From assembly GCF_000236585.1 (NCBI RefSeq), contig NC_017278.1, forward strand, positions 248,001 to 312,000: a DNA stretch of 64,000 nt. The letters run 5' to 3'. Below, piece after piece: positions 1 through 64,000 of the stretch (position 1 is the first letter of the stretch; each line of letters opens with the position of its first letter). The notes under the pieces are model-generated. The model made no database searches. It worked only from the letters and a program-made list of their open reading frames with translations, and had not been told where the DNA came from. This DNA is from Thermus sp. CCB_US3_UF1. Its GTDB lineage: Bacteria; Deinococcota; Deinococci; Deinococcales; Thermaceae. The position numbers were made by a program, and so were the translations under genes.

Positions 1-1431
1 GACCTCGAGGGAGAGGAGGTGCTCTATGGGGTGGAAGCAGGACGCCCTCTGGTTTTCCTGCCTCGCCCCCACCCGGCCTTTAAGGACCAGGTCAACCGCC
101 TAAGGGAAAAAGCCAAGCGCCTGGGCGGGCAGCAAGCCCTAGGCGTGGCCCTCCTGCCCATGGACAAGGTCCTGGGCCAGCACGAGAACAACCGCGAGTG
201 GGTTCTGGCCCACTACCAGACCTACGCCCGCGAGGCGGGGGTCTTAGCCCTTGATCCCCGGGAGGAGGGGGCCTTGGGGCGCGCCCTTTCCCTACCCTCT
301 CCAAACCCGGGGGCCAAGGACCTGCCCTTCCGGCCCCCGGAGGCCGGTCCCGTTCTCCTGGGCCTTCTGAGCGAGCAGCCCATCCCTCTCCTGGCCTCTT
401 TCCTGGTCCATCGGCCCAAGGAGGTGCTGCTGGTGTCCACGCAGGACCTGGAAAGGCGCCTGGGCCGGCTGGCCTCGGCCCAGGCAGCCTTTTCCCGTTT
501 GGGGGCCCGGGTGCAGGTGCGGCAGGTATCGGGTCCATGGGCTTTGGACGAGGTGGAAGCCCTTTTCGCTCCGGTGCTTGGGGCGATCCAGGCCCGGGGG
601 CTTTCCGGGGTAGCCAACCTGGCCGGGGGAACCAAGGCCATGGCCCTGGGCCTGCTCCGGGTCCTTCCCCCGGGCTTCCGGGTGGAGTACCTTCGGGGGA
701 GCACCCTTGAGGGGCTCCCAGAGGGGGATCCCCTGCCCGTGCCCTGGGCCGAGGTGGGGCCGGAGGCGGTGTTGCACCTTTATGGCTACCAGTTGGAGAG
801 GGACCCGAAGCTGGGGCAGATCCAGCCCCACCAGGAAGTGTTGGCCAGGGCGGAGGAGTTTTTGCGCCACGTGGAAGACCCCCAGCGTGCCAGGGCCTTC
901 TTGGAGGCATGGGAGAAAAGTTTTGCCGCCGAGGCGGAGGGTTTCAGGCTACGCTGGAGGGACTTGCGGCCCAGCGCGGGGCTGGCCCTAGAGTACCTGG
1001 CCTTCTTCCACCTGCACCGCCTGCTTACCCCTAGGGGGGCCAGGGTGGAGCCAGGTGCCCACCTACGCCCCCTTTGGGCCCACCCTGGGCTGAACCCCAG
1101 GGAGGTGGACGGCTTGGTCTGGCACCGGGGGAGCCTGGCCTTTGTGGAGTGCAAGCCCGACCTCCGCTCGGCCCTCTCCAAACACCAGGAGGACGCCGCC
1201 CTCTTCGTGCTGCAGGAAAACTTCGGCGGGGTGTTTGGCCGTGGCCTCCTTCTGGTCCAGCGGGGAAGGTGGAAACCTCACGAGAAACCCCCGGCGGAGC
1301 TTCCCTGGGTCCTGCGCAACCCAAGGCTCCGTCTCCTCAGCCTCGAGGGCGGAACCCCATACCCCGGGGGCCGGGTCTACGCCTTCCCTGAGGAGCTAGA
1401 GGAAGCCCTCAGGGATTGGGGATGGCCCTAG
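1..1431 (+). CDS. Can1/Can2-like CARF-domain CRISPR ancillary nuclease (5' end outside window)
   Basis: The reading frame is open to the left window edge, so the visible GTG at 19 is probably internal. About 110 N-terminal residues may be the end of a nuclease-like domain. Residues ~108-260 (from GTG 19) form a CARF-type Rossmann domain with the ligand-loop motif NLAGGTKAM (lysine near 206), which in this family binds cyclic oligoadenylate. Residues ~300-470 form a PD-(D/E)xK nuclease: E362, D364 and the E377-x-K379 pair in VDGLVW...FVECK. The layout resembles Can1 of T. thermophilus (two CARF domains, ~636 aa) with the first CARF cut off; a shorter Can2/Card1 form is the alternative. It converges tail-to-tail with cmr6, the two stop codons sharing one CTAG. 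Inferred role: nuclease switched on by the second messenger made by Cmr2. Confidence 0.8.
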   Translation, partial: DLEGEEVLYGVEAGRPLVFLPRPHPAFKDQVNRLREKAKRLGGQQALGVALLPMDKVLGQHENNREWVLAHYQTYAREAGVLALDPREEGALGRALSLPSPNPGAKDLPFRPPEAGPVLLGLLSEQPIPLLASFLVHRPKEVLLVSTQDLERRLGRLASAQAAFSRLGARVQVRQVSGPWALDEVEALFAPVLGAIQARGLSGVANLAGGTKAMALGLLRVLPPGFRVEYLRGSTLEGLPEGDPLPVPWAEVGPEAVLHLYGYQLERDPKLGQIQPHQEVLARAEEFLRHVEDPQRARAFLEAWEKSFAAEAEGFRLRWRDLRPSAGLALEYLAFFHLHRLLTPRGARVEPGAHLRPLWAHPGLNPREVDGLVWHRGSLAFVECKPDLRSALSKHQEDAALFVLQENFGGVFGRGLLLVQRGRWKPHEKPPAELPWVLRNPRLRLLSLEGGTPYPGGRVYAFPEELEEALRDWGWP

Positions 1432-2450
1432 AGAACCCCCAGCTTTTGCAACACCTGCCTGAGGGTTTCGCTCCTTTTGGCCCACGCCTTGAGGTCCGCG
1501 GCGTTTTGTAGGAACTTCCTTTCCTCCATGGCCTCCTTGAGGCCTCGGAGCTCCTGGGGGCTGAGCCCCAGGATGGCCTGCGCCTCCCTTTCCAGGAAGG
1601 CCGGGAGATCCCGGTACTTGGTGGACCTGAGCTGGGTGCGAAGGGCCTCGTAGGCTGGGCTGGAGGCGGCCTGGGGGGGTGAGGGGGCGGATTCTCCCTC
1701 CAGGTCCATCCTCCCGTACCCCGAGGCCGTCTTGGCCCCTACCCCCTCCTCCCTGAGGGCCCAAGCCAGGATGCGCCAGGCGGCCTGGAGCCAGGGCCGG
1801 GCCTCCTCCCGGGGTACGCCCGGGGCCGGGGCCAGGGCCAGGAGGAAGGTGCCCTTGACGCTCAGGAAAGGGACGGGCACGGGGCTATCCCAGTCCGCTG
1901 GGGGGGCTCCCCCACCCCCGTAGTAGTCGGCGTGGTGGGGGTTCATGAGGTCGGGGTGGATCCTCCAGGTCTTGGGGTAGGGGAGGGCGTCAAAGAAGAC
2001 CACCGCCCCCTGTTCCTCCGTGGTGCCGAAGAGGCCCGCCTGGGCCTCACCCCGGGGGTCCCTCCGCCAGGCCTCCCCTTCCAGGTAGAGGTGGGCGTAG
2101 CGGCTGGCCAGGCCCTTGAGGGCCGAGCCGGGGATATAGGGGACGCTGTAGGTGCGGTGGAGGGTGAGGCTGGTCTCCAGTACCCCCTCTCCCCCCAGGC
2201 CCACCACCAGGCGGCTCCGGGTGGTGGCGCGCCGCGTTTCCGCCCCCATGGCTTCCAGGGCCTCCAGGTAGCGGGCGAAAAAGGCCCCGTACCCCTGGGG
2301 CTCGGCGATTCCCGCCACCTCCTTGACCAGCCTGCCCTTGGCCTCGGTGTCCTCCCTTTCGGCCTCGGCCAGGTACTTGTCCAGCCAAAGCCCCCGGTGG
2401 GTCCCCTGCGGGTCCAGCCGAACCCCTTGCAGCGCCTCCCTGCGTCCCAT
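1428..2450 (-). CDS. cmr6: Type III-B CRISPR RAMP protein Cmr6
   Basis: A 340-residue RAMP protein that caps the 3' end of the crRNA in the Cmr effector complex. The motif YIPGSALKG near residue 110 and the glycine-rich loop KTASGYGRM are typical of Cmr6. I start at the ATG at 2450, not an in-frame codon 14 residues upstream, because GGAGGA sits just before it, inside the end of cmr5. Last gene of the cmr operon; its TAG overlaps the TAG of the converging CARF nuclease gene. Confidence 0.9.
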   Translation of the reverse strand: MGRREALQGVRLDPQGTHRGLWLDKYLAEAEREDTEAKGRLVKEVAGIAEPQGYGAFFARYLEALEAMGAETRRATTRSRLVVGLGGEGVLETSLTLHRTYSVPYIPGSALKGLASRYAHLYLEGEAWRRDPRGEAQAGLFGTTEEQGAVVFFDALPYPKTWRIHPDLMNPHHADYYGGGGAPPADWDSPVPVPFLSVKGTFLLALAPAPGVPREEARPWLQAAWRILAWALREEGVGAKTASGYGRMDLEGESAPSPPQAASSPAYEALRTQLRSTKYRDLPAFLEREAQAILGLSPQELRGLKEAMEERKFLQNAADLKAWAKRSETLRQVLQKLGVL

Positions 2451-2452
2451 GG

Positions 2453-2797
2453 CTAATCCTCCAAAAGGGCCTGGGCAAAGCGCTTGAACCACTCCGCCAC
2501 CTGGAGGACCTCCCGGGTAAGCCTCAGGTACTGGAGGAGCTCGGCCCTCCTGGCCGCCTCCGCCAAGGCTTCCAGGTTTCCGTGGCCCAACACGGCGGCC
2601 AGGTCGTCCCCCACGGCCCTATGGCCCTCCTTGCCCCGGGAGTGGACGAAGGCCAGGGCCTGCGAAAGCCCCGCCTGGCGTACCAGGACCGGGAGCTTCA
2701 GGGCCATGTCCTGGTACTCCTCCCGCTTTTCCCAGTCCTTGCGGGCCCGGACCCTTTCGTAGGCCGCCTGGGCCCAGTTCTGCGAGCGCGTCCGCAC
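2453..2797 (-). CDS. cmr5: Type III-B CRISPR small subunit Cmr5
   Basis: A 114-residue all-helical protein matching the Cmr5 family in length and pattern: N-terminal NWAQAAYERV, central KLPVLVRQAGLSQALAFVHSRG. Cmr5 forms the inner filament that helps hold target RNA along the Cmr4 backbone. It starts at a GTG three bases after the cmr4 stop, with a GGGGAGG ribosome site inside the 3' end of cmr4, so translation is probably coupled. Its stop lies two bases before the cmr6 ATG. Confidence 0.9.
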   Translation of the reverse strand: MRTRSQNWAQAAYERVRARKDWEKREEYQDMALKLPVLVRQAGLSQALAFVHSRGKEGHRAVGDDLAAVLGHGNLEALAEAARRAELLQYLRLTREVLQVAEWFKRFAQALLED

Positions 2798-2800
2798 GGG

Positions 2801-3664
2801 CTACCTCCCCACCCTGACCCGGCAGAGCCCCCGGCCCACCGTGGCCTTACCCCCAAGCTGCAGGGCCTGGCCGTCCACAAGGCCTTGGAATAGCTCCAGC
2901 ACGCTTGCGGCGCCCAAGGGTTTGGTCTTGCGATGGGAGGCCTCGGTCCGCACCAGGCTGTAGAGCACGCTTTCCGCCGGCAGGCTTTCCTCGTACCAGA
3001 GGGCCCCCCTGGCCACGGTTTTGGTGGTGTCCTCCAGGCGGATGCGGGCCACCACCTCGGTGGCGGTTTCCAGGAGAAAGCCCATGAGGTCGTCGTGGAC
3101 CACGGCCATCCGGCCCCCTACCGGGGCCTGGGTCTGCTGGGAGAGCCATGCCTCCCAAGCCCCCACGGCCTCCCCCGCCTGGGCCCGAAGGTCCAGGTCC
3201 TCGAGGAAAACCCGCCCCTCGGCCGCCAGGTGGGACCCGGGGGCCACGGCCACCCCTTCCTGGGGGGGAGCCGCCGGCCCCTCGGGCGGGTTGAGGCCCA
3301 CCATCCTGGCCTCCCTCAGGAAGCGTTCCAGGAGGTAGGGGCTCGTCACATGGGCGAAGACCCCGTAAAGGCTCCGCACCGGGAGGAGGAGGAGCCTGGC
3401 GTCCCCCACCTGGAGGGCTCCCGCATGCTCGGAGGCCCTTTCGGTCTCCGGGCCGAAGACCGCTTCCAGGGTGTCCTCGTCCCAGCCTTCCCCTCGAGCC
3501 CGGTCCCGCAACACCCCTTTGAGGGAGCTGCCCGGCAGGTAGGGGATGCCCGTGGCCTTCTCCCGGGCGATGGGCAGGTCGATGGCCCCAAGGCCTTGCC
3601 CCGTCCCCGGGTGCAAAGGGGAAAGGGCGTGCAGGAAAAGGAGCGCTGTGGCATGTCCTTTCAT
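2801..3664 (-). CDS. cmr4: Type III-B CRISPR backbone RAMP protein Cmr4
   Basis: A 287-residue RAMP protein, the repeated backbone subunit that cleaves target RNA at 6-nt steps in Cmr complexes. N-terminal LSPLHPGTGQGLGAIDLPIAREKATGIP includes the aspartate region used by Cmr4 for catalysis (family knowledge), followed by YLPGSSLKGVLRDRA. The start ATG overlaps the cmr1 stop (ATGA at 3661-3664), so the two are translationally coupled. Confidence 0.92.
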   Translation of the reverse strand: MKGHATALLFLHALSPLHPGTGQGLGAIDLPIAREKATGIPYLPGSSLKGVLRDRARGEGWDEDTLEAVFGPETERASEHAGALQVGDARLLLLPVRSLYGVFAHVTSPYLLERFLREARMVGLNPPEGPAAPPQEGVAVAPGSHLAAEGRVFLEDLDLRAQAGEAVGAWEAWLSQQTQAPVGGRMAVVHDDLMGFLLETATEVVARIRLEDTTKTVARGALWYEESLPAESVLYSLVRTEASHRKTKPLGAASVLELFQGLVDGQALQLGGKATVGRGLCRVRVGR

Positions 3665-4911
3665 CGTCCACCTCCAGCCCTGTTCTCCAGGTACCTCAAG
3701 AAAGCCCTGAGGGGGTCCACCTCCCCTCCCAAGGGCTCTATCCTCTGGGCCTCCTCTGGGGTCAGGCCGACCTGCACTTCCCAGGACCGCTTTTTGTCAT
3801 GGGTTTCCAGAACCGCCCTGTCCCCTGGCACCCCGCTTCCCTCCAGGATGGCCACCAGGGTTATCCCCTTCCCCAGGGGGCGAAGGATGAGGGGGCTTGC
3901 CAGGCGGTCGGTGCCCTCGAGGGGGGGCTTCAGAGTGGTGTCGGGGGGGTCTCCTTCGTCCTTGAAGTGGAAGATGATGGGCAGGCCAAACCGAGCCCGG
4001 GGAAACTTGCCCACGGGATGGCGGGGTGGGTGGCGGGGATGGTTCCTGCCCGTGAGGCGGCGCACCTGGTCGGGCTCGGGCCAGCGGGAGCGGCCAGGAT
4101 TCCTGGGGTCGTCCTTGGCCCGCCTTTGCCGGAAGGCTCGGTAGGCTTCGGCCACCTCCCGCCACGAAAGGCCCATGACCCGCACCAGGCTCTTAGGGGT
4201 CAGGTGGGGCACCCCTGGGGGCCAGCCCCTTTCCCGGCTGTAACGCCGGAGCTGGGCCCGGATCCCCTCCTCCGTAGGGGGGGAGGACCCCTCCAGGGCC
4301 AGGGCCCCAAACCCCCGGCGGGTGCGGCCCCCTATCCCGCCAAAGGTTTCCCAGGCCCAAAGGGCGGCTTCCAGCTCCTCCTTGGGGTCCAGGCCTTCTA
4401 TGCGCTCGGGGCAAGCCAGGCGGAGGCGGAAGCGCACCCCTACCCGCACCGGGTGGTTGACGGGGTCCTGGCGGGTGCGCTGCAAGGGGAAGGCCAGGTA
4501 GGGGTGGGCTATATCAGACCGGCCTCGGGGGAAATTTTTGCCGGGGAGGTCCTGGAAGGCCGCTTCCTCCTTGCCCTCCTCCACCACCTCCAGCTCCACC
4601 GCCAGCGGGGAGGCCCCGCCCTCCCCCGCATGGCCAAAGAGGCTTGCCTCCAGCCGCCAAAGCCGTCCCAGGTCCCCCTCGGCCTGCCACCCCCGCACCG
4701 CCCGCCACCAGAAGCGCAGCTGCCCCCGCACCTCCGTGGCCCGCACCACGCTCACGGGGTCGGCCCTCTTGGGCTCCACTCCCCCGCCAAACAGGGGGGT
4801 GAGCAAGAGGTAGCTGCGCTCCCAGGTGAGGATTCTCACCCCGTCGCGCCGCACCAAGCTTCCCCCCGCCTCCCGCTTCCTGGGCCCGAAGGCTTCCTGG
4901 AACTTCCTCAT
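3661..4911 (-). CDS. cmr1: Type III-B CRISPR RAMP protein Cmr1
   Basis: A 416-residue RAMP protein. The N-terminal sequence LLTPLFGGGVEPKRADP and the following EVRGQLRFWWRAVRG with GHAGEGGASP are Cmr1 hallmarks; GGIGGRTRRGFGAL is its glycine-rich loop. Cmr1 sits at the crRNA 3' end of the complex with Cmr6. The frame extends far upstream, but I use the ATG at 4911, which overlaps the cmr3 stop by four bases and has GGAGGAGG just before it. Confidence 0.9.
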   Translation of the reverse strand: MRKFQEAFGPRKREAGGSLVRRDGVRILTWERSYLLLTPLFGGGVEPKRADPVSVVRATEVRGQLRFWWRAVRGWQAEGDLGRLWRLEASLFGHAGEGGASPLAVELEVVEEGKEEAAFQDLPGKNFPRGRSDIAHPYLAFPLQRTRQDPVNHPVRVGVRFRLRLACPERIEGLDPKEELEAALWAWETFGGIGGRTRRGFGALALEGSSPPTEEGIRAQLRRYSRERGWPPGVPHLTPKSLVRVMGLSWREVAEAYRAFRQRRAKDDPRNPGRSRWPEPDQVRRLTGRNHPRHPPRHPVGKFPRARFGLPIIFHFKDEGDPPDTTLKPPLEGTDRLASPLILRPLGKGITLVAILEGSGVPGDRAVLETHDKKRSWEVQVGLTPEEAQRIEPLGGEVDPLRAFLRYLENRAGGGR

Positions 4912-6017
4912 ACCTCCTCCCAGCGCCAGGGCTTCCCCGACCATACCCCCAAGGCGGCGAGCCCAAACCCATCCTTGCGGTCCGTCTCCTCCTCGGAGAG
5001 GTTTTGCAGCCAGACCTTTTCCGCAAAGGCACGGACTTCTTCCCGGCTCCACTCCCCCGGCAACCTCACGAAATACACGCTTCCCGGGGGCACGGCCCTG
5101 CGGGTGGGCTTGGGCCTGCCCTTCTTTAGGTCCCACCCCGAGACCACCACGGGCCGGCCCACCGCGGCCCCCACCACTTGGGCCCCCAAGAAGGCGTCTT
5201 TTTCAGGCAGGTAGCCCTTGCGGAAGAAAGCAGGGGTGAGGAGGACGATGCGGGCGGCCCTATGCTCCCAAAGGGCTTCCAGGAGCCCTGAGGGCATGGG
5301 GGGCAAGGGGGGGCCGCCCCGGCGCCAGTAGGCCAAGCGGCGTTCCCCCCCCAAGGGATGGATCCCCTCCACCTCCACCCCGTCCTCGGGCCAGAGGGCC
5401 AGGGCAAGGCGGTGTGGGCGGCCATCCCCTTCGCCCCTCCTGTAGGCAAACTCCAGTCCAGAGGTCTGGAACAGGGCCCCTTCCCGGGCGGTCCCCGCTT
5501 CGGGCCTAAGGCTCACGTGGGTGCGCACCTCGATGGTGGGGCCCCCGTGCCCCTTGGGTTGGAAGCCCTCTGGGGCTTCCTCCAAGAGCCAGCGTTGCCA
5601 GTCCTCCCAGTACCAAAAGGCGGGCAGGGGGGAGGGCTTCCCCTTCAGGCCCGTCTTGGGTAACCCCACGGGGAACAGGCCCTGGGGCAGGTTGGTGCCA
5701 GCCCCTTCGGGTACCTCTAGGGGCCTTAGGGCGTAGACCCTTTCCCCCAGCTTCAAGGCATCCAGGGGTCGGGGTGCCAGGAGCCGCCACCCCGTTTCTG
5801 CCTCTTCGGCCAGGAGGGGCCCTTTGAGGCCCCACTCCCGTACCCGGTCCGCGTCCTGGGGGAAGGAGAGGCCCTCCTCCATCCCCCGACGCGCCCGGTA
5901 GGCCCCGGCCAGGGTCTGGGGCAGGGGGAAGGCGAGGCTATGGGCCCTGGCCCCCGGGCTGTTGGTGAAAGGCCTGCCATCCCGGACGATCAGGGGGTCG
6001 CGGGGCTCAATGAGCAT
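4908..6017 (-). CDS. cmr3: Type III-B CRISPR RAMP protein Cmr3
   Basis: A 369-residue protein. The N terminus IEPRDPLIVRDGRPF is the classic Cmr3/Cas5-group start, followed by SLAFPLPQTLAGAYRARRG. Cmr3 pairs with Cmr2 at the 5' repeat tag of the crRNA. The ATG lies 11 bases inside the 3' end of cmr2, and the stop overlaps the cmr1 ATG. Confidence 0.92.
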   Translation of the reverse strand: MLIEPRDPLIVRDGRPFTNSPGARAHSLAFPLPQTLAGAYRARRGMEEGLSFPQDADRVREWGLKGPLLAEEAETGWRLLAPRPLDALKLGERVYALRPLEVPEGAGTNLPQGLFPVGLPKTGLKGKPSPLPAFWYWEDWQRWLLEEAPEGFQPKGHGGPTIEVRTHVSLRPEAGTAREGALFQTSGLEFAYRRGEGDGRPHRLALALWPEDGVEVEGIHPLGGERRLAYWRRGGPPLPPMPSGLLEALWEHRAARIVLLTPAFFRKGYLPEKDAFLGAQVVGAAVGRPVVVSGWDLKKGRPKPTRRAVPPGSVYFVRLPGEWSREEVRAFAEKVWLQNLSEEETDRKDGFGLAALGVWSGKPWRWEEV

Positions 6018-7779
6018 CCCACACCTCCCGGCTTTCCACGGGGATGCCGGCCTGGTCCAGGGCCTCGGCCAAGGGCCGGGCCAGGATCAGCTCCTGGGCC
6101 AAGCGCTCCACATCCCGTGCGTTCTGGATCCAGTCCGAAAGCTCCTGGCGGTATTTTTTTTCCATGGCTTTCCTTCCCAGGATGCGCAGGGCCTCGGCCA
6201 CCAGGGCCTCTTCGGAAAGCCCTTTCCGCCAAGCCAGGAGTTCCCTAAGCTCGTGGGCGGCCCTCGAGGGCACCTCCCCTGCCCGCAGGAGGTCGGCGTA
6301 GCGGAGGAGCCGCTGGGTCAGCCGGGGGGTTTCGTCCCACCGCCCCCGGACCAGGAGCTCCGAGCCCGAGCGGGGGCTGTAGGCCACGCCCAGGGCGTTC
6401 CTCTTTTCGTCCTCGGGGGTGCCCTCCGGGCCCTCCTTGGCCAGCCTCTCCGCCTTGCGGGCCAGCTCCAGGGCGTCCTGCAGGGGCTCGAGGTGGTGCA
6501 CCACGGCGAGGCCCACGGAGAGGCTTGGCTTGCCCTCGCCCCCGCCAAACCGGGCCATGACCTCCTGGAAGCGCCTGGCCAGGGCCCAGGCCGTCTCCAG
6601 GGCCCGGTGCAGGGGGAGGAGGGCCAGGACATCGTCCCCCCCAGAGTAGACCAGCCCACCCCCGCGGCCTTGCACCAGCTCCCGGACCTGGGCGGCGAAG
6701 TCCAGGGCCAGGGCCCGGGAAAGCTCGCGGTGGGCCTCAGGGGTCTTCTGCCGGTCAATCGCCTCTCCCATCCGGTCCCCATCGGCGTGGAGGAGGGCGT
6801 AGTAGCTCCCGGGGCTGCCCAGTCCCAGTTCCCCAAGGAGGCGCCTCAGGCGCCCCCGTGCCTCCTCCAGGCGCCTCGGATCCTCCCCCAAGGCGGGGAA
6901 CTCCTCCAGGCGGCTTTCGTAAAGAAGGCGCACGTCCCACTCCCAGAAGGGGGTGTCCCTCAGGGCGGGGTGGCGGGTGTTCCCCTTGGCCTCCTCCCCG
7001 GCCAGCTGGGCCAGGTCCTCGAGGCCCTTGCGGAAAAGCCCCTCTTTGCCTGCCTTGCGCACCCCTTCCCAAAAGGGCAGGGCTGCCATGTGGATGGTGC
7101 TCACAAACCCTCCTTCCGCCTCCCACCAACGCTTCAGGAGGTCCGGCCCCGAAAGGTACTCCCCTTCCCGCAGGCCCAGGCGGAGGCGGACCCGGAGGGC
7201 CTCTGCCCTGGACTCGGGCAGGAGCAGAACGCTTTCCCGCGCCCCGTCCAAGGAGCTTTTGTAGGCAGGGCTTCCCCAGGACACCGGTCTGAAGTCCCGG
7301 GTGTTCTTCCGGGCTCCCAGGAGGGCCATGACCCGCTCCCGCGCCTGGGGGTAGTCCCCTTGCAGGGGCAGATGGGCGTAGTAGCCCTCCAGCAGGTCCC
7401 CCACCTGGTCTAGGGCCGCCTCCAAGCTCACGTAAGCACGCCGCCCTTCCCGGGTGAAGAGCTCCTTGGCCTTTTCCCTTAGGTACTCCCGGGCTGCCCC
7501 AAGGGCTACCTCGGCCAGGGCGCCTGGGTCCAGCCCCTCGGATACCCTGGCTAGCAGGACGTTGGGGATGCCCGCTTGGCCCAGCTTAGCTAGCTCTTCC
7601 TTTGTCTTGGGGGCGGGGAAGATGAGCCTCTCGGGGCCAAGGCGCTCGGCCAGAACCTCCGCTGCCTTGCCCGCGGCCTCGGAGAGGAGGCGGCTCCCCG
7701 CGTAGAGGTCACGGGTGCGGCGGGCGGTGGCGATGAAGTCCTGCACCGGCCCTAGGCTGATGGCCAGCAAGCTTTCCAT
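6007..7779 (-). CDS. cmr2: Type III-B CRISPR large subunit Cmr2 (Cas10), palm-only form without HD domain
   Basis: A 590-residue Cas10-family protein. The first palm begins at residue ~8 (SLGPVQDFIATARRTRDLYAGS), a segment that follows a ~200-residue HD domain in archaeal Cmr2, so the HD nuclease domain is absent. HADGDRMGEAI and YSGGDDVLALLP (GGDD near residues 380-383) form the active cyclase palm, which makes cyclic oligoadenylates from ATP when target RNA is bound. No cysteine is seen in the whole protein, so the zinc finger found in many homologues is also missing. GGGAGGGG precedes the ATG. The natural output is the CARF nuclease encoded at the left edge. Confidence 0.93.
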   Translation of the reverse strand: MESLLAISLGPVQDFIATARRTRDLYAGSRLLSEAAGKAAEVLAERLGPERLIFPAPKTKEELAKLGQAGIPNVLLARVSEGLDPGALAEVALGAAREYLREKAKELFTREGRRAYVSLEAALDQVGDLLEGYYAHLPLQGDYPQARERVMALLGARKNTRDFRPVSWGSPAYKSSLDGARESVLLLPESRAEALRVRLRLGLREGEYLSGPDLLKRWWEAEGGFVSTIHMAALPFWEGVRKAGKEGLFRKGLEDLAQLAGEEAKGNTRHPALRDTPFWEWDVRLLYESRLEEFPALGEDPRRLEEARGRLRRLLGELGLGSPGSYYALLHADGDRMGEAIDRQKTPEAHRELSRALALDFAAQVRELVQGRGGGLVYSGGDDVLALLPLHRALETAWALARRFQEVMARFGGGEGKPSLSVGLAVVHHLEPLQDALELARKAERLAKEGPEGTPEDEKRNALGVAYSPRSGSELLVRGRWDETPRLTQRLLRYADLLRAGEVPSRAAHELRELLAWRKGLSEEALVAEALRILGRKAMEKKYRQELSDWIQNARDVERLAQELILARPLAEALDQAGIPVESREVWDAH

Positions 7780-7827
7780 AACCCCTCCCAGTTTACCTCA
7801 AGGCTCTCCTTCAGGGATTCCCGGGGC

Positions 7828-8067
7828 TCACAAGCGTTCCAGGGGAAGGACTTCCAGTTCCAAGGAGGGAGCCCCTTCCTCCTGAAGGGCCTTCAAGAGC
7901 TCCCGGCCCAGTTGTTGTACCTGCTCCACCTGCTTTTCCGTGGGCACCAAGAGGCCGTGGATGAGGAGGGGTTGGTTCCGGCTCTGTAGCACGCCCACAA
8001 GGTCCTGCAGCCCCTTGACCTGCTTGGCCTTCAGCACCGGGTCTTCCAGTACCCTAAGAAAGGCCAT
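7828..8067 (-). CDS. Small unknown protein at head of cmr operon
   Basis: A 79-residue frame in the same direction as cmr2, 48 bases upstream of it, beginning 16 bases after the last repeat of CRISPR array 1. GGAG lies 4-5 bases before the ATG. The product looks mostly helical, with LQDLVGVLQSRNQPLLIHG and a charged helix EKQVEQVQQLGRELLKALQEEG. I do not recognise a family. Codon use resembles the cmr genes. It could be a Cmr accessory or a regulator, or an old CRISPR-proximal remnant; function unknown. Confidence 0.55.
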   Translation of the reverse strand: MAFLRVLEDPVLKAKQVKGLQDLVGVLQSRNQPLLIHGLLVPTEKQVEQVQQLGRELLKALQEEGAPSLELEVLPLERL

Positions 8068-8083
8068 CAGCTCCAGAAGCCCT

Positions 8084-9261
8084 GTTTCAAACCCTCATAG
8101 GTACGGTCAGAACTCGGGTTCCTGGACGGGCATACTTCACCCCCATCCTGTCGTTTCAAACCCTCATAGGTACGGTCAGAACCAACGGACACTACCTTGC
8201 CGACGCCCTGGAAGCAGGGTTTCAAACCCTCATAGGTACGGTCAGAACGAAAGGGGGCGGTACATGGTGTCGCCGTACCTAGCCGCGTTTCAAACCCTCA
8301 TAGGTACGGTCAGAACCCTCCGGAGGCTCGCCAGCCTCCGCCCCACTATTTCGGGGTTTCAAACCCTCATAGGTACGGTCAGAACCTGCGGGACTTCCAC
8401 ACCACCCCCCGGTCCAAGAGCCGCCCGTTTCAAACCCTCATAGGTACGGTCAGAACGGCTAGGGCGGCCATAGTTTTGGGGGCGGGCTCAGTGCCGTTTC
8501 AAACCCTCATAGGTACGGTCAGAACAAGGCCCCCAAGGCCAAGGCGGCCCCGGGGGAGGTGTTTCAAACCCTCATAGGTACGGTCAGAACCTTTCAATGA
8601 AAATAAAGCTAGATTTGCATTAAGGTGTTTCAAACCCTCATAGGTACGGTCAGAACAAGCGTGCGTTTACCCATATGATATCAGCTTTTGCCTGTTTCAA
8701 ACCCTCATAGGTACGGTCAGAACATGTTGAAGCATGCTATCCAAAGCATGCTTCAGTAGTTTCAAACCCTCATAGGTACGGTCAGAACGGGGGGCTTGCG
8801 CTAGGTGGCCCTCATGGGCGATAAAGGGTTTCAAACCCTCATAGGTACGGTCAGAACCAGAGCAGTCCCGTAGCCTATGGCCGCATACCGAAGGTTTCAA
8901 ACCCTCATAGGTACGGTCAGAACGGGGGCGGCCAAGGCCGAGGCCGAGGCCCCCAAGGCGGTGTTTCAAACCCTCATAGGTACGGTCAGAACCGCCACGA
9001 ACTCTATTGGAAACGAACTTTTTGAGGGGTTTCAAACCCTCATAGGTACGGTCAGAACGAGGGTCATGATGATTGAGAAGATTTGGGGCATGCTCGTTTC
9101 AAACCCTCATAGGTACGGTCAGAACAGGGTGGCGGTAGCAGCTTGGGGGTCCATGGCCTCCACGTTTCAAACCCTCATAGGTACGGTCAGAACGAATAGC
9201 CTGCTGGAGTACCAAGAAGATGCGGTTACCGGTTTCAAACCCTCATAGGTACGGTCAGAAC
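8084..9261 (-). CRISPR. CRISPR array 1 (18 repeats, 17 spacers), type I-B associated
   Basis: Eighteen essentially identical 30-bp repeats. On the transcribed (-) strand the repeat reads GTTCTGACCGTACCTATGAG followed by GGTTTGAAAC. Repeats start at 8084, 8153, 8219, 8287, 8356, 8427, 8496, 8561, 8627, 8694, 8759, 8828, 8894, 8963, 9029, 9096, 9164 and 9232. Spacers are about 35-40 nt. The direction is set by the GTTTGAAAC 3' end, matching array 2, and by the leader on the right. Spacers vary from very GC-rich to AT-rich (8591-8626), as expected for targets from several mobile elements. The array is read toward the cmr operon. Confidence 0.98.
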
Positions 9262-9447
9262 AGCAGAAGCTGCCCTCTGGACGAAAGGCTCTCATAAAAA
9301 GTTAATGTTTGTTATCAAGAACCCCTGCGGCTGCAAAGGAAAATATGAGCCGCCTATCGGTATCCTAGGCGGTTTAGGGGTGCTGCGTCAACCCCCCGGG
9401 GGTCAGGGGGTGATTAGGGGTTGGCGCAAATAGGAGCCAAAACAAAT
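9262..9447 (-). promoter_or_regulatory. Leader of CRISPR array 1
   Basis: On the - strand a promoter-like pair TTGACG (9386-9391) and TAGGAT (9362-9367) is spaced by 18 bp. It is preceded by a 32-bp block (9384-9415) identical, in inverted orientation, to the one in the leader of array 2 (17748-17779). Homology continues downstream: AGGCGGCTCA and GCAGGGGTTCTTGA recur in both leaders. The region also holds the 3' flank of cas1, which ends at 9448. Inferred role: transcription of array 1 and recognition by the adaptation complex. Confidence 0.8.
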
Positions 9448-10431
9448 TTAGCGAAACCGGTAAGGGATGTAAGGGTTTTCCTCTATAAGGTGTTTCTCTA
9501 ACTTGTAAAGCTCCAGACGCAAAGTCGTTCGGTAAGAAACGGAACGCTTCAGGGAAAGGTGTCGGTAGGTGGCTTGGAGGCTATTTTCCCATTCCTCTAC
9601 CACCAATCTCTTGCCCGCTTCGGAAAGGAAAACCCCTTGACCCTCCCTGAGGAAATGGCCGGTTTTTATTTGTCCCCGTCGGATCAGTCGGAAGATCATT
9701 CGGTCCACCAGCACTGGCTTGAAGACCTCCGCCACGTCCAGGTTCAGGGAATGGCGACGGTAGTTGGCTTCGTGGAGGAAGCCTATACGGGGATCCAGGT
9801 GGGTTTGGTAAATCTGCGCCAGAATGGCCGTGTAAAGGAGGGTGTTGCCAAAACTCACGAGAGCGTTTACGGGGTCTTTCGGGGGCCTACGGTTGCGCTC
9901 CAGGCTCCACTCTTCCCCAAGCAGTTCGTCCCAAACGGCATAGTAGCTTTCGCGGGCCCGCCCTTCTAGGGCCATCAGTTCTCCTACATGTTGTGCCCCC
10001 TTTACCTGGGACAGGATTTCCCCTATGGTGTCCAAGGCGTCCGAAACCCTTTTCCCCTTTGCTTCTTCTTTCCGTAACAAGCGCCGGATGTTTTCCAGGC
10101 CACCTTCCACAAAGCGCCGGGCCAGGTTTAGGCGACGGTTTGCATCCAGATAGTGTTGGGCTTGGCGCAGGGTAAGGTACCCGCTCAAGAGATGTTCCCT
10201 GGGGTAGAAAGAGCCCACGTAGTAGCCAAAGCGATTGAAAAAGTGCAGAAGGATGCCCTTCTGTGCGGCAAACTCTAAAAATCGCTTGTTCAGGTCTACC
10301 TCTCCGAAGAGGTAAAGCTCGGAAACCTGTTCCACTGGAAGATGGCGCTTGCGATCCTCGGTCTCCAGAACAAGGGTGTTGGCCAAGCGGCTCAGTCGCC
10401 CGGAGGAAAAGATGTACACGGGCTTAGGCAT
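9448..10431 (-). CDS. cas1: CRISPR adaptation integrase Cas1
   Basis: A 327-residue Cas1 of the I-B type, beginning PVYIFSSGRLSRLANTLVLE. The catalytic glutamate lies in LMALEGRARESYYAVW; the histidine and acidic residues lie in IGFLHEANYRRHSLNLDVAEVFKP. Cas1 with Cas2 inserts new spacers at the leader-repeat junction. I use the ATG at 10431, eight bases inside the cas4 reading frame and just after GGAGGA, rather than a codon nine residues upstream. It ends beside the array 1 leader, whereas cas2 lies about 7 kb away beside the other leader. Confidence 0.95.
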   Translation of the reverse strand: MPKPVYIFSSGRLSRLANTLVLETEDRKRHLPVEQVSELYLFGEVDLNKRFLEFAAQKGILLHFFNRFGYYVGSFYPREHLLSGYLTLRQAQHYLDANRRLNLARRFVEGGLENIRRLLRKEEAKGKRVSDALDTIGEILSQVKGAQHVGELMALEGRARESYYAVWDELLGEEWSLERNRRPPKDPVNALVSFGNTLLYTAILAQIYQTHLDPRIGFLHEANYRRHSLNLDVAEVFKPVLVDRMIFRLIRRGQIKTGHFLREGQGVFLSEAGKRLVVEEWENSLQATYRHLSLKRSVSYRTTLRLELYKLEKHLIEENPYIPYRFR

Positions 10432-10945
10432 CTTCCTCCTCCGCAAAACAGAACTCAAGGTAAGCGCATGCCCGGCATGCCGGAATCCTTCGGGCAGGAG
10501 GGGGTTTTTCTTGCTGAAGGAGTTCCTTGAGCCTCCTTTCGGTTTCCCGCACCTTGGCTTCCAGCTCGGGGGTTAGCTTCACCCTTTCCACCAGCCGTTC
10601 CTACGGATAGCGCAGCTCCCCCTCGGCCTCGAGGCCCACTTCCCTCAGGCGAAGGAGGTAGTACCCGAGCTGGAGCAGGTGGGCCTCCTTGGAGCCCGAG
10701 CGGCGTTTGACCTCGGCCACCACCAGGGTTCCCCCTCTACCCATAAGGAGGTCCATGCGGATGCCGGGGAGGGCTACCTCCTTGCGGGCCTCGGGGTAGG
10801 CTGTCTGCTGGAGGAGTCGGCCCAGGGCCAGGAGTTCATGGTCGGGATAGGGCTCCAAGGCATGCCCCATGAGCCAGGCCTCCCGGGGGCATATGGCGTA
10901 GTACCAGAACAGGGTGGCCGTCAGAGGAACTGTTCCATCTCCCAT
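10424..10945 (-). pseudogene. cas4: cas4 interrupted by an in-frame TAG (10601-10603)
   Basis: The frame from ATG 10945 encodes a Cas4 N-terminal part of 114 residues (LFWYYAICPREAWLMGH with the first Fe-S cysteine, RMDLLMGR and VVAEVKRR nuclease motifs) and ends GELRYP-TAG. The same frame continues with no shift for 58 more residues: ERLVERVKLTPELEAKVRET, then PACRACAYLEFC, the three C-terminal Fe-S cysteines, ending TAA at 10424 inside cas1. Cas4 normally has a lysine or similar residue at the stop position, so one base change (for example AAG to TAG) explains it. The product would lack three of four cluster cysteines. It overlaps cas3 by 25 bases. Confidence 0.88.
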
Positions 10946-13158
10946 AGGAAGCCCATCTCCTCATCGTAGAAGTCCGCAACAGCTTCCCTAGGCACGTGCC
11001 GCCATTCCTCCCGCCCCAGAAGGGGTGGGGGTAGGTTTTTCAGCGCCCGCTGCAGGAGAGGGGAAACCGTGTAGCCTTGGATCCTGGCCAGGAGGGGCCG
11101 TAGGCGCTTGCGCCGCTCCCCGGGATCCTTGAGGGTCAGGGCCCCCTCCAGCTCCCCTAGGAGCCGGGTTGCCTCCTGGTCCCACTCGATGAAGATGGGG
11201 ATGGAAGGCGCTTCCTCAATGAGGGTGAAGCGGAGCTGGCTGTAGTCCAGTCGGGCCAACTTGGCCAGCAGGTCCTGACCCTTGGCCTGGCTGATGCCCT
11301 CTTCCACCAGGCGGTAGTACTGGGGGAGGAGGGCATAGGCCTCCAAGTCCCAAAGCCCTTCGGCAAGCCGGGGGCCCAGCACCCGTCGGCTACGGTCCAG
11401 GAGGATCGTGCCGTAGACCCGTCTTCCCCCGTCTCCCTCGAGGTCCAAAACCCAGAGCCTCCCCTCCCCCAAGGCGCTCCGGTTCACCCTCCCCGCCACC
11501 TGGAGGATGCTTTCCATGGGGGCGAAGGCCCGGTAGCCCTCTTGGAAGTCCAGGTCCACCCCGGCCTCCACCACCTGGGTGGCCACCAGGGTGAGGGGTT
11601 GCCCCTCTTGGAGCTTGGCCCGGATCTCCCCCAAGCGGGCCTTCCGGTGCTTGGGAATGATGTGGCTGGTGAGGAGGTAGAGATGGGGAAGCCCTTCCTC
11701 CCTGAGGAAGCGGTAGAGGGATATGGCCTCCCGCACCGTGTTCACCACCACCAGGCGGCTTTTGGGGCCTTCCTGGAGCAGGGCCTGCCCAAGCTCCTCT
11801 AGGGTGCGGGCCCCGTGCCAGGCCAGGCGCACCCGCCGGGGGTAGGAGGGGAGATGGGGCGCCACCTCCTGGCCCTTCACCAGGCCGGGCTGGGTGGCGG
11901 TCATGCTGATCACCGTCATCTGGCCTGGAAGTTGCCTAAGGAGCTCCCCCAGAAAGGGCCAAAGCTCCGCGGGCAAGGTTTGCACCTCGTCCAGGATGAG
12001 GATGGCCCCCTTGGCCAGGGCGTGAAGGGGGCGCAGGGCGCTCCCTGGGCCCACCAGGGTAGGGAAGAGCTGGTGGAAGGTGGTCACCACCACCTCCGCA
12101 TCCCAGGTCTCCTGCAGGAGGAGGGCTTCCTCCACCGACCCCTCTTCCTCGCGCGCCAGGGCCAGATGGTGGTGGACCAAAAGGTGCTCCTCGGGCTTCA
12201 GGCCCGCGGCCTGGAGGACCCCCCGGGCCTCCTCCTCCACCTGGTCGGCGATGGCGATGTAGGGTAGGGCGTAGACCACCTTGGGGCGGAAGCCCCTTTC
12301 CCTGTGGACCCGCTCCCTCAAGGCCAGGGCGAAGCGGAGGGCTGCCAGGGTCTTTCCCGCCCCCGTGGGGGCGGTGAGGGTGAGCCGGGCGGGGAAGACC
12401 CTCTCCAGCGGCCCCTCGAGGACCTCCCCCACCCCCCGGAAAAGGGCCTCCCGTTGGGGGGATAGGGGCGTGGGGCGGGACTTGCGGGCCAGGTGGGCTT
12501 CCGCCGCCTCAGGGGGGATAGGGATCCCCTCCCCTTTAGGGGGAGCCTGGCCGGCCAGCCTCCGGTCCGCGTCCAAGAGGGCGGAGTAGAGAAGGGCCAG
12601 GCGGTAGTGCAGCCCCAGGTCCCGGCCCTCCCGGTCCAGGAGGGCATCGGCCTCCCGGGCCAAGCGCTCGGCCTCCTCCCACGCCCCTTCCCCGAGAAAG
12701 GCTTCGGGCGGGGGTAGGCCGAGGTCCGCCACCAGGGCGGGGAAGAGGGGGCTTTCCTGGAGGGCCCGGATCTGTTTGGGCAGGATTTTCCACGCCTTTT
12801 CTGAGGCTTGCCTTGGCCCCAGGGGGATCCGCTCCCACGGGGTCTTGAGGGAGCCGTGGTGCTCCAAGACCGCCAGGAAAAGGAGGAGGCTTTTCTCCCC
12901 CATACCCCTTTGGCGGGCGGTCCAGGCGGCGTAGAGGGCCCCCAAGAGGGCGTGCCAGGTGAGGGGGTCCCCCTTGGCCCGTTGCCCGGCCAGCATTTCC
13001 TGGAAGTAGGGCGTGGCCTTGCCCAGATCGTGGCAGAGGCCGGCCAGCCTGCCCTCCTCCCCCAGTCCTAGGGGGGCCAGGTATCCCTCCGCCAGGGCCC
13101 CCACGCCCAAGAGGTGCTCCAAAAGGGGTTCGTCCGGGGAGGTGCGGGCCAGCAGCAT
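10921..13158 (-). CDS. cas3: Type I CRISPR nuclease-helicase Cas3 (HD plus DExH)
   Basis: A 745-residue Cas3 that unwinds and degrades target DNA recruited by Cascade. An N-terminal HD domain carries LLEHLLGVGALAEGYL, GLCHDLGKATPYFQ and WHALLGALYAAW. Helicase motifs follow in order: APTGAGKTLAAL (Walker A), LDEVQTLP (motif II, DEVQ variant), SMTATQP (motif III) and ILQVAGRVNR (motif VI). The start is the ATG at 13158; the longer upstream frame reads through the divergent promoter region and is unlikely. First gene of the leftward cas3-cas4-cas1 operon. Confidence 0.95.
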   Translation of the reverse strand: MLLARTSPDEPLLEHLLGVGALAEGYLAPLGLGEEGRLAGLCHDLGKATPYFQEMLAGQRAKGDPLTWHALLGALYAAWTARQRGMGEKSLLLFLAVLEHHGSLKTPWERIPLGPRQASEKAWKILPKQIRALQESPLFPALVADLGLPPPEAFLGEGAWEEAERLAREADALLDREGRDLGLHYRLALLYSALLDADRRLAGQAPPKGEGIPIPPEAAEAHLARKSRPTPLSPQREALFRGVGEVLEGPLERVFPARLTLTAPTGAGKTLAALRFALALRERVHRERGFRPKVVYALPYIAIADQVEEEARGVLQAAGLKPEEHLLVHHHLALAREEEGSVEEALLLQETWDAEVVVTTFHQLFPTLVGPGSALRPLHALAKGAILILDEVQTLPAELWPFLGELLRQLPGQMTVISMTATQPGLVKGQEVAPHLPSYPRRVRLAWHGARTLEELGQALLQEGPKSRLVVVNTVREAISLYRFLREEGLPHLYLLTSHIIPKHRKARLGEIRAKLQEGQPLTLVATQVVEAGVDLDFQEGYRAFAPMESILQVAGRVNRSALGEGRLWVLDLEGDGGRRVYGTILLDRSRRVLGPRLAEGLWDLEAYALLPQYYRLVEEGISQAKGQDLLAKLARLDYSQLRFTLIEEAPSIPIFIEWDQEATRLLGELEGALTLKDPGERRKRLRPLLARIQGYTVSPLLQRALKNLPPPLLGREEWRHVPREAVADFYDEEMGFLWEMEQFL

Positions 13159-13200
13159 CGTTAGACCCCAGCATAGGTTCGGTGGTATCTTGGAAGCAAG
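13159..13200. promoter_or_regulatory. Divergent cas3 / cas6 promoter region
   Basis: Only 42 bp separate the two start codons. For cas3 a TTGCTT (13194-13199 on the - strand) and TATGCT (13170-13175) lie 18 bp apart, leaving a short leader of about 11 nt before the ATG. For cas6 a TATCTT (13186-13191) lies 9 bases before the ATG, with a weak TTAGAC 19 bp upstream. The two promoters would overlap face to face. Read by eye only. Confidence 0.5.
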
Positions 13201-13923
13201 ATGCCTTCGGAGGGAGGTAGGCTTAGCCTTCGCTTTTTCGCCGAGGGGAGGTTGCCCGTAACCTACCGGGAGGGCCTGCAGGCTGCCTTGTACCAGGCCT
13301 TGCCCCTGCCCCTGGGCCAAAGGCTCCACGACGGGGGCTTGCTGGAAGGCCATAGGCCCCTAAAGCTTTTCGTCTTCAGCCGCCTCCAGGGCCTCCTCTA
13401 CCTCAGGGAGGAGAAGGCCTTCCTTGCCCAGGGCGAGCTGGTTCTCCACTTTGCCTCCGCCCTTCCCGAGGTGGTGGAGGGCCTTGCCAAGGGGGTGTGG
13501 GAGCGGGGGGGCCTCGAGGTCCACGGCCTTTTCCTACGCCTTTTGGGCATGGACCTGGACCCCCTGCCTGAGGGGGGGGATCTGGTGGTGGAGGCCCTTT
13601 CTCCCATCACCGCCTACCGCACGGAAGGGGGCAGGACCCTGTACTTCAACCCCCTTAACCGCGAGTTCGCCTTGCTCCTCGAGGCCAACCTGGTCCGCAA
13701 GGCCCAGCTCCTGGGTCTGGAGGCGGGTAGCCTCGCCCTGAAACCTGTGGGTTTCCGACCCCAGCACAAGCGGGTAGAGCGCTATAAGGACACCTGGATT
13801 GAGGGCTGGATGGGGAGGTACCGCCTGGAAGGCTCCCCCCACCTGATCCGCCTGGCCCTCCTGACGGGCCTGGGCGCCAAGAACAGCCAGGGGTTTGGCT
13901 TTGTGCGGGAGGTGAAAGGGTGA
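13201..13923 (+). CDS. cas6: CRISPR repeat endoribonuclease Cas6
   Basis: A 240-residue Cas6, which cuts pre-crRNA within repeats. The C-terminal glycine-rich loop TGLGAKNSQGFGFV is diagnostic. A candidate catalytic histidine lies in the N-terminal QRLHDGGLLEGH region. First gene of the rightward Cascade operon, starting 43 bases from the cas3 start; its TGA overlaps the GTG of cas8b (GTGA at 13920-13923). It likely processes both arrays, whose repeats share the 3' GGGTTTGAAAC. Confidence 0.92.
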   Translation: MPSEGGRLSLRFFAEGRLPVTYREGLQAALYQALPLPLGQRLHDGGLLEGHRPLKLFVFSRLQGLLYLREEKAFLAQGELVLHFASALPEVVEGLAKGVWERGGLEVHGLFLRLLGMDLDPLPEGGDLVVEALSPITAYRTEGGRTLYFNPLNREFALLLEANLVRKAQLLGLEAGSLALKPVGFRPQHKRVERYKDTWIEGWMGRYRLEGSPHLIRLALLTGLGAKNSQGFGFVREVKG

Positions 13924-15791
13924 TCCGGCAACTCCTACGGCTCGGTCAAAGCGGTGGGGAGGGGTTCAGGTTGGAGGACTATGTCCAGCGGGCCTCGGGT
14001 CGCCTCTACCTGTTGGATCTGGACCCACAAAACCGCGTTGCTGGCTTCACCCCCTATGAGCTGGACGAGGAAAAATGCGCCCGCTTCCTCTGGGTGGGGG
14101 ATCCTCCCGCTTCCAACGCTCCTCGGGACCGGGCCACCACCAAGGACCTTCGCTACCTTCTGGGCCAGGTGCCTACCAGGATGGCGGAGCATTCTGGCCT
14201 CAAGTCCCTCCTCCAGGGCTTCCTTTGGGACCCTGGAAAGCCAGGCGGCAAGGCCCGCTACCTCTTGGACCTCCGGGGCTGGCGCCTCCAGGGGGCCAAG
14301 GACGCGGAAGCCCCCCCTTTCCGGATCCAGGGGGGAAGGCTGGAGATGGATGGAACTGCGGAGGGGAAGACCGCAGGGGAGCTGGCGGAAGCCCTAGCCC
14401 AGGTCCTCAGGGCGGCCTACGACATCAGGTCTCCCGAGAAGGGGGGGGTTCTGCTCTTCAGCCTGGCCCTTTCGGGGAAACCCCTGGCCGAGTACCCCGA
14501 GTACGGGGACTACCTCCGCCAAAGGCTTCTGCAGGAACCCTTCGCTGAGGCCCAAATGGGGATATGCCATGGCTGCGGCAGGAAGGATCGGGTTACGGGA
14601 AACTTCTCGGCCTTCCGCCTGAAGTTCTACATCACCGATAAGAAAAGCTTCGCCCCAGGGGTGGATGAGGGGGCCTTCCCCCGGGCTTACGCCCTTTGCC
14701 AAACGTGCTTTGCCGCCTTGGGGGTAGGGGAGCGCCTGGCCTGGGAGCGTCTCAGGCAGAGGTTTCTGGAAAGGGATGTCTTGGTCCTCCCCGAAGCGGA
14801 CTTTCCCCAGGAGAGCCTGGAGCGCCTTCTGGAGCGGTTGGTCGGCCAGGTCCAGGGGCTGGAACGCCTGGAGAGGTGGAAGGATTTTTTGGAGCGCGCC
14901 GCCCACCGGCAGGAGGAGGTCCGGTACCTGGGCTTTTCCCTTCTCTTCTTCCAGCGCGCCCAGGCCGCCACCAAGGCGGAGGAGCTGGTCCTGGAGGTTC
15001 CCCCTTCCCGGGTGGAGGCCATCCTCAAGACCCTGCAGGAAGCCCGGGAGCGCGGCTTTCCCGTGGAGGGTTTAAGGGACTGGCTTTTCCTGATGCCCCT
15101 AAGCCGGGGGCGCAAGGGGGAGATGGGGCAGATGGGCCTCGCCCTGCAGGCCGTTTCCAGGATCTTTCTCCAGCTGCCCCTGTTTCCCAAGGATCTCCTC
15201 CCCCTCTGGCTCAAAACGGCAGAGCGGGTGTACCGTGAGGACGGAACCCTTTACGCCTTGACCCGTTATAGGGCAGGCCAGGGGGTCATCGATCTGGTCA
15301 ACCTGGGAGCGGGCTGGATGTGGGTGTTGCAGCGGCTTGAGGTCTGGGGAGGGAATATGGAGGGAGAGGTCAAGGGTGCCCTGCCTCTAACAGAGGAGGA
15401 AAAGCCCCTTTTTGAGGCCTACGGCTTTGGTGCCTTGAGGGCTGGGCTCTACCTCCTGGGCCAGGCCATGGAGGCCGTGGGCCAGGCCCAGGCTAGGCTT
15501 TCCGAGTATAGGAAAGAACCCCTTTTGGACTCCATCGGTTGGCAGGGGATGAGCCTGGTCCGGGTGCGCCATCTGGTACCGGAGGTGATGGCTAAGGCCA
15601 CCTACTACCTGGAAGGGGACGACCGCACCCGTGTGCTGGACCTTTTGGGTCGGGCCACAGACCTGCTGGAGCGTTCCCGGGAAAGCCTTTCCGAGCGGGA
15701 GGTGCCCTACTACATCCTCATGGGCTATGCCCAGGCCCGGAGCAAAAGGCTACGTTCAGGGAGAAGGGAGGAGGTAACCCATGGTGGCTAA
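13920..15791 (+). CDS. cas8b: Type I-B Cascade large subunit Cas8b (TM1802/Csh1 family)
   Basis: A 623-residue protein with the split zinc-binding module of this family: CHGCGRKDRVTG near residue 218 and CQTCFAALGVG ~45 residues later, separated by a conserved basic/aromatic stretch (RLKFYITDKKSF). In type I-B complexes Cas8b recognises the PAM and helps open the target. It starts at a GTG overlapping the cas6 stop, and its end overlaps the cas7 start by 11 bases. Confidence 0.88.
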   Translation: MIRQLLRLGQSGGEGFRLEDYVQRASGRLYLLDLDPQNRVAGFTPYELDEEKCARFLWVGDPPASNAPRDRATTKDLRYLLGQVPTRMAEHSGLKSLLQGFLWDPGKPGGKARYLLDLRGWRLQGAKDAEAPPFRIQGGRLEMDGTAEGKTAGELAEALAQVLRAAYDIRSPEKGGVLLFSLALSGKPLAEYPEYGDYLRQRLLQEPFAEAQMGICHGCGRKDRVTGNFSAFRLKFYITDKKSFAPGVDEGAFPRAYALCQTCFAALGVGERLAWERLRQRFLERDVLVLPEADFPQESLERLLERLVGQVQGLERLERWKDFLERAAHRQEEVRYLGFSLLFFQRAQAATKAEELVLEVPPSRVEAILKTLQEARERGFPVEGLRDWLFLMPLSRGRKGEMGQMGLALQAVSRIFLQLPLFPKDLLPLWLKTAERVYREDGTLYALTRYRAGQGVIDLVNLGAGWMWVLQRLEVWGGNMEGEVKGALPLTEEEKPLFEAYGFGALRAGLYLLGQAMEAVGQAQARLSEYRKEPLLDSIGWQGMSLVRVRHLVPEVMAKATYYLEGDDRTRVLDLLGRATDLLERSRESLSEREVPYYILMGYAQARSKRLRSGRREEVTHGG

Positions 15792-16740
15792 TGCGGAGAT
15801 CCTCTACCTCTATGAGGCCAAGGACACCAACCCCAACGGGGATCCCGACGCCGAAAACCGTCCCCGCATGGACTACGTGGGGCAACGGCTTCTGGTGAGC
15901 GATGTACGGCTTAAGCGCTACGTGCGGGACTACCTCCTTGCCCGCGGGGAGGATGTATGGGTGCGTTCCCGCGAGGATGGGAGCCGCACGGATGCCGACG
16001 GCAGGCTGGAGGACTTGAAGGGGCTCTACAAGGAAGAAACCGGGCGGGATGCTGGGGCCAAAAAGAAGGACCTGGACCCCGAGTTTCTGGCCTGGTACCT
16101 CAGGCGCCTGAGGGACGTGCGCCTCTTTGGTGCGGTGCTACCCATCAAGGCTGAGGGCGAATCCAAGGGTGGGACAGGGCAGTTTGTGGGGGCCGTGCAG
16201 TTTGATTGGGGCTACTCCCTTCACCCCGTGGAGGTCTACACCGCCACCATCTCCAGCGTCTTTGCTGGGCGCACAGAAGGCGGCAAAGGGGAGCATGGCA
16301 CCTTCGGCAAGGACCACCGCGTTCACTACGCCCTCATTGCTTTTTGGGGCAGGGTTTCCAAGAGGCGTGGGGAGGCGGTAGGCTTGACCTCCGAGGACCT
16401 CGAGGTCCTGGAAAAAGGCCTTCTGGAAGGCCTCTTGGAGGGGGCCACCACCCGAAGCAAGGTGGGCCAGACCCCTAGGCTTTACCTTCGGGTGGACTGG
16501 AAGGAAGGCTTCCGTCCCATGGGGGACCCGCGGGATGGCCTCAGTATACGCCCCGTGGAGGGGAAGGCCCCTGAGGGCATCCGCAGTGTGCGGGACTATG
16601 TGTTGCAGGCCCATGCTCTAAGCGAAAGCCTGAACTCCCTCCGGGAAAGCATCGCTAGGGTGCGGCTTTGGCAGCACCCTGACCTACAGCTCGAGGGTCT
16701 GAACCTGAGCGGCCTCTCCCTGGAGGAGGTGAACCTCTGA
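15781..16740 (+). CDS. cas7: Type I-B Cascade backbone protein Cas7 (Csh2/DevR-like)
   Basis: A 319-residue Cas7 RAMP-fold protein forming the crRNA-binding filament. The N-terminal ILYLYEAKDTNPNGDPDAENRPR is the family signature, and GTFGKDHRVHYALIAFWG lies in the core. A strong GGAGGAGGT ribosome site precedes the ATG within the 3' end of cas8b. Its TGA (16738-16740) overlaps the proposed CTG start of cas5. Confidence 0.93.
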   Translation: MVANAEILYLYEAKDTNPNGDPDAENRPRMDYVGQRLLVSDVRLKRYVRDYLLARGEDVWVRSREDGSRTDADGRLEDLKGLYKEETGRDAGAKKKDLDPEFLAWYLRRLRDVRLFGAVLPIKAEGESKGGTGQFVGAVQFDWGYSLHPVEVYTATISSVFAGRTEGGKGEHGTFGKDHRVHYALIAFWGRVSKRRGEAVGLTSEDLEVLEKGLLEGLLEGATTRSKVGQTPRLYLRVDWKEGFRPMGDPRDGLSIRPVEGKAPEGIRSVRDYVLQAHALSESLNSLRESIARVRLWQHPDLQLEGLNLSGLSLEEVNL

Positions 16741-17453
16741 AGGTTCTTCGCTTTCTCATCAAAGGCAAACGGGCCCACTTTCGCCGTTTCTACACCAACT
16801 CTTCCTCCCTTACCTATCCTGTTCCCCCCCCTACTACCGTGCAAGGCCTCCTGGCGGCGGCCTTGGGTTTGGGGGAGGAGTACTTGGGGGAACTGAGAGG
16901 GCTCTGGGTTTCTGCGAGGCCCACTGCTCCCTTGCGGCACGCTTTCCAGACAGTGAACTACCTTTTTTTAAAGGAAGGCAAGCTAGAGGAGCTTCGGGGT
17001 CTTTACCGAGAGGGTCGCACGCAGATCCCCGTTCAGTACCTTTTGGGGGAGGAGGGGAGACCGGTGGCCTTTGAGGTCTACGTGGCCTCGGAGCGCAAGG
17101 GGATAGTGGAAGGCCTAGGAGAGGCCCTGGCCAACCCGGCCTACCCTCTTGCCCTTGGGCCCGCCTATGCTCTGGCCTGGGCAGAAGGAATTTCCATTCT
17201 GGAAGCAGACCTGCGTTCCCACTGGACAGGTATAGGGTTGGGTTGGTGGGAAGCGGGGAAGTTGAGGTTGCAGGGTACTCCTCTTGGTGCCCGTCTTTAC
17301 CGGGATCGCTTTCCTTTGTCGCTAGGACCTGGGAGGCAACCCATGCGAATAGGCGAGTTGGCCCTGGAAGTGAGGGGTGAACCCCTTCCGGTTCAGTACG
17401 AAGGTGAGGTACTTATGTTGGGCGAGGTGGCCGTAGGTGTGGTTCAGGTCTAG
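16737..17453 (+). CDS. cas5: Type I-B Cascade protein Cas5, probable CTG start
   Basis: The first ATG/GTG in this frame (GTG 16839) would remove the conserved Cas5 N terminus. Reading upstream gives KVLRFLIKGKRAHFRRFYTN then SSSLTYPVPPPTTVQGLLAA, the typical Cas5 beginning. The only plausible initiation codon before it is CTG at 16737, overlapping the cas7 stop, with GGAGGAGGT at 16722-16730 six bases upstream. The product is 238 residues. Cas5 binds the 5' handle of the crRNA. Confidence 0.88.
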   Translation: MKVLRFLIKGKRAHFRRFYTNSSSLTYPVPPPTTVQGLLAAALGLGEEYLGELRGLWVSARPTAPLRHAFQTVNYLFLKEGKLEELRGLYREGRTQIPVQYLLGEEGRPVAFEVYVASERKGIVEGLGEALANPAYPLALGPAYALAWAEGISILEADLRSHWTGIGLGWWEAGKLRLQGTPLGARLYRDRFPLSLGPGRQPMRIGELALEVRGEPLPVQYEGEVLMLGEVAVGVVQV

Positions 17454-17456
17454 AAC

Positions 17457-17717
17457 ATGTACGTGGTTATGGTCTACGACGTGGCGGTGGAGCGGGTGGT
17501 GAAGGTGCTTAAAGTGGGTAGGCGCTACCTCACCTGGGTGCAAAATTCCGTTTTGGAAGGGGAGCTCTCGCCCGCCCAATATGCGCGCCTGAAAGCAGAG
17601 GTTAGAAAGATCATTGAACCCTCGGATGCCGTGCGCTTCTACTTGTTTCCTAACCGCGATTCCTTGCGGATAGAAACCATCGGTTCAACGAAGAACGAAC
17701 CAGACCAGTTTATTTGA
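17457..17717 (+). CDS. cas2: CRISPR adaptation protein Cas2
   Basis: An 86-residue Cas2 with the ferredoxin-like start YVVMVYDVAVERVVKVLKV, including the conserved aspartate, then TWVQNSVLEGELS and VRFYLFPN. It bridges Cas1 dimers in spacer integration. It starts three bases after cas5 and ends just before the array 2 leader. Its position at the end of the Cascade operon, in the opposite direction to cas1, is unusual. Confidence 0.95.
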   Translation: MYVVMVYDVAVERVVKVLKVGRRYLTWVQNSVLEGELSPAQYARLKAEVRKIIEPSDAVRFYLFPNRDSLRIETIGSTKNEPDQFI

Positions 17718-17901
17718 TTGGTCAGAAACCAAGTTGCGCCAACCTCCAATCACCCCCTGACCCCCGGGGGGTTGACGCAACTCCCCCGGGTTGCGTATTA
17801 TGTCGTCAGGCGGCTCAAGAACTCCTATTGAGTCGCAGGGGTTCTTGAAAACAAAGATTAAAGCTTCATGAGTTGCTTACGTATGGGACGATATACCTGC
17901 T
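17718..17901 (+). promoter_or_regulatory. Leader of CRISPR array 2
   Basis: TTGACG (17772-17777) and TATTAT (17796-17801), spaced 18 bp, form a good sigma-A promoter pointing into the array. The 32 bp ending at the -35 (17748-17779) are identical to the inverted block of the other leader and contain a CCCCCGGGGGG palindrome. Downstream blocks AGGCGGCTCA and GCAGGGGTTCTTGA are also shared with leader 1. The start overlaps the 3' flank of cas2. Confidence 0.85.
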
Positions 17902-18879
17902 CTTTGAACCGTACCTATAAGGGTTTGAAACAGGGTGCGGACCACCAAAGCGCCCCCCGCGTACTCAACCTTTGAACCGTACCTATAAGGGTTTGAAACA
18001 GGGCAACCTGTGCGCCCCAGGGCACACCACTAACTCCTTTGAACCGTACCTATAAGGGTTTGAAACGGGTTGACCTCGGCCTTGGGGACCCCCTTATCGG
18101 CCTTGGGCTTTGAACCGTACCTATAAGGGTTTGAAACGGCCGTGCACGGGTAGGGGGGTGGACCGGGACAGCCCCTTTGAACCGTACCTATAAGGGTTTG
18201 AAACTGAGGCCCTCCATAGGGCTTGGCGTAGGGGGTGGGAAGCTTTGAACCGTACCTATAAGGGTTTGAAACTCGCTGTTCTCCATCTTTTTCCTGCGTG
18301 GGCTCCCAATGCTTTGAACCGTACCTATAAGGGTTTGAAACAGGGTATGGACCCGGGGGCGGTTGTAGCCGCCCTTAAACGCTTTGAACCGTACCTATAA
18401 GGGTTTGAAACGCACCCACTTGGTGAACAAAGTTTTTGCCACACGCCTTCTTTGAACCGTACCTATAAGGGTTTGAAACGACGGCCTGGACCCCCAGGCC
18501 GTTGCCGCCCACTTCTTTGAACCGTACCTATAAGGGTTTGAAACCCTTCCACAGCAACTTTTACTTTGACCATAACTCCTCCTTTGAACCGTACCTATAA
18601 GGGTTTGAAACGGCTTCGCCTTCGCGGCACCATCCTCTTCATCCCCTGCTTTGAACCGTACCTATAAGGGTTTGAAACTATTCTGGGGGCGGGACCGCGT
18701 GTCCTGCCCCACACCCTTTGAACCGTACCTATAAGGGTTTGAAACCCATGCGCCGCGCCATGAAGACGGGAAGCCAGCCCCCTCTTTGAACCGTACCTAT
18801 AAGGGTTTGAAACGTTCCTCAATAGGCCACTACGGGGTCAACCCCGAGGGCCTTTGAACCGTACCTATAAGGGTTTGAA
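17902..18879 (+). CRISPR. CRISPR array 2, leader-proximal part (14 intact repeats plus an IS-split 15th)
   Basis: The 30-bp repeat is CTTTGAACCGTACCTATAAG followed by GGTTTGAAAC. Starts: 17902, 17970, 18037, 18108, 18175, 18243, 18312, 18382, 18450, 18515, 18582, 18649, 18716, 18784 and 18852. The repeat starting at 18852 keeps 28 bases before the insertion sequence; its last bases are found again at 20059-20069. Spacers are 35-42 nt. The repeat differs from that of array 1 at five positions, all but one in the 5' third. Confidence 0.98.
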
Positions 18880-19971
18880 CTATGTACACGTCAAAACCTC
18901 CATAGGGCATAACCCCAAGGGACTTCCGCGCCTTCCTCCCCCTGCACCCCAGAGGGCAAGCGCCCAAAGGGTGAGCAGGTCCAGCCCCGCCCGGAAGAGG
19001 CTCTGTCCCAGCCTCCCGTGCTTCTTGGGCCTCACCGGACGCACCCGGTGCAGCACAAGCCCCGTCCGAAACGCCCACACGAAGGCCAGGCTCAAGGGGA
19101 CCAAAAGCCGCGAAAGCCTCTCCCCCCGCGTCACGTGCGTGGCCTCCAGGTCAAATCCCCGCCCCTTCAGGGCCCCAAAGAGCCGCTCTATCCCCCACCT
19201 GAGCCCGTACACCTCCAGCACCCGGTGAGGGTCCAGGTCCGTAGCCACAATCAGCCACTCCCGGACCCCAAGGCGCAACCCCACCACCCACATGCGCCGC
19301 CCGTAGACCCAGTACCGCCGCCTGGGCACCCGGCTCTCTCCCACCTTCAGGGAGGCAAAGAGCTCCCAGGCCCGAGGGCCCGAGCCCAACCGCCACATCC
19401 GGGTGTTGGCCTTGATTCGGATGCACCGGGGGATGCCCTTCTCCTCCAGGTACCGGAACCACGCCTCCCCTATGAACTCCCGATCCGCCAGGAACCCCTC
19501 CACCCGGAGGTGGGGGAAGTGGGCCCTCAGGAAAGCCAAGGCCCTCTCCATCAGGGCGATGCGTTCGGGGGTGGAGGAGTTGCCGTCGTGGGGAAGGAAG
19601 CTCCAGAACAGGGGGACGGCCAGGCCTTGGTACAGGAAGGCCAGCATCAGGAGGTTGACCTTGCTCTTCCCCAGCTCCCACTCGGTCCGGTCCATGACCA
19701 GGAGGAGCCCTTGGGGTCGGAGGAGGGCGAAGATGAAGCGGGCATAGCCCTCCCCGTCCAGCCCCGGCCAGGCCAAGAACCGCTGGAACCTTCGGTAGGC
19801 GGAGCGGGGGTCAGGGCTGGCTATGGAGCCGAGGGAAAGAGCGAGTCTGGGGCCGCTTGTGGTGCGGGCGGTGACCAGAGCCATCACCAGGGCGGCCAGG
19901 AAGGTGAGGCGCCTGAGGTCGGCCTTCCAGTATCGCTTCAAGGCGTTGATGAGTGGGGTAAGCTGTTCCAT
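18880..19971 (-). CDS. IS4-family DDE transposase (copy 1)
   Basis: A 363-residue transposase with the first D in VMDRTEWELGKSKVNLL, the second D in FLADREFIGEAWF, and the YREK-type glutamate region YGLRWGIERLFGALKGRG. The start is the ATG at 19971 behind AGGAGGT. The TAG stop forms the outermost bases of the element. The protein is identical to that of the copy at 23715-24806, so the element has moved recently. Confidence 0.95.
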   Translation of the reverse strand: MEQLTPLINALKRYWKADLRRLTFLAALVMALVTARTTSGPRLALSLGSIASPDPRSAYRRFQRFLAWPGLDGEGYARFIFALLRPQGLLLVMDRTEWELGKSKVNLLMLAFLYQGLAVPLFWSFLPHDGNSSTPERIALMERALAFLRAHFPHLRVEGFLADREFIGEAWFRYLEEKGIPRCIRIKANTRMWRLGSGPRAWELFASLKVGESRVPRRRYWVYGRRMWVVGLRLGVREWLIVATDLDPHRVLEVYGLRWGIERLFGALKGRGFDLEATHVTRGERLSRLLVPLSLAFVWAFRTGLVLHRVRPVRPKKHGRLGQSLFRAGLDLLTLWALALWGAGGGRRGSPLGLCPMEVLTCT

Positions 19972-20058
19972 GGGGACCACCTCCTATGGGTACCTGCCCA
20001 TCCACGTGGGCGCAGGTCCATCCTAAAGGGGTGGTCCCACGTTTTGACGTGTACTGAG
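18880..20058 (-). mobile_element. IS4-family insertion sequence, copy 1, inside a CRISPR repeat
   Basis: A 1179-bp element. Terminal inverted repeats read CTATGTACACGTCAAAAC at the left and CTCAGTACACGTCAAAAC (- strand) at the right. It is flanked by a 9-bp direct repeat GGGTTTGAA (18871-18879 and 20059-20067), which is part of the CRISPR repeat; removing the element plus one copy restores a perfect 30-bp repeat. It carries one transposase gene opposed to the direction of array transcription. Confidence 0.95.
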
Positions 20059-21743
20059 GGGTTTGAAACTTGCCGTTCTCCATCTTTTTCCTGCGTGGGC
20101 TCCCAATGCTTTGAACCGTACCTATAAGGGTTTGAAACCGTTTCCACTATTATGGCTTGGACCCGTGGGCTCGGGCTTTGAACCGTACCTATAAGGGTTT
20201 GAAACGTGGAGAGCTTGGACCCGGGGGCGGCCGCCAGCCACCTTTGAACCGTACCTATAAGGGTTTGAAACTGGGGGCTATGGTATCATCGGCCCACGGG
20301 GAGAACAGGCTTTGAACCGTACCTATAAGGGTTTGAAACCTACCACAGGCTGGATGGTACCGCTCCCGCACGGAGCTTTGAACCGTACCTATAAGGGTTT
20401 GAAACCCTCTTCATCTTCATCCTTATCCCCCCTTTACACCCTCCTTTGAACCGTACCTATAAGGGTTTGAAACTCGGGGAGGAGGCTTCAGAGTTCGGCA
20501 TAGTGCTAATCTTTGAACCGTACCTATAAGGGTTTGAAACTCCTCCGAGAGGATGGCGTAGATGTGCTCCTCCCGGACCACTTTGAACCGTACCTATAAG
20601 GGTTTGAAACGAAGCCCAGCGTAAAAAAGAAAAATTTAAAAGCTACTTTGAACCGTACCTATAAGGGTTTGAAACTGCCCCCCAGGAGTTTGAGGGGGCG
20701 TGAGGTTGAGGAGCTTTGAACCGTACCTATAAGGGTTTGAAACTAGATTAGAACTAGACCAAACTCGGTCTCCTCCTCAGACTTTGAACCGTACCTATAA
20801 GGGTTTGAAACTCGGGCCGAGATAAACATCAGCCCGCTCCCATTCTTCCTCTTTGAACCGTACCTATAAGGGTTTGAAACGGAAAGGATCAAGACGGCCA
20901 AGGGGCGCAAGACCAACTTTGAACCGTACCTATAAGGGTTTGAAACTGGGGTCTAACTGACCCTGTACCCCCATGGTGCCACGGCTTTGAACCGTACCTA
21001 TAAGGGTTTGAAACAATGAGTTCTATGGCTTTCTCTTCCATCCTTTCACTCTTTGAACCGTACCTATAAGGGTTTGAAACTCGTGAGGTCGGCGTACCTC
21101 GGGAGGACTAGACTAGGCTACTTTGAACCGTACCTATAAGGGTTTGAAACCCTAACCTGCCTAGCCTGCTTGCCTAACCCGCCTAGCCTTTGAACCGTAC
21201 CTATAAGGGTTTGAAACAAAAGATTTGGGACATGCTCCAGCAGGCTATTCAGGCTTTGAACCGTACCTATAAGGGTTTGAAACAGCCCGCCCCCCTTTAG
21301 GGTGGACCTAGTCTGCTAGGCTTTGAACCGTACCTATAAGGGTTTGAAACCGCTTCCCCCCTCCCGCATAAATCTTTCCCATTGCCTCTTTGAACCGTAC
21401 CTATAAGGGTTTGAAACCTGGGGGTGCGGGGAAGACCTCCCTGGCCCGGGACCCTTTGAACCGTACCTATAAGGGTTTGAAACGGTGCGCCGCACTCCTT
21501 TCGTCTAAGAGGTCCCGCATCCGCTTTGAACCATACCTATAAGGGTTTGAAACTCAGAAGCCAAACAACAGAAAGAACTATCATCAGGCCTTTGAACCGT
21601 ACCTATAAGGGTTTGAAACGCTGCCCGGTACACTTCTGGGCCTCGGGTGGCCCAGCTTTGAACCGTACCTATAAGGGTTTGAAATCTTGGAAGCGCTGGA
21701 CCGCCCAGGGTGAGGGAGGCTGTCTTTGAACCCTACCTATGAG
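20059..21743 (+). CRISPR. CRISPR array 2, leader-distal part (24 repeats plus a truncated last one)
   Basis: It begins with the 3' remainder of the split repeat (20059-20069). Full repeats start at 20109, 20176, 20242, 20310, 20376, 20444, 20511, 20581, 20646, 20714, 20782, 20851, 20917, 20985, 21051, 21121, 21188, 21254, 21321, 21388, 21454, 21524, 21590 and 21656. Degeneration at the end (CCATACC at 21524, final T at 21685, a 20-base remnant at 21724-21743) marks the trailer and confirms the direction. With the proximal part the array had 39 full repeats and one truncated repeat. Confidence 0.97.
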
Positions 21744-22225
21744 TTGACTGCATGGGGGCAGGGCCTCGAGGACCTCGAGGACCCCCAAACCCCCAGGAGT
21801 AGTCCCCCGGCACCCTCCTGTGCCCCATGGGGTGGGGCCTGATTGCCCCTCGAGGCCCACTTGTTCGCGAAACGTAGCTTTCGCGAAAAGAACCCCCAAG
21901 GGCCTTCCGTCTCCCAAAACCTCACGGGGATGCGTAGCCTGGTGTGGGTGAGAGATTTAGAGGGGATTTGGATTAGGGCCTCTTTTCACGGGGTCATAAA
22001 TGCCGGGGAAAGAATCCCCTTTGGGGGAGTAAAGAAAGCCCCTGCGAGCAGGGTACCTGCAGGGGTGGACCTCAGGCCAAACCCAACTAGTGCCCGATGC
22101 CTCCGGCTTCCCCTCCAGGGTCGGCGGCGGAGGGTAGATCCACAACCCTAAGCACACCTGTGGACTGGACCTGGATAGCTTGCTGGCTCAAGTCCGAGGA
22201 GACCCTGAAAGGGGAGTCCAAAGCA
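21744..22225. other. Intergenic region between CRISPR array 2 and IS256 copy A
   Basis: No convincing gene. It holds a perfect 9-bp inverted repeat TTCGCGAAA-CGTAGC-TTTCGCGAA (21864-21887) and a second hairpin CCCCTGC...GCAGGGG (22039-22065), neither followed by a clear T run. A frame of 102 codons at 21843-22151 has no recognisable content and spans both hairpins, so I do not call it. Confidence 0.6.
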
Positions 22226-23483
22226 GGTCGTGTAAGGATTTATGTGTAAGGGTCCGTGTTTAATAGGGGGGCACACCTTAGCACGAGGAGGTGCCCCGTG
22301 GACCAGGATACCTTGCGGATCTTGCTGAGGGAAGCGGTGCGGGAGACAGTAGCCGAGGTTCTGCAGACGGTTCTGGAGCTGGACCGGACGGCCTTCTTGC
22401 AGGTGCACGGAGGCCGCAGGAACGGCTACTACCCCCGCAAGCTGGAGACCACCTTCGGCCAGGTGGACCTGAAGGTCCCTAGGGATCGGGAATCTCGGTA
22501 TTACCCGGCTTTCCTTAAGCCCTACGTCCGCCGCCTGGTGGACGTGGGGGAAGTGGCGGTAGCCCTTTACGCCGCCGGGGTCAGTCAGCGCAAGGCGGCC
22601 GAGATACTGAGCCTGCTCTTAGGCCACCGCTACTCCCACGAGACCCTGAGCGCCCTGACGGACGAGGTCCTGGAGGCGGCAGGAGCCTTCCGCACCCGGC
22701 CTTTGCCCGAGGAGATGGCCTTCGTCTACCTGGACGGGCTTTCCCTAAAGGTCTTCAGGGAAGGAGAAGGGATCGTACGGGAAAGCGTGTATGTGGCCCT
22801 GGGCATCGCCCCTAATGGGGAGAGGCGGGTCCTGGGGTTTTGGCTGTTGCCCACGGAGAGCGCCCTGGGATGGGAGGGGGTCCTGGGGGAGCTTTGGCAG
22901 CGGGGCCTGCGGCGGGTATTGCTCTTCATCACCGACGGGCTGCCCGGGCTTCCTGAAGCGATCCGCAGGGTCTACCCTCAGGCGGAATGGCAGCGGTGCG
23001 TGGTGCACGGGGTGCGGTGGAGCCTGTCCCAGGTGCGGGCGCGGGACCGGGGCCTGCTGGCGGAGGACCTGAGGCGGGTGTACGGGGCGGAGAGCCGGGA
23101 AGAAGCTCTTGGGGCCTTGGAGGAGGTGAAGGCCGCCTGGGGTTCGCGGTACCCGGGGGTGGTGGGGCTTTGGGTACAGGATTCGGGGGCCTTCCTGCGG
23201 TTCTACGGGTACCCCAAGGTGCTTTGGCCGTACCTGCGGAGCACCAACCTGATGGAGCGGTTTATCCGGGAAGTGCGGCGGGGGACGAAGGTGCGGGACC
23301 ACAAGTTTCCTAAGGAAGAGGCGGTGTACAAGCTTCTTTACCTGGAGTCGGAGAGGCAGGAAGGGAGGTGGGCAGAACGGAAACTAAAGGGGTTCTCGGA
23401 GGTGAAGGAGGTGCTGGAGAAGATGCTTCAGGAGCGGTATGCCCCCCGTACACAGACTCTTACACATAACTCTTGACACGACC
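22226..23483 (+). mobile_element. IS256-family insertion sequence, copy A
   Basis: A 1258-bp element with imperfect terminal inverted repeats starting GGTCGTGTAAGGATTTATGT at the left and GGTCGTGTCAAGAGTTATGT (- strand) at the right. Length and ends match copy B. The 8 bases outside each end (CCAAAGCA and CCCGCCGC) do not match, so there is no target duplication; one flank has probably been rearranged. Confidence 0.92.
22298..23476 (+). CDS. IS256-family (mutator-type) transposase, copy A
   Basis: A 392-residue transposase. Start GTG at 22298, with GAGGAGGT 4-5 bases before it; longer frames have no ribosome site. Family motifs: YLDGLSLKV (first D), FITDGLPGLPEAI (second D), WQRCVVHGVR, and the glutamate in NLMERFIREVRRGTKVRDHKFP. 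It differs from copy B at one residue seen (Tyr versus His in EEAVYKLL). Confidence 0.95.
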   Translation: MDQDTLRILLREAVRETVAEVLQTVLELDRTAFLQVHGGRRNGYYPRKLETTFGQVDLKVPRDRESRYYPAFLKPYVRRLVDVGEVAVALYAAGVSQRKAAEILSLLLGHRYSHETLSALTDEVLEAAGAFRTRPLPEEMAFVYLDGLSLKVFREGEGIVRESVYVALGIAPNGERRVLGFWLLPTESALGWEGVLGELWQRGLRRVLLFITDGLPGLPEAIRRVYPQAEWQRCVVHGVRWSLSQVRARDRGLLAEDLRRVYGAESREEALGALEEVKAAWGSRYPGVVGLWVQDSGAFLRFYGYPKVLWPYLRSTNLMERFIREVRRGTKVRDHKFPKEEAVYKLLYLESERQEGRWAERKLKGFSEVKEVLEKMLQERYAPRTQTLTHNS

Positions 23484-23627
23484 CCCGCCGCCCATCACGA
23501 CGGCAAAAGCGATGTTTTGGGAAGTAAGGCAAGCATGTGGGGGTGCTGGCGGATGAAGGATATCGCCTAAGTACAGGTACTCGGATTTCAATCCTAACTC
23601 GGGCAAAAGCCCAAGTGTAGCCAGTGC
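23484..23627. other. 144-bp spacer between two insertion sequences
   Basis: Unique sequence between IS256 copy A and IS4 copy 2, with no open frame and no recognisable site. Neither flanking element has a target duplication, so this fragment may have been brought here from another locus by recombination between IS copies. Confidence 0.5.
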
Positions 23628-24806
23628 CTCAGTACACGTCAAAACGTGGGACCACCCCTTTAGGATGGACCTGCGCCCACGTGGATGGGCAGGTACCCAT
23701 AGGAGGTGGTCCCCATGGAACAGCTTACCCCACTCATCAACGCCTTGAAGCGATACTGGAAGGCCGACCTCAGGCGCCTCACCTTCCTGGCCGCCCTGGT
23801 GATGGCTCTGGTCACCGCCCGCACCACAAGCGGCCCCAGACTCGCTCTTTCCCTCGGCTCCATAGCCAGCCCTGACCCCCGCTCCGCCTACCGAAGGTTC
23901 CAGCGGTTCTTGGCCTGGCCGGGGCTGGACGGGGAGGGCTATGCCCGCTTCATCTTCGCCCTCCTCCGACCCCAAGGGCTCCTCCTGGTCATGGACCGGA
24001 CCGAGTGGGAGCTGGGGAAGAGCAAGGTCAACCTCCTGATGCTGGCCTTCCTGTACCAAGGCCTGGCCGTCCCCCTGTTCTGGAGCTTCCTTCCCCACGA
24101 CGGCAACTCCTCCACCCCCGAACGCATCGCCCTGATGGAGAGGGCCTTGGCTTTCCTGAGGGCCCACTTCCCCCACCTCCGGGTGGAGGGGTTCCTGGCG
24201 GATCGGGAGTTCATAGGGGAGGCGTGGTTCCGGTACCTGGAGGAGAAGGGCATCCCCCGGTGCATCCGAATCAAGGCCAACACCCGGATGTGGCGGTTGG
24301 GCTCGGGCCCTCGGGCCTGGGAGCTCTTTGCCTCCCTGAAGGTGGGAGAGAGCCGGGTGCCCAGGCGGCGGTACTGGGTCTACGGGCGGCGCATGTGGGT
24401 GGTGGGGTTGCGCCTTGGGGTCCGGGAGTGGCTGATTGTGGCTACGGACCTGGACCCTCACCGGGTGCTGGAGGTGTACGGGCTCAGGTGGGGGATAGAG
24501 CGGCTCTTTGGGGCCCTGAAGGGGCGGGGATTTGACCTGGAGGCCACGCACGTGACGCGGGGGGAGAGGCTTTCGCGGCTTTTGGTCCCCTTGAGCCTGG
24601 CCTTCGTGTGGGCGTTTCGGACGGGGCTTGTGCTGCACCGGGTGCGTCCGGTGAGGCCCAAGAAGCACGGGAGGCTGGGACAGAGCCTCTTCCGGGCGGG
24701 GCTGGACCTGCTCACCCTTTGGGCGCTTGCCCTCTGGGGTGCAGGGGGAGGAAGGCGCGGAAGTCCCTTGGGGTTATGCCCTATGGAGGTTTTGACGTGT
24801 ACATAG
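23628..24806 (+). mobile_element. IS4-family insertion sequence, copy 2
   Basis: A 1179-bp copy of the element at 18880-20058, inverted relative to it, with the same ends (CTCAGTACACGTCAAAAC and, on the - strand, CTATGTACACGTCAAAAC). The 9 bases outside the ends (AGCCAGTGC and TGCGGGCAG) are not a direct repeat, unlike copy 1. Confidence 0.93.
23715..24806 (+). CDS. IS4-family DDE transposase (copy 2)
   Basis: A 363-residue protein identical to the transposase of the CRISPR-resident copy, with the same ATG behind AGGAGGT and the same stop codon formed by the last bases of the element. D, D and the Y-x2-R-W-x-I-E-x-L-F region are intact, so it is probably active. Confidence 0.95.
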   Translation: MEQLTPLINALKRYWKADLRRLTFLAALVMALVTARTTSGPRLALSLGSIASPDPRSAYRRFQRFLAWPGLDGEGYARFIFALLRPQGLLLVMDRTEWELGKSKVNLLMLAFLYQGLAVPLFWSFLPHDGNSSTPERIALMERALAFLRAHFPHLRVEGFLADREFIGEAWFRYLEEKGIPRCIRIKANTRMWRLGSGPRAWELFASLKVGESRVPRRRYWVYGRRMWVVGLRLGVREWLIVATDLDPHRVLEVYGLRWGIERLFGALKGRGFDLEATHVTRGERLSRLLVPLSLAFVWAFRTGLVLHRVRPVRPKKHGRLGQSLFRAGLDLLTLWALALWGAGGGRRGSPLGLCPMEVLTCT

Positions 24807-25177
24807 TGCGGGCAGAGTAAAAACTACCCTTTGCAGACCATCTAATGCTTTCATGCGGGGCGGAGGAATAGGAAGCGTTTTTCAATGCCCGCCGGTTGAT
24901 CGCATAGTGGGGGAAAAACCTCGGTGTTGTTGTCTTGCCAACAGCTCGAGGGCAAGATATCACCTCCCTTTAAGGGAGAGGAGAGGGATGTAGGAGTCAG
25001 ATGGATAACTTTCCTCTATTAATGCTATAACTGAACCCGACTCCTATTTAGGGATATATCCTGCATTCTCTTGGAACACCTACACAGGCGGTCGAGAAAA
25101 GAAGTCGACTGCTTACGGACCATCTAGGTTTCCTATTGTTACTATGAGCTGTTAGAACTGCCCTTCGCCAAAAATTC
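24807..25177. other. Intergenic region, AT-richer than the surroundings
   Basis: No credible gene. It contains short inverted repeats, for example CTCCCTTTAAGGGAG around 24963-24977. Frames overlapping here (24781-24963 and 25048-25266 on the - strand) are short, run into neighbouring features and show no motif. It lies downstream of the restriction gene and may hold its terminator, but I see no clear one. Confidence 0.5.
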
Positions 25178-26935
25178 CTACGCTGGCCAAATCTCATACA
25201 CCAGATCGAGTAGCCACTTCGTCCGTTCTCGTATAGCCTGTTCATCCCAACGCTCCAGAGATACACTTCGGAAGTACTCTTGGTTAATGGACAAGGTACT
25301 TTCTCTGAGAACTTTGAGTTTTTCTGAGAAGGGCTTGTTGCCCATCTCCTGGTTATACCCAGTTAGAGTGAGATTTCCTAGCGCATTCAGATGCGACTTA
25401 TGTGTTCTTTCCCAATCGATTCCGATTTCAGCCTTCCATGCCTCGCTCAAAGTGCGTGGCATAATGTGCTCCAGAGTGAGGTTTTCCAAGTTCGGGAGTT
25501 CCTTGCGCTTTAGCTTCTTCCAGAGGTATTGTTCAATGCGCTTGAGTATGTAATAGGCATGGCTAGTGCGAGGATCCCTTCCCCCACCATCCCAGACATA
25601 TATGGATCTTTCTGCGTTGCGCTTTTCCAGCTCTTCTCGGTCCGGCCACCGCCTGTTTCCACTCAGCCCTTTCAAGAAGCGGCGTACTTTTTCAGCAGGA
25701 TTAGGCTCATCTAAGAGGCCGTTCTTTAGCACAGATAATACCGTACGACCCACGGTGTTAGTGGGCACGCTCGCTAATATGCGGTGGAGATAGTAGGCCT
25801 CCATTACCGCTAGGACCTGGTCGGCATCCTCTATGTCTAGCACGCCTTTCCTAATGCGCTGCTTGAGAGCCATGACCAGAGGGGCGGCCACACCGAAGCC
25901 CAGTATGCGGAAGGCCTCCAAGCGCCTCTGTAGTTTTGGGTTAGTTTCCAGGTGCGGTCTTTCAAAGAATAGGTAATCCGCGAGACTTTCCTTCAATTCC
26001 AAGGCAAAGCTTTCCGTGGCCTTTCCCTCTTTCAGAGTAGCGTTGAGCCGATCGATTAGAGCGGGATAAGTGGCATCCCAGGGTATCTCTTCCCCGTTCG
26101 TTCTGACATAGTGCCAGATTCCTAGACTCATCCGTTCGAGGTGTGGGATGCTGTTTGCAGGGCTAGGAGGGAAGACTTTTTTGTACGCCTCCTCAACGGG
26201 TGCCCAGACCTTTTCGTACGTTTCTTTCTCTTTTTCTTTGCCCTCTGCTGCCAGGCGCATGAAGAGGTAGTTGCGTACAAGGTCAGCTGGAGTAAGGGGA
26301 GAGCCCTTGTAGTTCAAGCTCTCGAATATCCGGTAAGCGTTTTCACCCTGGCTGAGGTGGATACGCACCACCTCAGTTTGATCCAGTAAGGCTTTGGCAA
26401 GGACTTCGAGTTCCTCTGGAGCACGTCCTTTAAGTTTGTCTGTGAAGAAAGAATAGGCGTTGCCTATAGGGGAGTGCAGCTCCTCTAGGGGAGTTCCCCT
26501 AATAATTCCCCTAAGGGCGGCCTCGTCAAATTCGGTTGGTTGGACTTTCAACTCTAACTCTTCGTCCGCGTTTCTGAGTAGCTTGTCCAGCTCATGAGAA
26601 AGGGAAGATAGCCCTGCCTCTGCGGCCCTATTCCGTATGGCTGCCAGTAACAAGGCTATAGTAATTAGGCGCTGTTGCCCGTCTACAAGTATGTAGGGAG
26701 CAACTACTTCGACCCCGGAGGGTCGGGCCATGGTTATGATGGCGCCCAAGAAATGGAGATAGGGCATGCCATCTTTGCTTAAATGACAAGTGTTCTCTAT
26801 GTCTTCCAAAAACGTCTTCCAATGAACCCTGCTCCAACTGTACGGACGTTGGAAGCGAGGTACTTGGTAGACCACCGAAGATTCCAGGAGCTGTCGGATG
26901 CGAAAGACCTTGGTTTGGATCCTTTCGTTGTCCAT
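25178..26935 (-). CDS. DUF262/DUF1524 protein, GmrSD-like modification-dependent (type IV) restriction enzyme
   Basis: A protein of about 585 residues. The N-terminal DUF262 domain has QVPRFQRPYSW and the conserved DGQQRLITIALL, which in GmrSD/BrxU-type enzymes binds and hydrolyses nucleotide. The C-terminal DUF1524 domain has the HNH-type motif NLTLEHIMPRTL...LNALGNLTLTGYNQEMGNKPF. Enzymes with this fusion cut DNA carrying modified cytosines (family knowledge); the substrate here is unknown. I use the ATG at 26935; the frame extends 5' into the IS256 end at 27011, but that part is not conserved. Codon use is far less GC-biased than the rest of the window, a sign of transfer. Confidence 0.85.
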   Translation of the reverse strand: MDNERIQTKVFRIRQLLESSVVYQVPRFQRPYSWSRVHWKTFLEDIENTCHLSKDGMPYLHFLGAIITMARPSGVEVVAPYILVDGQQRLITIALLLAAIRNRAAEAGLSSLSHELDKLLRNADEELELKVQPTEFDEAALRGIIRGTPLEELHSPIGNAYSFFTDKLKGRAPEELEVLAKALLDQTEVVRIHLSQGENAYRIFESLNYKGSPLTPADLVRNYLFMRLAAEGKEKEKETYEKVWAPVEEAYKKVFPPSPANSIPHLERMSLGIWHYVRTNGEEIPWDATYPALIDRLNATLKEGKATESFALELKESLADYLFFERPHLETNPKLQRRLEAFRILGFGVAAPLVMALKQRIRKGVLDIEDADQVLAVMEAYYLHRILASVPTNTVGRTVLSVLKNGLLDEPNPAEKVRRFLKGLSGNRRWPDREELEKRNAERSIYVWDGGGRDPRTSHAYYILKRIEQYLWKKLKRKELPNLENLTLEHIMPRTLSEAWKAEIGIDWERTHKSHLNALGNLTLTGYNQEMGNKPFSEKLKVLRESTLSINQEYFRSVSLERWDEQAIRERTKWLLDLVYEIWPA

Positions 26936-27010
26936 TTGCCGTCTGCCCCCTTTCTTTTGGGTTTTTAGGTTAAGCCCCTTCAAAAGTATATCAGCTCCGT
27001 TCATGTCGAT

Positions 27011-28268
27011 GGTCGTGTCAAGAGTTATGTGTAAGAGTCTGTGTACGGGGGGCATACCGCTCCTGAAGCATCTTCTCCAGCACCTCCTTCACCTCCGAGA
27101 ACCCCTTTAGTTTCCGTTCTGCCCACCTCCCTTCCTGCCTCTCCGACTCCAGGTAAAGAAGCTTGTGCACCGCCTCTTCCTTAGGAAACTTGTGGTCCCG
27201 CACCTTCGTCCCCCGCCGCACTTCCCGGATAAACCGCTCCATCAGGTTGGTGCTCCGCAGGTACGGCCAAAGCACCTTGGGGTACCCGTAGAACCGCAGG
27301 AAGGCCCCCGAATCCTGTACCCAAAGCCCCACCACCCCCGGGTACCGCGAACCCCAGGCGGCCTTCACCTCCTCCAAGGCCCCAAGAGCTTCTTCCCGGC
27401 TCTCCGCCCCGTACACCCGCCTCAGGTCCTCCGCCAGCAGGCCCCGGTCCCGCGCCCGCACCTGGGACAGGCTCCACCGCACCCCGTGCACCACGCACCG
27501 CTGCCATTCCGCCTGAGGGTAGACCCTGCGGATCGCTTCAGGAAGCCCGGGCAGCCCGTCGGTGATGAAGAGCAATACCCGCCGCAGGCCCCGCTGCCAA
27601 AGCTCCCCCAGGACCCCCTCCCATCCCAGGGCGCTCTCCGTGGGCAACAGCCAAAACCCCAGGACCCGCCTCTCCCCATTAGGGGCGATGCCCAGGGCCA
27701 CATACACGCTTTCCCGTACGATCCCTTCTCCTTCCCTGAAGACCTTTAGGGAAAGCCCGTCCAGGTAGACGAAGGCCATCTCCTCGGGCAAAGGCCGGGT
27801 GCGGAAGGCTCCTGCCGCCTCCAGGACCTCGTCCGTCAGGGCGCTCAGGGTCTCGTGGGAGTAGCGGTGGCCTAAGAGCAGGCTCAGTATCTCGGCCGCC
27901 TTGCGCTGACTGACCCCGGCGGCGTAAAGGGCTACCGCCACTTCCCCCACGTCCACCAGGCGGCGGACGTAGGGCTTAAGGAAAGCCGGGTAATACCGAG
28001 ATTCCCGATCCCTAGGGACCTTCAGGTCCACCTGGCCGAAGGTGGTCTCCAGCTTGCGGGGGTAGTAGCCGTTCCTGCGGCCTCCGTGCACCTGCAAGAA
28101 GGCCGTCCGGTCCAGCTCCAGAACCGTCTGCAGAACCTCGGCTACTGTCTCCCGCACCGCTTCCCTCAGCAAGATCCGCAAGGTATCCTGGTCCACGGGG
28201 CACCTCCTCGTGCTAAGGTGTGCCCCCCTATTAAACACGGACCCTTACACATAAATCCTTACACGACC
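27011..28268 (-). mobile_element. IS256-family insertion sequence, copy B
   Basis: 1258 bp, the same as copy A but inverted. It is flanked by an 8-bp direct repeat ATGTCGAT (27003-27010 and 28269-28276), the expected target duplication for this family. The insertion lies about 75 bp upstream of the start of the DUF262 gene, separating it from its former upstream sequence and from the type I RM operon. Confidence 0.95.
27018..28196 (-). CDS. IS256-family transposase, copy B
   Basis: A 392-residue transposase with all motifs of copy A and one residue difference seen (His for Tyr in EEAVHKLL). The same GTG start follows GAGGAGGT. Its stop lies 7 bases inside the end of the element that faces the DUF262 gene. 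Confidence 0.95.
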   Translation of the reverse strand: MDQDTLRILLREAVRETVAEVLQTVLELDRTAFLQVHGGRRNGYYPRKLETTFGQVDLKVPRDRESRYYPAFLKPYVRRLVDVGEVAVALYAAGVSQRKAAEILSLLLGHRYSHETLSALTDEVLEAAGAFRTRPLPEEMAFVYLDGLSLKVFREGEGIVRESVYVALGIAPNGERRVLGFWLLPTESALGWEGVLGELWQRGLRRVLLFITDGLPGLPEAIRRVYPQAEWQRCVVHGVRWSLSQVRARDRGLLAEDLRRVYGAESREEALGALEEVKAAWGSRYPGVVGLWVQDSGAFLRFYGYPKVLWPYLRSTNLMERFIREVRRGTKVRDHKFPKEEAVHKLLYLESERQEGRWAERKLKGFSEVKEVLEKMLQERYAPRTQTLTHNS

Positions 28269-28398
28269 ATGTCGATTGTCTTAAATGTTTGCTTTGAGGT
28301 GCCTTGGTCGTGAGCGTTGGTGACTAAAATAGACAAGGGCACGTCGACAATCTTTAAAGTGCCCTTCCTTGGGCATCAGGTGCCCTGCTGAGTAAACC

Positions 28399-28723
28399 TT
28401 ATTCCTTTGCAACTAGATAGGCCTTAAGCAAAGCCCTAAATAACTTGCCATGATTCGGCACACTTAGGTGTAGCAACTCGTGCACGATCACCTCGCGGCG
28501 GAACTCAGCTGGCTGGTGTAGGAGCGCGGTGTCGAATGTTAGCCGCCCTCGAGAGGAGCAGCTCGCCCATTTGCGCCTCATCGGCTGGATACGAATCTCG
28601 CGCGGCGTGACGCCCAAGCGCTCCGCCCAAGCTAACACTTCTGCGCGGAAGACGTCTACGGGCACAGCTTCCTCTAGCGGTTGCCACGCAGATTCGGTTG
28701 CCTCTTTGCGCTTGGTCACACCT

Positions 28724-28731
<8 letters not shown>
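28399..28731 (-). CDS. YgjP-like zinc metallopeptidase (DUF45) linked to type I RM
   Basis: A 110-residue protein with the HExxH motif in VIVHELLHLSVPNHGKLF and the upstream conserved block MRRKWASCSSRGRLTFD, which matches the YgjP/DUF45 (WLM-like) family. The third zinc ligand is probably the histidine in PNHGKLF. It starts 8 bases inside the 3' end of hsdR, so it belongs to the hsd operon. Such genes are often found beside type I RM genes, but their role is not established; a proteolytic control of HsdR is only a guess. Confidence 0.85.
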
Positions 28732-31638
<2,907 letters not shown>

Positions 31639-31642
<4 letters not shown>

Positions 31643-32916
31643 AGCGAACGCTCCTCTATGGTAGGGGTTGCTGCGCGCAGCGTTTGATCGCCATGGCTGG
31701 CAAACTTAGCAATAAACTCAGCTGGTAGCCGGCGTCGAGCGGTCATCAGCTCGTGCAGGAGCGTGCGGAAGAGCGCCTCCAGCGCGTGCACGTGCGCCTC
31801 CTCCGCCTGGATGCGCTGATCCACCGCCTGCAGCATGCGCGCAATCTCCCGCTGCTCGGGGAGGGGTGGAAGAGGGATTAGGTAATTTTCCAGATCATGC
31901 CGCTTAAGGCTGGGGAGTGTAGTCCTGGCATGTTCCCCAGACAAAGGGTTGAGACTTACAAATCCAAAAACAAACCACACATCAACTGGTTTTTTCCAAA
32001 TCAAATAGTAAGTCGTGTCTGAAGGCCAACAAGCTTGTTCAACCAGCCAAACTTGACCTGCTGTTCCTTTTCTTCCGATGACAAGCGTCGGGAATTCCAC
32101 AAGAGGTGCATCTGCCCAGCCGTAGATACCACCTGAGCCGATAACTGGAATCTCACCTTCAGCTTTTGGTTTTGCCCTGCCGTATTTGACTTCTGCCACC
32201 TCCCCCAGCCTCACCACCTGCCAGTGGGCGGGGAGGGGACCGAGTTCGGTGTCGCGTAGGGGCACGTGCTCGGCAGCATCGATGGGCACCGGTCCATACG
32301 TGAACAGGTGGCGCATGAGGCTTTTTTTCAGCGCCCGTAGCGCCTCCACGACGCGCTCGCCCGCCTCCTTAGCGGCTTGCACCGTCCGCAGCACATGCGC
32401 AATCGCCCGCTGCTCGGTGAGAGGGGGGAAGGGGATAGGAATATTCTCAAAGTTTGACTTATGCAGGATTGGAACGGTTGTCATTCTTGCTCTGCTTCTC
32501 AACACATCGGTTTCATGCATCAGAGCGTAAGCAAGAAACCAGTTGTCGCAACCGAAGGGAATAACGGCGTTGATTTGTTGGTTCGTAGTAGCAAGTTCAG
32601 CCTCTACGATACCAATTTTGCCTATGTAACCAATGCAGCTCACCAGAACTGCACCCCTTGGTAGGGGCTTTGCATGCTGAAGACCCTCTTCTGTGATGGA
32701 TCTCTCCGAATGTCTGATTGGCTTTCCTTGAAGGTCAACAGGTGTGATGAACGGAATATGGCCGTTCCAAAATCTAGCCTGTGAAGTGGGTGGAGTGCGA
32801 CCTGTTATAACCTTCCCCACCTCCCCCAACCGTACCACTTGCCACTCCTCCGGCAATGGGCCGAGTTCGGTCATGCGGTAGCCATCGGGCAGGGTATCCG
32901 GGTTCGTGCACCTCAT
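31639..32916 (-). CDS. hsdS: Type I restriction-modification specificity subunit HsdS
   Basis: A 425-residue protein with two target-recognition domains: TELGPLPEEWQVVRLGEVGK opens the first and TELGPLPAHWQVVRLGEVAE the second. They are separated by helical spacers with matching PLTEQRAIAHVLRTVQAAKE and PLPEQREIARMLQAVDQRIQ. The two halves give a bipartite DNA target. The DNA encoding the TRD cores (about 31900-32170 and 32470-32700) is AT-richer than the conserved parts, consistent with TRD exchange. Start and stop overlap hsdM and hsdR by four bases each. Confidence 0.95.
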
Positions 32917-34490
32917 CGCAGTCCCAGTTGTTGCAGTACGGCTTGGAGCGCACGTTCAGCTTCGGCGCGTTCTTCTTCCGCTTCCTCCAGTCGCACGAGT
33001 GCTTCCTCCAACGGCAGCACTTCTTCGCTGCCGCTGATGCTCACATAGCGGCTGGGCGAGAGGTTGTAGTCATTGCGCGCCGCCTCCTCGCGGGTGATGA
33101 TGGCATGGAGGGGCGCATCACGATTCGCCCCCGCGGGATCGCCCCACGCATGGTAGATGCTGGCAATGGTCTCGATGTGCTCCTCCGTCAGGTAGTTCTT
33201 GGGTCTGCCCTTGGCGAAGAGCTGGCTGGCGTTGATGAGCAAGATTTGGCCTGGGTAGCGCTTGCGGCGGTTGACGACGATGATCACGCCCGGCGCGGTA
33301 GTGTTGTAAAAGAGGTTCTCCGGGAGCAGGATGACCGCCTCGATGAGATCGGCTTCCACGAACGCTTTACGGATGTCGCGCTCGCGGTTGGAGCCCTGGT
33401 TGCCGCTGCCGCGCGAAACGGCACCCGTGTCGAGCACAACTGCCATGCGCCCGCGCTCATTGAGCGAGGCAAGCATGTGCTGCAGCCAGCCCCAATCAGC
33501 GGATGAGCTTGGCGGGGCGCCGTAGCAGAAACGGTTGTAGGGGTCGTTTTTGTAGAGCTCTTGCGGGAACTTCTGGTTCCACATCGGATTTGCCACCACC
33601 AGGTCGAAGGTCTGCAAACCCCCCCCTTGGCCTTTAAACGCCGGCTGGCGCATGGTGTCGCCGATGCGGATATCGGCTTGGATGTCGTGGATGACAGCGT
33701 TCATGCGCGCGATGGCGAAGGTGGCGGGGTTGATCTCCTGCCCAAAGACGTGCAGGGGTGCTATATTGGTCGGTAGCTTCAGCCGGCCATTCTCCTGCTT
33801 CCCAAACCGCTCGAGAAGCCGCAGGTGACACTTGATGAGCAAACCCCCAGAGCCGCAGGTGGGGTCGTAGACCATCATACCCGGCTCGGGCTCCAGCAGG
33901 CGTGCCATGAGTACGCCCACCTCGCGCGGCGTGTAGAACTCGCCGGCAGACTGCCCTTGGTCTTCGGCGAACTTGCGTAGCAGATACTCATAGGCGCGAC
34001 CAAGGATATCGGGTTCTACGTCCCCTAAGCCTAGGCGGTAACGCGAAAGGACGTTGATGAGGCGAGCTAGGTATTCATCGGGCACGATGCGTTGTCCCGC
34101 GGCTGTAGCGTTAAAGTCCACGATGTCAATCACACCAGCAAGGACAGGGTTTTCCCGTGCTAATGCGCGAACGGCATCGGTGAGGTATTCTCCAAGATGG
34201 CTCGTTTGCCGGCGAACTGTTTCCCAGCGAGCATTTTCGGGTATGTAAAAGCGTACTAAGGTGACCTTCCCATGTGCACGTTCTTGTTCCACAAGGTTCT
34301 GCGCCACGTCTATGCCACCAAACTCCACGGCGAGGCTGCGCAGCTCATCTTCAAAGACGTCCGATAGACGCTTGAGGAAGATCAAAGGCAGAATATAGTC
34401 TTTGAACTTGGGCGCGTCCACAGGACCGCGGATAGCGCAGGCAGCCTCCCATAACCAGTTCTCTAGGGTTGTTAGATCCATCATGGCCAT
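32913..34490 (-). CDS. hsdM: Type I restriction-modification N6-adenine methyltransferase HsdM
   Basis: A protein of about 525 residues. The helical N-terminal domain (TTLENWLWEAACAIRGPVDA, LIFLKRLSDVFEDEL) is typical of HsdM. The SAM motif is VYDPTCGSGGLLIK, and the catalytic motif is LVVANPMWNQKFP, where the usual NPPF/Y reads NPMW. The start is uncertain: ATGs at 34490, 34484 and 34481 are all possible and no strong ribosome site decides. First gene of hsdM-hsdS-hsdR-ygjP. Confidence 0.93.
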   Translation of the reverse strand: MAMMDLTTLENWLWEAACAIRGPVDAPKFKDYILPLIFLKRLSDVFEDELRSLAVEFGGIDVAQNLVEQERAHGKVTLVRFYIPENARWETVRRQTSHLGEYLTDAVRALARENPVLAGVIDIVDFNATAAGQRIVPDEYLARLINVLSRYRLGLGDVEPDILGRAYEYLLRKFAEDQGQSAGEFYTPREVGVLMARLLEPEPGMMVYDPTCGSGGLLIKCHLRLLERFGKQENGRLKLPTNIAPLHVFGQEINPATFAIARMNAVIHDIQADIRIGDTMRQPAFKGQGGGLQTFDLVVANPMWNQKFPQELYKNDPYNRFCYGAPPSSSADWGWLQHMLASLNERGRMAVVLDTGAVSRGSGNQGSNRERDIRKAFVEADLIEAVILLPENLFYNTTAPGVIIVVNRRKRYPGQILLINASQLFAKGRPKNYLTEEHIETIASIYHAWGDPAGANRDAPLHAIITREEAARNDYNLSPSRYVSISGSEEVLPLEEALVRLEEAEEERAEAERALQAVLQQLGLR

Positions 34491-35127
34491 ATTATTCACC
34501 AACCAAATGCACGGCTTGCTCAGACTCTCATCCAAGCTTCCTCAGTAAGGCTAGCACAAGGTACCCAGTACTGCACCCCGAGAGGAATTCGTTCCCTTAC
34601 CCTAACCCACCTTTTCCTGGCTCTGAATGATAAGAAATTCCCCTGAGTCATTCCCCTAGCACCCCCCCGGCCACCAATGGAAGAGGGTATGGCTACGAAT
34701 GAGGTCCGGCTGGGTTTGCAGGTAGGCACATCGGGCCTCCACCTTCGCCCAAGTGATGCCGCAGCTGGAGCTCTAGCCGGGGGCGGCGGCGGTGCTTGGT
34801 CAACTCCATACCCCCATCCTATGGGAGAAGCCTAGCGGGAGTTCTTATGACACCACGGCTGGGGCCTCTCTAGGTCTCCACTTCGCGGTGGATAGCATCC
34901 TTTCTTTGAGGGCTCTATCTCAGATTGCTGCTCGCAGCCTCCAAGAGGGATCCTCCATCTTTTTGAACCCCTTGCTACCAAAGCGGTGTGTGCGCGTCGG
35001 TACTACGGCAGTTACTACGGCAGTTGAGTCCGGAAATAGCCGTGAAGCCTCGTGCTATACCGGAAGTAAGTAACGATACATAAGCGCCTACCTGTAAGTT
35101 CCCGTAGGATAACGAAACCATTCTAAA
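34491..35127. other. Island-edge intergenic region
   Basis: About 640 bp without a recognisable gene. Frames here (for example 34792-35073, + strand) have no motif and poor codon bias. It contains a 12-bp sequence TACTACGGCAGT repeated twice in tandem (35001-35024), close to the tRNA remnant that ends the island. It also holds the upstream region of hsdM, where I could not find a clear promoter by eye. Confidence 0.5.
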
Positions 35128-35175
35128 CGCCTTACAAGCGAGAGGTCAGAGGTTCAAATCCTCTGCCGCCCACCA
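35128..35175 (+). tRNA. 3' fragment of tRNA-Val(TAC), 5' half missing (probable attachment site)
   Basis: From the anticodon stem to CCA the sequence is intact: CGC, loop CTTACAA (anticodon TAC), GCGAG, variable AGGTC, T stem-loop AGAGG-TTCAAAT-CCTCT, acceptor strand GCCGCCC, then A and an encoded CCA at 35173-35175. No matching GGGCGGC acceptor strand, D arm or 5' anticodon-stem completion exists upstream. Only the 3' ~48 nt are present, the usual duplicated segment left by an integrase acting at a tRNA. It cannot function as a tRNA. Confidence 0.85.
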
Positions 35176-35181
35176 ACCGGG

Positions 35182-35206
35182 CCCTGGCCCCCTGGGTCAG
35201 GGTTTT
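35182..35206 (+). terminator. Terminator after the tRNA-Val fragment
   Basis: An imperfect stem CCCTG-G-CCC / GGG-T-CAGGG with a three-base loop, followed by TTTT. It is probably the native terminator of the tRNA gene that once stood here; its T run overlaps the stop codon of the converging dciA-like gene. Confidence 0.6.
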
Positions 35207-35984
35207 AGTCCTCCTTGGCCAGGAGGCTTTGCACCCCTTCGGGCAAAGCCTCCTCAGGAAAAAGGCTTTGGAAGCGGCGGGCCAGGTCCCGCAACAAGGG
35301 GCGGAGCCCTGCCTCCCGCAGGGCCTGGGGGTAGAGTTCCCGCATCTCGGCCAGGAGCCTCTCGCGGGCCAGGTGGCGGGCCACCAGGAGGGCCTCCCCT
35401 TCCAGGCGGGGGGGGCGGCCCCGCTTCAGGCGCTCGGCCTCCTTGCGCACCAGGGGGCTTTCCAAGAGGCGGCGGCAGGTGGGGCAGGGATGGGTTTCGC
35501 TGGGGGTGCCGCAGAGGGGGCAGGGGTTCCCCCGTTTGTGCGCGAAAAGGGCAAAGGCCGCACGGGCCACGGCTTCCCGTAGCTCTGAGGGAGCCAGCTG
35601 GGCCAAGGCCAGGGCCTTGCGGCCCGCCTCTGGGTCCTTGGGTGGCGGCGGGGGTTCCGGGGAGGGGGCCTCGAGCCTCCCCACCAGGAAGCGGATCTCC
35701 CGCACCTTTCCCGGGAAGCGCTCCTCGTACCGGCGGAGGAGGGCCAGGCGGCTATAGGTCAGCTGGTGGGCGGTTACGGGATCCGCCACCCACACGGTGA
35801 GGACCCCCTCTTCCAGGGCAACGGCCTCGGTGAGGCGGGCTAGCTCCCGGCCCACCACCTCCTTCCAGGAGGCCAGGACCAGGCCCCGTTGCAGGCGCTC
35901 CTTCCCCCCAGCCCGCTTGAGGGCTTCGGGAAGGACCTCTTTCAGCCGCCAGGGCAGAGCACCACCCCCCCTGCCATAGAGCAT
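35205..35984 (-). CDS. DUF721 protein, DciA-like helicase loader, with C-terminal zinc ribbon
   Basis: A 259-residue protein. The N-terminal ~95 residues (LPWRLKEVLPEALKRAGG, WKEVVGRELARLTEAVALEEGVLTVWV) match DUF721/DciA, which delivers the replicative helicase DnaB in many bacteria. A four-cysteine motif CPLCGTPSETHPCPTC in the middle suggests a zinc ribbon, followed by a helical tail. I use the ATG at 35984, which lies within the 3' end of recF; the longer frame is unlikely. The position directly after recF fits a replication role. Confidence 0.75.
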   Translation of the reverse strand: MLYGRGGGALPWRLKEVLPEALKRAGGKERLQRGLVLASWKEVVGRELARLTEAVALEEGVLTVWVADPVTAHQLTYSRLALLRRYEERFPGKVREIRFLVGRLEAPSPEPPPPPKDPEAGRKALALAQLAPSELREAVARAAFALFAHKRGNPCPLCGTPSETHPCPTCRRLLESPLVRKEAERLKRGRPPRLEGEALLVARHLARERLLAEMRELYPQALREAGLRPLLRDLARRFQSLFPEEALPEGVQSLLAKED

Positions 35985-36973
35985 ACCGGCATCCCCTCTG
36001 GGGTTTGAAGGCCGGCCAGGATGGCTTGGGGTAAGCCCTGGGCGTAGGTAAGGAGGGCCTTCCGCCTTCCTGGGTCCAGCTCCTCGCTCCACTCGTCCAC
36101 CAGGAGGAGGGGAGCCTCCCCGTGGTGTTCCCAGAGCAGGCGGTGCTCGGCCAGGCGCAGGGCCAGGGCCAGGGCCTTGGCCTCCCCGCGGCTAGCGAAG
36201 CGGTGGGCGGGACGGCCAGCGAGGAGGAAGACCAGGTCGTCCCGATGGGGGCCGAGAAGGGTCTGTCCCCGGAGGAGTTCCTCCGGGCGGCGCTGTTCCA
36301 GGGCCTCGAGGAAATCCCCCTGCGCGCTTTCCTCGAGGGCCAGCCCCACCTCCCCCGGGGCCAAGGAGCGGTGCACCTCCTGGAAGGTGGGCAGGAAGCG
36401 CCTGAGAAAGCGCCGCCTAAAGGCCATGATCTCGGTTCCATAGCGGGCCAGTTCCCGGTCCCACACGGAAAGCCCGTTCCCGCCCGCCTTGAGGAGGGCG
36501 TTGCGCTGGCGCAGGACCTTCTCGTAGGCGGAAAGCAGGGCGGCGTAGCGGCGGGAAAACCGCCCGATCATCCGGTCCAGAAACCCCCGCCGCTCCTCCT
36601 TGGGCCCCAGGACCACCTCCACGTCCTCAGGGAGGAGGAGCACGGAGCCGGGCAGCTCCCAAAGCCCCTTTAGGCCCACGGCCTTCCCGTTCACCCGGAT
36701 CTCCCGCCCCTCGGGGAAAAGCCTCTGCTCCACCCGGTAGCGCCCAAGCTCGGTCTCCACCTCGCCATAGAGCCAGGCCTCCCGTTCCCCGAAGCGCACC
36801 AGGTCGGCCAAGGAGGCCCGCACCTCCCCTCCCAGGAGGAGGTGCACCCCCAGAAGCAGGCTGGTCTTGCCCTGGGCGTTTCCCCCCACCACGGCGAAGG
36901 GGACCGGAGGGGGATGGAAGGTTTCCAGGTAAAGGTTGCGGAATCCCTTCTGGCGAAACAGGCGTAGCCGCAT
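35942..36973 (-). CDS. recF: DNA replication/repair protein RecF
   Basis: A 343-residue SMC-like ATPase: Walker A GGNAQGKTSLLLG, ABC signature region ASRGEAKALALALRLAEH, and Walker B PLLLVDEWSEELD. RecF loads RecA at gaps with RecO and RecR. The ATG is directly adjacent to the TAG of the upstream MFS gene. It overlaps the start of the dciA-like gene. Confidence 0.95.
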   Translation of the reverse strand: MRLRLFRQKGFRNLYLETFHPPPVPFAVVGGNAQGKTSLLLGVHLLLGGEVRASLADLVRFGEREAWLYGEVETELGRYRVEQRLFPEGREIRVNGKAVGLKGLWELPGSVLLLPEDVEVVLGPKEERRGFLDRMIGRFSRRYAALLSAYEKVLRQRNALLKAGGNGLSVWDRELARYGTEIMAFRRRFLRRFLPTFQEVHRSLAPGEVGLALEESAQGDFLEALEQRRPEELLRGQTLLGPHRDDLVFLLAGRPAHRFASRGEAKALALALRLAEHRLLWEHHGEAPLLLVDEWSEELDPGRRKALLTYAQGLPQAILAGLQTPEGMPVCSMAGGVVLCPGG

Positions 36974-38146
36974 CTAAAGCCTCACCCGGCGAAAGAGGAG
37001 GGGGAGAAGGGCCCAGGAAAGCAGGAGGAGGCCCGCCCCCAACAGGTAGGGGGCCTCGGGGGCCAGGCGGTAAAGCCCCGTGCCCAGCAGGGGCCCCAGC
37101 ATCCGTCCCAGGGCCTGGGCCGAGGCGTTGAGCCCTGCTACGGGGCCCTGCTCCCCTTCCCCCACCGCCAGGGAAAGGGCCGCCGTGACCCCAGGCCCCG
37201 CCAGGGCCGCCCCGGCTCCCTGCAGGGCCAGGCCCAGGGCCAAGGCCCAAAACCCCTGGGCCAGAACGAGCACCAAGAAGCCCGCAAGCCCCAAGGGGAG
37301 GCCCAGGAGGAGGAGGGTCTTGGGGGGCCAGGCCAGCCGCCGCACCAGGAAGCCCTGGACCAAGACGGCCACCGCCCCGTAGAGCACCAGGGCCAGCCCC
37401 ACCTTCTGGGCCGTGGCGACCCCGGAAAGGCCCAGGCGGTCCTGGAAGTAAAAGGCCACCGTCTGCTCCAGGGCCACGCTGGAGAGGTTCAGGGCAAAGC
37501 CCAGGAGGAGCAAGGGGAAGACCCGCCCATCCCAAGGGGAGAGGCGGCGCTCTTCCCTGGTCCCTTGGGGCCGGGACTCGGGGAGGACCAGGGCCACGAA
37601 AAGGGCGTTGAGGAGGGCGATGCCGCTGGCGAAGAAGACGGGGGCCAGGAGGCCCAAGAGGCCGGCAAGCCCCGCCCCGATGGCCGGCCCCACGATCACC
37701 GCCAGGCCAAAGGCCGCCCCCAGGAGGGCCATGCCCGCGGTGCGGTTTTCCCTGCCGGTCACGTCGGCCACGTAGGCCTGGGCCGTGGGCAGGGTGGCGG
37801 AGCTAAACGCCCCGCCCAGAAGCCGGCTTAGGAGCAAAAGGGGAAAGAGAAGCCCCGGGGGCAGGAGGCCCTTTTGCCCCAGAAGGGCCAGAAGGCCAAA
37901 GAGGAGGAAGCTTGCGGCAAACCCCAGGATACCCAGGAGGAGGACGGGCTTCCGCCCCCCTTCGCTCCGCCGCCCCCAGTAGGGGGCGAGGAGGAACTGC
38001 ATCAGGGCGTAGCCCGTGGAGAAAAGCCCCACCTGGACCTCGGAAAGGCCCAGGGAACGCCCCAAGGGGCCCAGGATGGGGAAGAGGAGGGAAAGGCCCA
38101 GGACGCTGTTGAAGAGGGTGAGGAAGAGCAGGCCTAGGGCGGACAC
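36974..38146 (-). CDS. MFS transporter, 12 membrane helices (TetA-like)
   Basis: A 390-residue major facilitator protein with 12 predicted hydrophobic segments. Loop 2-3 carries the MFS motif as APYWGRRSEGGRKPVLLLG. The internal loop after TM6 (PESRPQGTREERRLSP) is short. The substrate is unknown; drug or metabolite export is likely from the TetA-like motifs. The start is a GTG at 38146, 8 bases after the pstB stop, so it may be co-transcribed with the pst genes and recF. Confidence 0.85.
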   Translation of the reverse strand: MSALGLLFLTLFNSVLGLSLLFPILGPLGRSLGLSEVQVGLFSTGYALMQFLLAPYWGRRSEGGRKPVLLLGILGFAASFLLFGLLALLGQKGLLPPGLLFPLLLLSRLLGGAFSSATLPTAQAYVADVTGRENRTAGMALLGAAFGLAVIVGPAIGAGLAGLLGLLAPVFFASGIALLNALFVALVLPESRPQGTREERRLSPWDGRVFPLLLLGFALNLSSVALEQTVAFYFQDRLGLSGVATAQKVGLALVLYGAVAVLVQGFLVRRLAWPPKTLLLLGLPLGLAGFLVLVLAQGFWALALGLALQGAGAALAGPGVTAALSLAVGEGEQGPVAGLNASAQALGRMLGPLLGTGLYRLAPEAPYLLGAGLLLLSWALLPLLFRRVRL

Positions 38147-38154
38147 AAAAGAGT

Positions 38155-38970
38155 CTAACCGAAGCGCCCGGTGATGTAGGCCTCCGTATAGGGGTGCTGG
38201 GGCTTGGTGAAGATCACCTCGGTGGGGCCTTCCTCCACCAGCACCCCCAGGTGCATGAAGAGGGTGCGGTCGGAGATGCGCGCCGCCTGCTGCATGTTGT
38301 GGGTGACGATGACCACCGTGTACCGCTCCTTGAGCTCGAGGATCAGGTCCTCAATGGCCTGGGTGGCGATGGGGTCCAGGGCGCTGGTGGGCTCGTCCAT
38401 GAGGAGGAGGGGAGGTTCCACGGCGATGGCCCGGGCGATGCAAAGGCGCTGCTGCTGGCCCCCGGAGAGGCGGAGGCCGCTTTGCTTCTTGAAGATGTCC
38501 TGCACCTCGTTCCAGAGGGCGGCCCGCTTCAGGGCCTCCACCACCCGGTCCTCCAGCTCGCTGCCCTTGACCCCCATGAGCTTAAGGCCAAAGGCCACGT
38601 TTTCAAAGATGGTCTTGGGGAAGGGGTTGGGCTTTTGGAAGACCATGCCGATATGGCGGCGGACGGCCACCGGGTCCACCCGGGGGTCGTAGATGTTCAC
38701 CCCTTCGTAAAGCACCTCCCCCTCCACCCGCACCCCGGGGATGAGGTCGTTCATGCGGTTGAGGGAGCGCAGCAGGGTGCTCTTTCCACACCCCGAGGGG
38801 CCGATGATGGCGGTGACCTGGTTCTTGGGGAAGCGGACGCTGATGTGGAAAAGGGCCTGTTTGGCGCCGTAGTAGAGGTTGAGATCCTTGACCTCCACCA
38901 GGGCCTCGCCGGGGGAGACGGGCGCGGTGCGCACCGTCTCGTGCTCTTTGAGCATTTCCAGACTCACCAT
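38155..38970 (-). CDS. pstB: Phosphate ABC transporter ATP-binding protein PstB
   Basis: A 271-residue ABC ATPase that powers phosphate import. Walker [12 protein letters not shown], signature [16 protein letters not shown] and Walker [13 protein letters not shown], followed by [12 protein letters not shown]. The PstB hallmarks [16 protein letters not shown] and [10 protein letters not shown] are present. The start overlaps the pstA end by 7 bases. Confidence 0.97.
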
Positions 38971-40178
38971 TCCCTCCTGAAACGGTTCCTAAGGTAAAGG
39001 GCCAAGAGGTAAAGGCCCGAGAGGGCCAGGAGCATGACCAGGATGCCCGCCGCCGCCACCCGGGCGAACTCGGGGATGTTCATGGAAACCCAGAGGTAGA
39101 TCTGCACGGGGATCACCGTGTACTCGGACATGGGGCCGGAGGGGAAGAAGGGCACGTAGGCCGCGGCCCCTACCAGGAGGAGGGGGGCCGCCTCGCCGAT
39201 GAGCCGGGCGGCGGAGAGGATGACCCCCGTGACCATGCCAGGCAAGGCGGCGGGCACCACCACCCGGAAGACCACCTGCCGCCGCGTGGCCCCTAGGGCA
39301 AAGGCCGCTTGGCGCAAGGACTCGGGCACGGCCCTTAGGGCCTCGCGGGAGGTGACCACGATCACCGGGATGCCCAAAAGCCCTAGGGTGAGGGCGGCGG
39401 CCAGGATGGTGGGGCCCAGGCCCAGCTCCCGGACGAAGATGGCTAGGCCTAGGAGGCCATAAACGATGGAGGGCACCCCGGCCAGGTTGCGCAGGTTGAC
39501 CTCGAGGATACGGTTCAAGGTCCCCTCCCGCAGGTACTCCTCCAGGAGGATGGCGGTGCCGATCCCCACGGGGATGGCGATGAGGAGGGCCAGGGAAAGA
39601 ACCCAGACCGTCCCCCAGATGGCCACCCCGATCCCCGCCGTGAGGGGGGAGCGGGAGGGGGTGCGGGTGAGGAAGCTCTGGTCCAGCCAGGGGTTGAGCA
39701 CCAATCTCTCCCCTTCGCCAAGCCCCGCCTTGAGCTCGTTCCAGCGCCTTAGCCCTTCCGCCAAGGAGAAGTCCTCCACCCGCTCGTCGCGGAGCCCGGT
39801 GACCACGTAGCGGAAGGGCCCGTCCTGGGTGTTCCACATGAGCTCCACCCGGTTCTGCAGGAAGAGGACCCGGCGCTCCGTGGGGTCCTGGAGGAGGGCC
39901 TTAACCTCCTCTTCCGTGTAGCCCCGGGCCAGGAGTTCCTGCTTCAGGACCTCGCTGGCGGAAAGGCCAAAGGGGTAGGTCTTTCCCGGGCCCTCGTCCG
40001 CCCGCACCACCTGCACGGAGACGCTGCGGTAGAGGGTATCCCCCAGGAGGAGGATCAGCAAGCCGATGGAGAGGATCAGGGGAAGGACAAGGGCCCGTGC
40101 GAAAGTTCGGTCAATGCGGGTTTTCCAAGGGTCGGTCCCGAAGGCTTCTTGTGGGGGTTGGGCCAGGGTCTTATTCAT
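38964..40178 (-). CDS. pstA: Phosphate ABC transporter permease PstA with large extracytoplasmic insert
   Basis: A 404-residue permease. TM1 spans residues ~28-50; the core permease has the ABC-permease loop [20 protein letters not shown] followed by [20 protein letters not shown]. It is about 100 residues longer than typical PstA because of an insert between TM1 and TM2 (residues ~52-165) that contains no membrane segment and should lie outside the membrane. It overlaps pstC by 8 bases. Confidence 0.93.
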
Positions 40179-41073
40179 ACCGCTCCCGGTAGCGTTCCAC
40201 CACGTACTGGGCCAGGATGTTCAGGAGGAGGGTGAGGAGGAAGAGGGTGAAGCCCACGGCGAAGAGGGCATAGAAGGCGGTGGAGCCCGTGGGCTGGTCC
40301 CCGGTGGCCGCCTGGACGATGTAGCTGGTCATGGTGGCGATGGTCTCCCGGGGGTCCAGGGTGAGGGCAGGGCGCTGGCCGGCGGCGATGGCCACGATCA
40401 TGGTCTCGCCGATGGCCCGGCTGGTGGCCAGGATGATGGCGGCGATGATGCCGGAGATGGCGGCGGGGAAGACCACCCGCAGGGCCACCTCGTAGGGCCT
40501 AGCCCCCAGGGCGTAGGCCGCCTCGCGGATGGAGCGGGGCACGGACTCCATGGCGTCGGCGGCCACGTTGGAGATGTAGGGGATGATGGCGAAGCCCATG
40601 ACCAGCCCTGCGGAAAGGGGGTTGAAGATGTTGAGGTCGGGGATGAAGCGCTGGAGCAGGGGGGTGACGAAGAGGAGGGCAAAGTAGCCGAAGACCACGG
40701 TGGGGATGCCCTCAAAGAGCTCCAGGGTCCCCTTGATGCGGGCCCGGGCAGGCCCTGAGGCGTACTCCGAGAGGTAAATGGCCAGGGCCAGCCCCAAGGG
40801 CACCGCCACCAGGAGGGCGATGAAGGTCACCAGGAAGGTGCCGGCGATCAGGGGGCTGATGCCGTAGCGGGGCTCGTCGAAGAGGGGGGTCCACTCTGGG
40901 GCCAGGAGGAACTCCAGGAGGGGCACCCGGCGGAAGAACTGGGCCACGTCCCCGATGAGGCTCAAGATGACCCCTAAGGTGGTGAAGAGGGTGACGGAGG
41001 AAAGGAGGACCAGTAGGGCGAAGGTGAGTACCTCCTTGGGGTTCCTCGAGGGCCTTTGCTTCAAGATCTCCAT
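40171..41073 (-). CDS. pstC: Phosphate ABC transporter permease PstC
   Basis: A 300-residue permease with about six membrane helices. PstC features: FEGIPTVVFGYFALL and the coupling loop MESVPRSIREAAYALGARPYEVALRVVFPAA. It pairs with PstA to form the channel. GGGGAAGG precedes the ATG. A strong hairpin separates it from pstS, so it is probably expressed at a lower level than the binding protein. Confidence 0.95.
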   Translation of the reverse strand: MEILKQRPSRNPKEVLTFALLVLLSSVTLFTTLGVILSLIGDVAQFFRRVPLLEFLLAPEWTPLFDEPRYGISPLIAGTFLVTFIALLVAVPLGLALAIYLSEYASGPARARIKGTLELFEGIPTVVFGYFALLFVTPLLQRFIPDLNIFNPLSAGLVMGFAIIPYISNVAADAMESVPRSIREAAYALGARPYEVALRVVFPAAISGIIAAIILATSRAIGETMIVAIAAGQRPALTLDPRETIATMTSYIVQAATGDQPTGSTAFYALFAVGFTLFLLTLLLNILAQYVVERYRERYE

Positions 41074-41090
41074 GCCTTCCCCATTCTAAA

Positions 41091-41115
41091 GGGGTGGGGG
41101 AGAACCCCCCACCCC
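41091..41115 (-). terminator. Hairpin between pstS and pstC (partial terminator)
   Basis: A near-perfect 10-11 bp G/C stem, GGGGTGGGGGG and CCCCCACCCC on the - strand, with a short loop, followed by TTTAG. It lies in the pstS-pstC gap. Such intra-operon hairpins commonly leave pstS mRNA in excess over the permease genes (inference). Confidence 0.7.
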
Positions 41116-41129
41116 TTGGGCCTCAGGGT

Positions 41130-42095
41130 TTACTGCACTTCCTTCCTCAGCTCCTCGATGAACTTGGAAAGCGGGGTTCCCGGGGGCAGGTCGCTGAAGA
41201 AGCTCCCCGTCTTCTTGCGGGCCACCAGGGCCTGGCCAATGCGGTAGGCCTCCTCGGGAAGCTCCACGTAGCCCGTGGCCCGGATGGCGCGGCGGGCAGC
41301 GGGGGAGAGGTAGAAGTCCACGAAGTCCCGCACCTCCTTGCGCTCCAGGCTCTTCAGGTTCACGTAGATGAAGAGGGGCCGGGCCAGGGGGGTGTAGGTG
41401 CCGTTGAGCACGCTCTCCCGGCTGGGGGCCACGCACCCCTTGCCCCCGTCCACGGCCAGGGCCCGCACCTTGTCCTTGTTCTCCTCGTAGTAGGCGAAGC
41501 CCACGAAGGCCATGGCGTAGGGGTTCCCCGTCACCCCGCGCATGATCACGTTGTCGTCCTCGGAGGGGAAGTAGTCCTTGCGGATGGATCCGGCCCGGCC
41601 CATGATGGCCTCGGTGAAGTAGTCAAAGGTCCCCGAGTCGGTACCCGCCCCGAAGAGGACGATGCGGCGGTTGGGCCAGGCGGGGTTCAGGTCCTTCCAG
41701 AAGTTCACCTTGGCGTTGGGCTCCCAGATGGACTTGAGCTGGGCCGTGGTCAAGCACTGGGCCCAGGTGTTCTGCTTGTTCACCAGGATGGAGAGGGCAT
41801 CGTAGGCGATGGGGATCTCAATGTACTGGATCCCCGCCTTCTGGCAGGCCTCCATCTCGGACTTGCGGATGGGGCGGCTGGCGTTTTGCACGTCCGTCTC
41901 CCCGCGGCAGAACTTCTGGAAGCCCGCCCCCGTGCCGGAGAAGGCCACGGAGATCTTCACCTGGGGGTTTCGGGTGACGAACTCCTCCGCCACCGCCTGG
42001 GTGATGGGGTAGACGGTGGAGGACCCGTCCGAGCGAACCTGGGCCAGGGCCGTGCCCAGCAGGGCGACCAAGGCTAAACCGATGGCTTTGCGCAT
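41130..42095 (-). CDS. pstS: Periplasmic phosphate-binding protein PstS
   Basis: A 321-residue binding protein. The first ~19 residues form a signal peptide (KAIGLALVALLGTALAQ). Phosphate-binding segments: RSDGSSTVYPITQAVAEEF, VAFSGTGAGFQKFCRGETDV, ASRPI and GAGTDSGTFDYFTEA. No lipobox cysteine at the cleavage site, so it is likely a soluble periplasmic protein. GGAGGTTAGGAG precedes the ATG; only 36 bases separate it from mnmA, so I see no private promoter with certainty. Confidence 0.95.
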   Translation of the reverse strand: MRKAIGLALVALLGTALAQVRSDGSSTVYPITQAVAEEFVTRNPQVKISVAFSGTGAGFQKFCRGETDVQNASRPIRKSEMEACQKAGIQYIEIPIAYDALSILVNKQNTWAQCLTTAQLKSIWEPNAKVNFWKDLNPAWPNRRIVLFGAGTDSGTFDYFTEAIMGRAGSIRKDYFPSEDDNVIMRGVTGNPYAMAFVGFAYYEENKDKVRALAVDGGKGCVAPSRESVLNGTYTPLARPLFIYVNLKSLERKEVRDFVDFYLSPAARRAIRATGYVELPEEAYRIGQALVARKKTGSFFSDLPPGTPLSKFIEELRKEVQ

Positions 42096-42131
42096 CTCCT
42101 AACCTCCCACCCGTACTCTGCCAACCCTTTG

Positions 42132-43247
42132 TCAGGAGAAGGTCAAGGCCTTTTCCATCAGCTTTGGGTCAAACCCCGCCAGGTTGTAGAGCCCCTTGCG
42201 GATCACCGCTCCTCCCAGAAGCCTTTCCCCCTGGTAGAAGACGGCGCTCTGCCCCGGGGTTACCGCGAAGACGGGGCTTTGGAAGCGGAGGCGCAAGGGG
42301 GAAAGGGACTCCACCCTGGCCCGGACCGGGGGGGTGCGGTAGCGCACCTGGACCTCCACCTCCTCGGGCAGCTCGGCCAGGAGGTTTACTTCCTCCCCCT
42401 CCAGCCCTCCCCAGAAGGCCGCTTCCTTGGGGCCCACGTAGACGATGTTGGCCCCGGGGTCCAGCCCCACCACGTACCGCTCCAAGTGGGTCTTGTGGAG
42501 CCCAAGCCCCTTCCGCTGCCCCAGGGTGTAGAGGCTTGCCCCTTGGTGCTCCCCCACCACCTCCCCGGTTTCCACGTCCACCAGGGGACCGGGGCGGGCC
42601 TGGAGCTTTTCCGCCAGGAACCCCCGCAGGTCCCCGGCGATGAAGCAGAGGTTTTGGCTTTCCGGCTTCCTGGCGGTGGGGAGGCCGGCCCGGGCGGCCA
42701 TGGCCCGGACCTCGGCCTTGTGGAACCCCCCCACAGGGAAGAGGAGATGGGGGATGGCCTCCTTGGGCGTGCCCCAGAGGAAGTAGGTCTGGTCCTTGGC
42801 CGGGTCCACCCCCCGCAGGAGGGCCTCCCCTTCCCGGCGGACGTAGTGCCCCGTGGCCACGTAGTCCAGGCCCAGGCGACGGGCCTGCTTCAGGAAGGCG
42901 CCAAACTTCACCTGGGTGTTGCAGCGGGCGCAGGGGTTAGGGGTTCTCCCCTGGGCGTAGTCCCGGAGGAAGGGCTGGATGATCTCCTCCGCAAAGACCT
43001 CCCGGTAGTCCAAGAGGTAAAAGGGGATGCCAAGCAGCTCCGCCACCCGCCGGGCCTCGTAGGCGGCGTCGGGGGTGCAACAGCTTTCCCAGGCCCTGCC
43101 TCCCCCGGCCTCGAGGCGGGGGGCGGGAGGCTCCTCGGGCCAGAAGCGCATCATGGCCCCCACCACCTCGTAGCCCGCCTCCTTCAGCAAGTAGGCGGCC
43201 ACCGAGGAGTCCACCCCGCCGGACATGGCCACCAAAACCCGCTTCAT
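42132..43247 (-). CDS. mnmA: tRNA-specific 2-thiouridylase MnmA
   Basis: A 371-residue PP-loop enzyme that thiolates U34 of Lys, Glu and Gln tRNAs. PP-loop MSGGVDSSVAAYL at residues 8-20; catalytic cysteines in TPNPCARCNTQVKF (C106) and QNLCFIAGD (C201); ATGHYVRR and KDQTYFLWG are conserved. The ATG overlaps the stop of the DUF1385 gene by four bases. The pst genes follow on the same strand. Confidence 0.96.
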   Translation of the reverse strand: MKRVLVAMSGGVDSSVAAYLLKEAGYEVVGAMMRFWPEEPPAPRLEAGGGRAWESCCTPDAAYEARRVAELLGIPFYLLDYREVFAEEIIQPFLRDYAQGRTPNPCARCNTQVKFGAFLKQARRLGLDYVATGHYVRREGEALLRGVDPAKDQTYFLWGTPKEAIPHLLFPVGGFHKAEVRAMAARAGLPTARKPESQNLCFIAGDLRGFLAEKLQARPGPLVDVETGEVVGEHQGASLYTLGQRKGLGLHKTHLERYVVGLDPGANIVYVGPKEAAFWGGLEGEEVNLLAELPEEVEVQVRYRTPPVRARVESLSPLRLRFQSPVFAVTPGQSAVFYQGERLLGGAVIRKGLYNLAGFDPKLMEKALTFS

Positions 43248-44125
43248 GCCACCACCTTTTCCCCCAGGGCCGCCTGCGTGCTCCGGATGGCCACCTCCAC
43301 CATGTCCGGGGTGGGCTCGGCCACGGTGAGGGCCTGGAAGCGGAAGCCCAGGCCCCGCAAGGCCCGGGAGAGGGGGTCCTCGTGCCGGGCAGAGAAGTAG
43401 AGGAGCTCAAAGGCCAGGGCCGCCACCACCGGCAGGAAGAGCACCCGGGCCAGAAGCCGCCACCACAGGACCTCCGGAGCGGGGATGAGGCTATAGACCA
43501 GCACGGAAACCACGATGACGAAGGCCAAAAAGGTGGTGCCGCACCGGGGGTGGAAACGGGGCTGGGCCAGGACGTTTTCCACGGTGAGGGGCAGCCCCTT
43601 CTCGTAAGCGTGGATGGCCTTATGTTCGGCCCCGTGGTACATGAAGAAGCGCCGAATCTCGGGAAGCCGACCGATGAAGAGGAGGTAGCCCACCAGGATG
43701 CCCACCTTGAGGAGGCCGGCCAGAAGGTTGTAGAGCACCGGGTGGCGGGCGGGGTCCAGGAGAAGGCCGGAAAGGAAGCCAGGCAGAACGATGAAGAGGG
43801 CGATGCCCAAGAGAAGGCTGAAGGCCACCGTGCCCCAGAGGGCCCCTTTGGGCACCTCCTCCTCCCCCTGGAGTTCGGCGCTGCGCGCTAAGGCCCGGTA
43901 GCTTACGGAAAGGGCATCCCATAGGGCCACCACCCCGCGGAGGAGGGGGAGCCGGGCCCAGGGGTAGCGCTGGGCCAGGGCGGCCTCCTCATGGCGTTCC
44001 ACGTGCACCTGCCCATTGGGCAGGCGCACCGCCAGGGCCCAGGCCCAAGGGGCCTTCATCATGACCCCTTCCAGGGCCGCTGACCCTCCCAGGGTGGCCT
44101 GTTGGGCGAGAAAAGGAAGCCGCAT
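43244..44125 (-). CDS. DUF1385 integral membrane protein
   Basis: A 293-residue protein. It begins GGSAALEGVMMKAPWAWALAVR, the conserved DUF1385 start, and contains the family block FFMYHGAEHKAIHAYEKGLP and RFHPRCGTTFLAFVIVVSV. Four or five membrane segments. The function is not established; the conserved His/Glu/Cys residues suggest metal binding. I use the ATG at 44125 behind AGGAGGG; a longer frame would read through the pepA promoter. Confidence 0.85.
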   Translation of the reverse strand: MRLPFLAQQATLGGSAALEGVMMKAPWAWALAVRLPNGQVHVERHEEAALAQRYPWARLPLLRGVVALWDALSVSYRALARSAELQGEEEVPKGALWGTVAFSLLLGIALFIVLPGFLSGLLLDPARHPVLYNLLAGLLKVGILVGYLLFIGRLPEIRRFFMYHGAEHKAIHAYEKGLPLTVENVLAQPRFHPRCGTTFLAFVIVVSVLVYSLIPAPEVLWWRLLARVLFLPVVAALAFELLYFSARHEDPLSRALRGLGFRFQALTVAEPTPDMVEVAIRSTQAALGEKVVA

Positions 44126-44152
44126 CCCTCCTATTCTGCCACGGGGGCATGG

Positions 44153-44165
44153 TATAACTCCAGGC
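44153..44165 (+). promoter_or_regulatory. -10 element of a probably leaderless pepA transcript
   Basis: TATAAC at 44153-44158 lies seven bases before the GTG start of pepA, so the mRNA would begin at or next to the start codon. No convincing -35 is seen. It faces the divergent DUF1385 gene. Confidence 0.5.
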
Positions 44166-45557
44166 GTGATCACCCTACACGCTGCGGAAGCCCCGCTTTG
44201 GCAGGCCCAGGTTCCCCTGAAGGTCCTTTGGGTGCGCCAGGGGAAGCTTTCCCCCCAGGGAGAGGCCCTGGACATCCGCCTGGAGGGTCTCCTCCGCCGC
44301 GCCTGGGAGGGGGCGGGCCTGAAGGGGGAAAGCGGGGAGAGCCTGCTCCTCGCCACCCCTGAGGGGCATTTCCTCCTCGTGGCCGCGGATGGGTACGCCC
44401 GGCAGGCCGGGGGTAGGCTGGCCCAGCTCCTGGGCCGCTACGCTTTCCTCGAGGCCCTGGTGGAACCCCTGGAAGACGGCTACGCTCTGGCTGAAGGCCT
44501 TTGGCTTGGGGCGTACCGCTTTCTCCGCTACAAGGGCCAGCCTGGGGAAAGGCCCCTGGCCCTCCACCTCCTGGGGGTGGAAGAAGGGGTCCTGGAGCGG
44601 GCCAGAAAGGTGGCCGAGGGGGTTTACTTTGCCCGGGATCTGGTCAACGAGCCCCCCAACGTCCTCACCCCCGAGGCCCTGGCGGAGGCGGCCCTGGCCC
44701 TCAGGCCCCTGGGGGTGGAGGTGGAGGTCCTGGACGAGGAGGCCATCGCCGCCTTGGGCATGGGAGCTTTCCTGGCCGTGGCCCAGGGTTCGGCCAACCC
44801 GCCCCGCTTCATCCAGCTCCGCTACCGCCCGGAGGGGGCCAGGGGGCGGCTGGACCTGGTGGGCAAGGGGCTTACCTTTGACTCCGGGGGGTATTCCCTG
44901 AAGCCCACCGAGGGCATGGCCGCCATGAAGGGGGATATGGCCGGGGCGGCGGCGGTCCTGGGGGCTTTCAAGGCGGCGGCCCTCCTGGGGCTTCCCGTGG
45001 AGCTCTGGGGGTACATCGCCGCCTGCGAGAACCTCATCTCGGGGCGGGCCTACCGGGTGGGGGATGTGCTCAAGACCCTCTCCGGCAAGACGGTGGAGGT
45101 GATGAACACCGATGCCGAGGGCCGCCTCACCCTGGCGGATGCCCTGGCCTACGCCGAGCGCCAGGGGGCCGAGCGCATCCTGGAGCTTTCCACCCTCACC
45201 GGGGCGGCGGTGGTGGCCCTAGGGGAGGAGGTGGCGGCCCTCTTCGCCACCGAGGCCGCCTGGGGGGAGCGGGTGCGGCAAGCTGCCCAAAGGGCAGGGG
45301 AGAAGGTCTGGCCCATGCCCCTGGAGGCCGCTTACCGGGAGAAACTCAAAAGCCCCGTGGCCGACCTGAAAAACGTGGGGGACCGCAGCGGTGGGGCCAT
45401 CACCGCGGCCCTCTTTTTGGCGGAGTTCGTCCGGGTGCCCCTGGTCCACCTGGACATCGCCGGGCCGGCCTTCGCCAAGAAGGCCCACGCCCTGGGGCCG
45501 GAAGGGGGTACGGGGTTTGGGGTGAGGACCATCCTGGAGGTGGCCCAGGACCTATGA
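44166..45557 (+). CDS. pepA: Leucyl aminopeptidase (M17 family)
   Basis: A 463-residue cytosolic aminopeptidase with the M17 signature NTDAEGRLTLADAL, metal ligands in GKGLTFDSGGYSLKP and MKGDMAGAAAVLGAF, and the N-terminal macrodomain-like region. It removes N-terminal leucine and other residues from peptides. I start at GTG 44166: the -10 TATAAC lies immediately upstream and codons further upstream are shadows of the DUF1385 gene. It ends at a strong bidirectional terminator shared with perR. Confidence 0.92.
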   Translation: MITLHAAEAPLWQAQVPLKVLWVRQGKLSPQGEALDIRLEGLLRRAWEGAGLKGESGESLLLATPEGHFLLVAADGYARQAGGRLAQLLGRYAFLEALVEPLEDGYALAEGLWLGAYRFLRYKGQPGERPLALHLLGVEEGVLERARKVAEGVYFARDLVNEPPNVLTPEALAEAALALRPLGVEVEVLDEEAIAALGMGAFLAVAQGSANPPRFIQLRYRPEGARGRLDLVGKGLTFDSGGYSLKPTEGMAAMKGDMAGAAAVLGAFKAAALLGLPVELWGYIAACENLISGRAYRVGDVLKTLSGKTVEVMNTDAEGRLTLADALAYAERQGAERILELSTLTGAAVVALGEEVAALFATEAAWGERVRQAAQRAGEKVWPMPLEAAYREKLKSPVADLKNVGDRSGGAITAALFLAEFVRVPLVHLDIAGPAFAKKAHALGPEGGTGFGVRTILEVAQDL

Positions 45558-45559
45558 GC

Positions 45560-45600
45560 AAGGGGCCCGGGACATGCCCCGGGCCCCTTGGGCTTTTCCT
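45560..45600. terminator. Bidirectional terminator between pepA and perR
   Basis: A perfect 12-bp stem AAGGGGCCCGGG (45560-45571) and CCCGGGCCCCTT (45578-45589) with a 6-base loop, followed on the + strand by GGGCTTTTCCTT. It serves the converging pepA and perR genes. Confidence 0.9.
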
Positions 45601-46043
45601 TAACCCTGGCAGGTCGGGCACTTGCCCCGGAGCTCTAGGCGGAAGCCCTCCAGGGCCCAGCCCGTCCTCTCCGCAGCCGCCCCTTGGGCACCGGAAAGGT
45701 CCAGCTCCGGCAGGTTCTTGAGGAGCAGGTCCTCCACCTTGCCGCAGGCGGTGCAGACCAGGTGCACGTGGGGCTCGTTGTAGCCGTCGTAGCGGGTGTC
45801 CCCCTTGGGGTCTTTGAACTCGTAGATGAGGCCGTGCTCCCGCAGGACGTGCAGGTTCAGGTACACGGTGGAGAGGCCGATGTCGTAGCCCCGCTTCTTC
45901 AGGCCGTTGTAAAGCTCCTCCGGGGTGGGGTGAACATTCTTGCGGTCCAGGTAGCTCAGAATACGCTCCCGGGGCAGGGTGTGCCGCAGGCCCACCGCCT
46001 TCAGCCGCGCCCGGTAGTTCTCCTTTTCCTTCATCCTTGGCAT
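45600..46043 (-). CDS. Fur/PerR-family metalloregulator
   Basis: A 147-residue protein: winged-helix domain (GLRHTLPRERILSYLDRKNV, STVYLNLHVLREHGLIYEF) and dimerisation domain with HVHLVCTACGKVEDLL and a C-terminal CPTCQG, which form the four-cysteine structural zinc site. NEPHVHLVC supplies regulatory metal ligands. PerR-like more than Fur-like by eye, but the metal is not certain. I use the ATG at 46043 behind AAGGAGGAG. It has its own promoter. Confidence 0.88.
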   Translation of the reverse strand: MPRMKEKENYRARLKAVGLRHTLPRERILSYLDRKNVHPTPEELYNGLKKRGYDIGLSTVYLNLHVLREHGLIYEFKDPKGDTRYDGYNEPHVHLVCTACGKVEDLLLKNLPELDLSGAQGAAAERTGWALEGFRLELRGKCPTCQG

Positions 46044-46066
46044 GGCTCCTCCTTCCTTTCCATTCC

Positions 46067-46094
46067 AGTATACACCGGTCATGTGCAAATGCAA
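46067..46094 (-). promoter_or_regulatory. Promoter of the PerR-family gene
   Basis: On the - strand TTGCAT (46089-46094) and TATACT (46067-46072) are separated by 16 bp, about 23 bases before the start codon. The surrounding sequence contains short inverted motifs that could be an autoregulatory operator, but I cannot define one. Confidence 0.55.
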
Positions 46095-46201
46095 TGGGTT
46101 GAAGCCGAAGGGCTTGCTAGAATACTGTTCCGCCATTTTTCGGTTTCTGGGGTGAGTTTTTCTCCAGATCTAGCCTATATTTTAGGAAAATTTCTTCTGA
46201 G

Positions 46202-46239
46202 TTGGGGCCCGGACGGGTGCGGGGTATAATGGGGCTAGG
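46202..46239 (+). promoter_or_regulatory. Promoter of the divIC/ftsB-like gene (leaderless type)
   Basis: TTGGGG (46202-46207) and a perfect TATAAT (46225-46230) are spaced 17 bp. The TTG start codon lies 9 bases after the -10, so the transcript is probably leaderless or nearly so. Confidence 0.7.
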
Positions 46240-46503
46240 TTGGAACGCCCCGTGTACCGTCTGCTCCGCCTGGTCTTTGCCCTGGGCCTGGCCCATGCCC
46301 TTTTCCTCCTGGGCCAGGAAGCGGTCCGGGCCCACCAGCTGGCCAAGGAGCGGGAGCGGCTGGAAGAGGCGGTGCACCAGGCCGAGGCCCGGGTGGCCCG
46401 GCTTCGGGCCGAGGTGGAGGCGGCCCAAGACCCTGCCCACCTCGAGGCCCTGGCCCGCCGGCTTGGCATGGTGCGGCCAGAGGAGATACTGAAGAGGCGA
46501 TGA
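46240..46503 (+). CDS. DivIC/FtsB-like septum formation protein
   Basis: An 87-residue bitopic membrane protein: short cytoplasmic basic N terminus, one membrane helix (LLRLVFALGLAHALFLLG) and a coiled coil (LAKERERLEEAVHQAEARVA), ending with ALARRLGMVRPEEILKRR, the usual DivIC/FtsB C-terminal pattern. It starts at TTG 46240, placed by the promoter. It overlaps the next gene by four bases. Confidence 0.75.
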   Translation: MERPVYRLLRLVFALGLAHALFLLGQEAVRAHQLAKERERLEEAVHQAEARVARLRAEVEAAQDPAHLEALARRLGMVRPEEILKRR

Positions 46504-46757
46504 GGGAAGACCCAGCCCAGGTACTCTTGGAAGACGAGGCCCTCACCGAGGGCCTGACCGACGAGGAGGCGGAGGTCCTCCTCTCCTGGCTTTTGGACCT
46601 GGCCCGGGAAGCTGGTCCCGCCCAGCTCTCCCACCTGCGGCGGCTGGGCCACGAGATCACCCGCCTTTCCCGCGACTACGGGGTGCCGGTGGAGGAGGCC
46701 ATCGGCCTGGTGGAGCTGGCCTGGGGGGAGGATGAGCCCCCTAGCCTCAGGGCCTAG
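46500..46757 (+). CDS. Hypothetical protein, 85 aa
   Basis: An acidic, helical 85-residue protein (LTDEEAEVLLSWLLDLAREA, LSHLRRLGHEITRLSRDYGV). Translationally coupled to the divIC-like gene (ATGA overlap), which supports a real gene. I do not recognise the family. Its TAG shares a CTAG with the stop of the converging lysR gene. Confidence 0.7.
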   Translation: MREDPAQVLLEDEALTEGLTDEEAEVLLSWLLDLAREAGPAQLSHLRRLGHEITRLSRDYGVPVEEAIGLVELAWGEDEPPSLRA

Positions 46758-47620
46758 GGGGCCCAGCTCCGGAGGAGGGCCCGCACTTCCAAGAGCCTAG
46801 GGGGTGGGGGGGCCTTGCGGTAGATGAGGGAAACCTGCAGGGCGGCTGCTTCCTCCAGGGGCCGGAGCACCGTGCCCGGATGGGGAAAGACCCGGTACGG
46901 GGCCAGGGTGAGGTGGACCCCTACCCCCGCGGCCACCAGGCTGACCGCCTGCGGGAAGCGGGCCACCTCCCGCACCACCTTAGGGGTGAAGCCAGCCCGG
47001 CGGAAGACCTCCATGAAGGCCTCGTGCAAGGGGGGGAGGGCTTCTTTGGGGATGAGGAGGAAGGGGGCTTCCTTGAGGGCCTTCAGGGGCACCCGTTCCC
47101 GGGAGGCCAAGGGGTGGCCCTCGGGCAGGACCACCACGATGGGCACCTCCAGCAAGGGCTCCTGGTCCAGGGCGGGATCCTCCACCCGCAGGCCGGCCAG
47201 GCCGTAGTCCAGGCGGCCTTCCTTTAGGGCCTTGACCTGCTCGGGGGTGTGCATCTCCAGGATCTCCACCGGCTGGCCCAAGCCCCGGCGCAAATGGTCC
47301 AAGAGGGGCATGAGGTCGGGCAGGAGGTTTTCCGGCACGCCGAAGCGAAGCTCCCCCCATCCCGCCCGGCGCACCCGTTCCCGTAGGGCCAAGGCCTCCT
47401 GGAAGAGGCGCTCCCCTTCGGCCCGAAGGATCTCCCCCGCCGGGGTTAGGCGGAAGGGTTTGCGCTCCACCAGGCGCACCCCCAGCTCCCGCTCCAGGGC
47501 CCGGATCTGCTGGGAGAGGGCGGGCTGGGAAAGGTAAGCCCGCTCCGCCGCCCGGTGGAAGTTGCGCTCCTCCGCCAGGAGGAGGAAAAGCCGCAGGCGG
47601 CGCAGGTTGATGGGCTCCAT
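46754..47620 (-). CDS. LysR-family transcriptional regulator
   Basis: A 288-residue regulator. The N-terminal winged helix is [20 protein letters not shown] followed by [24 protein letters not shown]; the effector domain follows from residue ~90. It diverges from aceE and may regulate it or itself; the inducer is unknown. A palindrome GATAAGA-AGA-TCTTATC abuts its start codon. Confidence 0.9.
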
Positions 47621-47637
47621 GATAAGAAGATCTTATC
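47621..47637. promoter_or_regulatory. Probable LysR operator
   Basis: A 7-bp perfect inverted repeat GATAAGA and TCTTATC with a 3-bp centre, directly adjacent to the lysR start codon in the lysR-aceE divergent region. It is AT-rich in very GC-rich surroundings and fits the LysR T-N11-A type. Autoregulation is the simplest reading. Confidence 0.6.
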
Positions 47638-47732
47638 GCTCCGGGCAGGGGCTTGCTATTGGACAAAGCCCGCCCTCTGCCCCAGACTGGAGGGTGAGTC
47701 GGTGTAGTGTACTTGGCTGCCGGGGGGGAAGC

Positions 47733-50450
47733 ATGACGGAAAGCGCGCTGAAAGAGGCCCTGCAGGCCCTCTCCGCCGAGGAGCGGGCCCGGCTTAGGCA
47801 GGTGGAGAACCGGGAGTGGGTGGAATCCCTGGAGTATGTCCTCCGGGTGGAGGGGTGGGAGCGGGCGGAGGAGCTTCTGCGCCTTTTGGACGAGTACCTT
47901 TACCTCCAGGGCTACTTCCCCGAGAACCGCCTTTCCACCCCCTACCTGAACACCATCCCCAGGGAGAAGGAACCCCCTTACCCCGGGGACCTCGAGCTGG
48001 AGCGGCGCATCGTCAACATCCTGCGCTGGAACGCCGCCATGATGGTGGCCCGGGCCAACAAGCGGGCCGACGGCATCGGGGGGCATATCTCCACCTACGC
48101 CTCCATCGCCGAGCTCTACGAGGTGGGCTTCAACCACTTCTTCCGCGGCCCTGAGGCGGGTTTGGACCGGGATCTGGTCTTCTTCCAAGGGCACTCCTCT
48201 CCCGGGATCTACGCCCGGGCCTTCCTGGAGGGGAGGCTTTCCGAGGCCGACCTGGAGAACTTCCGCCGCGAGGTCCACCCGCCCGTACCGGGGGGACGGG
48301 GGCTTTCCAGCTACCCCCATCCCTGGCTCATGCCGGATTTCTGGGAGTTCCCCACGGTGTCCATGGGCCTGGGCCCCATCCAGGCCATCTACCAGGCCCG
48401 CTTCATGCGCTACCTGGAGGACCGGGGGCTCAAGCCCAAGAGTTCGGCCAAGGTCTGGGCCTTCCTGGGGGATGGGGAGCACGACGAGCCGGAAACGGTG
48501 GGGGCCCTGCACCTGGCGGCCCGGGAGGGGCTGGACAACCTGGTCTTCGTGGTGAACGCCAACCTGCAGCGCCTGGACGGACCGGTGCGGGGCAACTCCA
48601 AGGTGATCCAGGAGCTGGAAAGGCTTTACCGGGGGGCGGGCTGGCGGGTGATCAAGATCGTCTGGGGCGCCGCCTGGGACCGGCTCATCGCCAGGGACCG
48701 GGAGGGGCACCTCCTGCGGCGCTTTGAGGCCCTGGTGGACGGGGAGAGCCAGCGCTACGCCGCCTTCGGGGGTAAGGAGCTGAGGGAGCGTTTCTTCAAC
48801 ACCCCCGAGCTCCAGGCCCTCATCCAGGGCATGACCGACGAGGAACTCACCGAGCTCACCCGCAGCCGGGGTGGCCACGACCTCAAGAAGATCTATGCCG
48901 CCTACAAGGCCGCGGTGGAGCACCGGGGAAGCCCGGTGGTCATCCTCGCCCGCACCATCAAGGGCTACGGCATGGGGCCCACGGCCATGGCCAAAAACGT
49001 GGCCCACCAGGTGAAGAAGCTCACGGAGGAGGACCTCAAGGAGGCCCGGGCCTTCCTGGGCATCCCCGTTCCCGAAGAGCGCCTTTCCGAACTCCCCTAC
49101 TACCACCCGGGGCCAGACTCCCCGGAGGTCCGCTACCTCCAAGAGCGGCGCAAGGCCCTGGGCGGTTTCGTGCCCGAGCGGCGGGTGCGTTTCCAAGGGG
49201 GCCTCGAGGTCCCCGGGGAAGACTTTTTCCAGGAGTTCTACGAGGGCTCGGGGGGGCGGGAGATCTCCACCACCATGGCCTTCGTGCGCATCCTGGCCAA
49301 GTTGCTCCGCCACCCCACCGTCGGCAAGCTCCTGGTCCCCATCGTCCCCGACGAGGCCCGCACCTTTGGCATGGAGGCCCTGATCGCCCAGGTGGGGGTC
49401 TACTCCCCCCAGGGACAGCTCTACATCCCCGTGGACGCCGGCACCCTCACCGCCTACAAGGAGAGCAAGGAGGGGCAGATCCTGGAGGAGGGCATCACCG
49501 AGGCCGGGGCCATGGCCGACTTCATCGCTGCCGGCACCGCCTACGCCCACTGGGGCATCCCCACCATCCCCTTCCTCATCACCTACTCCATGTTCGGCCT
49601 GCAACGCATCGGGGACCTGGTCTGGGCCGCCGCCGACCAGCGCACCCGGGGCTTCCTCATGGGGGCCACGGCGGGCCGCACCACCCTGGAAGGGGAGGGC
49701 CTGCAGCACCAGGACGGGCAGAGCCCCCTCTACGCCCTGGCCGCCCCCAACCTCCAGGTCTATGACCCTGGCTTCGCCTACGAGCTGGCGGTGATCCTGG
49801 AGGACGGCCTGCGGCGCATGTACGCCCAGGGGGAGGATGTCTTCTACTACCTCACTATTGAGAACGAAAACTACCCCCATCCCCCCATACCCGAGCCCCG
49901 GGACCGGGTCAAGGAGGGGATCCTCAAGGGGCTTTACCTCCTCCGGCCCGGGGAGGGGAAGGGGCCCAGGGTGCAGCTTTGGGCCTCGGGGCCCCTCCTG
50001 CCCCAGGCCCTGCGGGCCCAGGAGCTCCTCTTGGACTACGGGGTGGTGGCGGAGGTCTGGAGCGCCACCAGCTACAAGGCCCTTTACCTGGATGCCATGG
50101 AAGCGGAAAGGGAAAGGCGGCTTCTGGGCCGGGCCCGGAAGCCCTACGTGCAAGCGGCCATGGAGGGGCACGAGGGCCCGGTGGTGGCGGCCACCGATTA
50201 CCTGAAGGCCCTGCCCAACCTGGTCCGGGGCTACCTGGACCGGCCCTTCTGCCCCTTGGGCACCGACGGCTTTGGCCGCTCCGACACCCGGGAGGCCCTG
50301 AGGGACTTCTTTGAGGTGGACGCCCGGCACATGGCCTACGCGGCCCTGGCCCTCCTGGTGGAGGAGGGGAAGCTGGAGGCTGGGGTGTTGGGGAGGGCCC
50401 GGGCGCACCTGGGGCTTAAGCTGGAGGAAGTGCCGCCCCATAGGCGCTAG
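47733..50450 (+). CDS. aceE: Pyruvate dehydrogenase E1 component, homodimeric type
   Basis: A 905-residue thiamine-diphosphate enzyme that decarboxylates pyruvate and acetylates the lipoyl group of E2. The TPP motif is [20 protein letters not shown]...[29 protein letters not shown] and the C-terminal transketolase part ([17 protein letters not shown]) are typical of AceE. The start at ATG 47733 follows GGGGGGGAAGC; earlier codons overlap lysR. The E2 gene follows after 11 bases; no E3 gene is in the window. Confidence 0.95.
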
Positions 50451-50461
50451 GGAGGCATGGC

Positions 50462-51703
50462 ATGGAACTGAAGCTTCCTGAACTGGGCGACAACGTGGCC
50501 GCGGCCACGGTGGTGGGGGTGCTGGTCAAGGAGGGGGACCGGGTGGCCCCCGGCCAGCCCCTCTTGGAACTGGAAACCGATAAGGCGGTGATGGAGGTTC
50601 CCGCCGAGGCGGGCGGGGTGGTGCGGCGGGTGCTGGTGAAGGTAGGGGACGAGGTGCGTCCGGGCCAGGCCTTCTTGGAGCTGGAGGGAGAAGGGGCTCC
50701 GGTAAGCCCCGTCCAGGCCCTTCCCCAGGCTCCCGAGCCCCCCAAGGCGGAAGCCGCCCCACCCCGGCCAGCCCCTCCCTCGGGGCCCTCGGAGGAGGGC
50801 CGCCTGATCCCCGCGGCCCCCTCCATCCGCCGGCTGGCCCGGGAGCTGGGGGTGGACCTAAAGGGGGTTCGGGGGACGGGCCTGGCCGGGCGCATCACCG
50901 AGGAGGACGTGCGCCGGGCGGCGGGGCTTGCGCCGGCCCTCGAGGCCCCAGCCCCCGCCCTCCCGCCCGTCCCGCGCCTTCCCGACTTCACCCGTTGGGG
51001 CCCCGTGCGCGTGGAGCCCATGAGCGGGGTGCGCAAGGCCACCTTGCGCGCCATGGCCCAGGCCTGGGCCCAGGTGCCCATGGTCACCCACTTTGACGAG
51101 GCGGACATCACCGAGCTGGAGGCCCTGCGCAAACGCTACGCCAAGCGGGCCGAGGAACGGGGGTACAGGCTTACCCTCACCGCCTTCCTCCTCAAGGCCC
51201 TGGCCCTGACCCTGAAGGCCTTCCCCAAGTTCAACGCCTCCCTGGACGCGGAGCGGCAGGAGGTCATCTACAAGGACTACGTGCACATCGGGGTGGCGGT
51301 GGACACCCCCCATGGCCTCCTGGTGCCTGTGATCCGCCATGTGGACCAAAAGGGGGTGTTGCGCCTGGCCAAGGAGCTCCAGGAGGTTTCCGAAAGGGCC
51401 AGGGAGCGCAAGCTCTCCCCCGAGGAGATGCAGGGGGGCACCTTTAGCCTCTCCAACCTGGGGGGGATCGGCGGCACCGGCTTCACCCCCATCGTGAACT
51501 GGCCCGAGGTGGCCATCCTCGGGGTTTCCCGTTCCCAGGTCAAGCCCCTCTGGGACGCGGAGAAGGAAACCTTCCTCCCCCGCCTGGTCATGCCCTACGG
51601 CCTCACCTACGACCACCGCCTGATTGACGGGGCGGAGGCGGCCCGCTTCTGCCGCCACCTGGCCGCCCTTCTGGAGGACCCCCTGGGCCTGGCCCTGGAA
51701 TGA
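50462..51703 (+). CDS. aceF: Pyruvate dehydrogenase E2, dihydrolipoamide acetyltransferase
   Basis: A 413-residue E2. One lipoyl domain with the lipoylated lysine in LELETDKAVMEVPAE, an Ala/Pro-rich linker, a peripheral-subunit-binding domain (APSIRRLARELGVDLKGVRG) and a catalytic domain ending in TYDHRLIDGAEAARFCRHLA with the active-site histidine. It passes acetyl groups to CoA. It lies in an operon with aceE. Confidence 0.96.
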   Translation: MELKLPELGDNVAAATVVGVLVKEGDRVAPGQPLLELETDKAVMEVPAEAGGVVRRVLVKVGDEVRPGQAFLELEGEGAPVSPVQALPQAPEPPKAEAAPPRPAPPSGPSEEGRLIPAAPSIRRLARELGVDLKGVRGTGLAGRITEEDVRRAAGLAPALEAPAPALPPVPRLPDFTRWGPVRVEPMSGVRKATLRAMAQAWAQVPMVTHFDEADITELEALRKRYAKRAEERGYRLTLTAFLLKALALTLKAFPKFNASLDAERQEVIYKDYVHIGVAVDTPHGLLVPVIRHVDQKGVLRLAKELQEVSERARERKLSPEEMQGGTFSLSNLGGIGGTGFTPIVNWPEVAILGVSRSQVKPLWDAEKETFLPRLVMPYGLTYDHRLIDGAEAARFCRHLAALLEDPLGLALE

Positions 51704-51738
51704 GGCCTTCCTGAGGTCCTCGTGTAGTATGGGAAAGT

Positions 51739-52650
51739 ATGCGCGTCATCGTGGTGGGAACCCGGGGTAGCGCCCTGGCCCTGGCCCAGACCCGGTGGGT
51801 GGTGGAGCGCCTCAAGGAAAGCTGGCCCGAGGCGGAGTTCAAGGTGAAGACGGTGAAGACCCGGGGGGACCAGGGGGCGAACCCCAGGGAGCAGGCCATC
51901 TTCGTCAAAGAGCTCCAGGAGGCCCTGCTATCCCGGGAGATCGACATCGCCGTGCACTCCCTAAAGGACCTGCCCACAGAGGAGCCTCCGGGGCTCAAGA
52001 TCGCCGCCATCCCCAGGCGGCAAGACCCCCGGGACGTCTTCCTGGGCAGGGCCTATAAGCGCCTGGAGGACCTGCCCCAGGGGGCGGTGGTGGGGACCAG
52101 TTCCGTGCGCCGCAAGGCCCAGCTCCTGGCCTACCGGCCAGACCTGGTGGTGAAGGACCTCCGGGGCAACGTGGACACCCGTCTGGCGGCCTTGGGCAAT
52201 GGGGAGTACGACGGCATCGTCCTGGCGGCGGCGGGGCTTATCCGCCTGGACCTCAGGAACCGCATTGACCAGTTCCTGGAGCCGGAAGTGATGCTCCCCG
52301 CCCCCGGGCAGGGGGCCTTGGCCCTGGAGGTGCGCCAGGGGGACGATCTGGCGGAGGAGCTTTGCTACGCCCTCCACCACCACGCCTCCTACGACCGGGT
52401 GCGGGCGGAGCGGGCCTTTCTGCGGGGCCTGGGGGCTGGGTGCATGGCCCCGGTGGGGGCCCTGGCCCAGGTGGCCGAGGACGGCACCCTCCTCCTGGAG
52501 GGGACCCTCCTCTCCCCCGACGGCAGGAGCTTCATCCGGGCGGAGATCGAGGGGGAGGCCTCCGAGGCCGAGGAGCTGGGGCTGGAGCTGGCCCGGGACG
52601 TCCTGGAGCAGGGGGGGCGGGAGATACTGGAACAAACCCGACAGGTTTAG
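51739..52650 (+). CDS. hemC: Hydroxymethylbilane synthase (porphobilinogen deaminase)
   Basis: A 303-residue heme pathway enzyme that condenses four porphobilinogens. [13 protein letters not shown] at the N terminus, [22 protein letters not shown] and RGNVDTRL are conserved. The dipyrromethane cofactor cysteine is C235 in [19 protein letters not shown] box about 8 bases before the ATG suggests a very short leader. Confidence 0.97.
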
Positions 52651-52661
52651 TGGGGTTTTGC

Positions 52662-52674
52662 TATAGTGGGGGCG
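52662..52674 (+). promoter_or_regulatory. -10 element for a leaderless Fur-family transcript
   Basis: TATAGT at 52662-52667 lies seven bases before ATG 52675, with CCGACA 18 bp further upstream. The alternative in-frame GTG at 52666 would start inside the -10 box, which is why I prefer 52675 for the gene. Confidence 0.55.
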
Positions 52675-53070
52675 ATGGCGCTGAAGCGCTTGACCCGCCA
52701 ACGCAAGGCCGTATTGGAGGTGGTGCGCCGGGCCCACAACCACCCCGACGCCGCCTGGATCTACCAGGAGGTGCGCAAGGTGGTGCCCAAGGTGAGCCTG
52801 GGGACCATCTACCGCACCCTCGAGGCCCTGGTGGAGGAGGGCTACCTGGTGCCCATCACCAAGGCCGGGGAGGCCACCCGGTACGACGCCAACCTCCACC
52901 CCCACCTCCACCTGGTCTGCCAGGGGTGCGGGGCCATCGTGGACCTGGAGGTGGACCTGCCCGACCTTCGGGGCCTGGCCCAGGAGGCCCATCCCTGGGT
53001 GGAGGTGCGGGAGGTGGAGGTTACCTATAAGGGCCTCTGCCCCACCTGCAAGGCGGCCCTCGAGGGCTAG
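52675..53070 (+). CDS. Fur-family metalloregulator (second in window)
   Basis: A 131-residue Fur-family protein: LTRQRKAVLEVVRRAHNHPD and SLGTIYRTLEALVEEGYLV form the winged helix; PHLHLVCQGCGAIVDLEVDL and LCPTCKAALEG give regulatory ligands and the four-cysteine zinc site. Whether it senses iron, peroxide or another metal is not clear. The folC ATG follows its TAG directly. Confidence 0.88.
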   Translation: MALKRLTRQRKAVLEVVRRAHNHPDAAWIYQEVRKVVPKVSLGTIYRTLEALVEEGYLVPITKAGEATRYDANLHPHLHLVCQGCGAIVDLEVDLPDLRGLAQEAHPWVEVREVEVTYKGLCPTCKAALEG

Positions 53071-54309
53071 ATGCACCCCTTGGCCTGGCTCTACGCCCGC
53101 CAGGGCGTGGTGACCCTGGGCCTGGAGCGGATCCGGGCCCTCCTCCGCCGCCTGGGGAACCCGCAGGAGGCCTACCCTGTGGCCCTGGTGGGGGGGACCA
53201 ACGGCAAGGGCACCGTGGCCCGGGTCCTGGCCGCCATCCTGGAAGAGGCGGGCCTCAAGGTGGGGCTCTACACCAGCCCCCACCTGGTGGACTTCCGCGA
53301 GCGCCTGGCCGTGGGGGGGGAGCCCGTTTCCCAGGACCAGCTCCACCGCCTTCTGGAGGAGGTCCGCCCCCATGCCGAGGCCGTGGGGGCCAGCTTCTTT
53401 GAGGCCACCACCGCCTTGGCCCTCCTCCACTTCGCCCGCCAGGGGGTGGAGTTCGCCGTCCTGGAGGTGGGCCTAGGGGGGAGGCTGGACGCCACCAACG
53501 CCGCCGAGCCCATGCTTTCCATCGTCACCAACATCGGCCACGACCACCTGGAGGTCCTGGGCCCCACCCTGCGGGACGTGGCCCGGGAGAAGGCAGGGAT
53601 TTTCCGCCCGGGCGTGCCGGCCCTCACCGCCGCCCGAGGGGAAGGGCTTTGGGAACTTAGGGCCCAGGCGGCGGCCTTGGAGACCCCCCTTTGGGTCCTA
53701 GGGGAGGCCTTCGCCCTGGGGGAGGTGGCCCCCTCGTCCCGGGGCTTGGCCTTTACCCTTTTCCTGAGGGGAGAGGAGCGGCGCTTCCACACCCCCCTCC
53801 TCGGCCCCCACCAGGCGGAGAACCTGGCCCTGGCCGCGGTAGGAGGGAGGCTTTTGGGGGCGGGCTGGGAGGCCGTGGCGGGCGGCCTGGCCCGGGCCAC
53901 CCATCCGGGTCGCCTGGAAAGGATCCCCTTGGAGGGGAAGGAGCTCCTTCTGGATGGGGCCCACAACCCCGAAGGGGCCTGGGCCCTGCGGGAGGCCTTA
54001 GGCTTCCACGGCCTTCTCCCTGCGGCCTTGGTCCTGGCCTTCACCCGGGGGAAGGACCTGGCGGCCATGGCCGAGGCCCTGCGGGGCCTAGGACCCGTGG
54101 TCCTCACCCGCTACCATTCCCCCCGGAGCGAGGACCCAAGGGCCCTTCTCCCCCTTTTCCCCGGGGCCCTGGTGGAGGAGGAGCCCCTGCGGGCGGTGGA
54201 GAGGGCCTTGGCCCTCGAGGGCCGGGCGGTGGTGGCGGGAAGCCTCTACCTGGTGGGGGAGGTGCTCCGGGGCCTAAAGGGGCTTCCCCCGGAGGAAAGG
54301 TGGCAGTAA
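53071..54309 (+). CDS. folC: Folylpolyglutamate / dihydrofolate synthase
   Basis: A 412-residue Mur-ligase-fold enzyme that adds glutamate to folates. The P-loop is VGGTNGKGTVARVLA, followed by VGLYTSPHLVDFRERL, FEATTALALLHFA, EVGLGGRLDATN and LLLDGAHNPEGAWALRE. The start ATG directly follows the fur-family stop, so the two are coupled. Confidence 0.93.
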   Translation: MHPLAWLYARQGVVTLGLERIRALLRRLGNPQEAYPVALVGGTNGKGTVARVLAAILEEAGLKVGLYTSPHLVDFRERLAVGGEPVSQDQLHRLLEEVRPHAEAVGASFFEATTALALLHFARQGVEFAVLEVGLGGRLDATNAAEPMLSIVTNIGHDHLEVLGPTLRDVAREKAGIFRPGVPALTAARGEGLWELRAQAAALETPLWVLGEAFALGEVAPSSRGLAFTLFLRGEERRFHTPLLGPHQAENLALAAVGGRLLGAGWEAVAGGLARATHPGRLERIPLEGKELLLDGAHNPEGAWALREALGFHGLLPAALVLAFTRGKDLAAMAEALRGLGPVVLTRYHSPRSEDPRALLPLFPGALVEEEPLRAVERALALEGRAVVAGSLYLVGEVLRGLKGLPPEERWQ

Positions 54310-54425
54310 GGCCCTGTTCAGGGGTCGTTCACCTCCGGCTGCTAAGCTAGCTTTGAGGTCAGCCAGAAGCCAAAGGGCTCCCTAAGGAACAGACCGCTTC
54401 CGGCTTCCTCGTTAGGGAGGGATGT

Positions 54426-55199
54426 ATGCGGCGTAGAAACATGGTCTTGGCCTTGGCGTTGGCAGGCGGCCTAGGGAGCCTCCTTGCAGGGTGTACCCCC
54501 TCCGCCCAGTGCACCACCCCCATCTGCCTGGTGGCCCACTGGCCCTTGAACGAAACCGCGGGGGCCACCAGCGTGGCCGATCAGGTGCTGAACCCCATCC
54601 TGAATACCGGCGTGCCCATGCCAGGATCCGTGCAAGGCTTCCCGGGTTCCGGGGGGCCTCTGGCCGTTAGCGGCCAGGTGGGGGGTGCCCTTTACTTTCC
54701 CGGCAACGGGGCCAGCTACGTGCGGGTACCCCACACCCCCGACCTAAACCTGGGCTACGGGAGCCTGTACCTCGAGGCCTGGGTAGCCCCCGTCCAGTGC
54801 GGCCTTGGAGCCTACTACCCCATCCTGGATAAGTGGGATGCAAGCACCAATAGCGGCTACGCCCTGTACCTGGAGGGCACTGGGCCAGGGCAGGTACGGG
54901 TGGGCTTCCGCCTTGGGGGCAGCGCCTTCTTTTCCTCCACCAGCTTTCCGGCCAACTTCACCCCCCCTGTCGGGGGAACCTGGACCCAGGTGGCGGTGAA
55001 GGTGGACGGAAACAGCGGCAGCTTCACCGTGAACGGGGCCCCTGCGGGGACCTTTGCCGCGCCTTCCGGTAGTACAACCAACTCCTTGGACCTTTGGCTA
55101 GGGGCCCTACACACCCCCCCTTCGGGCAAGGTGCACTGCGAGATCGCCCTGGACGAGGTCAAGGTGGGCAGGGTAAACCCCATGTTTAGCGGGCAGTGA
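54426..55199 (+). CDS. LamG-like lipoprotein
   Basis: A 257-residue secreted protein. The signal peptide has the lipobox LLAGC, so the cysteine near residue 23 is probably lipidated. The mature part is a concanavalin-like LamG jelly roll: VAHWPLNETAGATSVADQV, GALYFPGNGASYVRVPHTPD, YLEAWVAPVQ, GGTWTQVAVKVDG and ALDEVKVGRV. Likely a surface carbohydrate- or protein-binding role, ligand unknown. It overlaps the signal region of the next gene's frame by a few bases. Confidence 0.8.
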   Translation: MRRRNMVLALALAGGLGSLLAGCTPSAQCTTPICLVAHWPLNETAGATSVADQVLNPILNTGVPMPGSVQGFPGSGGPLAVSGQVGGALYFPGNGASYVRVPHTPDLNLGYGSLYLEAWVAPVQCGLGAYYPILDKWDASTNSGYALYLEGTGPGQVRVGFRLGGSAFFSSTSFPANFTPPVGGTWTQVAVKVDGNSGSFTVNGAPAGTFAAPSGSTTNSLDLWLGALHTPPSGKVHCEIALDEVKVGRVNPMFSGQ

Positions 55200-55207
55200 G
55201 GGGGGTT

Positions 55208-56452
55208 ATGAAGCGCCTCTGGCCTCTCCTCCCCTTGGCGTTCCTCCTCCCTGCCTGCGGGCCTGGTGGTCCCCAGGCCTTGAACGTGGTCCTAGTGGAC
55301 GGCCTAGGGGAGCCTCTCCAGCCCTTGGCCGCCGCCTGGCGGCTGGGCCCGCCCCCTTCCACCTCGGGGATGCCCTGGAACGCCTTGCCCGTGGCCCAGT
55401 CCAGCTGGAGCCTGCCCATCCCCCCAGGGGCTCGCTTTCAGGTGGCTTTCCGCTGCCCCAACGCGGGCTTAACTCAGTTTTACCTGAGCTTGGACTTGAA
55501 CCGGGCAGAGCTGGGCAATAAGCTCATGGTGCGCTGTCCCAGCGTGTATGCCAGCCCCACCGTGACGGTGACCGGAAGCGTGAGCCTTCCCTTGCAAAGC
55601 GGCACCGCGGCCTCGGCCAGGGACCAGGCTTCCTTTACCGGTGGGGGATTTTCCGGCCTTGCCTTACCCCAGGGGTCTGGTCGGGAGGTGGCGGTCTTCG
55701 GGGTGGACGCTGGGGGAACCTCCTACTTTGGCCGCACGAGTCCCCTTAGCGTGGGCCCCGGCACCACCTCGGTGGGTCCTATCCCGTTGGCTTCCGCGCC
55801 TAGCCTTACGGCCACCACCCCCCTAGGCTTTTTTTCCTCTGCCCGCTTGCTCCTCAACTCTTTCGTGCCTATGCCCCTTGCCTCCTGGAGCGGTGGCTCC
55901 CAGGCGGTGGCCCGCCCCGCCCTTTTGGGGGGAGACCTTTTTGAGTTTTGGACCTGTCACGGCTCTAGCTGCGCCATCCGGCGGCTGGACCAGGCTAGCC
56001 CTACCGTAGCCGCAGGGGCTACCGTTTCCCTGAGCGTACCCCCTTTGAGCTTTTCCGGTACGCAAACCCACACCCCCACAGCCCTTCCCACCTTGGCCAA
56101 CCTAGCCTTTAGCGGATTCAGCCCTACTCTGGGTCCCTTAGGCTATGCCCTTTTCCTGGGAGAGCCTGGGGTGCGGTACTGGCGGCACTATCTGAGCCCA
56201 GGGGCCTTGGGCAACGCCACCAGTTATTACTTGGACGTGGAAAACGCTCCCGGGTTCTCTGGAGTGGTGCCTACACCGGGGCAGTCGGTGCAGCTCAGGG
56301 CCACAGCCTTCGCTGGGGATCAGCCCCTCGGGGTTCTCCTGGCGGCAAGGCCTATTCCGGAGGAAACCCTTCCCGCCCATACCCTTTTCTTGGATTGGGC
56401 TTGGCCTGTCCACCTCGAGGCCGCCCTTCTTCAAGCCAGCTTTACCTGGTGA
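55208..56452 (+). CDS. Hypothetical lipoprotein
   Basis: A 414-residue protein with a lipoprotein signal (RLWPLLPLAFLLPAC). The remainder is rich in Ser, Thr, Pro and Gly and looks extracellular and beta-rich; I do not recognise a family. ATG at 55208 behind GAGGGGGG. It follows the LamG lipoprotein directly and probably works with it at the cell surface. Its end overlaps the converging aminotransferase gene by 11 bases. Confidence 0.75.
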   Translation: MKRLWPLLPLAFLLPACGPGGPQALNVVLVDGLGEPLQPLAAAWRLGPPPSTSGMPWNALPVAQSSWSLPIPPGARFQVAFRCPNAGLTQFYLSLDLNRAELGNKLMVRCPSVYASPTVTVTGSVSLPLQSGTAASARDQASFTGGGFSGLALPQGSGREVAVFGVDAGGTSYFGRTSPLSVGPGTTSVGPIPLASAPSLTATTPLGFFSSARLLLNSFVPMPLASWSGGSQAVARPALLGGDLFEFWTCHGSSCAIRRLDQASPTVAAGATVSLSVPPLSFSGTQTHTPTALPTLANLAFSGFSPTLGPLGYALFLGEPGVRYWRHYLSPGALGNATSYYLDVENAPGFSGVVPTPGQSVQLRATAFAGDQPLGVLLAARPIPEETLPAHTLFLDWAWPVHLEAALLQASFTW

Positions 56453-57575
56453 GGACTTCCCGGATGATCCCTGCCGCCCGCAAAAGCTCCTCCAGGGGCC
56501 GCACCAGGGCGATGCGCACCCATCCCCGCCCCCCGGGGCCAAACCCCTGGCCCGGGGCCAGGGCCACCCCCCGCGCCACCAGGTCCAGGACGAAGCCCAG
56601 GTCGTCCAGGCCCCCGGGGAGCCTGCCCCACAGGTACATGGTGGCCCGGGGCGGGAGGAGGTCCAGGCTCCCTTCCAGGGCCTTGGCCATCCCTAGGGCC
56701 CGCTCCCGGTAGACCCGCGCAAAGCCCCGGGTGGTCTCCTTTGGGGTGGCCAAGGCGGCCACCCCCAGGCGGAGGATGCCCGCATACGCGTTGAAGTCCA
56801 CCACCCCCTTCACCCGCTCCAGGCGGGAAAGGGCCTCCTCGTTTCCCAGGGCGAAGCCCAGGCGGAAGCCCGCCAGGTTGTAGCTCTTGGAGAGGGAGAA
56901 AAGCTCCACCACCCGCTCCCTTCCCCCAGGGAGGGCCAAGGGGGAGGGGGCCTCGCCTTCGTAAACCTGATCCACGTAGGGGTTATCGTGCACCAGCCAA
57001 AGGCCGTACCGCTTGGCCAGGCCCAGGGCCTCCTCGAAGTAGGCCCAGTCGGCCACCGCTCCTGTGGGGTTGTTGGGGTAGTTGAGGAGGAGCACCCTGG
57101 CCTTGCGCCAGACTTCCTCCGGCACCCGGCTCAGGTCCGCCAGGCCATCCTCCCGCAAGGGGATGGGATGGGTTTCCAAGGAAGCCAGCCGGGCCGCCCC
57201 GAAGTAGCTGGGGTAGGCCACCTCGGGGAGGAGGAGGAGGTCCTTGGGCTCGGTGAGGGCCAGGAGGAGGTGGGCCAGGCCCTCCTGGCTGCCGATGAGG
57301 GCTAGGGCTTCCCGCCTGGGGTCCAGGAAGAGCCCGTACCGCTCCCGGTACCAGCGGGTGGCCGCTTCCAGGAAGGGCAGGGTGCAGCTTTTCAGGCAGT
57401 AGCCGTAGGTGCTGGGGTCGTCCAGGGCCTCCCTGAGGGCCTGGAGGGGCCCTGGCGGGGGTGGGAGGTCGGTGGAGCCGATGGAGAGGTCCAGGAGCCG
57501 CACGCCTCTCTCCCGGGCCTTCCGCTTGGCCTCGTCCACCACCAGGAAGACCGAGGGCTCGGGGACCCTACTCAT
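56442..57575 (-). CDS. PLP-dependent class I/II aminotransferase
   Basis: A 377-residue fold-type I aminotransferase. The PLP lysine is in FSLSKSYNLAGFRLGFALG; LNYPNNPTGAVADWAYFEEA and HDNPYVDQVYEG are conserved. It resembles LL-diaminopimelate or succinyldiaminopimelate aminotransferases, but the substrate cannot be fixed by eye. It overlaps the mogA/moaB gene by 8 bases. Confidence 0.88.
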   Translation of the reverse strand: MSRVPEPSVFLVVDEAKRKARERGVRLLDLSIGSTDLPPPPGPLQALREALDDPSTYGYCLKSCTLPFLEAATRWYRERYGLFLDPRREALALIGSQEGLAHLLLALTEPKDLLLLPEVAYPSYFGAARLASLETHPIPLREDGLADLSRVPEEVWRKARVLLLNYPNNPTGAVADWAYFEEALGLAKRYGLWLVHDNPYVDQVYEGEAPSPLALPGGRERVVELFSLSKSYNLAGFRLGFALGNEEALSRLERVKGVVDFNAYAGILRLGVAALATPKETTRGFARVYRERALGMAKALEGSLDLLPPRATMYLWGRLPGGLDDLGFVLDLVARGVALAPGQGFGPGGRGWVRIALVRPLEELLRAAGIIREVLTR

Positions 57576-58062
57576 GGTGCCCCTCCCGCCAGACCTTGCC
57601 CGTGACCAGGCTCAGGGCGTGGGGCAGGATGGGGAGGACGGCCTCCAGGGACTCCCGCGCCCCCCTGGGGCTTCCCGGGAGGTTGAGGATCAGGGTCCTG
57701 CCCCTGACCCCTGCCACCCCTCGGGAGAGGGCAGCCATGGGGGTCCTTTCCAAGCCCTTGAGGCGCATGAGCTCGGGAAGGCCCGGCACCTCCCTTTCCA
57801 GCACCTCCCGGGTGGCCTCGGGGGTGCGGTCCCGGGGGGAAAGCCCCGTGCCCCCGTTGGTGAGGATGAGGTCCAGGCCTTCCCGGTCCGCCCAGAGCCG
57901 GAGGACCTTTTTGATCATGGGGGGCTCATCGGGGACGATCTCGTAGGCGGCCACGGCAAAGGGCCCTCCTTTCAGGGTCTCCCGCAGGGCCAGGTGGGTG
58001 GTATCCTCCCGCTCCCCGCGAAAGCCCTTGTCGGAAACCGTGAGGATGCCCACGCGGAACAT
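57568..58062 (-). CDS. Molybdenum cofactor protein MogA/MoaB family
   Basis: A 164-residue molybdopterin adenylyltransferase-like protein: VGILTVSDKGFRGEREDTT, LDLILTNGGTGLSPRDRTPE and LILNLPGSPRGARESLEAV are family motifs. MogA activates molybdopterin with ATP before metal insertion. A molybdopterin oxidoreductase lies at the right edge of the window. The downstream aminotransferase is translationally coupled. Confidence 0.88.
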   Translation of the reverse strand: MFRVGILTVSDKGFRGEREDTTHLALRETLKGGPFAVAAYEIVPDEPPMIKKVLRLWADREGLDLILTNGGTGLSPRDRTPEATREVLEREVPGLPELMRLKGLERTPMAALSRGVAGVRGRTLILNLPGSPRGARESLEAVLPILPHALSLVTGKVWREGHHE

Positions 58063-58076
58063 CTGGCCTAAGCTTA

Positions 58077-59120
58077 CTACGCTTCCTGGAGTACCCGCCC
58101 CAGTATCCTTTGGGCGTAGGTGAAGGTTTCCTCCAGGGCCTTGCGGTCTAGCCGGGCGAAGGTGTCCGTGGGCCAGTGCCAGTCAGGGGGTACCCCGCCT
58201 TCCAGGCGGATGAGCCCCAGAGAGGGGAAGCCCCGTTGCGCCAGGGGCAGGGTGTCCAGGTAGGCCAGGCGGTAACGGAGGGGCTTGGCCCCTGGGGTCT
58301 TCCGGGCGGCCTCCAGGAGGGCCCCATGGTAGGGGAAGTAGCGGAGCATCCCCTCCCCCTCCACGTAAAAGAGCTCCCCCCGGCCCACGTTGTCCAGGTT
58401 GAGGACCAGGGTGTCCGGGGGGAGATGGGGAAGGAGGGCCTTGGCCCCCAGGGCCCCCACCTCCTCGCATCCCGTGAGGGCCAGGCCCAGGCGGAAGCCT
58501 GGCCTGGGTTCCGTTTCCAAGAAGAGGGCGGTGGCCACGGCCACCCCGCTGGCGTTGTCGTTTCCCCCCTCCACGTAGGGGGCGAAAAGTTCCCGGTGGA
58601 GGAGGAGCCCCGCCTGGAGGAGGAAGTAGGCCCCCACGGCCCACTTCCAGGGGGTGAGGGCCAGGAGGGGGGCCAGGAAGGCCAGGAGGGCGTTGAGGAG
58701 AAAGTTGCTCCGGAAGGCCCTAACGCGCCCAGGGTGGTAGAGGAAGAAGGTCTTGGCGGTGTCCACGTGGGCCAAGAGGAGGACCGCCTTTTCCCCCTCC
58801 CCTTTCCAGCAAAGGAGGTTGCGGGAAGGATGGCGGTCCAGGAGGAAGCCCCAGGGCCGCCGGCCCTGAAAGTAGAGGAAAAAGCCCAAGGCGCCCAGGA
58901 GGGGCGGGAGGGGGGAGAGGGGGCTTAGGGCCAGGAGGAGGCTTATCCCAAGGAGCTCCCAGCCGTAGCTTGGCACCCCCCGGAAGGGGATCTCCTGCAC
59001 CCTTAGCCCCTGGGCCTCGAGGAAGGCCCGGAGGCGGCGGAAGGCCTCTTCCTCCTGGGGGGTGGCGCTTCCCCGGTGGGGGGGCTTGAGGAGGTCCAGC
59101 ACCGCTTCCAGGGTGGCCAT
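58077..59120 (-). CDS. M28-family metallopeptidase with membrane segments
   Basis: A 347-residue protein. M28 zinc ligands: LLLAHVDTAK, EGGNDNASGVAVA, LTGCEEVGALGAKAL, LNLDNVG and DWHWPTDTF. Two hydrophobic pairs (residues ~52-85 and ~140-175) inside the sequence suggest membrane anchoring. Aminopeptidase activity is likely; the substrate is unknown. It diverges from the GNAT gene across 20 bp. Confidence 0.85.
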   Translation of the reverse strand: MATLEAVLDLLKPPHRGSATPQEEEAFRRLRAFLEAQGLRVQEIPFRGVPSYGWELLGISLLLALSPLSPLPPLLGALGFFLYFQGRRPWGFLLDRHPSRNLLCWKGEGEKAVLLLAHVDTAKTFFLYHPGRVRAFRSNFLLNALLAFLAPLLALTPWKWAVGAYFLLQAGLLLHRELFAPYVEGGNDNASGVAVATALFLETEPRPGFRLGLALTGCEEVGALGAKALLPHLPPDTLVLNLDNVGRGELFYVEGEGMLRYFPYHGALLEAARKTPGAKPLRYRLAYLDTLPLAQRGFPSLGLIRLEGGVPPDWHWPTDTFARLDRKALEETFTYAQRILGRVLQEA

Positions 59121-59128
59121 GCCCCAAG

Positions 59129-59140
59129 CATAATGGGCCC
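59129..59140 (+). promoter_or_regulatory. -10 element for a leaderless GNAT transcript
   Basis: CATAAT (59129-59134) lies six bases before the ATG at 59141, with a weak TTCCAG 17 bp upstream inside the start of the divergent peptidase gene. Confidence 0.5.
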
Positions 59141-59722
59141 ATGTGGTCCTTCCCCCAGCGCCTGGTGGGGCGGTACGTGCGCCTGGAACCCTTGAGCCTA
59201 GCCCATCTTTCGGGCTTCCTGGCCCAGTTTGACCCCGAGGTGTACCGCTTTCTTAGCCGCATGCCCCTAGAGCCCACCGAAGAGGCCCTAAAGGCCCACC
59301 TGGAAGGCCTTCTCGCCGAGCCCGGGCGGGTGAACTGGGCGGTTTACCTGGGCGAGGAGCTGGCGGGACGGATCTCCGTCATTGCCCCCGATCCAGAACA
59401 TCGCAAGCTGGAGATGGGCACCATGATCTTCAAGCCCTTCTGGGGTAGCCCGGCCAACAAGGAGGCCAAGTACCTCCTCCTCCGCCACGCCTTTGAGGTC
59501 CTGGGGGCGGAGCGGGTCCAGTTCAAGGTAAACCTAAAAAACGAGCGGAGCCAGAGGGCCTTGGAGTCCCTAGGGGCGGTGCGGGAAGGGGTGCTGCGGA
59601 AAAACCGCAGGCTTCCCGATGGCACCTTCCGCGACGACGTGGTCTACAGCATCCTCCGCGAGGAGTGGCCGGGGGTGCGGGCGGGGCTGGAGGCCAGGCT
59701 GTATGGCCCAGGAAGCCCTTAG
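59141..59722 (+). CDS. GNAT-family N-acetyltransferase (RimJ/RimL-like)
   Basis: A 193-residue acetyltransferase: LVGRYVRLEPLSLAHLSGFL at the N terminus, NWAVYLGEELAGRISV, FKPFWGSPANKEAKYLLLRH (acetyl-CoA loop) and VNLKNERSQRALESLGAVRE. The pattern fits protein N-terminal or small-molecule acetylation of the RimJ type; the target is unknown. Its 3' end overlaps the next gene by 20 bases. Confidence 0.85.
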   Translation: MWSFPQRLVGRYVRLEPLSLAHLSGFLAQFDPEVYRFLSRMPLEPTEEALKAHLEGLLAEPGRVNWAVYLGEELAGRISVIAPDPEHRKLEMGTMIFKPFWGSPANKEAKYLLLRHAFEVLGAERVQFKVNLKNERSQRALESLGAVREGVLRKNRRLPDGTFRDDVVYSILREEWPGVRAGLEARLYGPGSP

Positions 59723-60887
59723 CCTGCTGGTCCTCTCCCTCACCTACCTGGGCCTGGCCCTGGGGGGGCTTCCCGGCTACCGCATGAACCGGGCGGGGGT
59801 GGCCCTGGTGGGGGCGAGCTTCCTCCTCCTCTTGGGCACCTTGGACCTCGAGGCCGCCTGGCAGGCCCTGGACGCCAAGACCCTGGTCTTCCTCTTCGGG
59901 GTCATGGTCTTGAACGCCCACCTGGCCTACGCCGGCTTCTTCGGCCTGGCGGCGGAGCGGCTCCTTGGCCTGGCCCGGACGCCCTTGGCCCTCCTCGTCC
60001 TCCTCACCCTCGGGGCCGGGGGGCTTTCCGCCCTCTTCCTGAACGACACCATGGCCCTCCTCCTCACCCCCTTGGTCCTGGCCCTGACCCGGGGGCTGGG
60101 CCTGAACCCCGTGCCCTACCTCCTGGCCCTCATGGGGGCGGTGAACACGGGAAGCCTCCTCACCCCCACGGGCAACCCGCAAAACATCCTGGTGGCCAGC
60201 CTTTCCGGCCTGGCCTACCTGGACTTCGTGCGCGCCCTCTGGCTTCCCGCCCTCCTGGGCCTCCTTCTCCAGGTGGTCCTCTTGGCCTTCCTTTACCCGG
60301 AGGTGCGTTCCCGCAAGCCCCTTCCGCCCTTGCCCCCCTTGCGCTACCGCCTCCACCGCCCCCTGCTCCGCAAGGGGCTGGGGGTGGCCGTAGGCCTCCT
60401 CCTGGCCTTCCTCCTAGGCTACCCCTTGGCCCAGGGGGCCCTGGTGGGGGCGGGCCTCCTCCTCTTCACCCGCAGGCTTCGCTCGGAGCGCTACTTCCTG
60501 CGGGTGGACTGGGAGCTTCTTGTGCTGTTCGGGGGGCTTTTCGTGGTCACCGAGGGGGTGCGGCGGCTGGGCCTGGCCGAGGCCCTCCTCCCCCTGGGGG
60601 AGAGCCCCTTGGGGCTGCTTTTGGCCGCCACCCTCCTTTCCCTCCTCATCTCCAACGTGCCCGCGGTCCTCCTCCTGGCCCCTTTGGTGAACGACCCCCG
60701 GGATTGGCTCCTCCTGGCCGGGGGGAGCACCCTGGCGGGCAACCTCACCCTTCTCGCCAGCGTGGCCAACCTCATCGTGGCCGAGGGGGCAAGGAAGGAG
60801 GGGTTAGGGGTGGGCCTGGGGGAGCACCTCCGCTTCGGCCTGCCCCTTACCCTCCTCACCCTGGCCCTGCTTTACGGGCTACTTTAG
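59703..60887 (+). CDS. ArsB/NhaD (ion transporter) superfamily membrane protein
   Basis: A 394-residue protein with about 11 hydrophobic segments. LVFLFGVMVLNAHLAYAGFF, FLNDTMALLLTPLVLAL, LMGAVNTGSLLTPTGNPQNI and LISNVPAVLLLAPLV fit the ArsB/NhaD/CitM superfamily, the NPQNI and SNVP segments being the paired re-entrant motifs. Substrate: anion such as arsenite or a dicarboxylate, or Na+/H+; not determined. ATG at 59703 lies inside the GNAT gene. It overlaps the converging amidase by 9 bases. Confidence 0.85.
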   Translation: MAQEALSLLVLSLTYLGLALGGLPGYRMNRAGVALVGASFLLLLGTLDLEAAWQALDAKTLVFLFGVMVLNAHLAYAGFFGLAAERLLGLARTPLALLVLLTLGAGGLSALFLNDTMALLLTPLVLALTRGLGLNPVPYLLALMGAVNTGSLLTPTGNPQNILVASLSGLAYLDFVRALWLPALLGLLLQVVLLAFLYPEVRSRKPLPPLPPLRYRLHRPLLRKGLGVAVGLLLAFLLGYPLAQGALVGAGLLLFTRRLRSERYFLRVDWELLVLFGGLFVVTEGVRRLGLAEALLPLGESPLGLLLAATLLSLLISNVPAVLLLAPLVNDPRDWLLLAGGSTLAGNLTLLASVANLIVAEGARKEGLGVGLGEHLRFGLPLTLLTLALLYGLL

Positions 60888-62183
60888 CCGGGCCTCCAGC
60901 CAGCCCCCGATGGCCAAGACCTTGCCGTCCTCGGCGTAGGGGCCCACCACCTGCAGGCCCACGGGCATCCCGTCCACCCGGGCGAAGGGCAGGGAGAGGG
61001 CCGGCACCCCCAGGAGGCTGAAGGGGAGGGTGAGGGTGAGGAAGGCCTCCCGGTGCCCCTTCCGCCCCGATTCCAGCTCCACCTCCTCCGTGCCCAAGGG
61101 GGGGGCGGGGAGGGGCTGGACGGGGAGGAGGAGAGCATCCACGCCCCGCAGGGCCTTGGTGAGGGAGAGGCGCAGGGCCTCCCGCTCGGCCACCGCGTCC
61201 CGGTAGTCCTTTTCCGTGAGGGCAAGGCCCGCAAGAAGGGCCTCGCGCACGCTGGGCGAGAAGCCCTCGGGGTGCTCCTTGAGGGCCTTTTCGTGGATGC
61301 GGGCGGCCTCGTAGCGCACCAGGCGGGTGTAGACCTCGTAGGCCCCAGGGAGGGGGAGGGAGACCTCCCGCACCTCGGCCCGGAGGAGGGGCAGGTCTTC
61401 CAAAAGCCGCTGGAAGGCCTTGCGCACCCCCTGGCCCAAGCGGCCTTCCAGGAAGTCTAGGGGCACGCCAAAAGTGGGGTTCTGGGGACCCTCCAAGGGG
61501 ATGCTCTCCCCCGCCAGGATCTCCGTGAGGAAGTGGGCGTCCCGCACCGTGCGGGCCAGGGGGCCGGCGTGGTCGGTGGAGCGGGAAAGGGGCAGGGCTC
61601 CTTCCAGGCTGATGCGGCCAAAGGAGGGCTTGAAGCCCACCACCCCGTTGAAGGCGGCGGGGATGCGGATGGACCCCCCGGTGTCCGTGCCCAAGGAGGC
61701 CAGGCCGATCCCCAAGGCCACGGCCACGGCGCTGCCCCCGCTGCTTCCCCCCGCCTGGCGGGTGGGGTCAATGGCGTTCCTCACGGGGCCGGTCCAGGGG
61801 TTTTCCCCGGTGATGCCCAGGGCGATCTCGTGCATGTGGGTCTTGGCGAAAATGAGGGCCCCCGCCTCCTTGAGGCGGCGCACGGCCTGGGCTTCCTCGG
61901 GGAGGGGAGGAAGGGGGGCCTGGGTCCCGGCCCGGGTGGGCATGCCCTTCACGGGGAAAAGGTCTTTGACCGTGAGGGGGAGGCCGTGGAGGGGCCCCCG
62001 CACCTGCCCCCGGCGCTGCTCCTCCGCGAGCCGGGCGGCCTCCTTTCGGGCGCCCTCCTCGTCCAGGTAGGCCAGGGCGTTGCGGTCGGCGAAGGCCCGG
62101 GCCCGCTCCAGGGCTTCTTCCAAGAGGGCCAAGGGGGTCGTGCCGCCCCTTTCCAGAAGGGCTTTAGCCTCCAGCAGGTCCAT
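60879..62183 (-). CDS. Amidase-signature family hydrolase
   Basis: A 434-residue enzyme with the Ser-cisSer-Lys triad: K73 in [12 protein letters not shown]148 in [14 protein letters not shown] and S171 in [12 protein letters not shown]. It could be an aliphatic or aryl amidase or a GatA-like paralogue; no gatB or gatC neighbour supports the latter. The start overlaps the thiI end by 20 bases. Confidence 0.88.
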
Positions 62184-63393
62184 GCTCCATTATAAAAGCC
62201 TGCCCCGCCTTCTCCCCCAGGGGCTTCCGTCCTGGCCAGGCATAGGCCACCACCTCCCGTTCCCGGAGGGCCAGGGCCACCAGGTCCTTTAGGGGCAGGC
62301 GGCGCTCCACCTCCAAGACCACCTCCAGGTCGGCCCGGGTCACGGGGTGTTTGGGGGCGAAGAGGGTGCAGCACTCCTCATCGGGGAGGATGGAGATGGC
62401 GTAGGTGCCCAGGCGCAGGGCCTCGGCCTTGATCTCCTGCTTGTCCATGCCGATCAGGGGGCGGAAGACGGGGAGGGTGGCGGCCCCATTCATTACATGG
62501 AGATTTTCCAGGGTCTGTGAGGCCACCTGGCCTAGGCTGTCCCCGGTGGCCAGGGCCAAAGCCCCTTCCTCCCGGGCGATGGCCTCGGCGATGCGCAGCA
62601 TGAAGCGGCGGTAGAGGACCACCCGGTAGGCCTTGGGGGCCTCGAGGAGGATCTGCCGCTGTACCTCGCTGAAGGGGACCAGGTGGAGCCTTAGGCGGTG
62701 CTGGAAGCGCACCAAGCGCTCGGCCAGGGCCTTGGCCTTCTCCCGGCTCCCGCCCGGGAGGAGGGGGAAGGGGTGGAAGTGCACCAGGGCCACCTCCGCC
62801 CCCCGGCGCATGAGGCGGTAGGCGGCCACGGGGGAGTCTATGCCCCCGGAGAGGAGGGCCACCACCTTTCCCGAAACCCCCGGGGGAAGCCCCCCGGGCC
62901 CAAGGTGGCGCTCGGCCTCCAGGAGGGCCGCCCCCGGGAGGAGGCGTACCCGGAACTCCCGCTCGGCCCCCTTGAGCCGCACCTGGGCCCCGGTCCGCTC
63001 CCTCACGAAGGCCCCGAGGAGGCGCTCCACCTCCGGGGAGGTGAGGGGGAAGCCCTTGTCCGAGCGTTGCGCGCGGATGCGAAAGCTGGCGAAGCCCCCA
63101 TCCTCCAGGATCCCCGCCAGGGCGGCCTTTAGGGCCTCCAGGTCTGGGGCGGTGCGGAGGACGCGGGCAAAGCTCTCCACCCCCAGGGTCTCCCCCAGGC
63201 GTGCGCGGGCCTCGGGCCAGGCCTCCTGGGGCAGGCGGAAGAGGAGGGCCAGGGGCCACAGGGCCTCGAGGCGGGCCTCCGTGCCCTTCAGGGCCCGCTG
63301 CACGTGGGCCTTGGCCCTTTTCAGGAAAAGGGGGCGGTTTCCCCCTTTGAGGGCCAGCTCGTGGAAGAGGTTGACCAAGACCAGGGTTTCCAT
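62164..63393 (-). CDS. thiI: tRNA 4-thiouridine synthetase ThiI (without rhodanese domain)
   Basis: A 409-residue protein: ferredoxin-like N terminus, THUMP domain (residues ~60-165), and PP-loop [16 protein letters not shown]. The C terminus ends soon after [20 protein letters not shown] with no rhodanese domain, so sulphur must come from another carrier. It makes s4U8 in tRNA. Confidence 0.92.
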
Positions 63394-63446
63394 GGCCTTT
63401 CCGGGTCCCTGGGCGCACCCGCCCCAGGGCCGCAGGCGTGGGGAAA

Positions 63447-63475
63447 GGGTGCGCGGGCCAGGCCCGCCCGCACCC
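63447..63475 (-). terminator. Terminator of the molybdopterin oxidoreductase gene
   Basis: A G/C-rich hairpin between the oxidoreductase stop and the thiI start: outer stem GGGTGCG and CGCACCC with an inner GCGGG/CCCGC stem, followed on the - strand by TTTCCCC. Confidence 0.65.
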
Positions 63476-63509
63476 CCTCAAGGTAGCAGGATTGTAGCCT
63501 AGGCGCAAA

Positions 63510-64000
63510 TCAGGCCAGGCGTAGGGGTTCCACCTCCACCGGGGTGGCGTGGAAGGTGCTCCCGCCCCCCAGGTCGGTGAGCCCTTCCGAGGTGAGGTGG
63601 TTGATGCCCTTGCCGTCCGGGGCCCATTTTTCCCACCAGATGCCCTCGAGGACCACCGTCCCCGGGATGGGGGCCTCCGTCACCCGCGCCCGGCGCACCA
63701 CCTGCCCCCAAGGGGAGCGGAGGTAGACCAGGCCCCCGTCCGTCACCCCCCGGGCTTCCGCATCCTGGGGGTGGATGAGGAGGAGGGGCTCCCCCCCCTC
63801 GGCCTCCGCCAGGGCCGCCACGTCCCCGTAGGTGGAGTTGAGGAAGCGGGGGGCCGGGGGGGTGAGGAGGACCAGGGGGTAATCGGGCAGGGGCTCGGTG
63901 GGCAGGACCTGGGGAGGGGGACTGAAGCGCACCGGCCCCCGGGCGAAGGGGAGGAAGGGCTTGGGCAGGCGGAGCTTGAGGAAGCCCTCGGCCTTGAGCC
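63510..64000 (-). CDS. Molybdopterin oxidoreductase, C-terminal part (cut by window edge)
   Basis: The frame is open to the right edge; only the last ~163 residues are visible. They form the molybdopterin dinucleotide-binding domain: PDYPLVLLTPPAPRFLNSTY, LLIHPQDAEARGVTDGGLVY, RARVTEAPIPGTVVLEGIWW and GINHLTSEGLTDLGGGSTFH. The family includes formate dehydrogenase- and nitrate reductase-like enzymes; the substrate cannot be told from this part. Confidence 0.85.
   Translation of the reverse strand, partial: LKAEGFLKLRLPKPFLPFARGPVRFSPPPQVLPTEPLPDYPLVLLTPPAPRFLNSTYGDVAALAEAEGGEPLLLIHPQDAEARGVTDGGLVYLRSPWGQVVRRARVTEAPIPGTVVLEGIWWEKWAPDGKGINHLTSEGLTDLGGGSTFHATPVEVEPLRLA

Follow-up and report, generated by a model that had tools for sequence, protein, structure and literature searches.

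Cas4 checks and trims new CRISPR spacers, and in the hot-spring bacterium Thermus sp. CCB_US3_UF1 the cas4 gene of a type I-B CRISPR-Cas locus is interrupted by an in-frame amber codon. The locus thereby raises the question of whether this strain still makes a working Cas4 by some route, or whether its adaptation genes are left to operate without one. A sequence-only reading of the same DNA had left three options standing, namely adaptation without Cas4, read-through of the TAG, and a sequencing error. Here, we examine the gene, its product, and its genomic surroundings, and weigh these options together with others that the sequence suggests.

The window, i.e., the whole stretch of DNA that was analysed, is 64,000 nucleotides long and spans C2:248001-312000 in a two-contig genome of 2,263,488 bases; the locus is described in positions of the window. 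According to the published description of the genome, a genomic island (245986-276477) contains the CRISPR-associated genes, and the two repeat sequences given there are those found in this locus (PMC4599208). In the locus (Table 1), cas1, cas4, and cas3 are on the minus strand, cas6, a cas8b-like gene, cas7, cas5, and cas2 are on the plus strand, and there is an array at either end. Every frame except that of cas4 is open. The type I-B assignment rests on matches to Cas1b, Cas7/Csh2, Cas6, Cas3, and Cas2, with Cas8b matched only below cut-off and Cas5 recognised by homology to T. brockianus; as claimed earlier from the sequence, it holds for Cas1 and Cas7. Array B is interrupted by an insertion sequence with a 366-residue transposase (18880-20060), which lies inside a repeat and is flanked on both sides by the repeat end GGGTTTGAA, resembling a target-site duplication. 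The element occurs again nearby, at 23706-24806, in the opposite orientation and with an identical translation.

Table 1. Features of the type I-B CRISPR-Cas locus of Thermus sp. CCB_US3_UF1, in window positions.
Feature	Position	Strand	Description
CRISPR array A	8084..9261	-	18 repeats, 17 spacers; leader on cas1 side
cas1 (type I-B Cas1b)	9448..10431	-	intact, 327 aa; TIGR03641 422.7 bits
cas4 frame remainder	10424..10600	-	58 codons + TAA; holds C157, C160, C166
cas4 premature amber codon TAG	10601..10603	-	GAG in closest relatives
cas4 N-terminal open frame	10601..10945	-	114 codons + TAG; holds C19 (10889-10891), D65, E78, K80
cas3 (HD domain + helicase)	10921..13353	-	intact, 810 aa
cas6	13201..13923	+	intact
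cas8b-like large subunit (TM1802/Csh1-like)	13920..15791	+	intact, 623 aa; below NCBIfam cut-offs; T. brockianus orthologue
cas7 (Csh2, type I-B)	15781..16740	+	intact; TIGR02590 207.5 bits
cas5 region	16752..17453	+	ORF listed from GTG 16839; T. brockianus cas5 homology extends upstream
cas2	17457..17717	+	intact, 86 aa; PF09827 68.9 bits
CRISPR array B	17902..21685	+	39 repeats; leader on cas2 side; insertion sequence interrupts

The cas4 frame opens with an ATG at 10945 and is closed after 114 codons by the TAG, exactly where the sequence-only reading had placed it. Past the TAG, the same frame runs for 58 more codons without a stop or a frameshift to a TAA at 10424-10426, and this stretch contains the motif CRACAYLEFC. 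The N-terminal part alone matches the Pfam family Cas_Cas4 (PF01930) with 93.6 bits over profile positions 2-106, and the match grows to 153.7 bits over positions 2-159 of 160 when the frame is read through, so the sequence after the stop is genuine Cas4. The read-through frame also belongs to the Cas4 family by its score against TIGR00372 (81.5 bits, cut-off 65), and it overlaps cas3 (stop at 10921-10923) and cas1 (ATG at 10431-10429) as its relatives do. In an alignment of 15 Cas4 proteins, the four Fe-S cysteines C19, C157, C160, and C166 are invariant, and so are D65, E78, K80, and Q92. The earlier statements that the unbroken frame completes a Cas4 and that the amber codon removes three of its four Fe-S cysteines are thus borne out.

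The codon at the stop site is GAG in the closest relatives, which are two strains of T. brockianus, the genome G026, and JCM 17653, while arginine, lysine, or histidine also occurs at the site in more distant ones. A single transversion from a GAG-type codon would explain the TAG, in keeping with the one substitution from a sense codon that had been proposed, and the alignment with cas4 of related Thermus loci that the proposal called for agrees with it. Among the 54 near-full-length Cas4 matches listed from 111 Deinococcota genomes, an internal stop occurs in this cas4 and in no other, so the stop is not part of a background of such alleles. Type I-B cas4 genes elsewhere in Thermus have been damaged by other routes, through a deletion in T. 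thermophilus HB5018 and, in the draft sequence of JCM 17653, a frameshift close to the gene end.

The 114-residue product would keep all of the PD-(D/E)XK catalytic residues (D65, E78, and K80) as well as Q92, and C19 is the sole cysteine of the four-cysteine Fe-S site that precedes the stop. When the stop is read as glutamate, AlphaFold predicts a chain with a pLDDT of 74.7 and a pTM of 0.72. A fold search of solved structures with this model gave as its top hits the Cas4 subunits of Cas4-Cas1-Cas2 complexes, 7mi4 (E 4.8e-6) and 8d3l (E 1.3e-5), and a sequence-based search of solved structures returned nothing. In this model, a strand (118-122) and two helices (126-143 and 155-159) lie past the stop, so that the truncated product would lack the final strand and the long helix of the model together with the three cysteines. 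The 114-residue chain alone is predicted with a pLDDT of 61.9 and a pTM of 0.48, and its model gave no match in the fold search of solved structures at E <= 0.001. Predictions for a truncated chain count for little, and two published observations weigh more: the four-cysteine module is reported in all Cas4 family members (PMC5704561), and a single Fe-S cysteine mutant (C16A) of Francisella novicida Cas4 is insoluble (PMC13034035). Taken together, we infer that the 114-residue product is unstable or inactive, which would leave the strain without working Cas4.

The genome offers no evident substitute, as far as sequence matches can tell. A second Cas4 as a stand-in was rejected, since the only other Cas4-family match is a plasmid-borne PD-(D/E)XK protein that scores below the Pfam cut-off and has a single cysteine, and the only other trace is a cas4-cas1 fragment (L002, C2:1742720-1743047). 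This remnant consists of the C-terminus of Cas4 and the first ~62 residues of Cas1, followed by transposase-like sequence, and it is common to two Thermus species (also in G021, L009). A second intact cas1 stands beside type III-A genes and arrays (L097 6476-7423), and no cas4 was detected beside it at this type III locus.

The age of the stop can be judged from the sequence behind it. Past the stop, codon GC is 0.60, down from 0.81, and synonymous divergence is higher, and both changes might be taken for decay; this interpretation was rejected because they extend through the intact cas1 and are seen again in cas5 and cas2, and the shift is thus a regional property. Nor does the frame resemble a decayed pseudogene, since its 58 codons hold no further stop or frameshift and its divergence is as in intact cas1. 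Nonsynonymous divergence past the stop on this branch is 0.162, compared with 0.140 expected for an unbroken gene (scaled to cas1), and this agreement with intact cas1 points to a recent stop. By a rough Poisson calculation, a stop that predates the last tenth of the branch is rejected at about 5%; this age is an order-of-magnitude bound, as the branch lengths come from three sequences and synonymous sites are saturated. The undecayed frame would accordingly mean that the stop is recent, that the downstream part is still in use, or that the base is wrong. As a separate observation, codon GC shifts sharply inside cas4 itself (best change points at codons 112-143), and lower codon GC with higher synonymous divergence marks cas1 as well as cas5 and cas2 (16752-17717); the genes flanking the arrays are possibly a recombination mosaic.

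If the TAG were a base-call or assembly error and cas4 were intact in the strain, an undecayed remainder of the frame would follow naturally, and a single sequence of the strain stands behind the call. The typical failure of 454 sequencing, however, is in homopolymer length and not substitution, and the stop site is neither a homopolymer nor a repeat. Since the assembly combines Illumina reads at 115x with 454 reads at 21x and was consensus-corrected (PMC4599208), we regard such an error as unlikely. The maintained frame would also suit a TAG that is read through often enough to make sufficient full-length Cas4, but the decoding machinery speaks against it. The genome has 47 tRNA matches, and ARAGORN, applied to the locus of each, found no tRNA with the anticodon CTA; one tRNA may have escaped this survey, as the published count is 48 (PMC4599208). 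On these 47 loci, the amber-suppressor tRNA that had been suggested earlier as worth looking for is rejected as a route to full-length Cas4. Release factor 1 (RF1) has not been lost (465 bits), so that neither mark of a genome with recoded amber codons is found, and TAG is the ordinary stop of cas5, cmr4, cmr5, cmr6, and another CRISPR-associated gene in the window. General or efficient read-through is unlikely on these grounds, and we hold it very improbable that Cas4 function is sustained in this way.

Two further explanations would let the gene work in spite of the stop. Translation might end at the TAG and re-initiate at a GTG 9 bases on, yielding a nuclease part and a separate 55-residue part with the three cysteines, which would reassemble and act together with Cas1-Cas2. 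Both pieces are undecayed, and a TAGGA stands 7 bases upstream of the in-frame GTG where the same codons in relatives read GAGGAGCGCCGGGTG, but this Shine-Dalgarno-like match stems from the conserved EERRVE coding sequence and is therefore not specific; relatives that have no stop carry an even better GAGGAG-GTG at this place. As the N-terminal chain is also predicted to fold poorly alone and a split cas4 occurs in none of the relatives examined, a two-piece Cas4 has very little probability. The retention of D65, E78, K80, and Q92 could instead be read as a sign that the 114-residue protein is a working, Fe-S-free short Cas4. This is extremely improbable given the reported occurrence of the four-cysteine module throughout the family, the insolubility of the F. 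novicida cysteine mutant, and the poor predicted fold with no structural match.

Among the options of the sequence-only reading, adaptation without Cas4 is consequently the one favoured, whereas read-through is disfavoured and sequencing error is unlikely. A recent single-base nonsense mutation has probably turned a GAG-type codon of cas4 into TAG, in a type I-B locus that is intact in other respects, leaving Cas1-Cas2 adaptation without Cas4. Under this explanation, cas1, which has its own AGGAGG at 10435-10440 within the end of cas4, and cas2 remain, and intact Cas1 and Cas2 could still insert spacers, without the trimming and the control of PAM and orientation that Cas4 would provide. None of the interference genes is affected, and immunity that is already in place should therefore function. 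In the type V-A system of F. novicida, deletion of cas4, the D78N mutation, or a natural L6-stop allele leaves acquisition efficiency about unchanged and abolishes the PAM signature (PMC13034035). Because the absence or mutation of cas4 has this effect there, uptake without PAM selection is to be expected in the Thermus strain, and it would bring in many useless spacers.

The arrays themselves yielded 54 spacers, with one further spacer behind the insertion sequence. These 54 spacers had no match among Thermus phages. Five exact cores were without a match in viral contigs, and the core shared by spacers A01 and B31 had no extended match. Only one of the 54, the old spacer B34, has a recognisable target, a plasmid parA/AAA-ATPase gene with the 5' flank ACG. 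The sixth and fifteenth spacers of array B (18273-18311 and 20070-20108) are near-identical, with two differences and the same boundaries, which reflects either a duplication within the array or separate uptake events from variant targets. Spacer B31 overlaps A03 on the opposite strand and has 16 bases in common with A01 (9059-9095, 9194-9231, 21218-21253); the three point to a single source element or its relatives.

Three known loci are instructive for comparison. The I-B locus of T. brockianus (pTB1) has the same order and orientation, with cas6 diverging from cas3-cas4-cas1 and followed by cas8b-cas7-cas5-cas2, and its Cas4 is 73% identical to that of CCB_US3_UF1; its cas4 frame, however, is intact with GAG at the site and lies on a megaplasmid, whereas that of CCB_US3_UF1 is chromosomal. 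In T. thermophilus HB5018 (plasmid pHB5018b), Cas4 has likewise lost the C-terminus with the three cysteines, but there a deletion fuses cas4 codon ~134 to an internal piece of cas1 (L023 6001-6546, annotated Cas4), cas8b is shortened, and the whole locus is decaying, unlike that of CCB_US3_UF1. The third is the type V-A cas4 of F. novicida U112, in which a natural TAG allele (L6, TTG to TAG) has already been described and tested (PMC13034035). It resembles the Thermus gene in its natural in-frame amber codon, in the adjoining cas1 and cas2, and in a four-cysteine Fe-S site that is expected to be compromised (PMC13034035). It differs in that codon 6 is the one interrupted, and translation may begin further downstream with the loss of one cysteine, while in the I-B gene of Thermus the stop is at codon 115 and three cysteines are lost.

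The CCB_US3_UF1 allele is most likely an ordinary loss-of-function mutation, and another bacterium has already provided a case of this kind; it changes no concept, and its use lies in being a natural mutant. Provided that the allele is real, CCB_US3_UF1 is a thermophile whose type I-B system carries a natural cas4 mutation while cas1, cas2, the effector genes, and two arrays are intact. With such a strain, one could examine in a native host whether losing Cas4 deprives I-B adaptation of its control over PAM and orientation, as has been shown in other types. The stop allele also shows how a CRISPR system may start losing fidelity.
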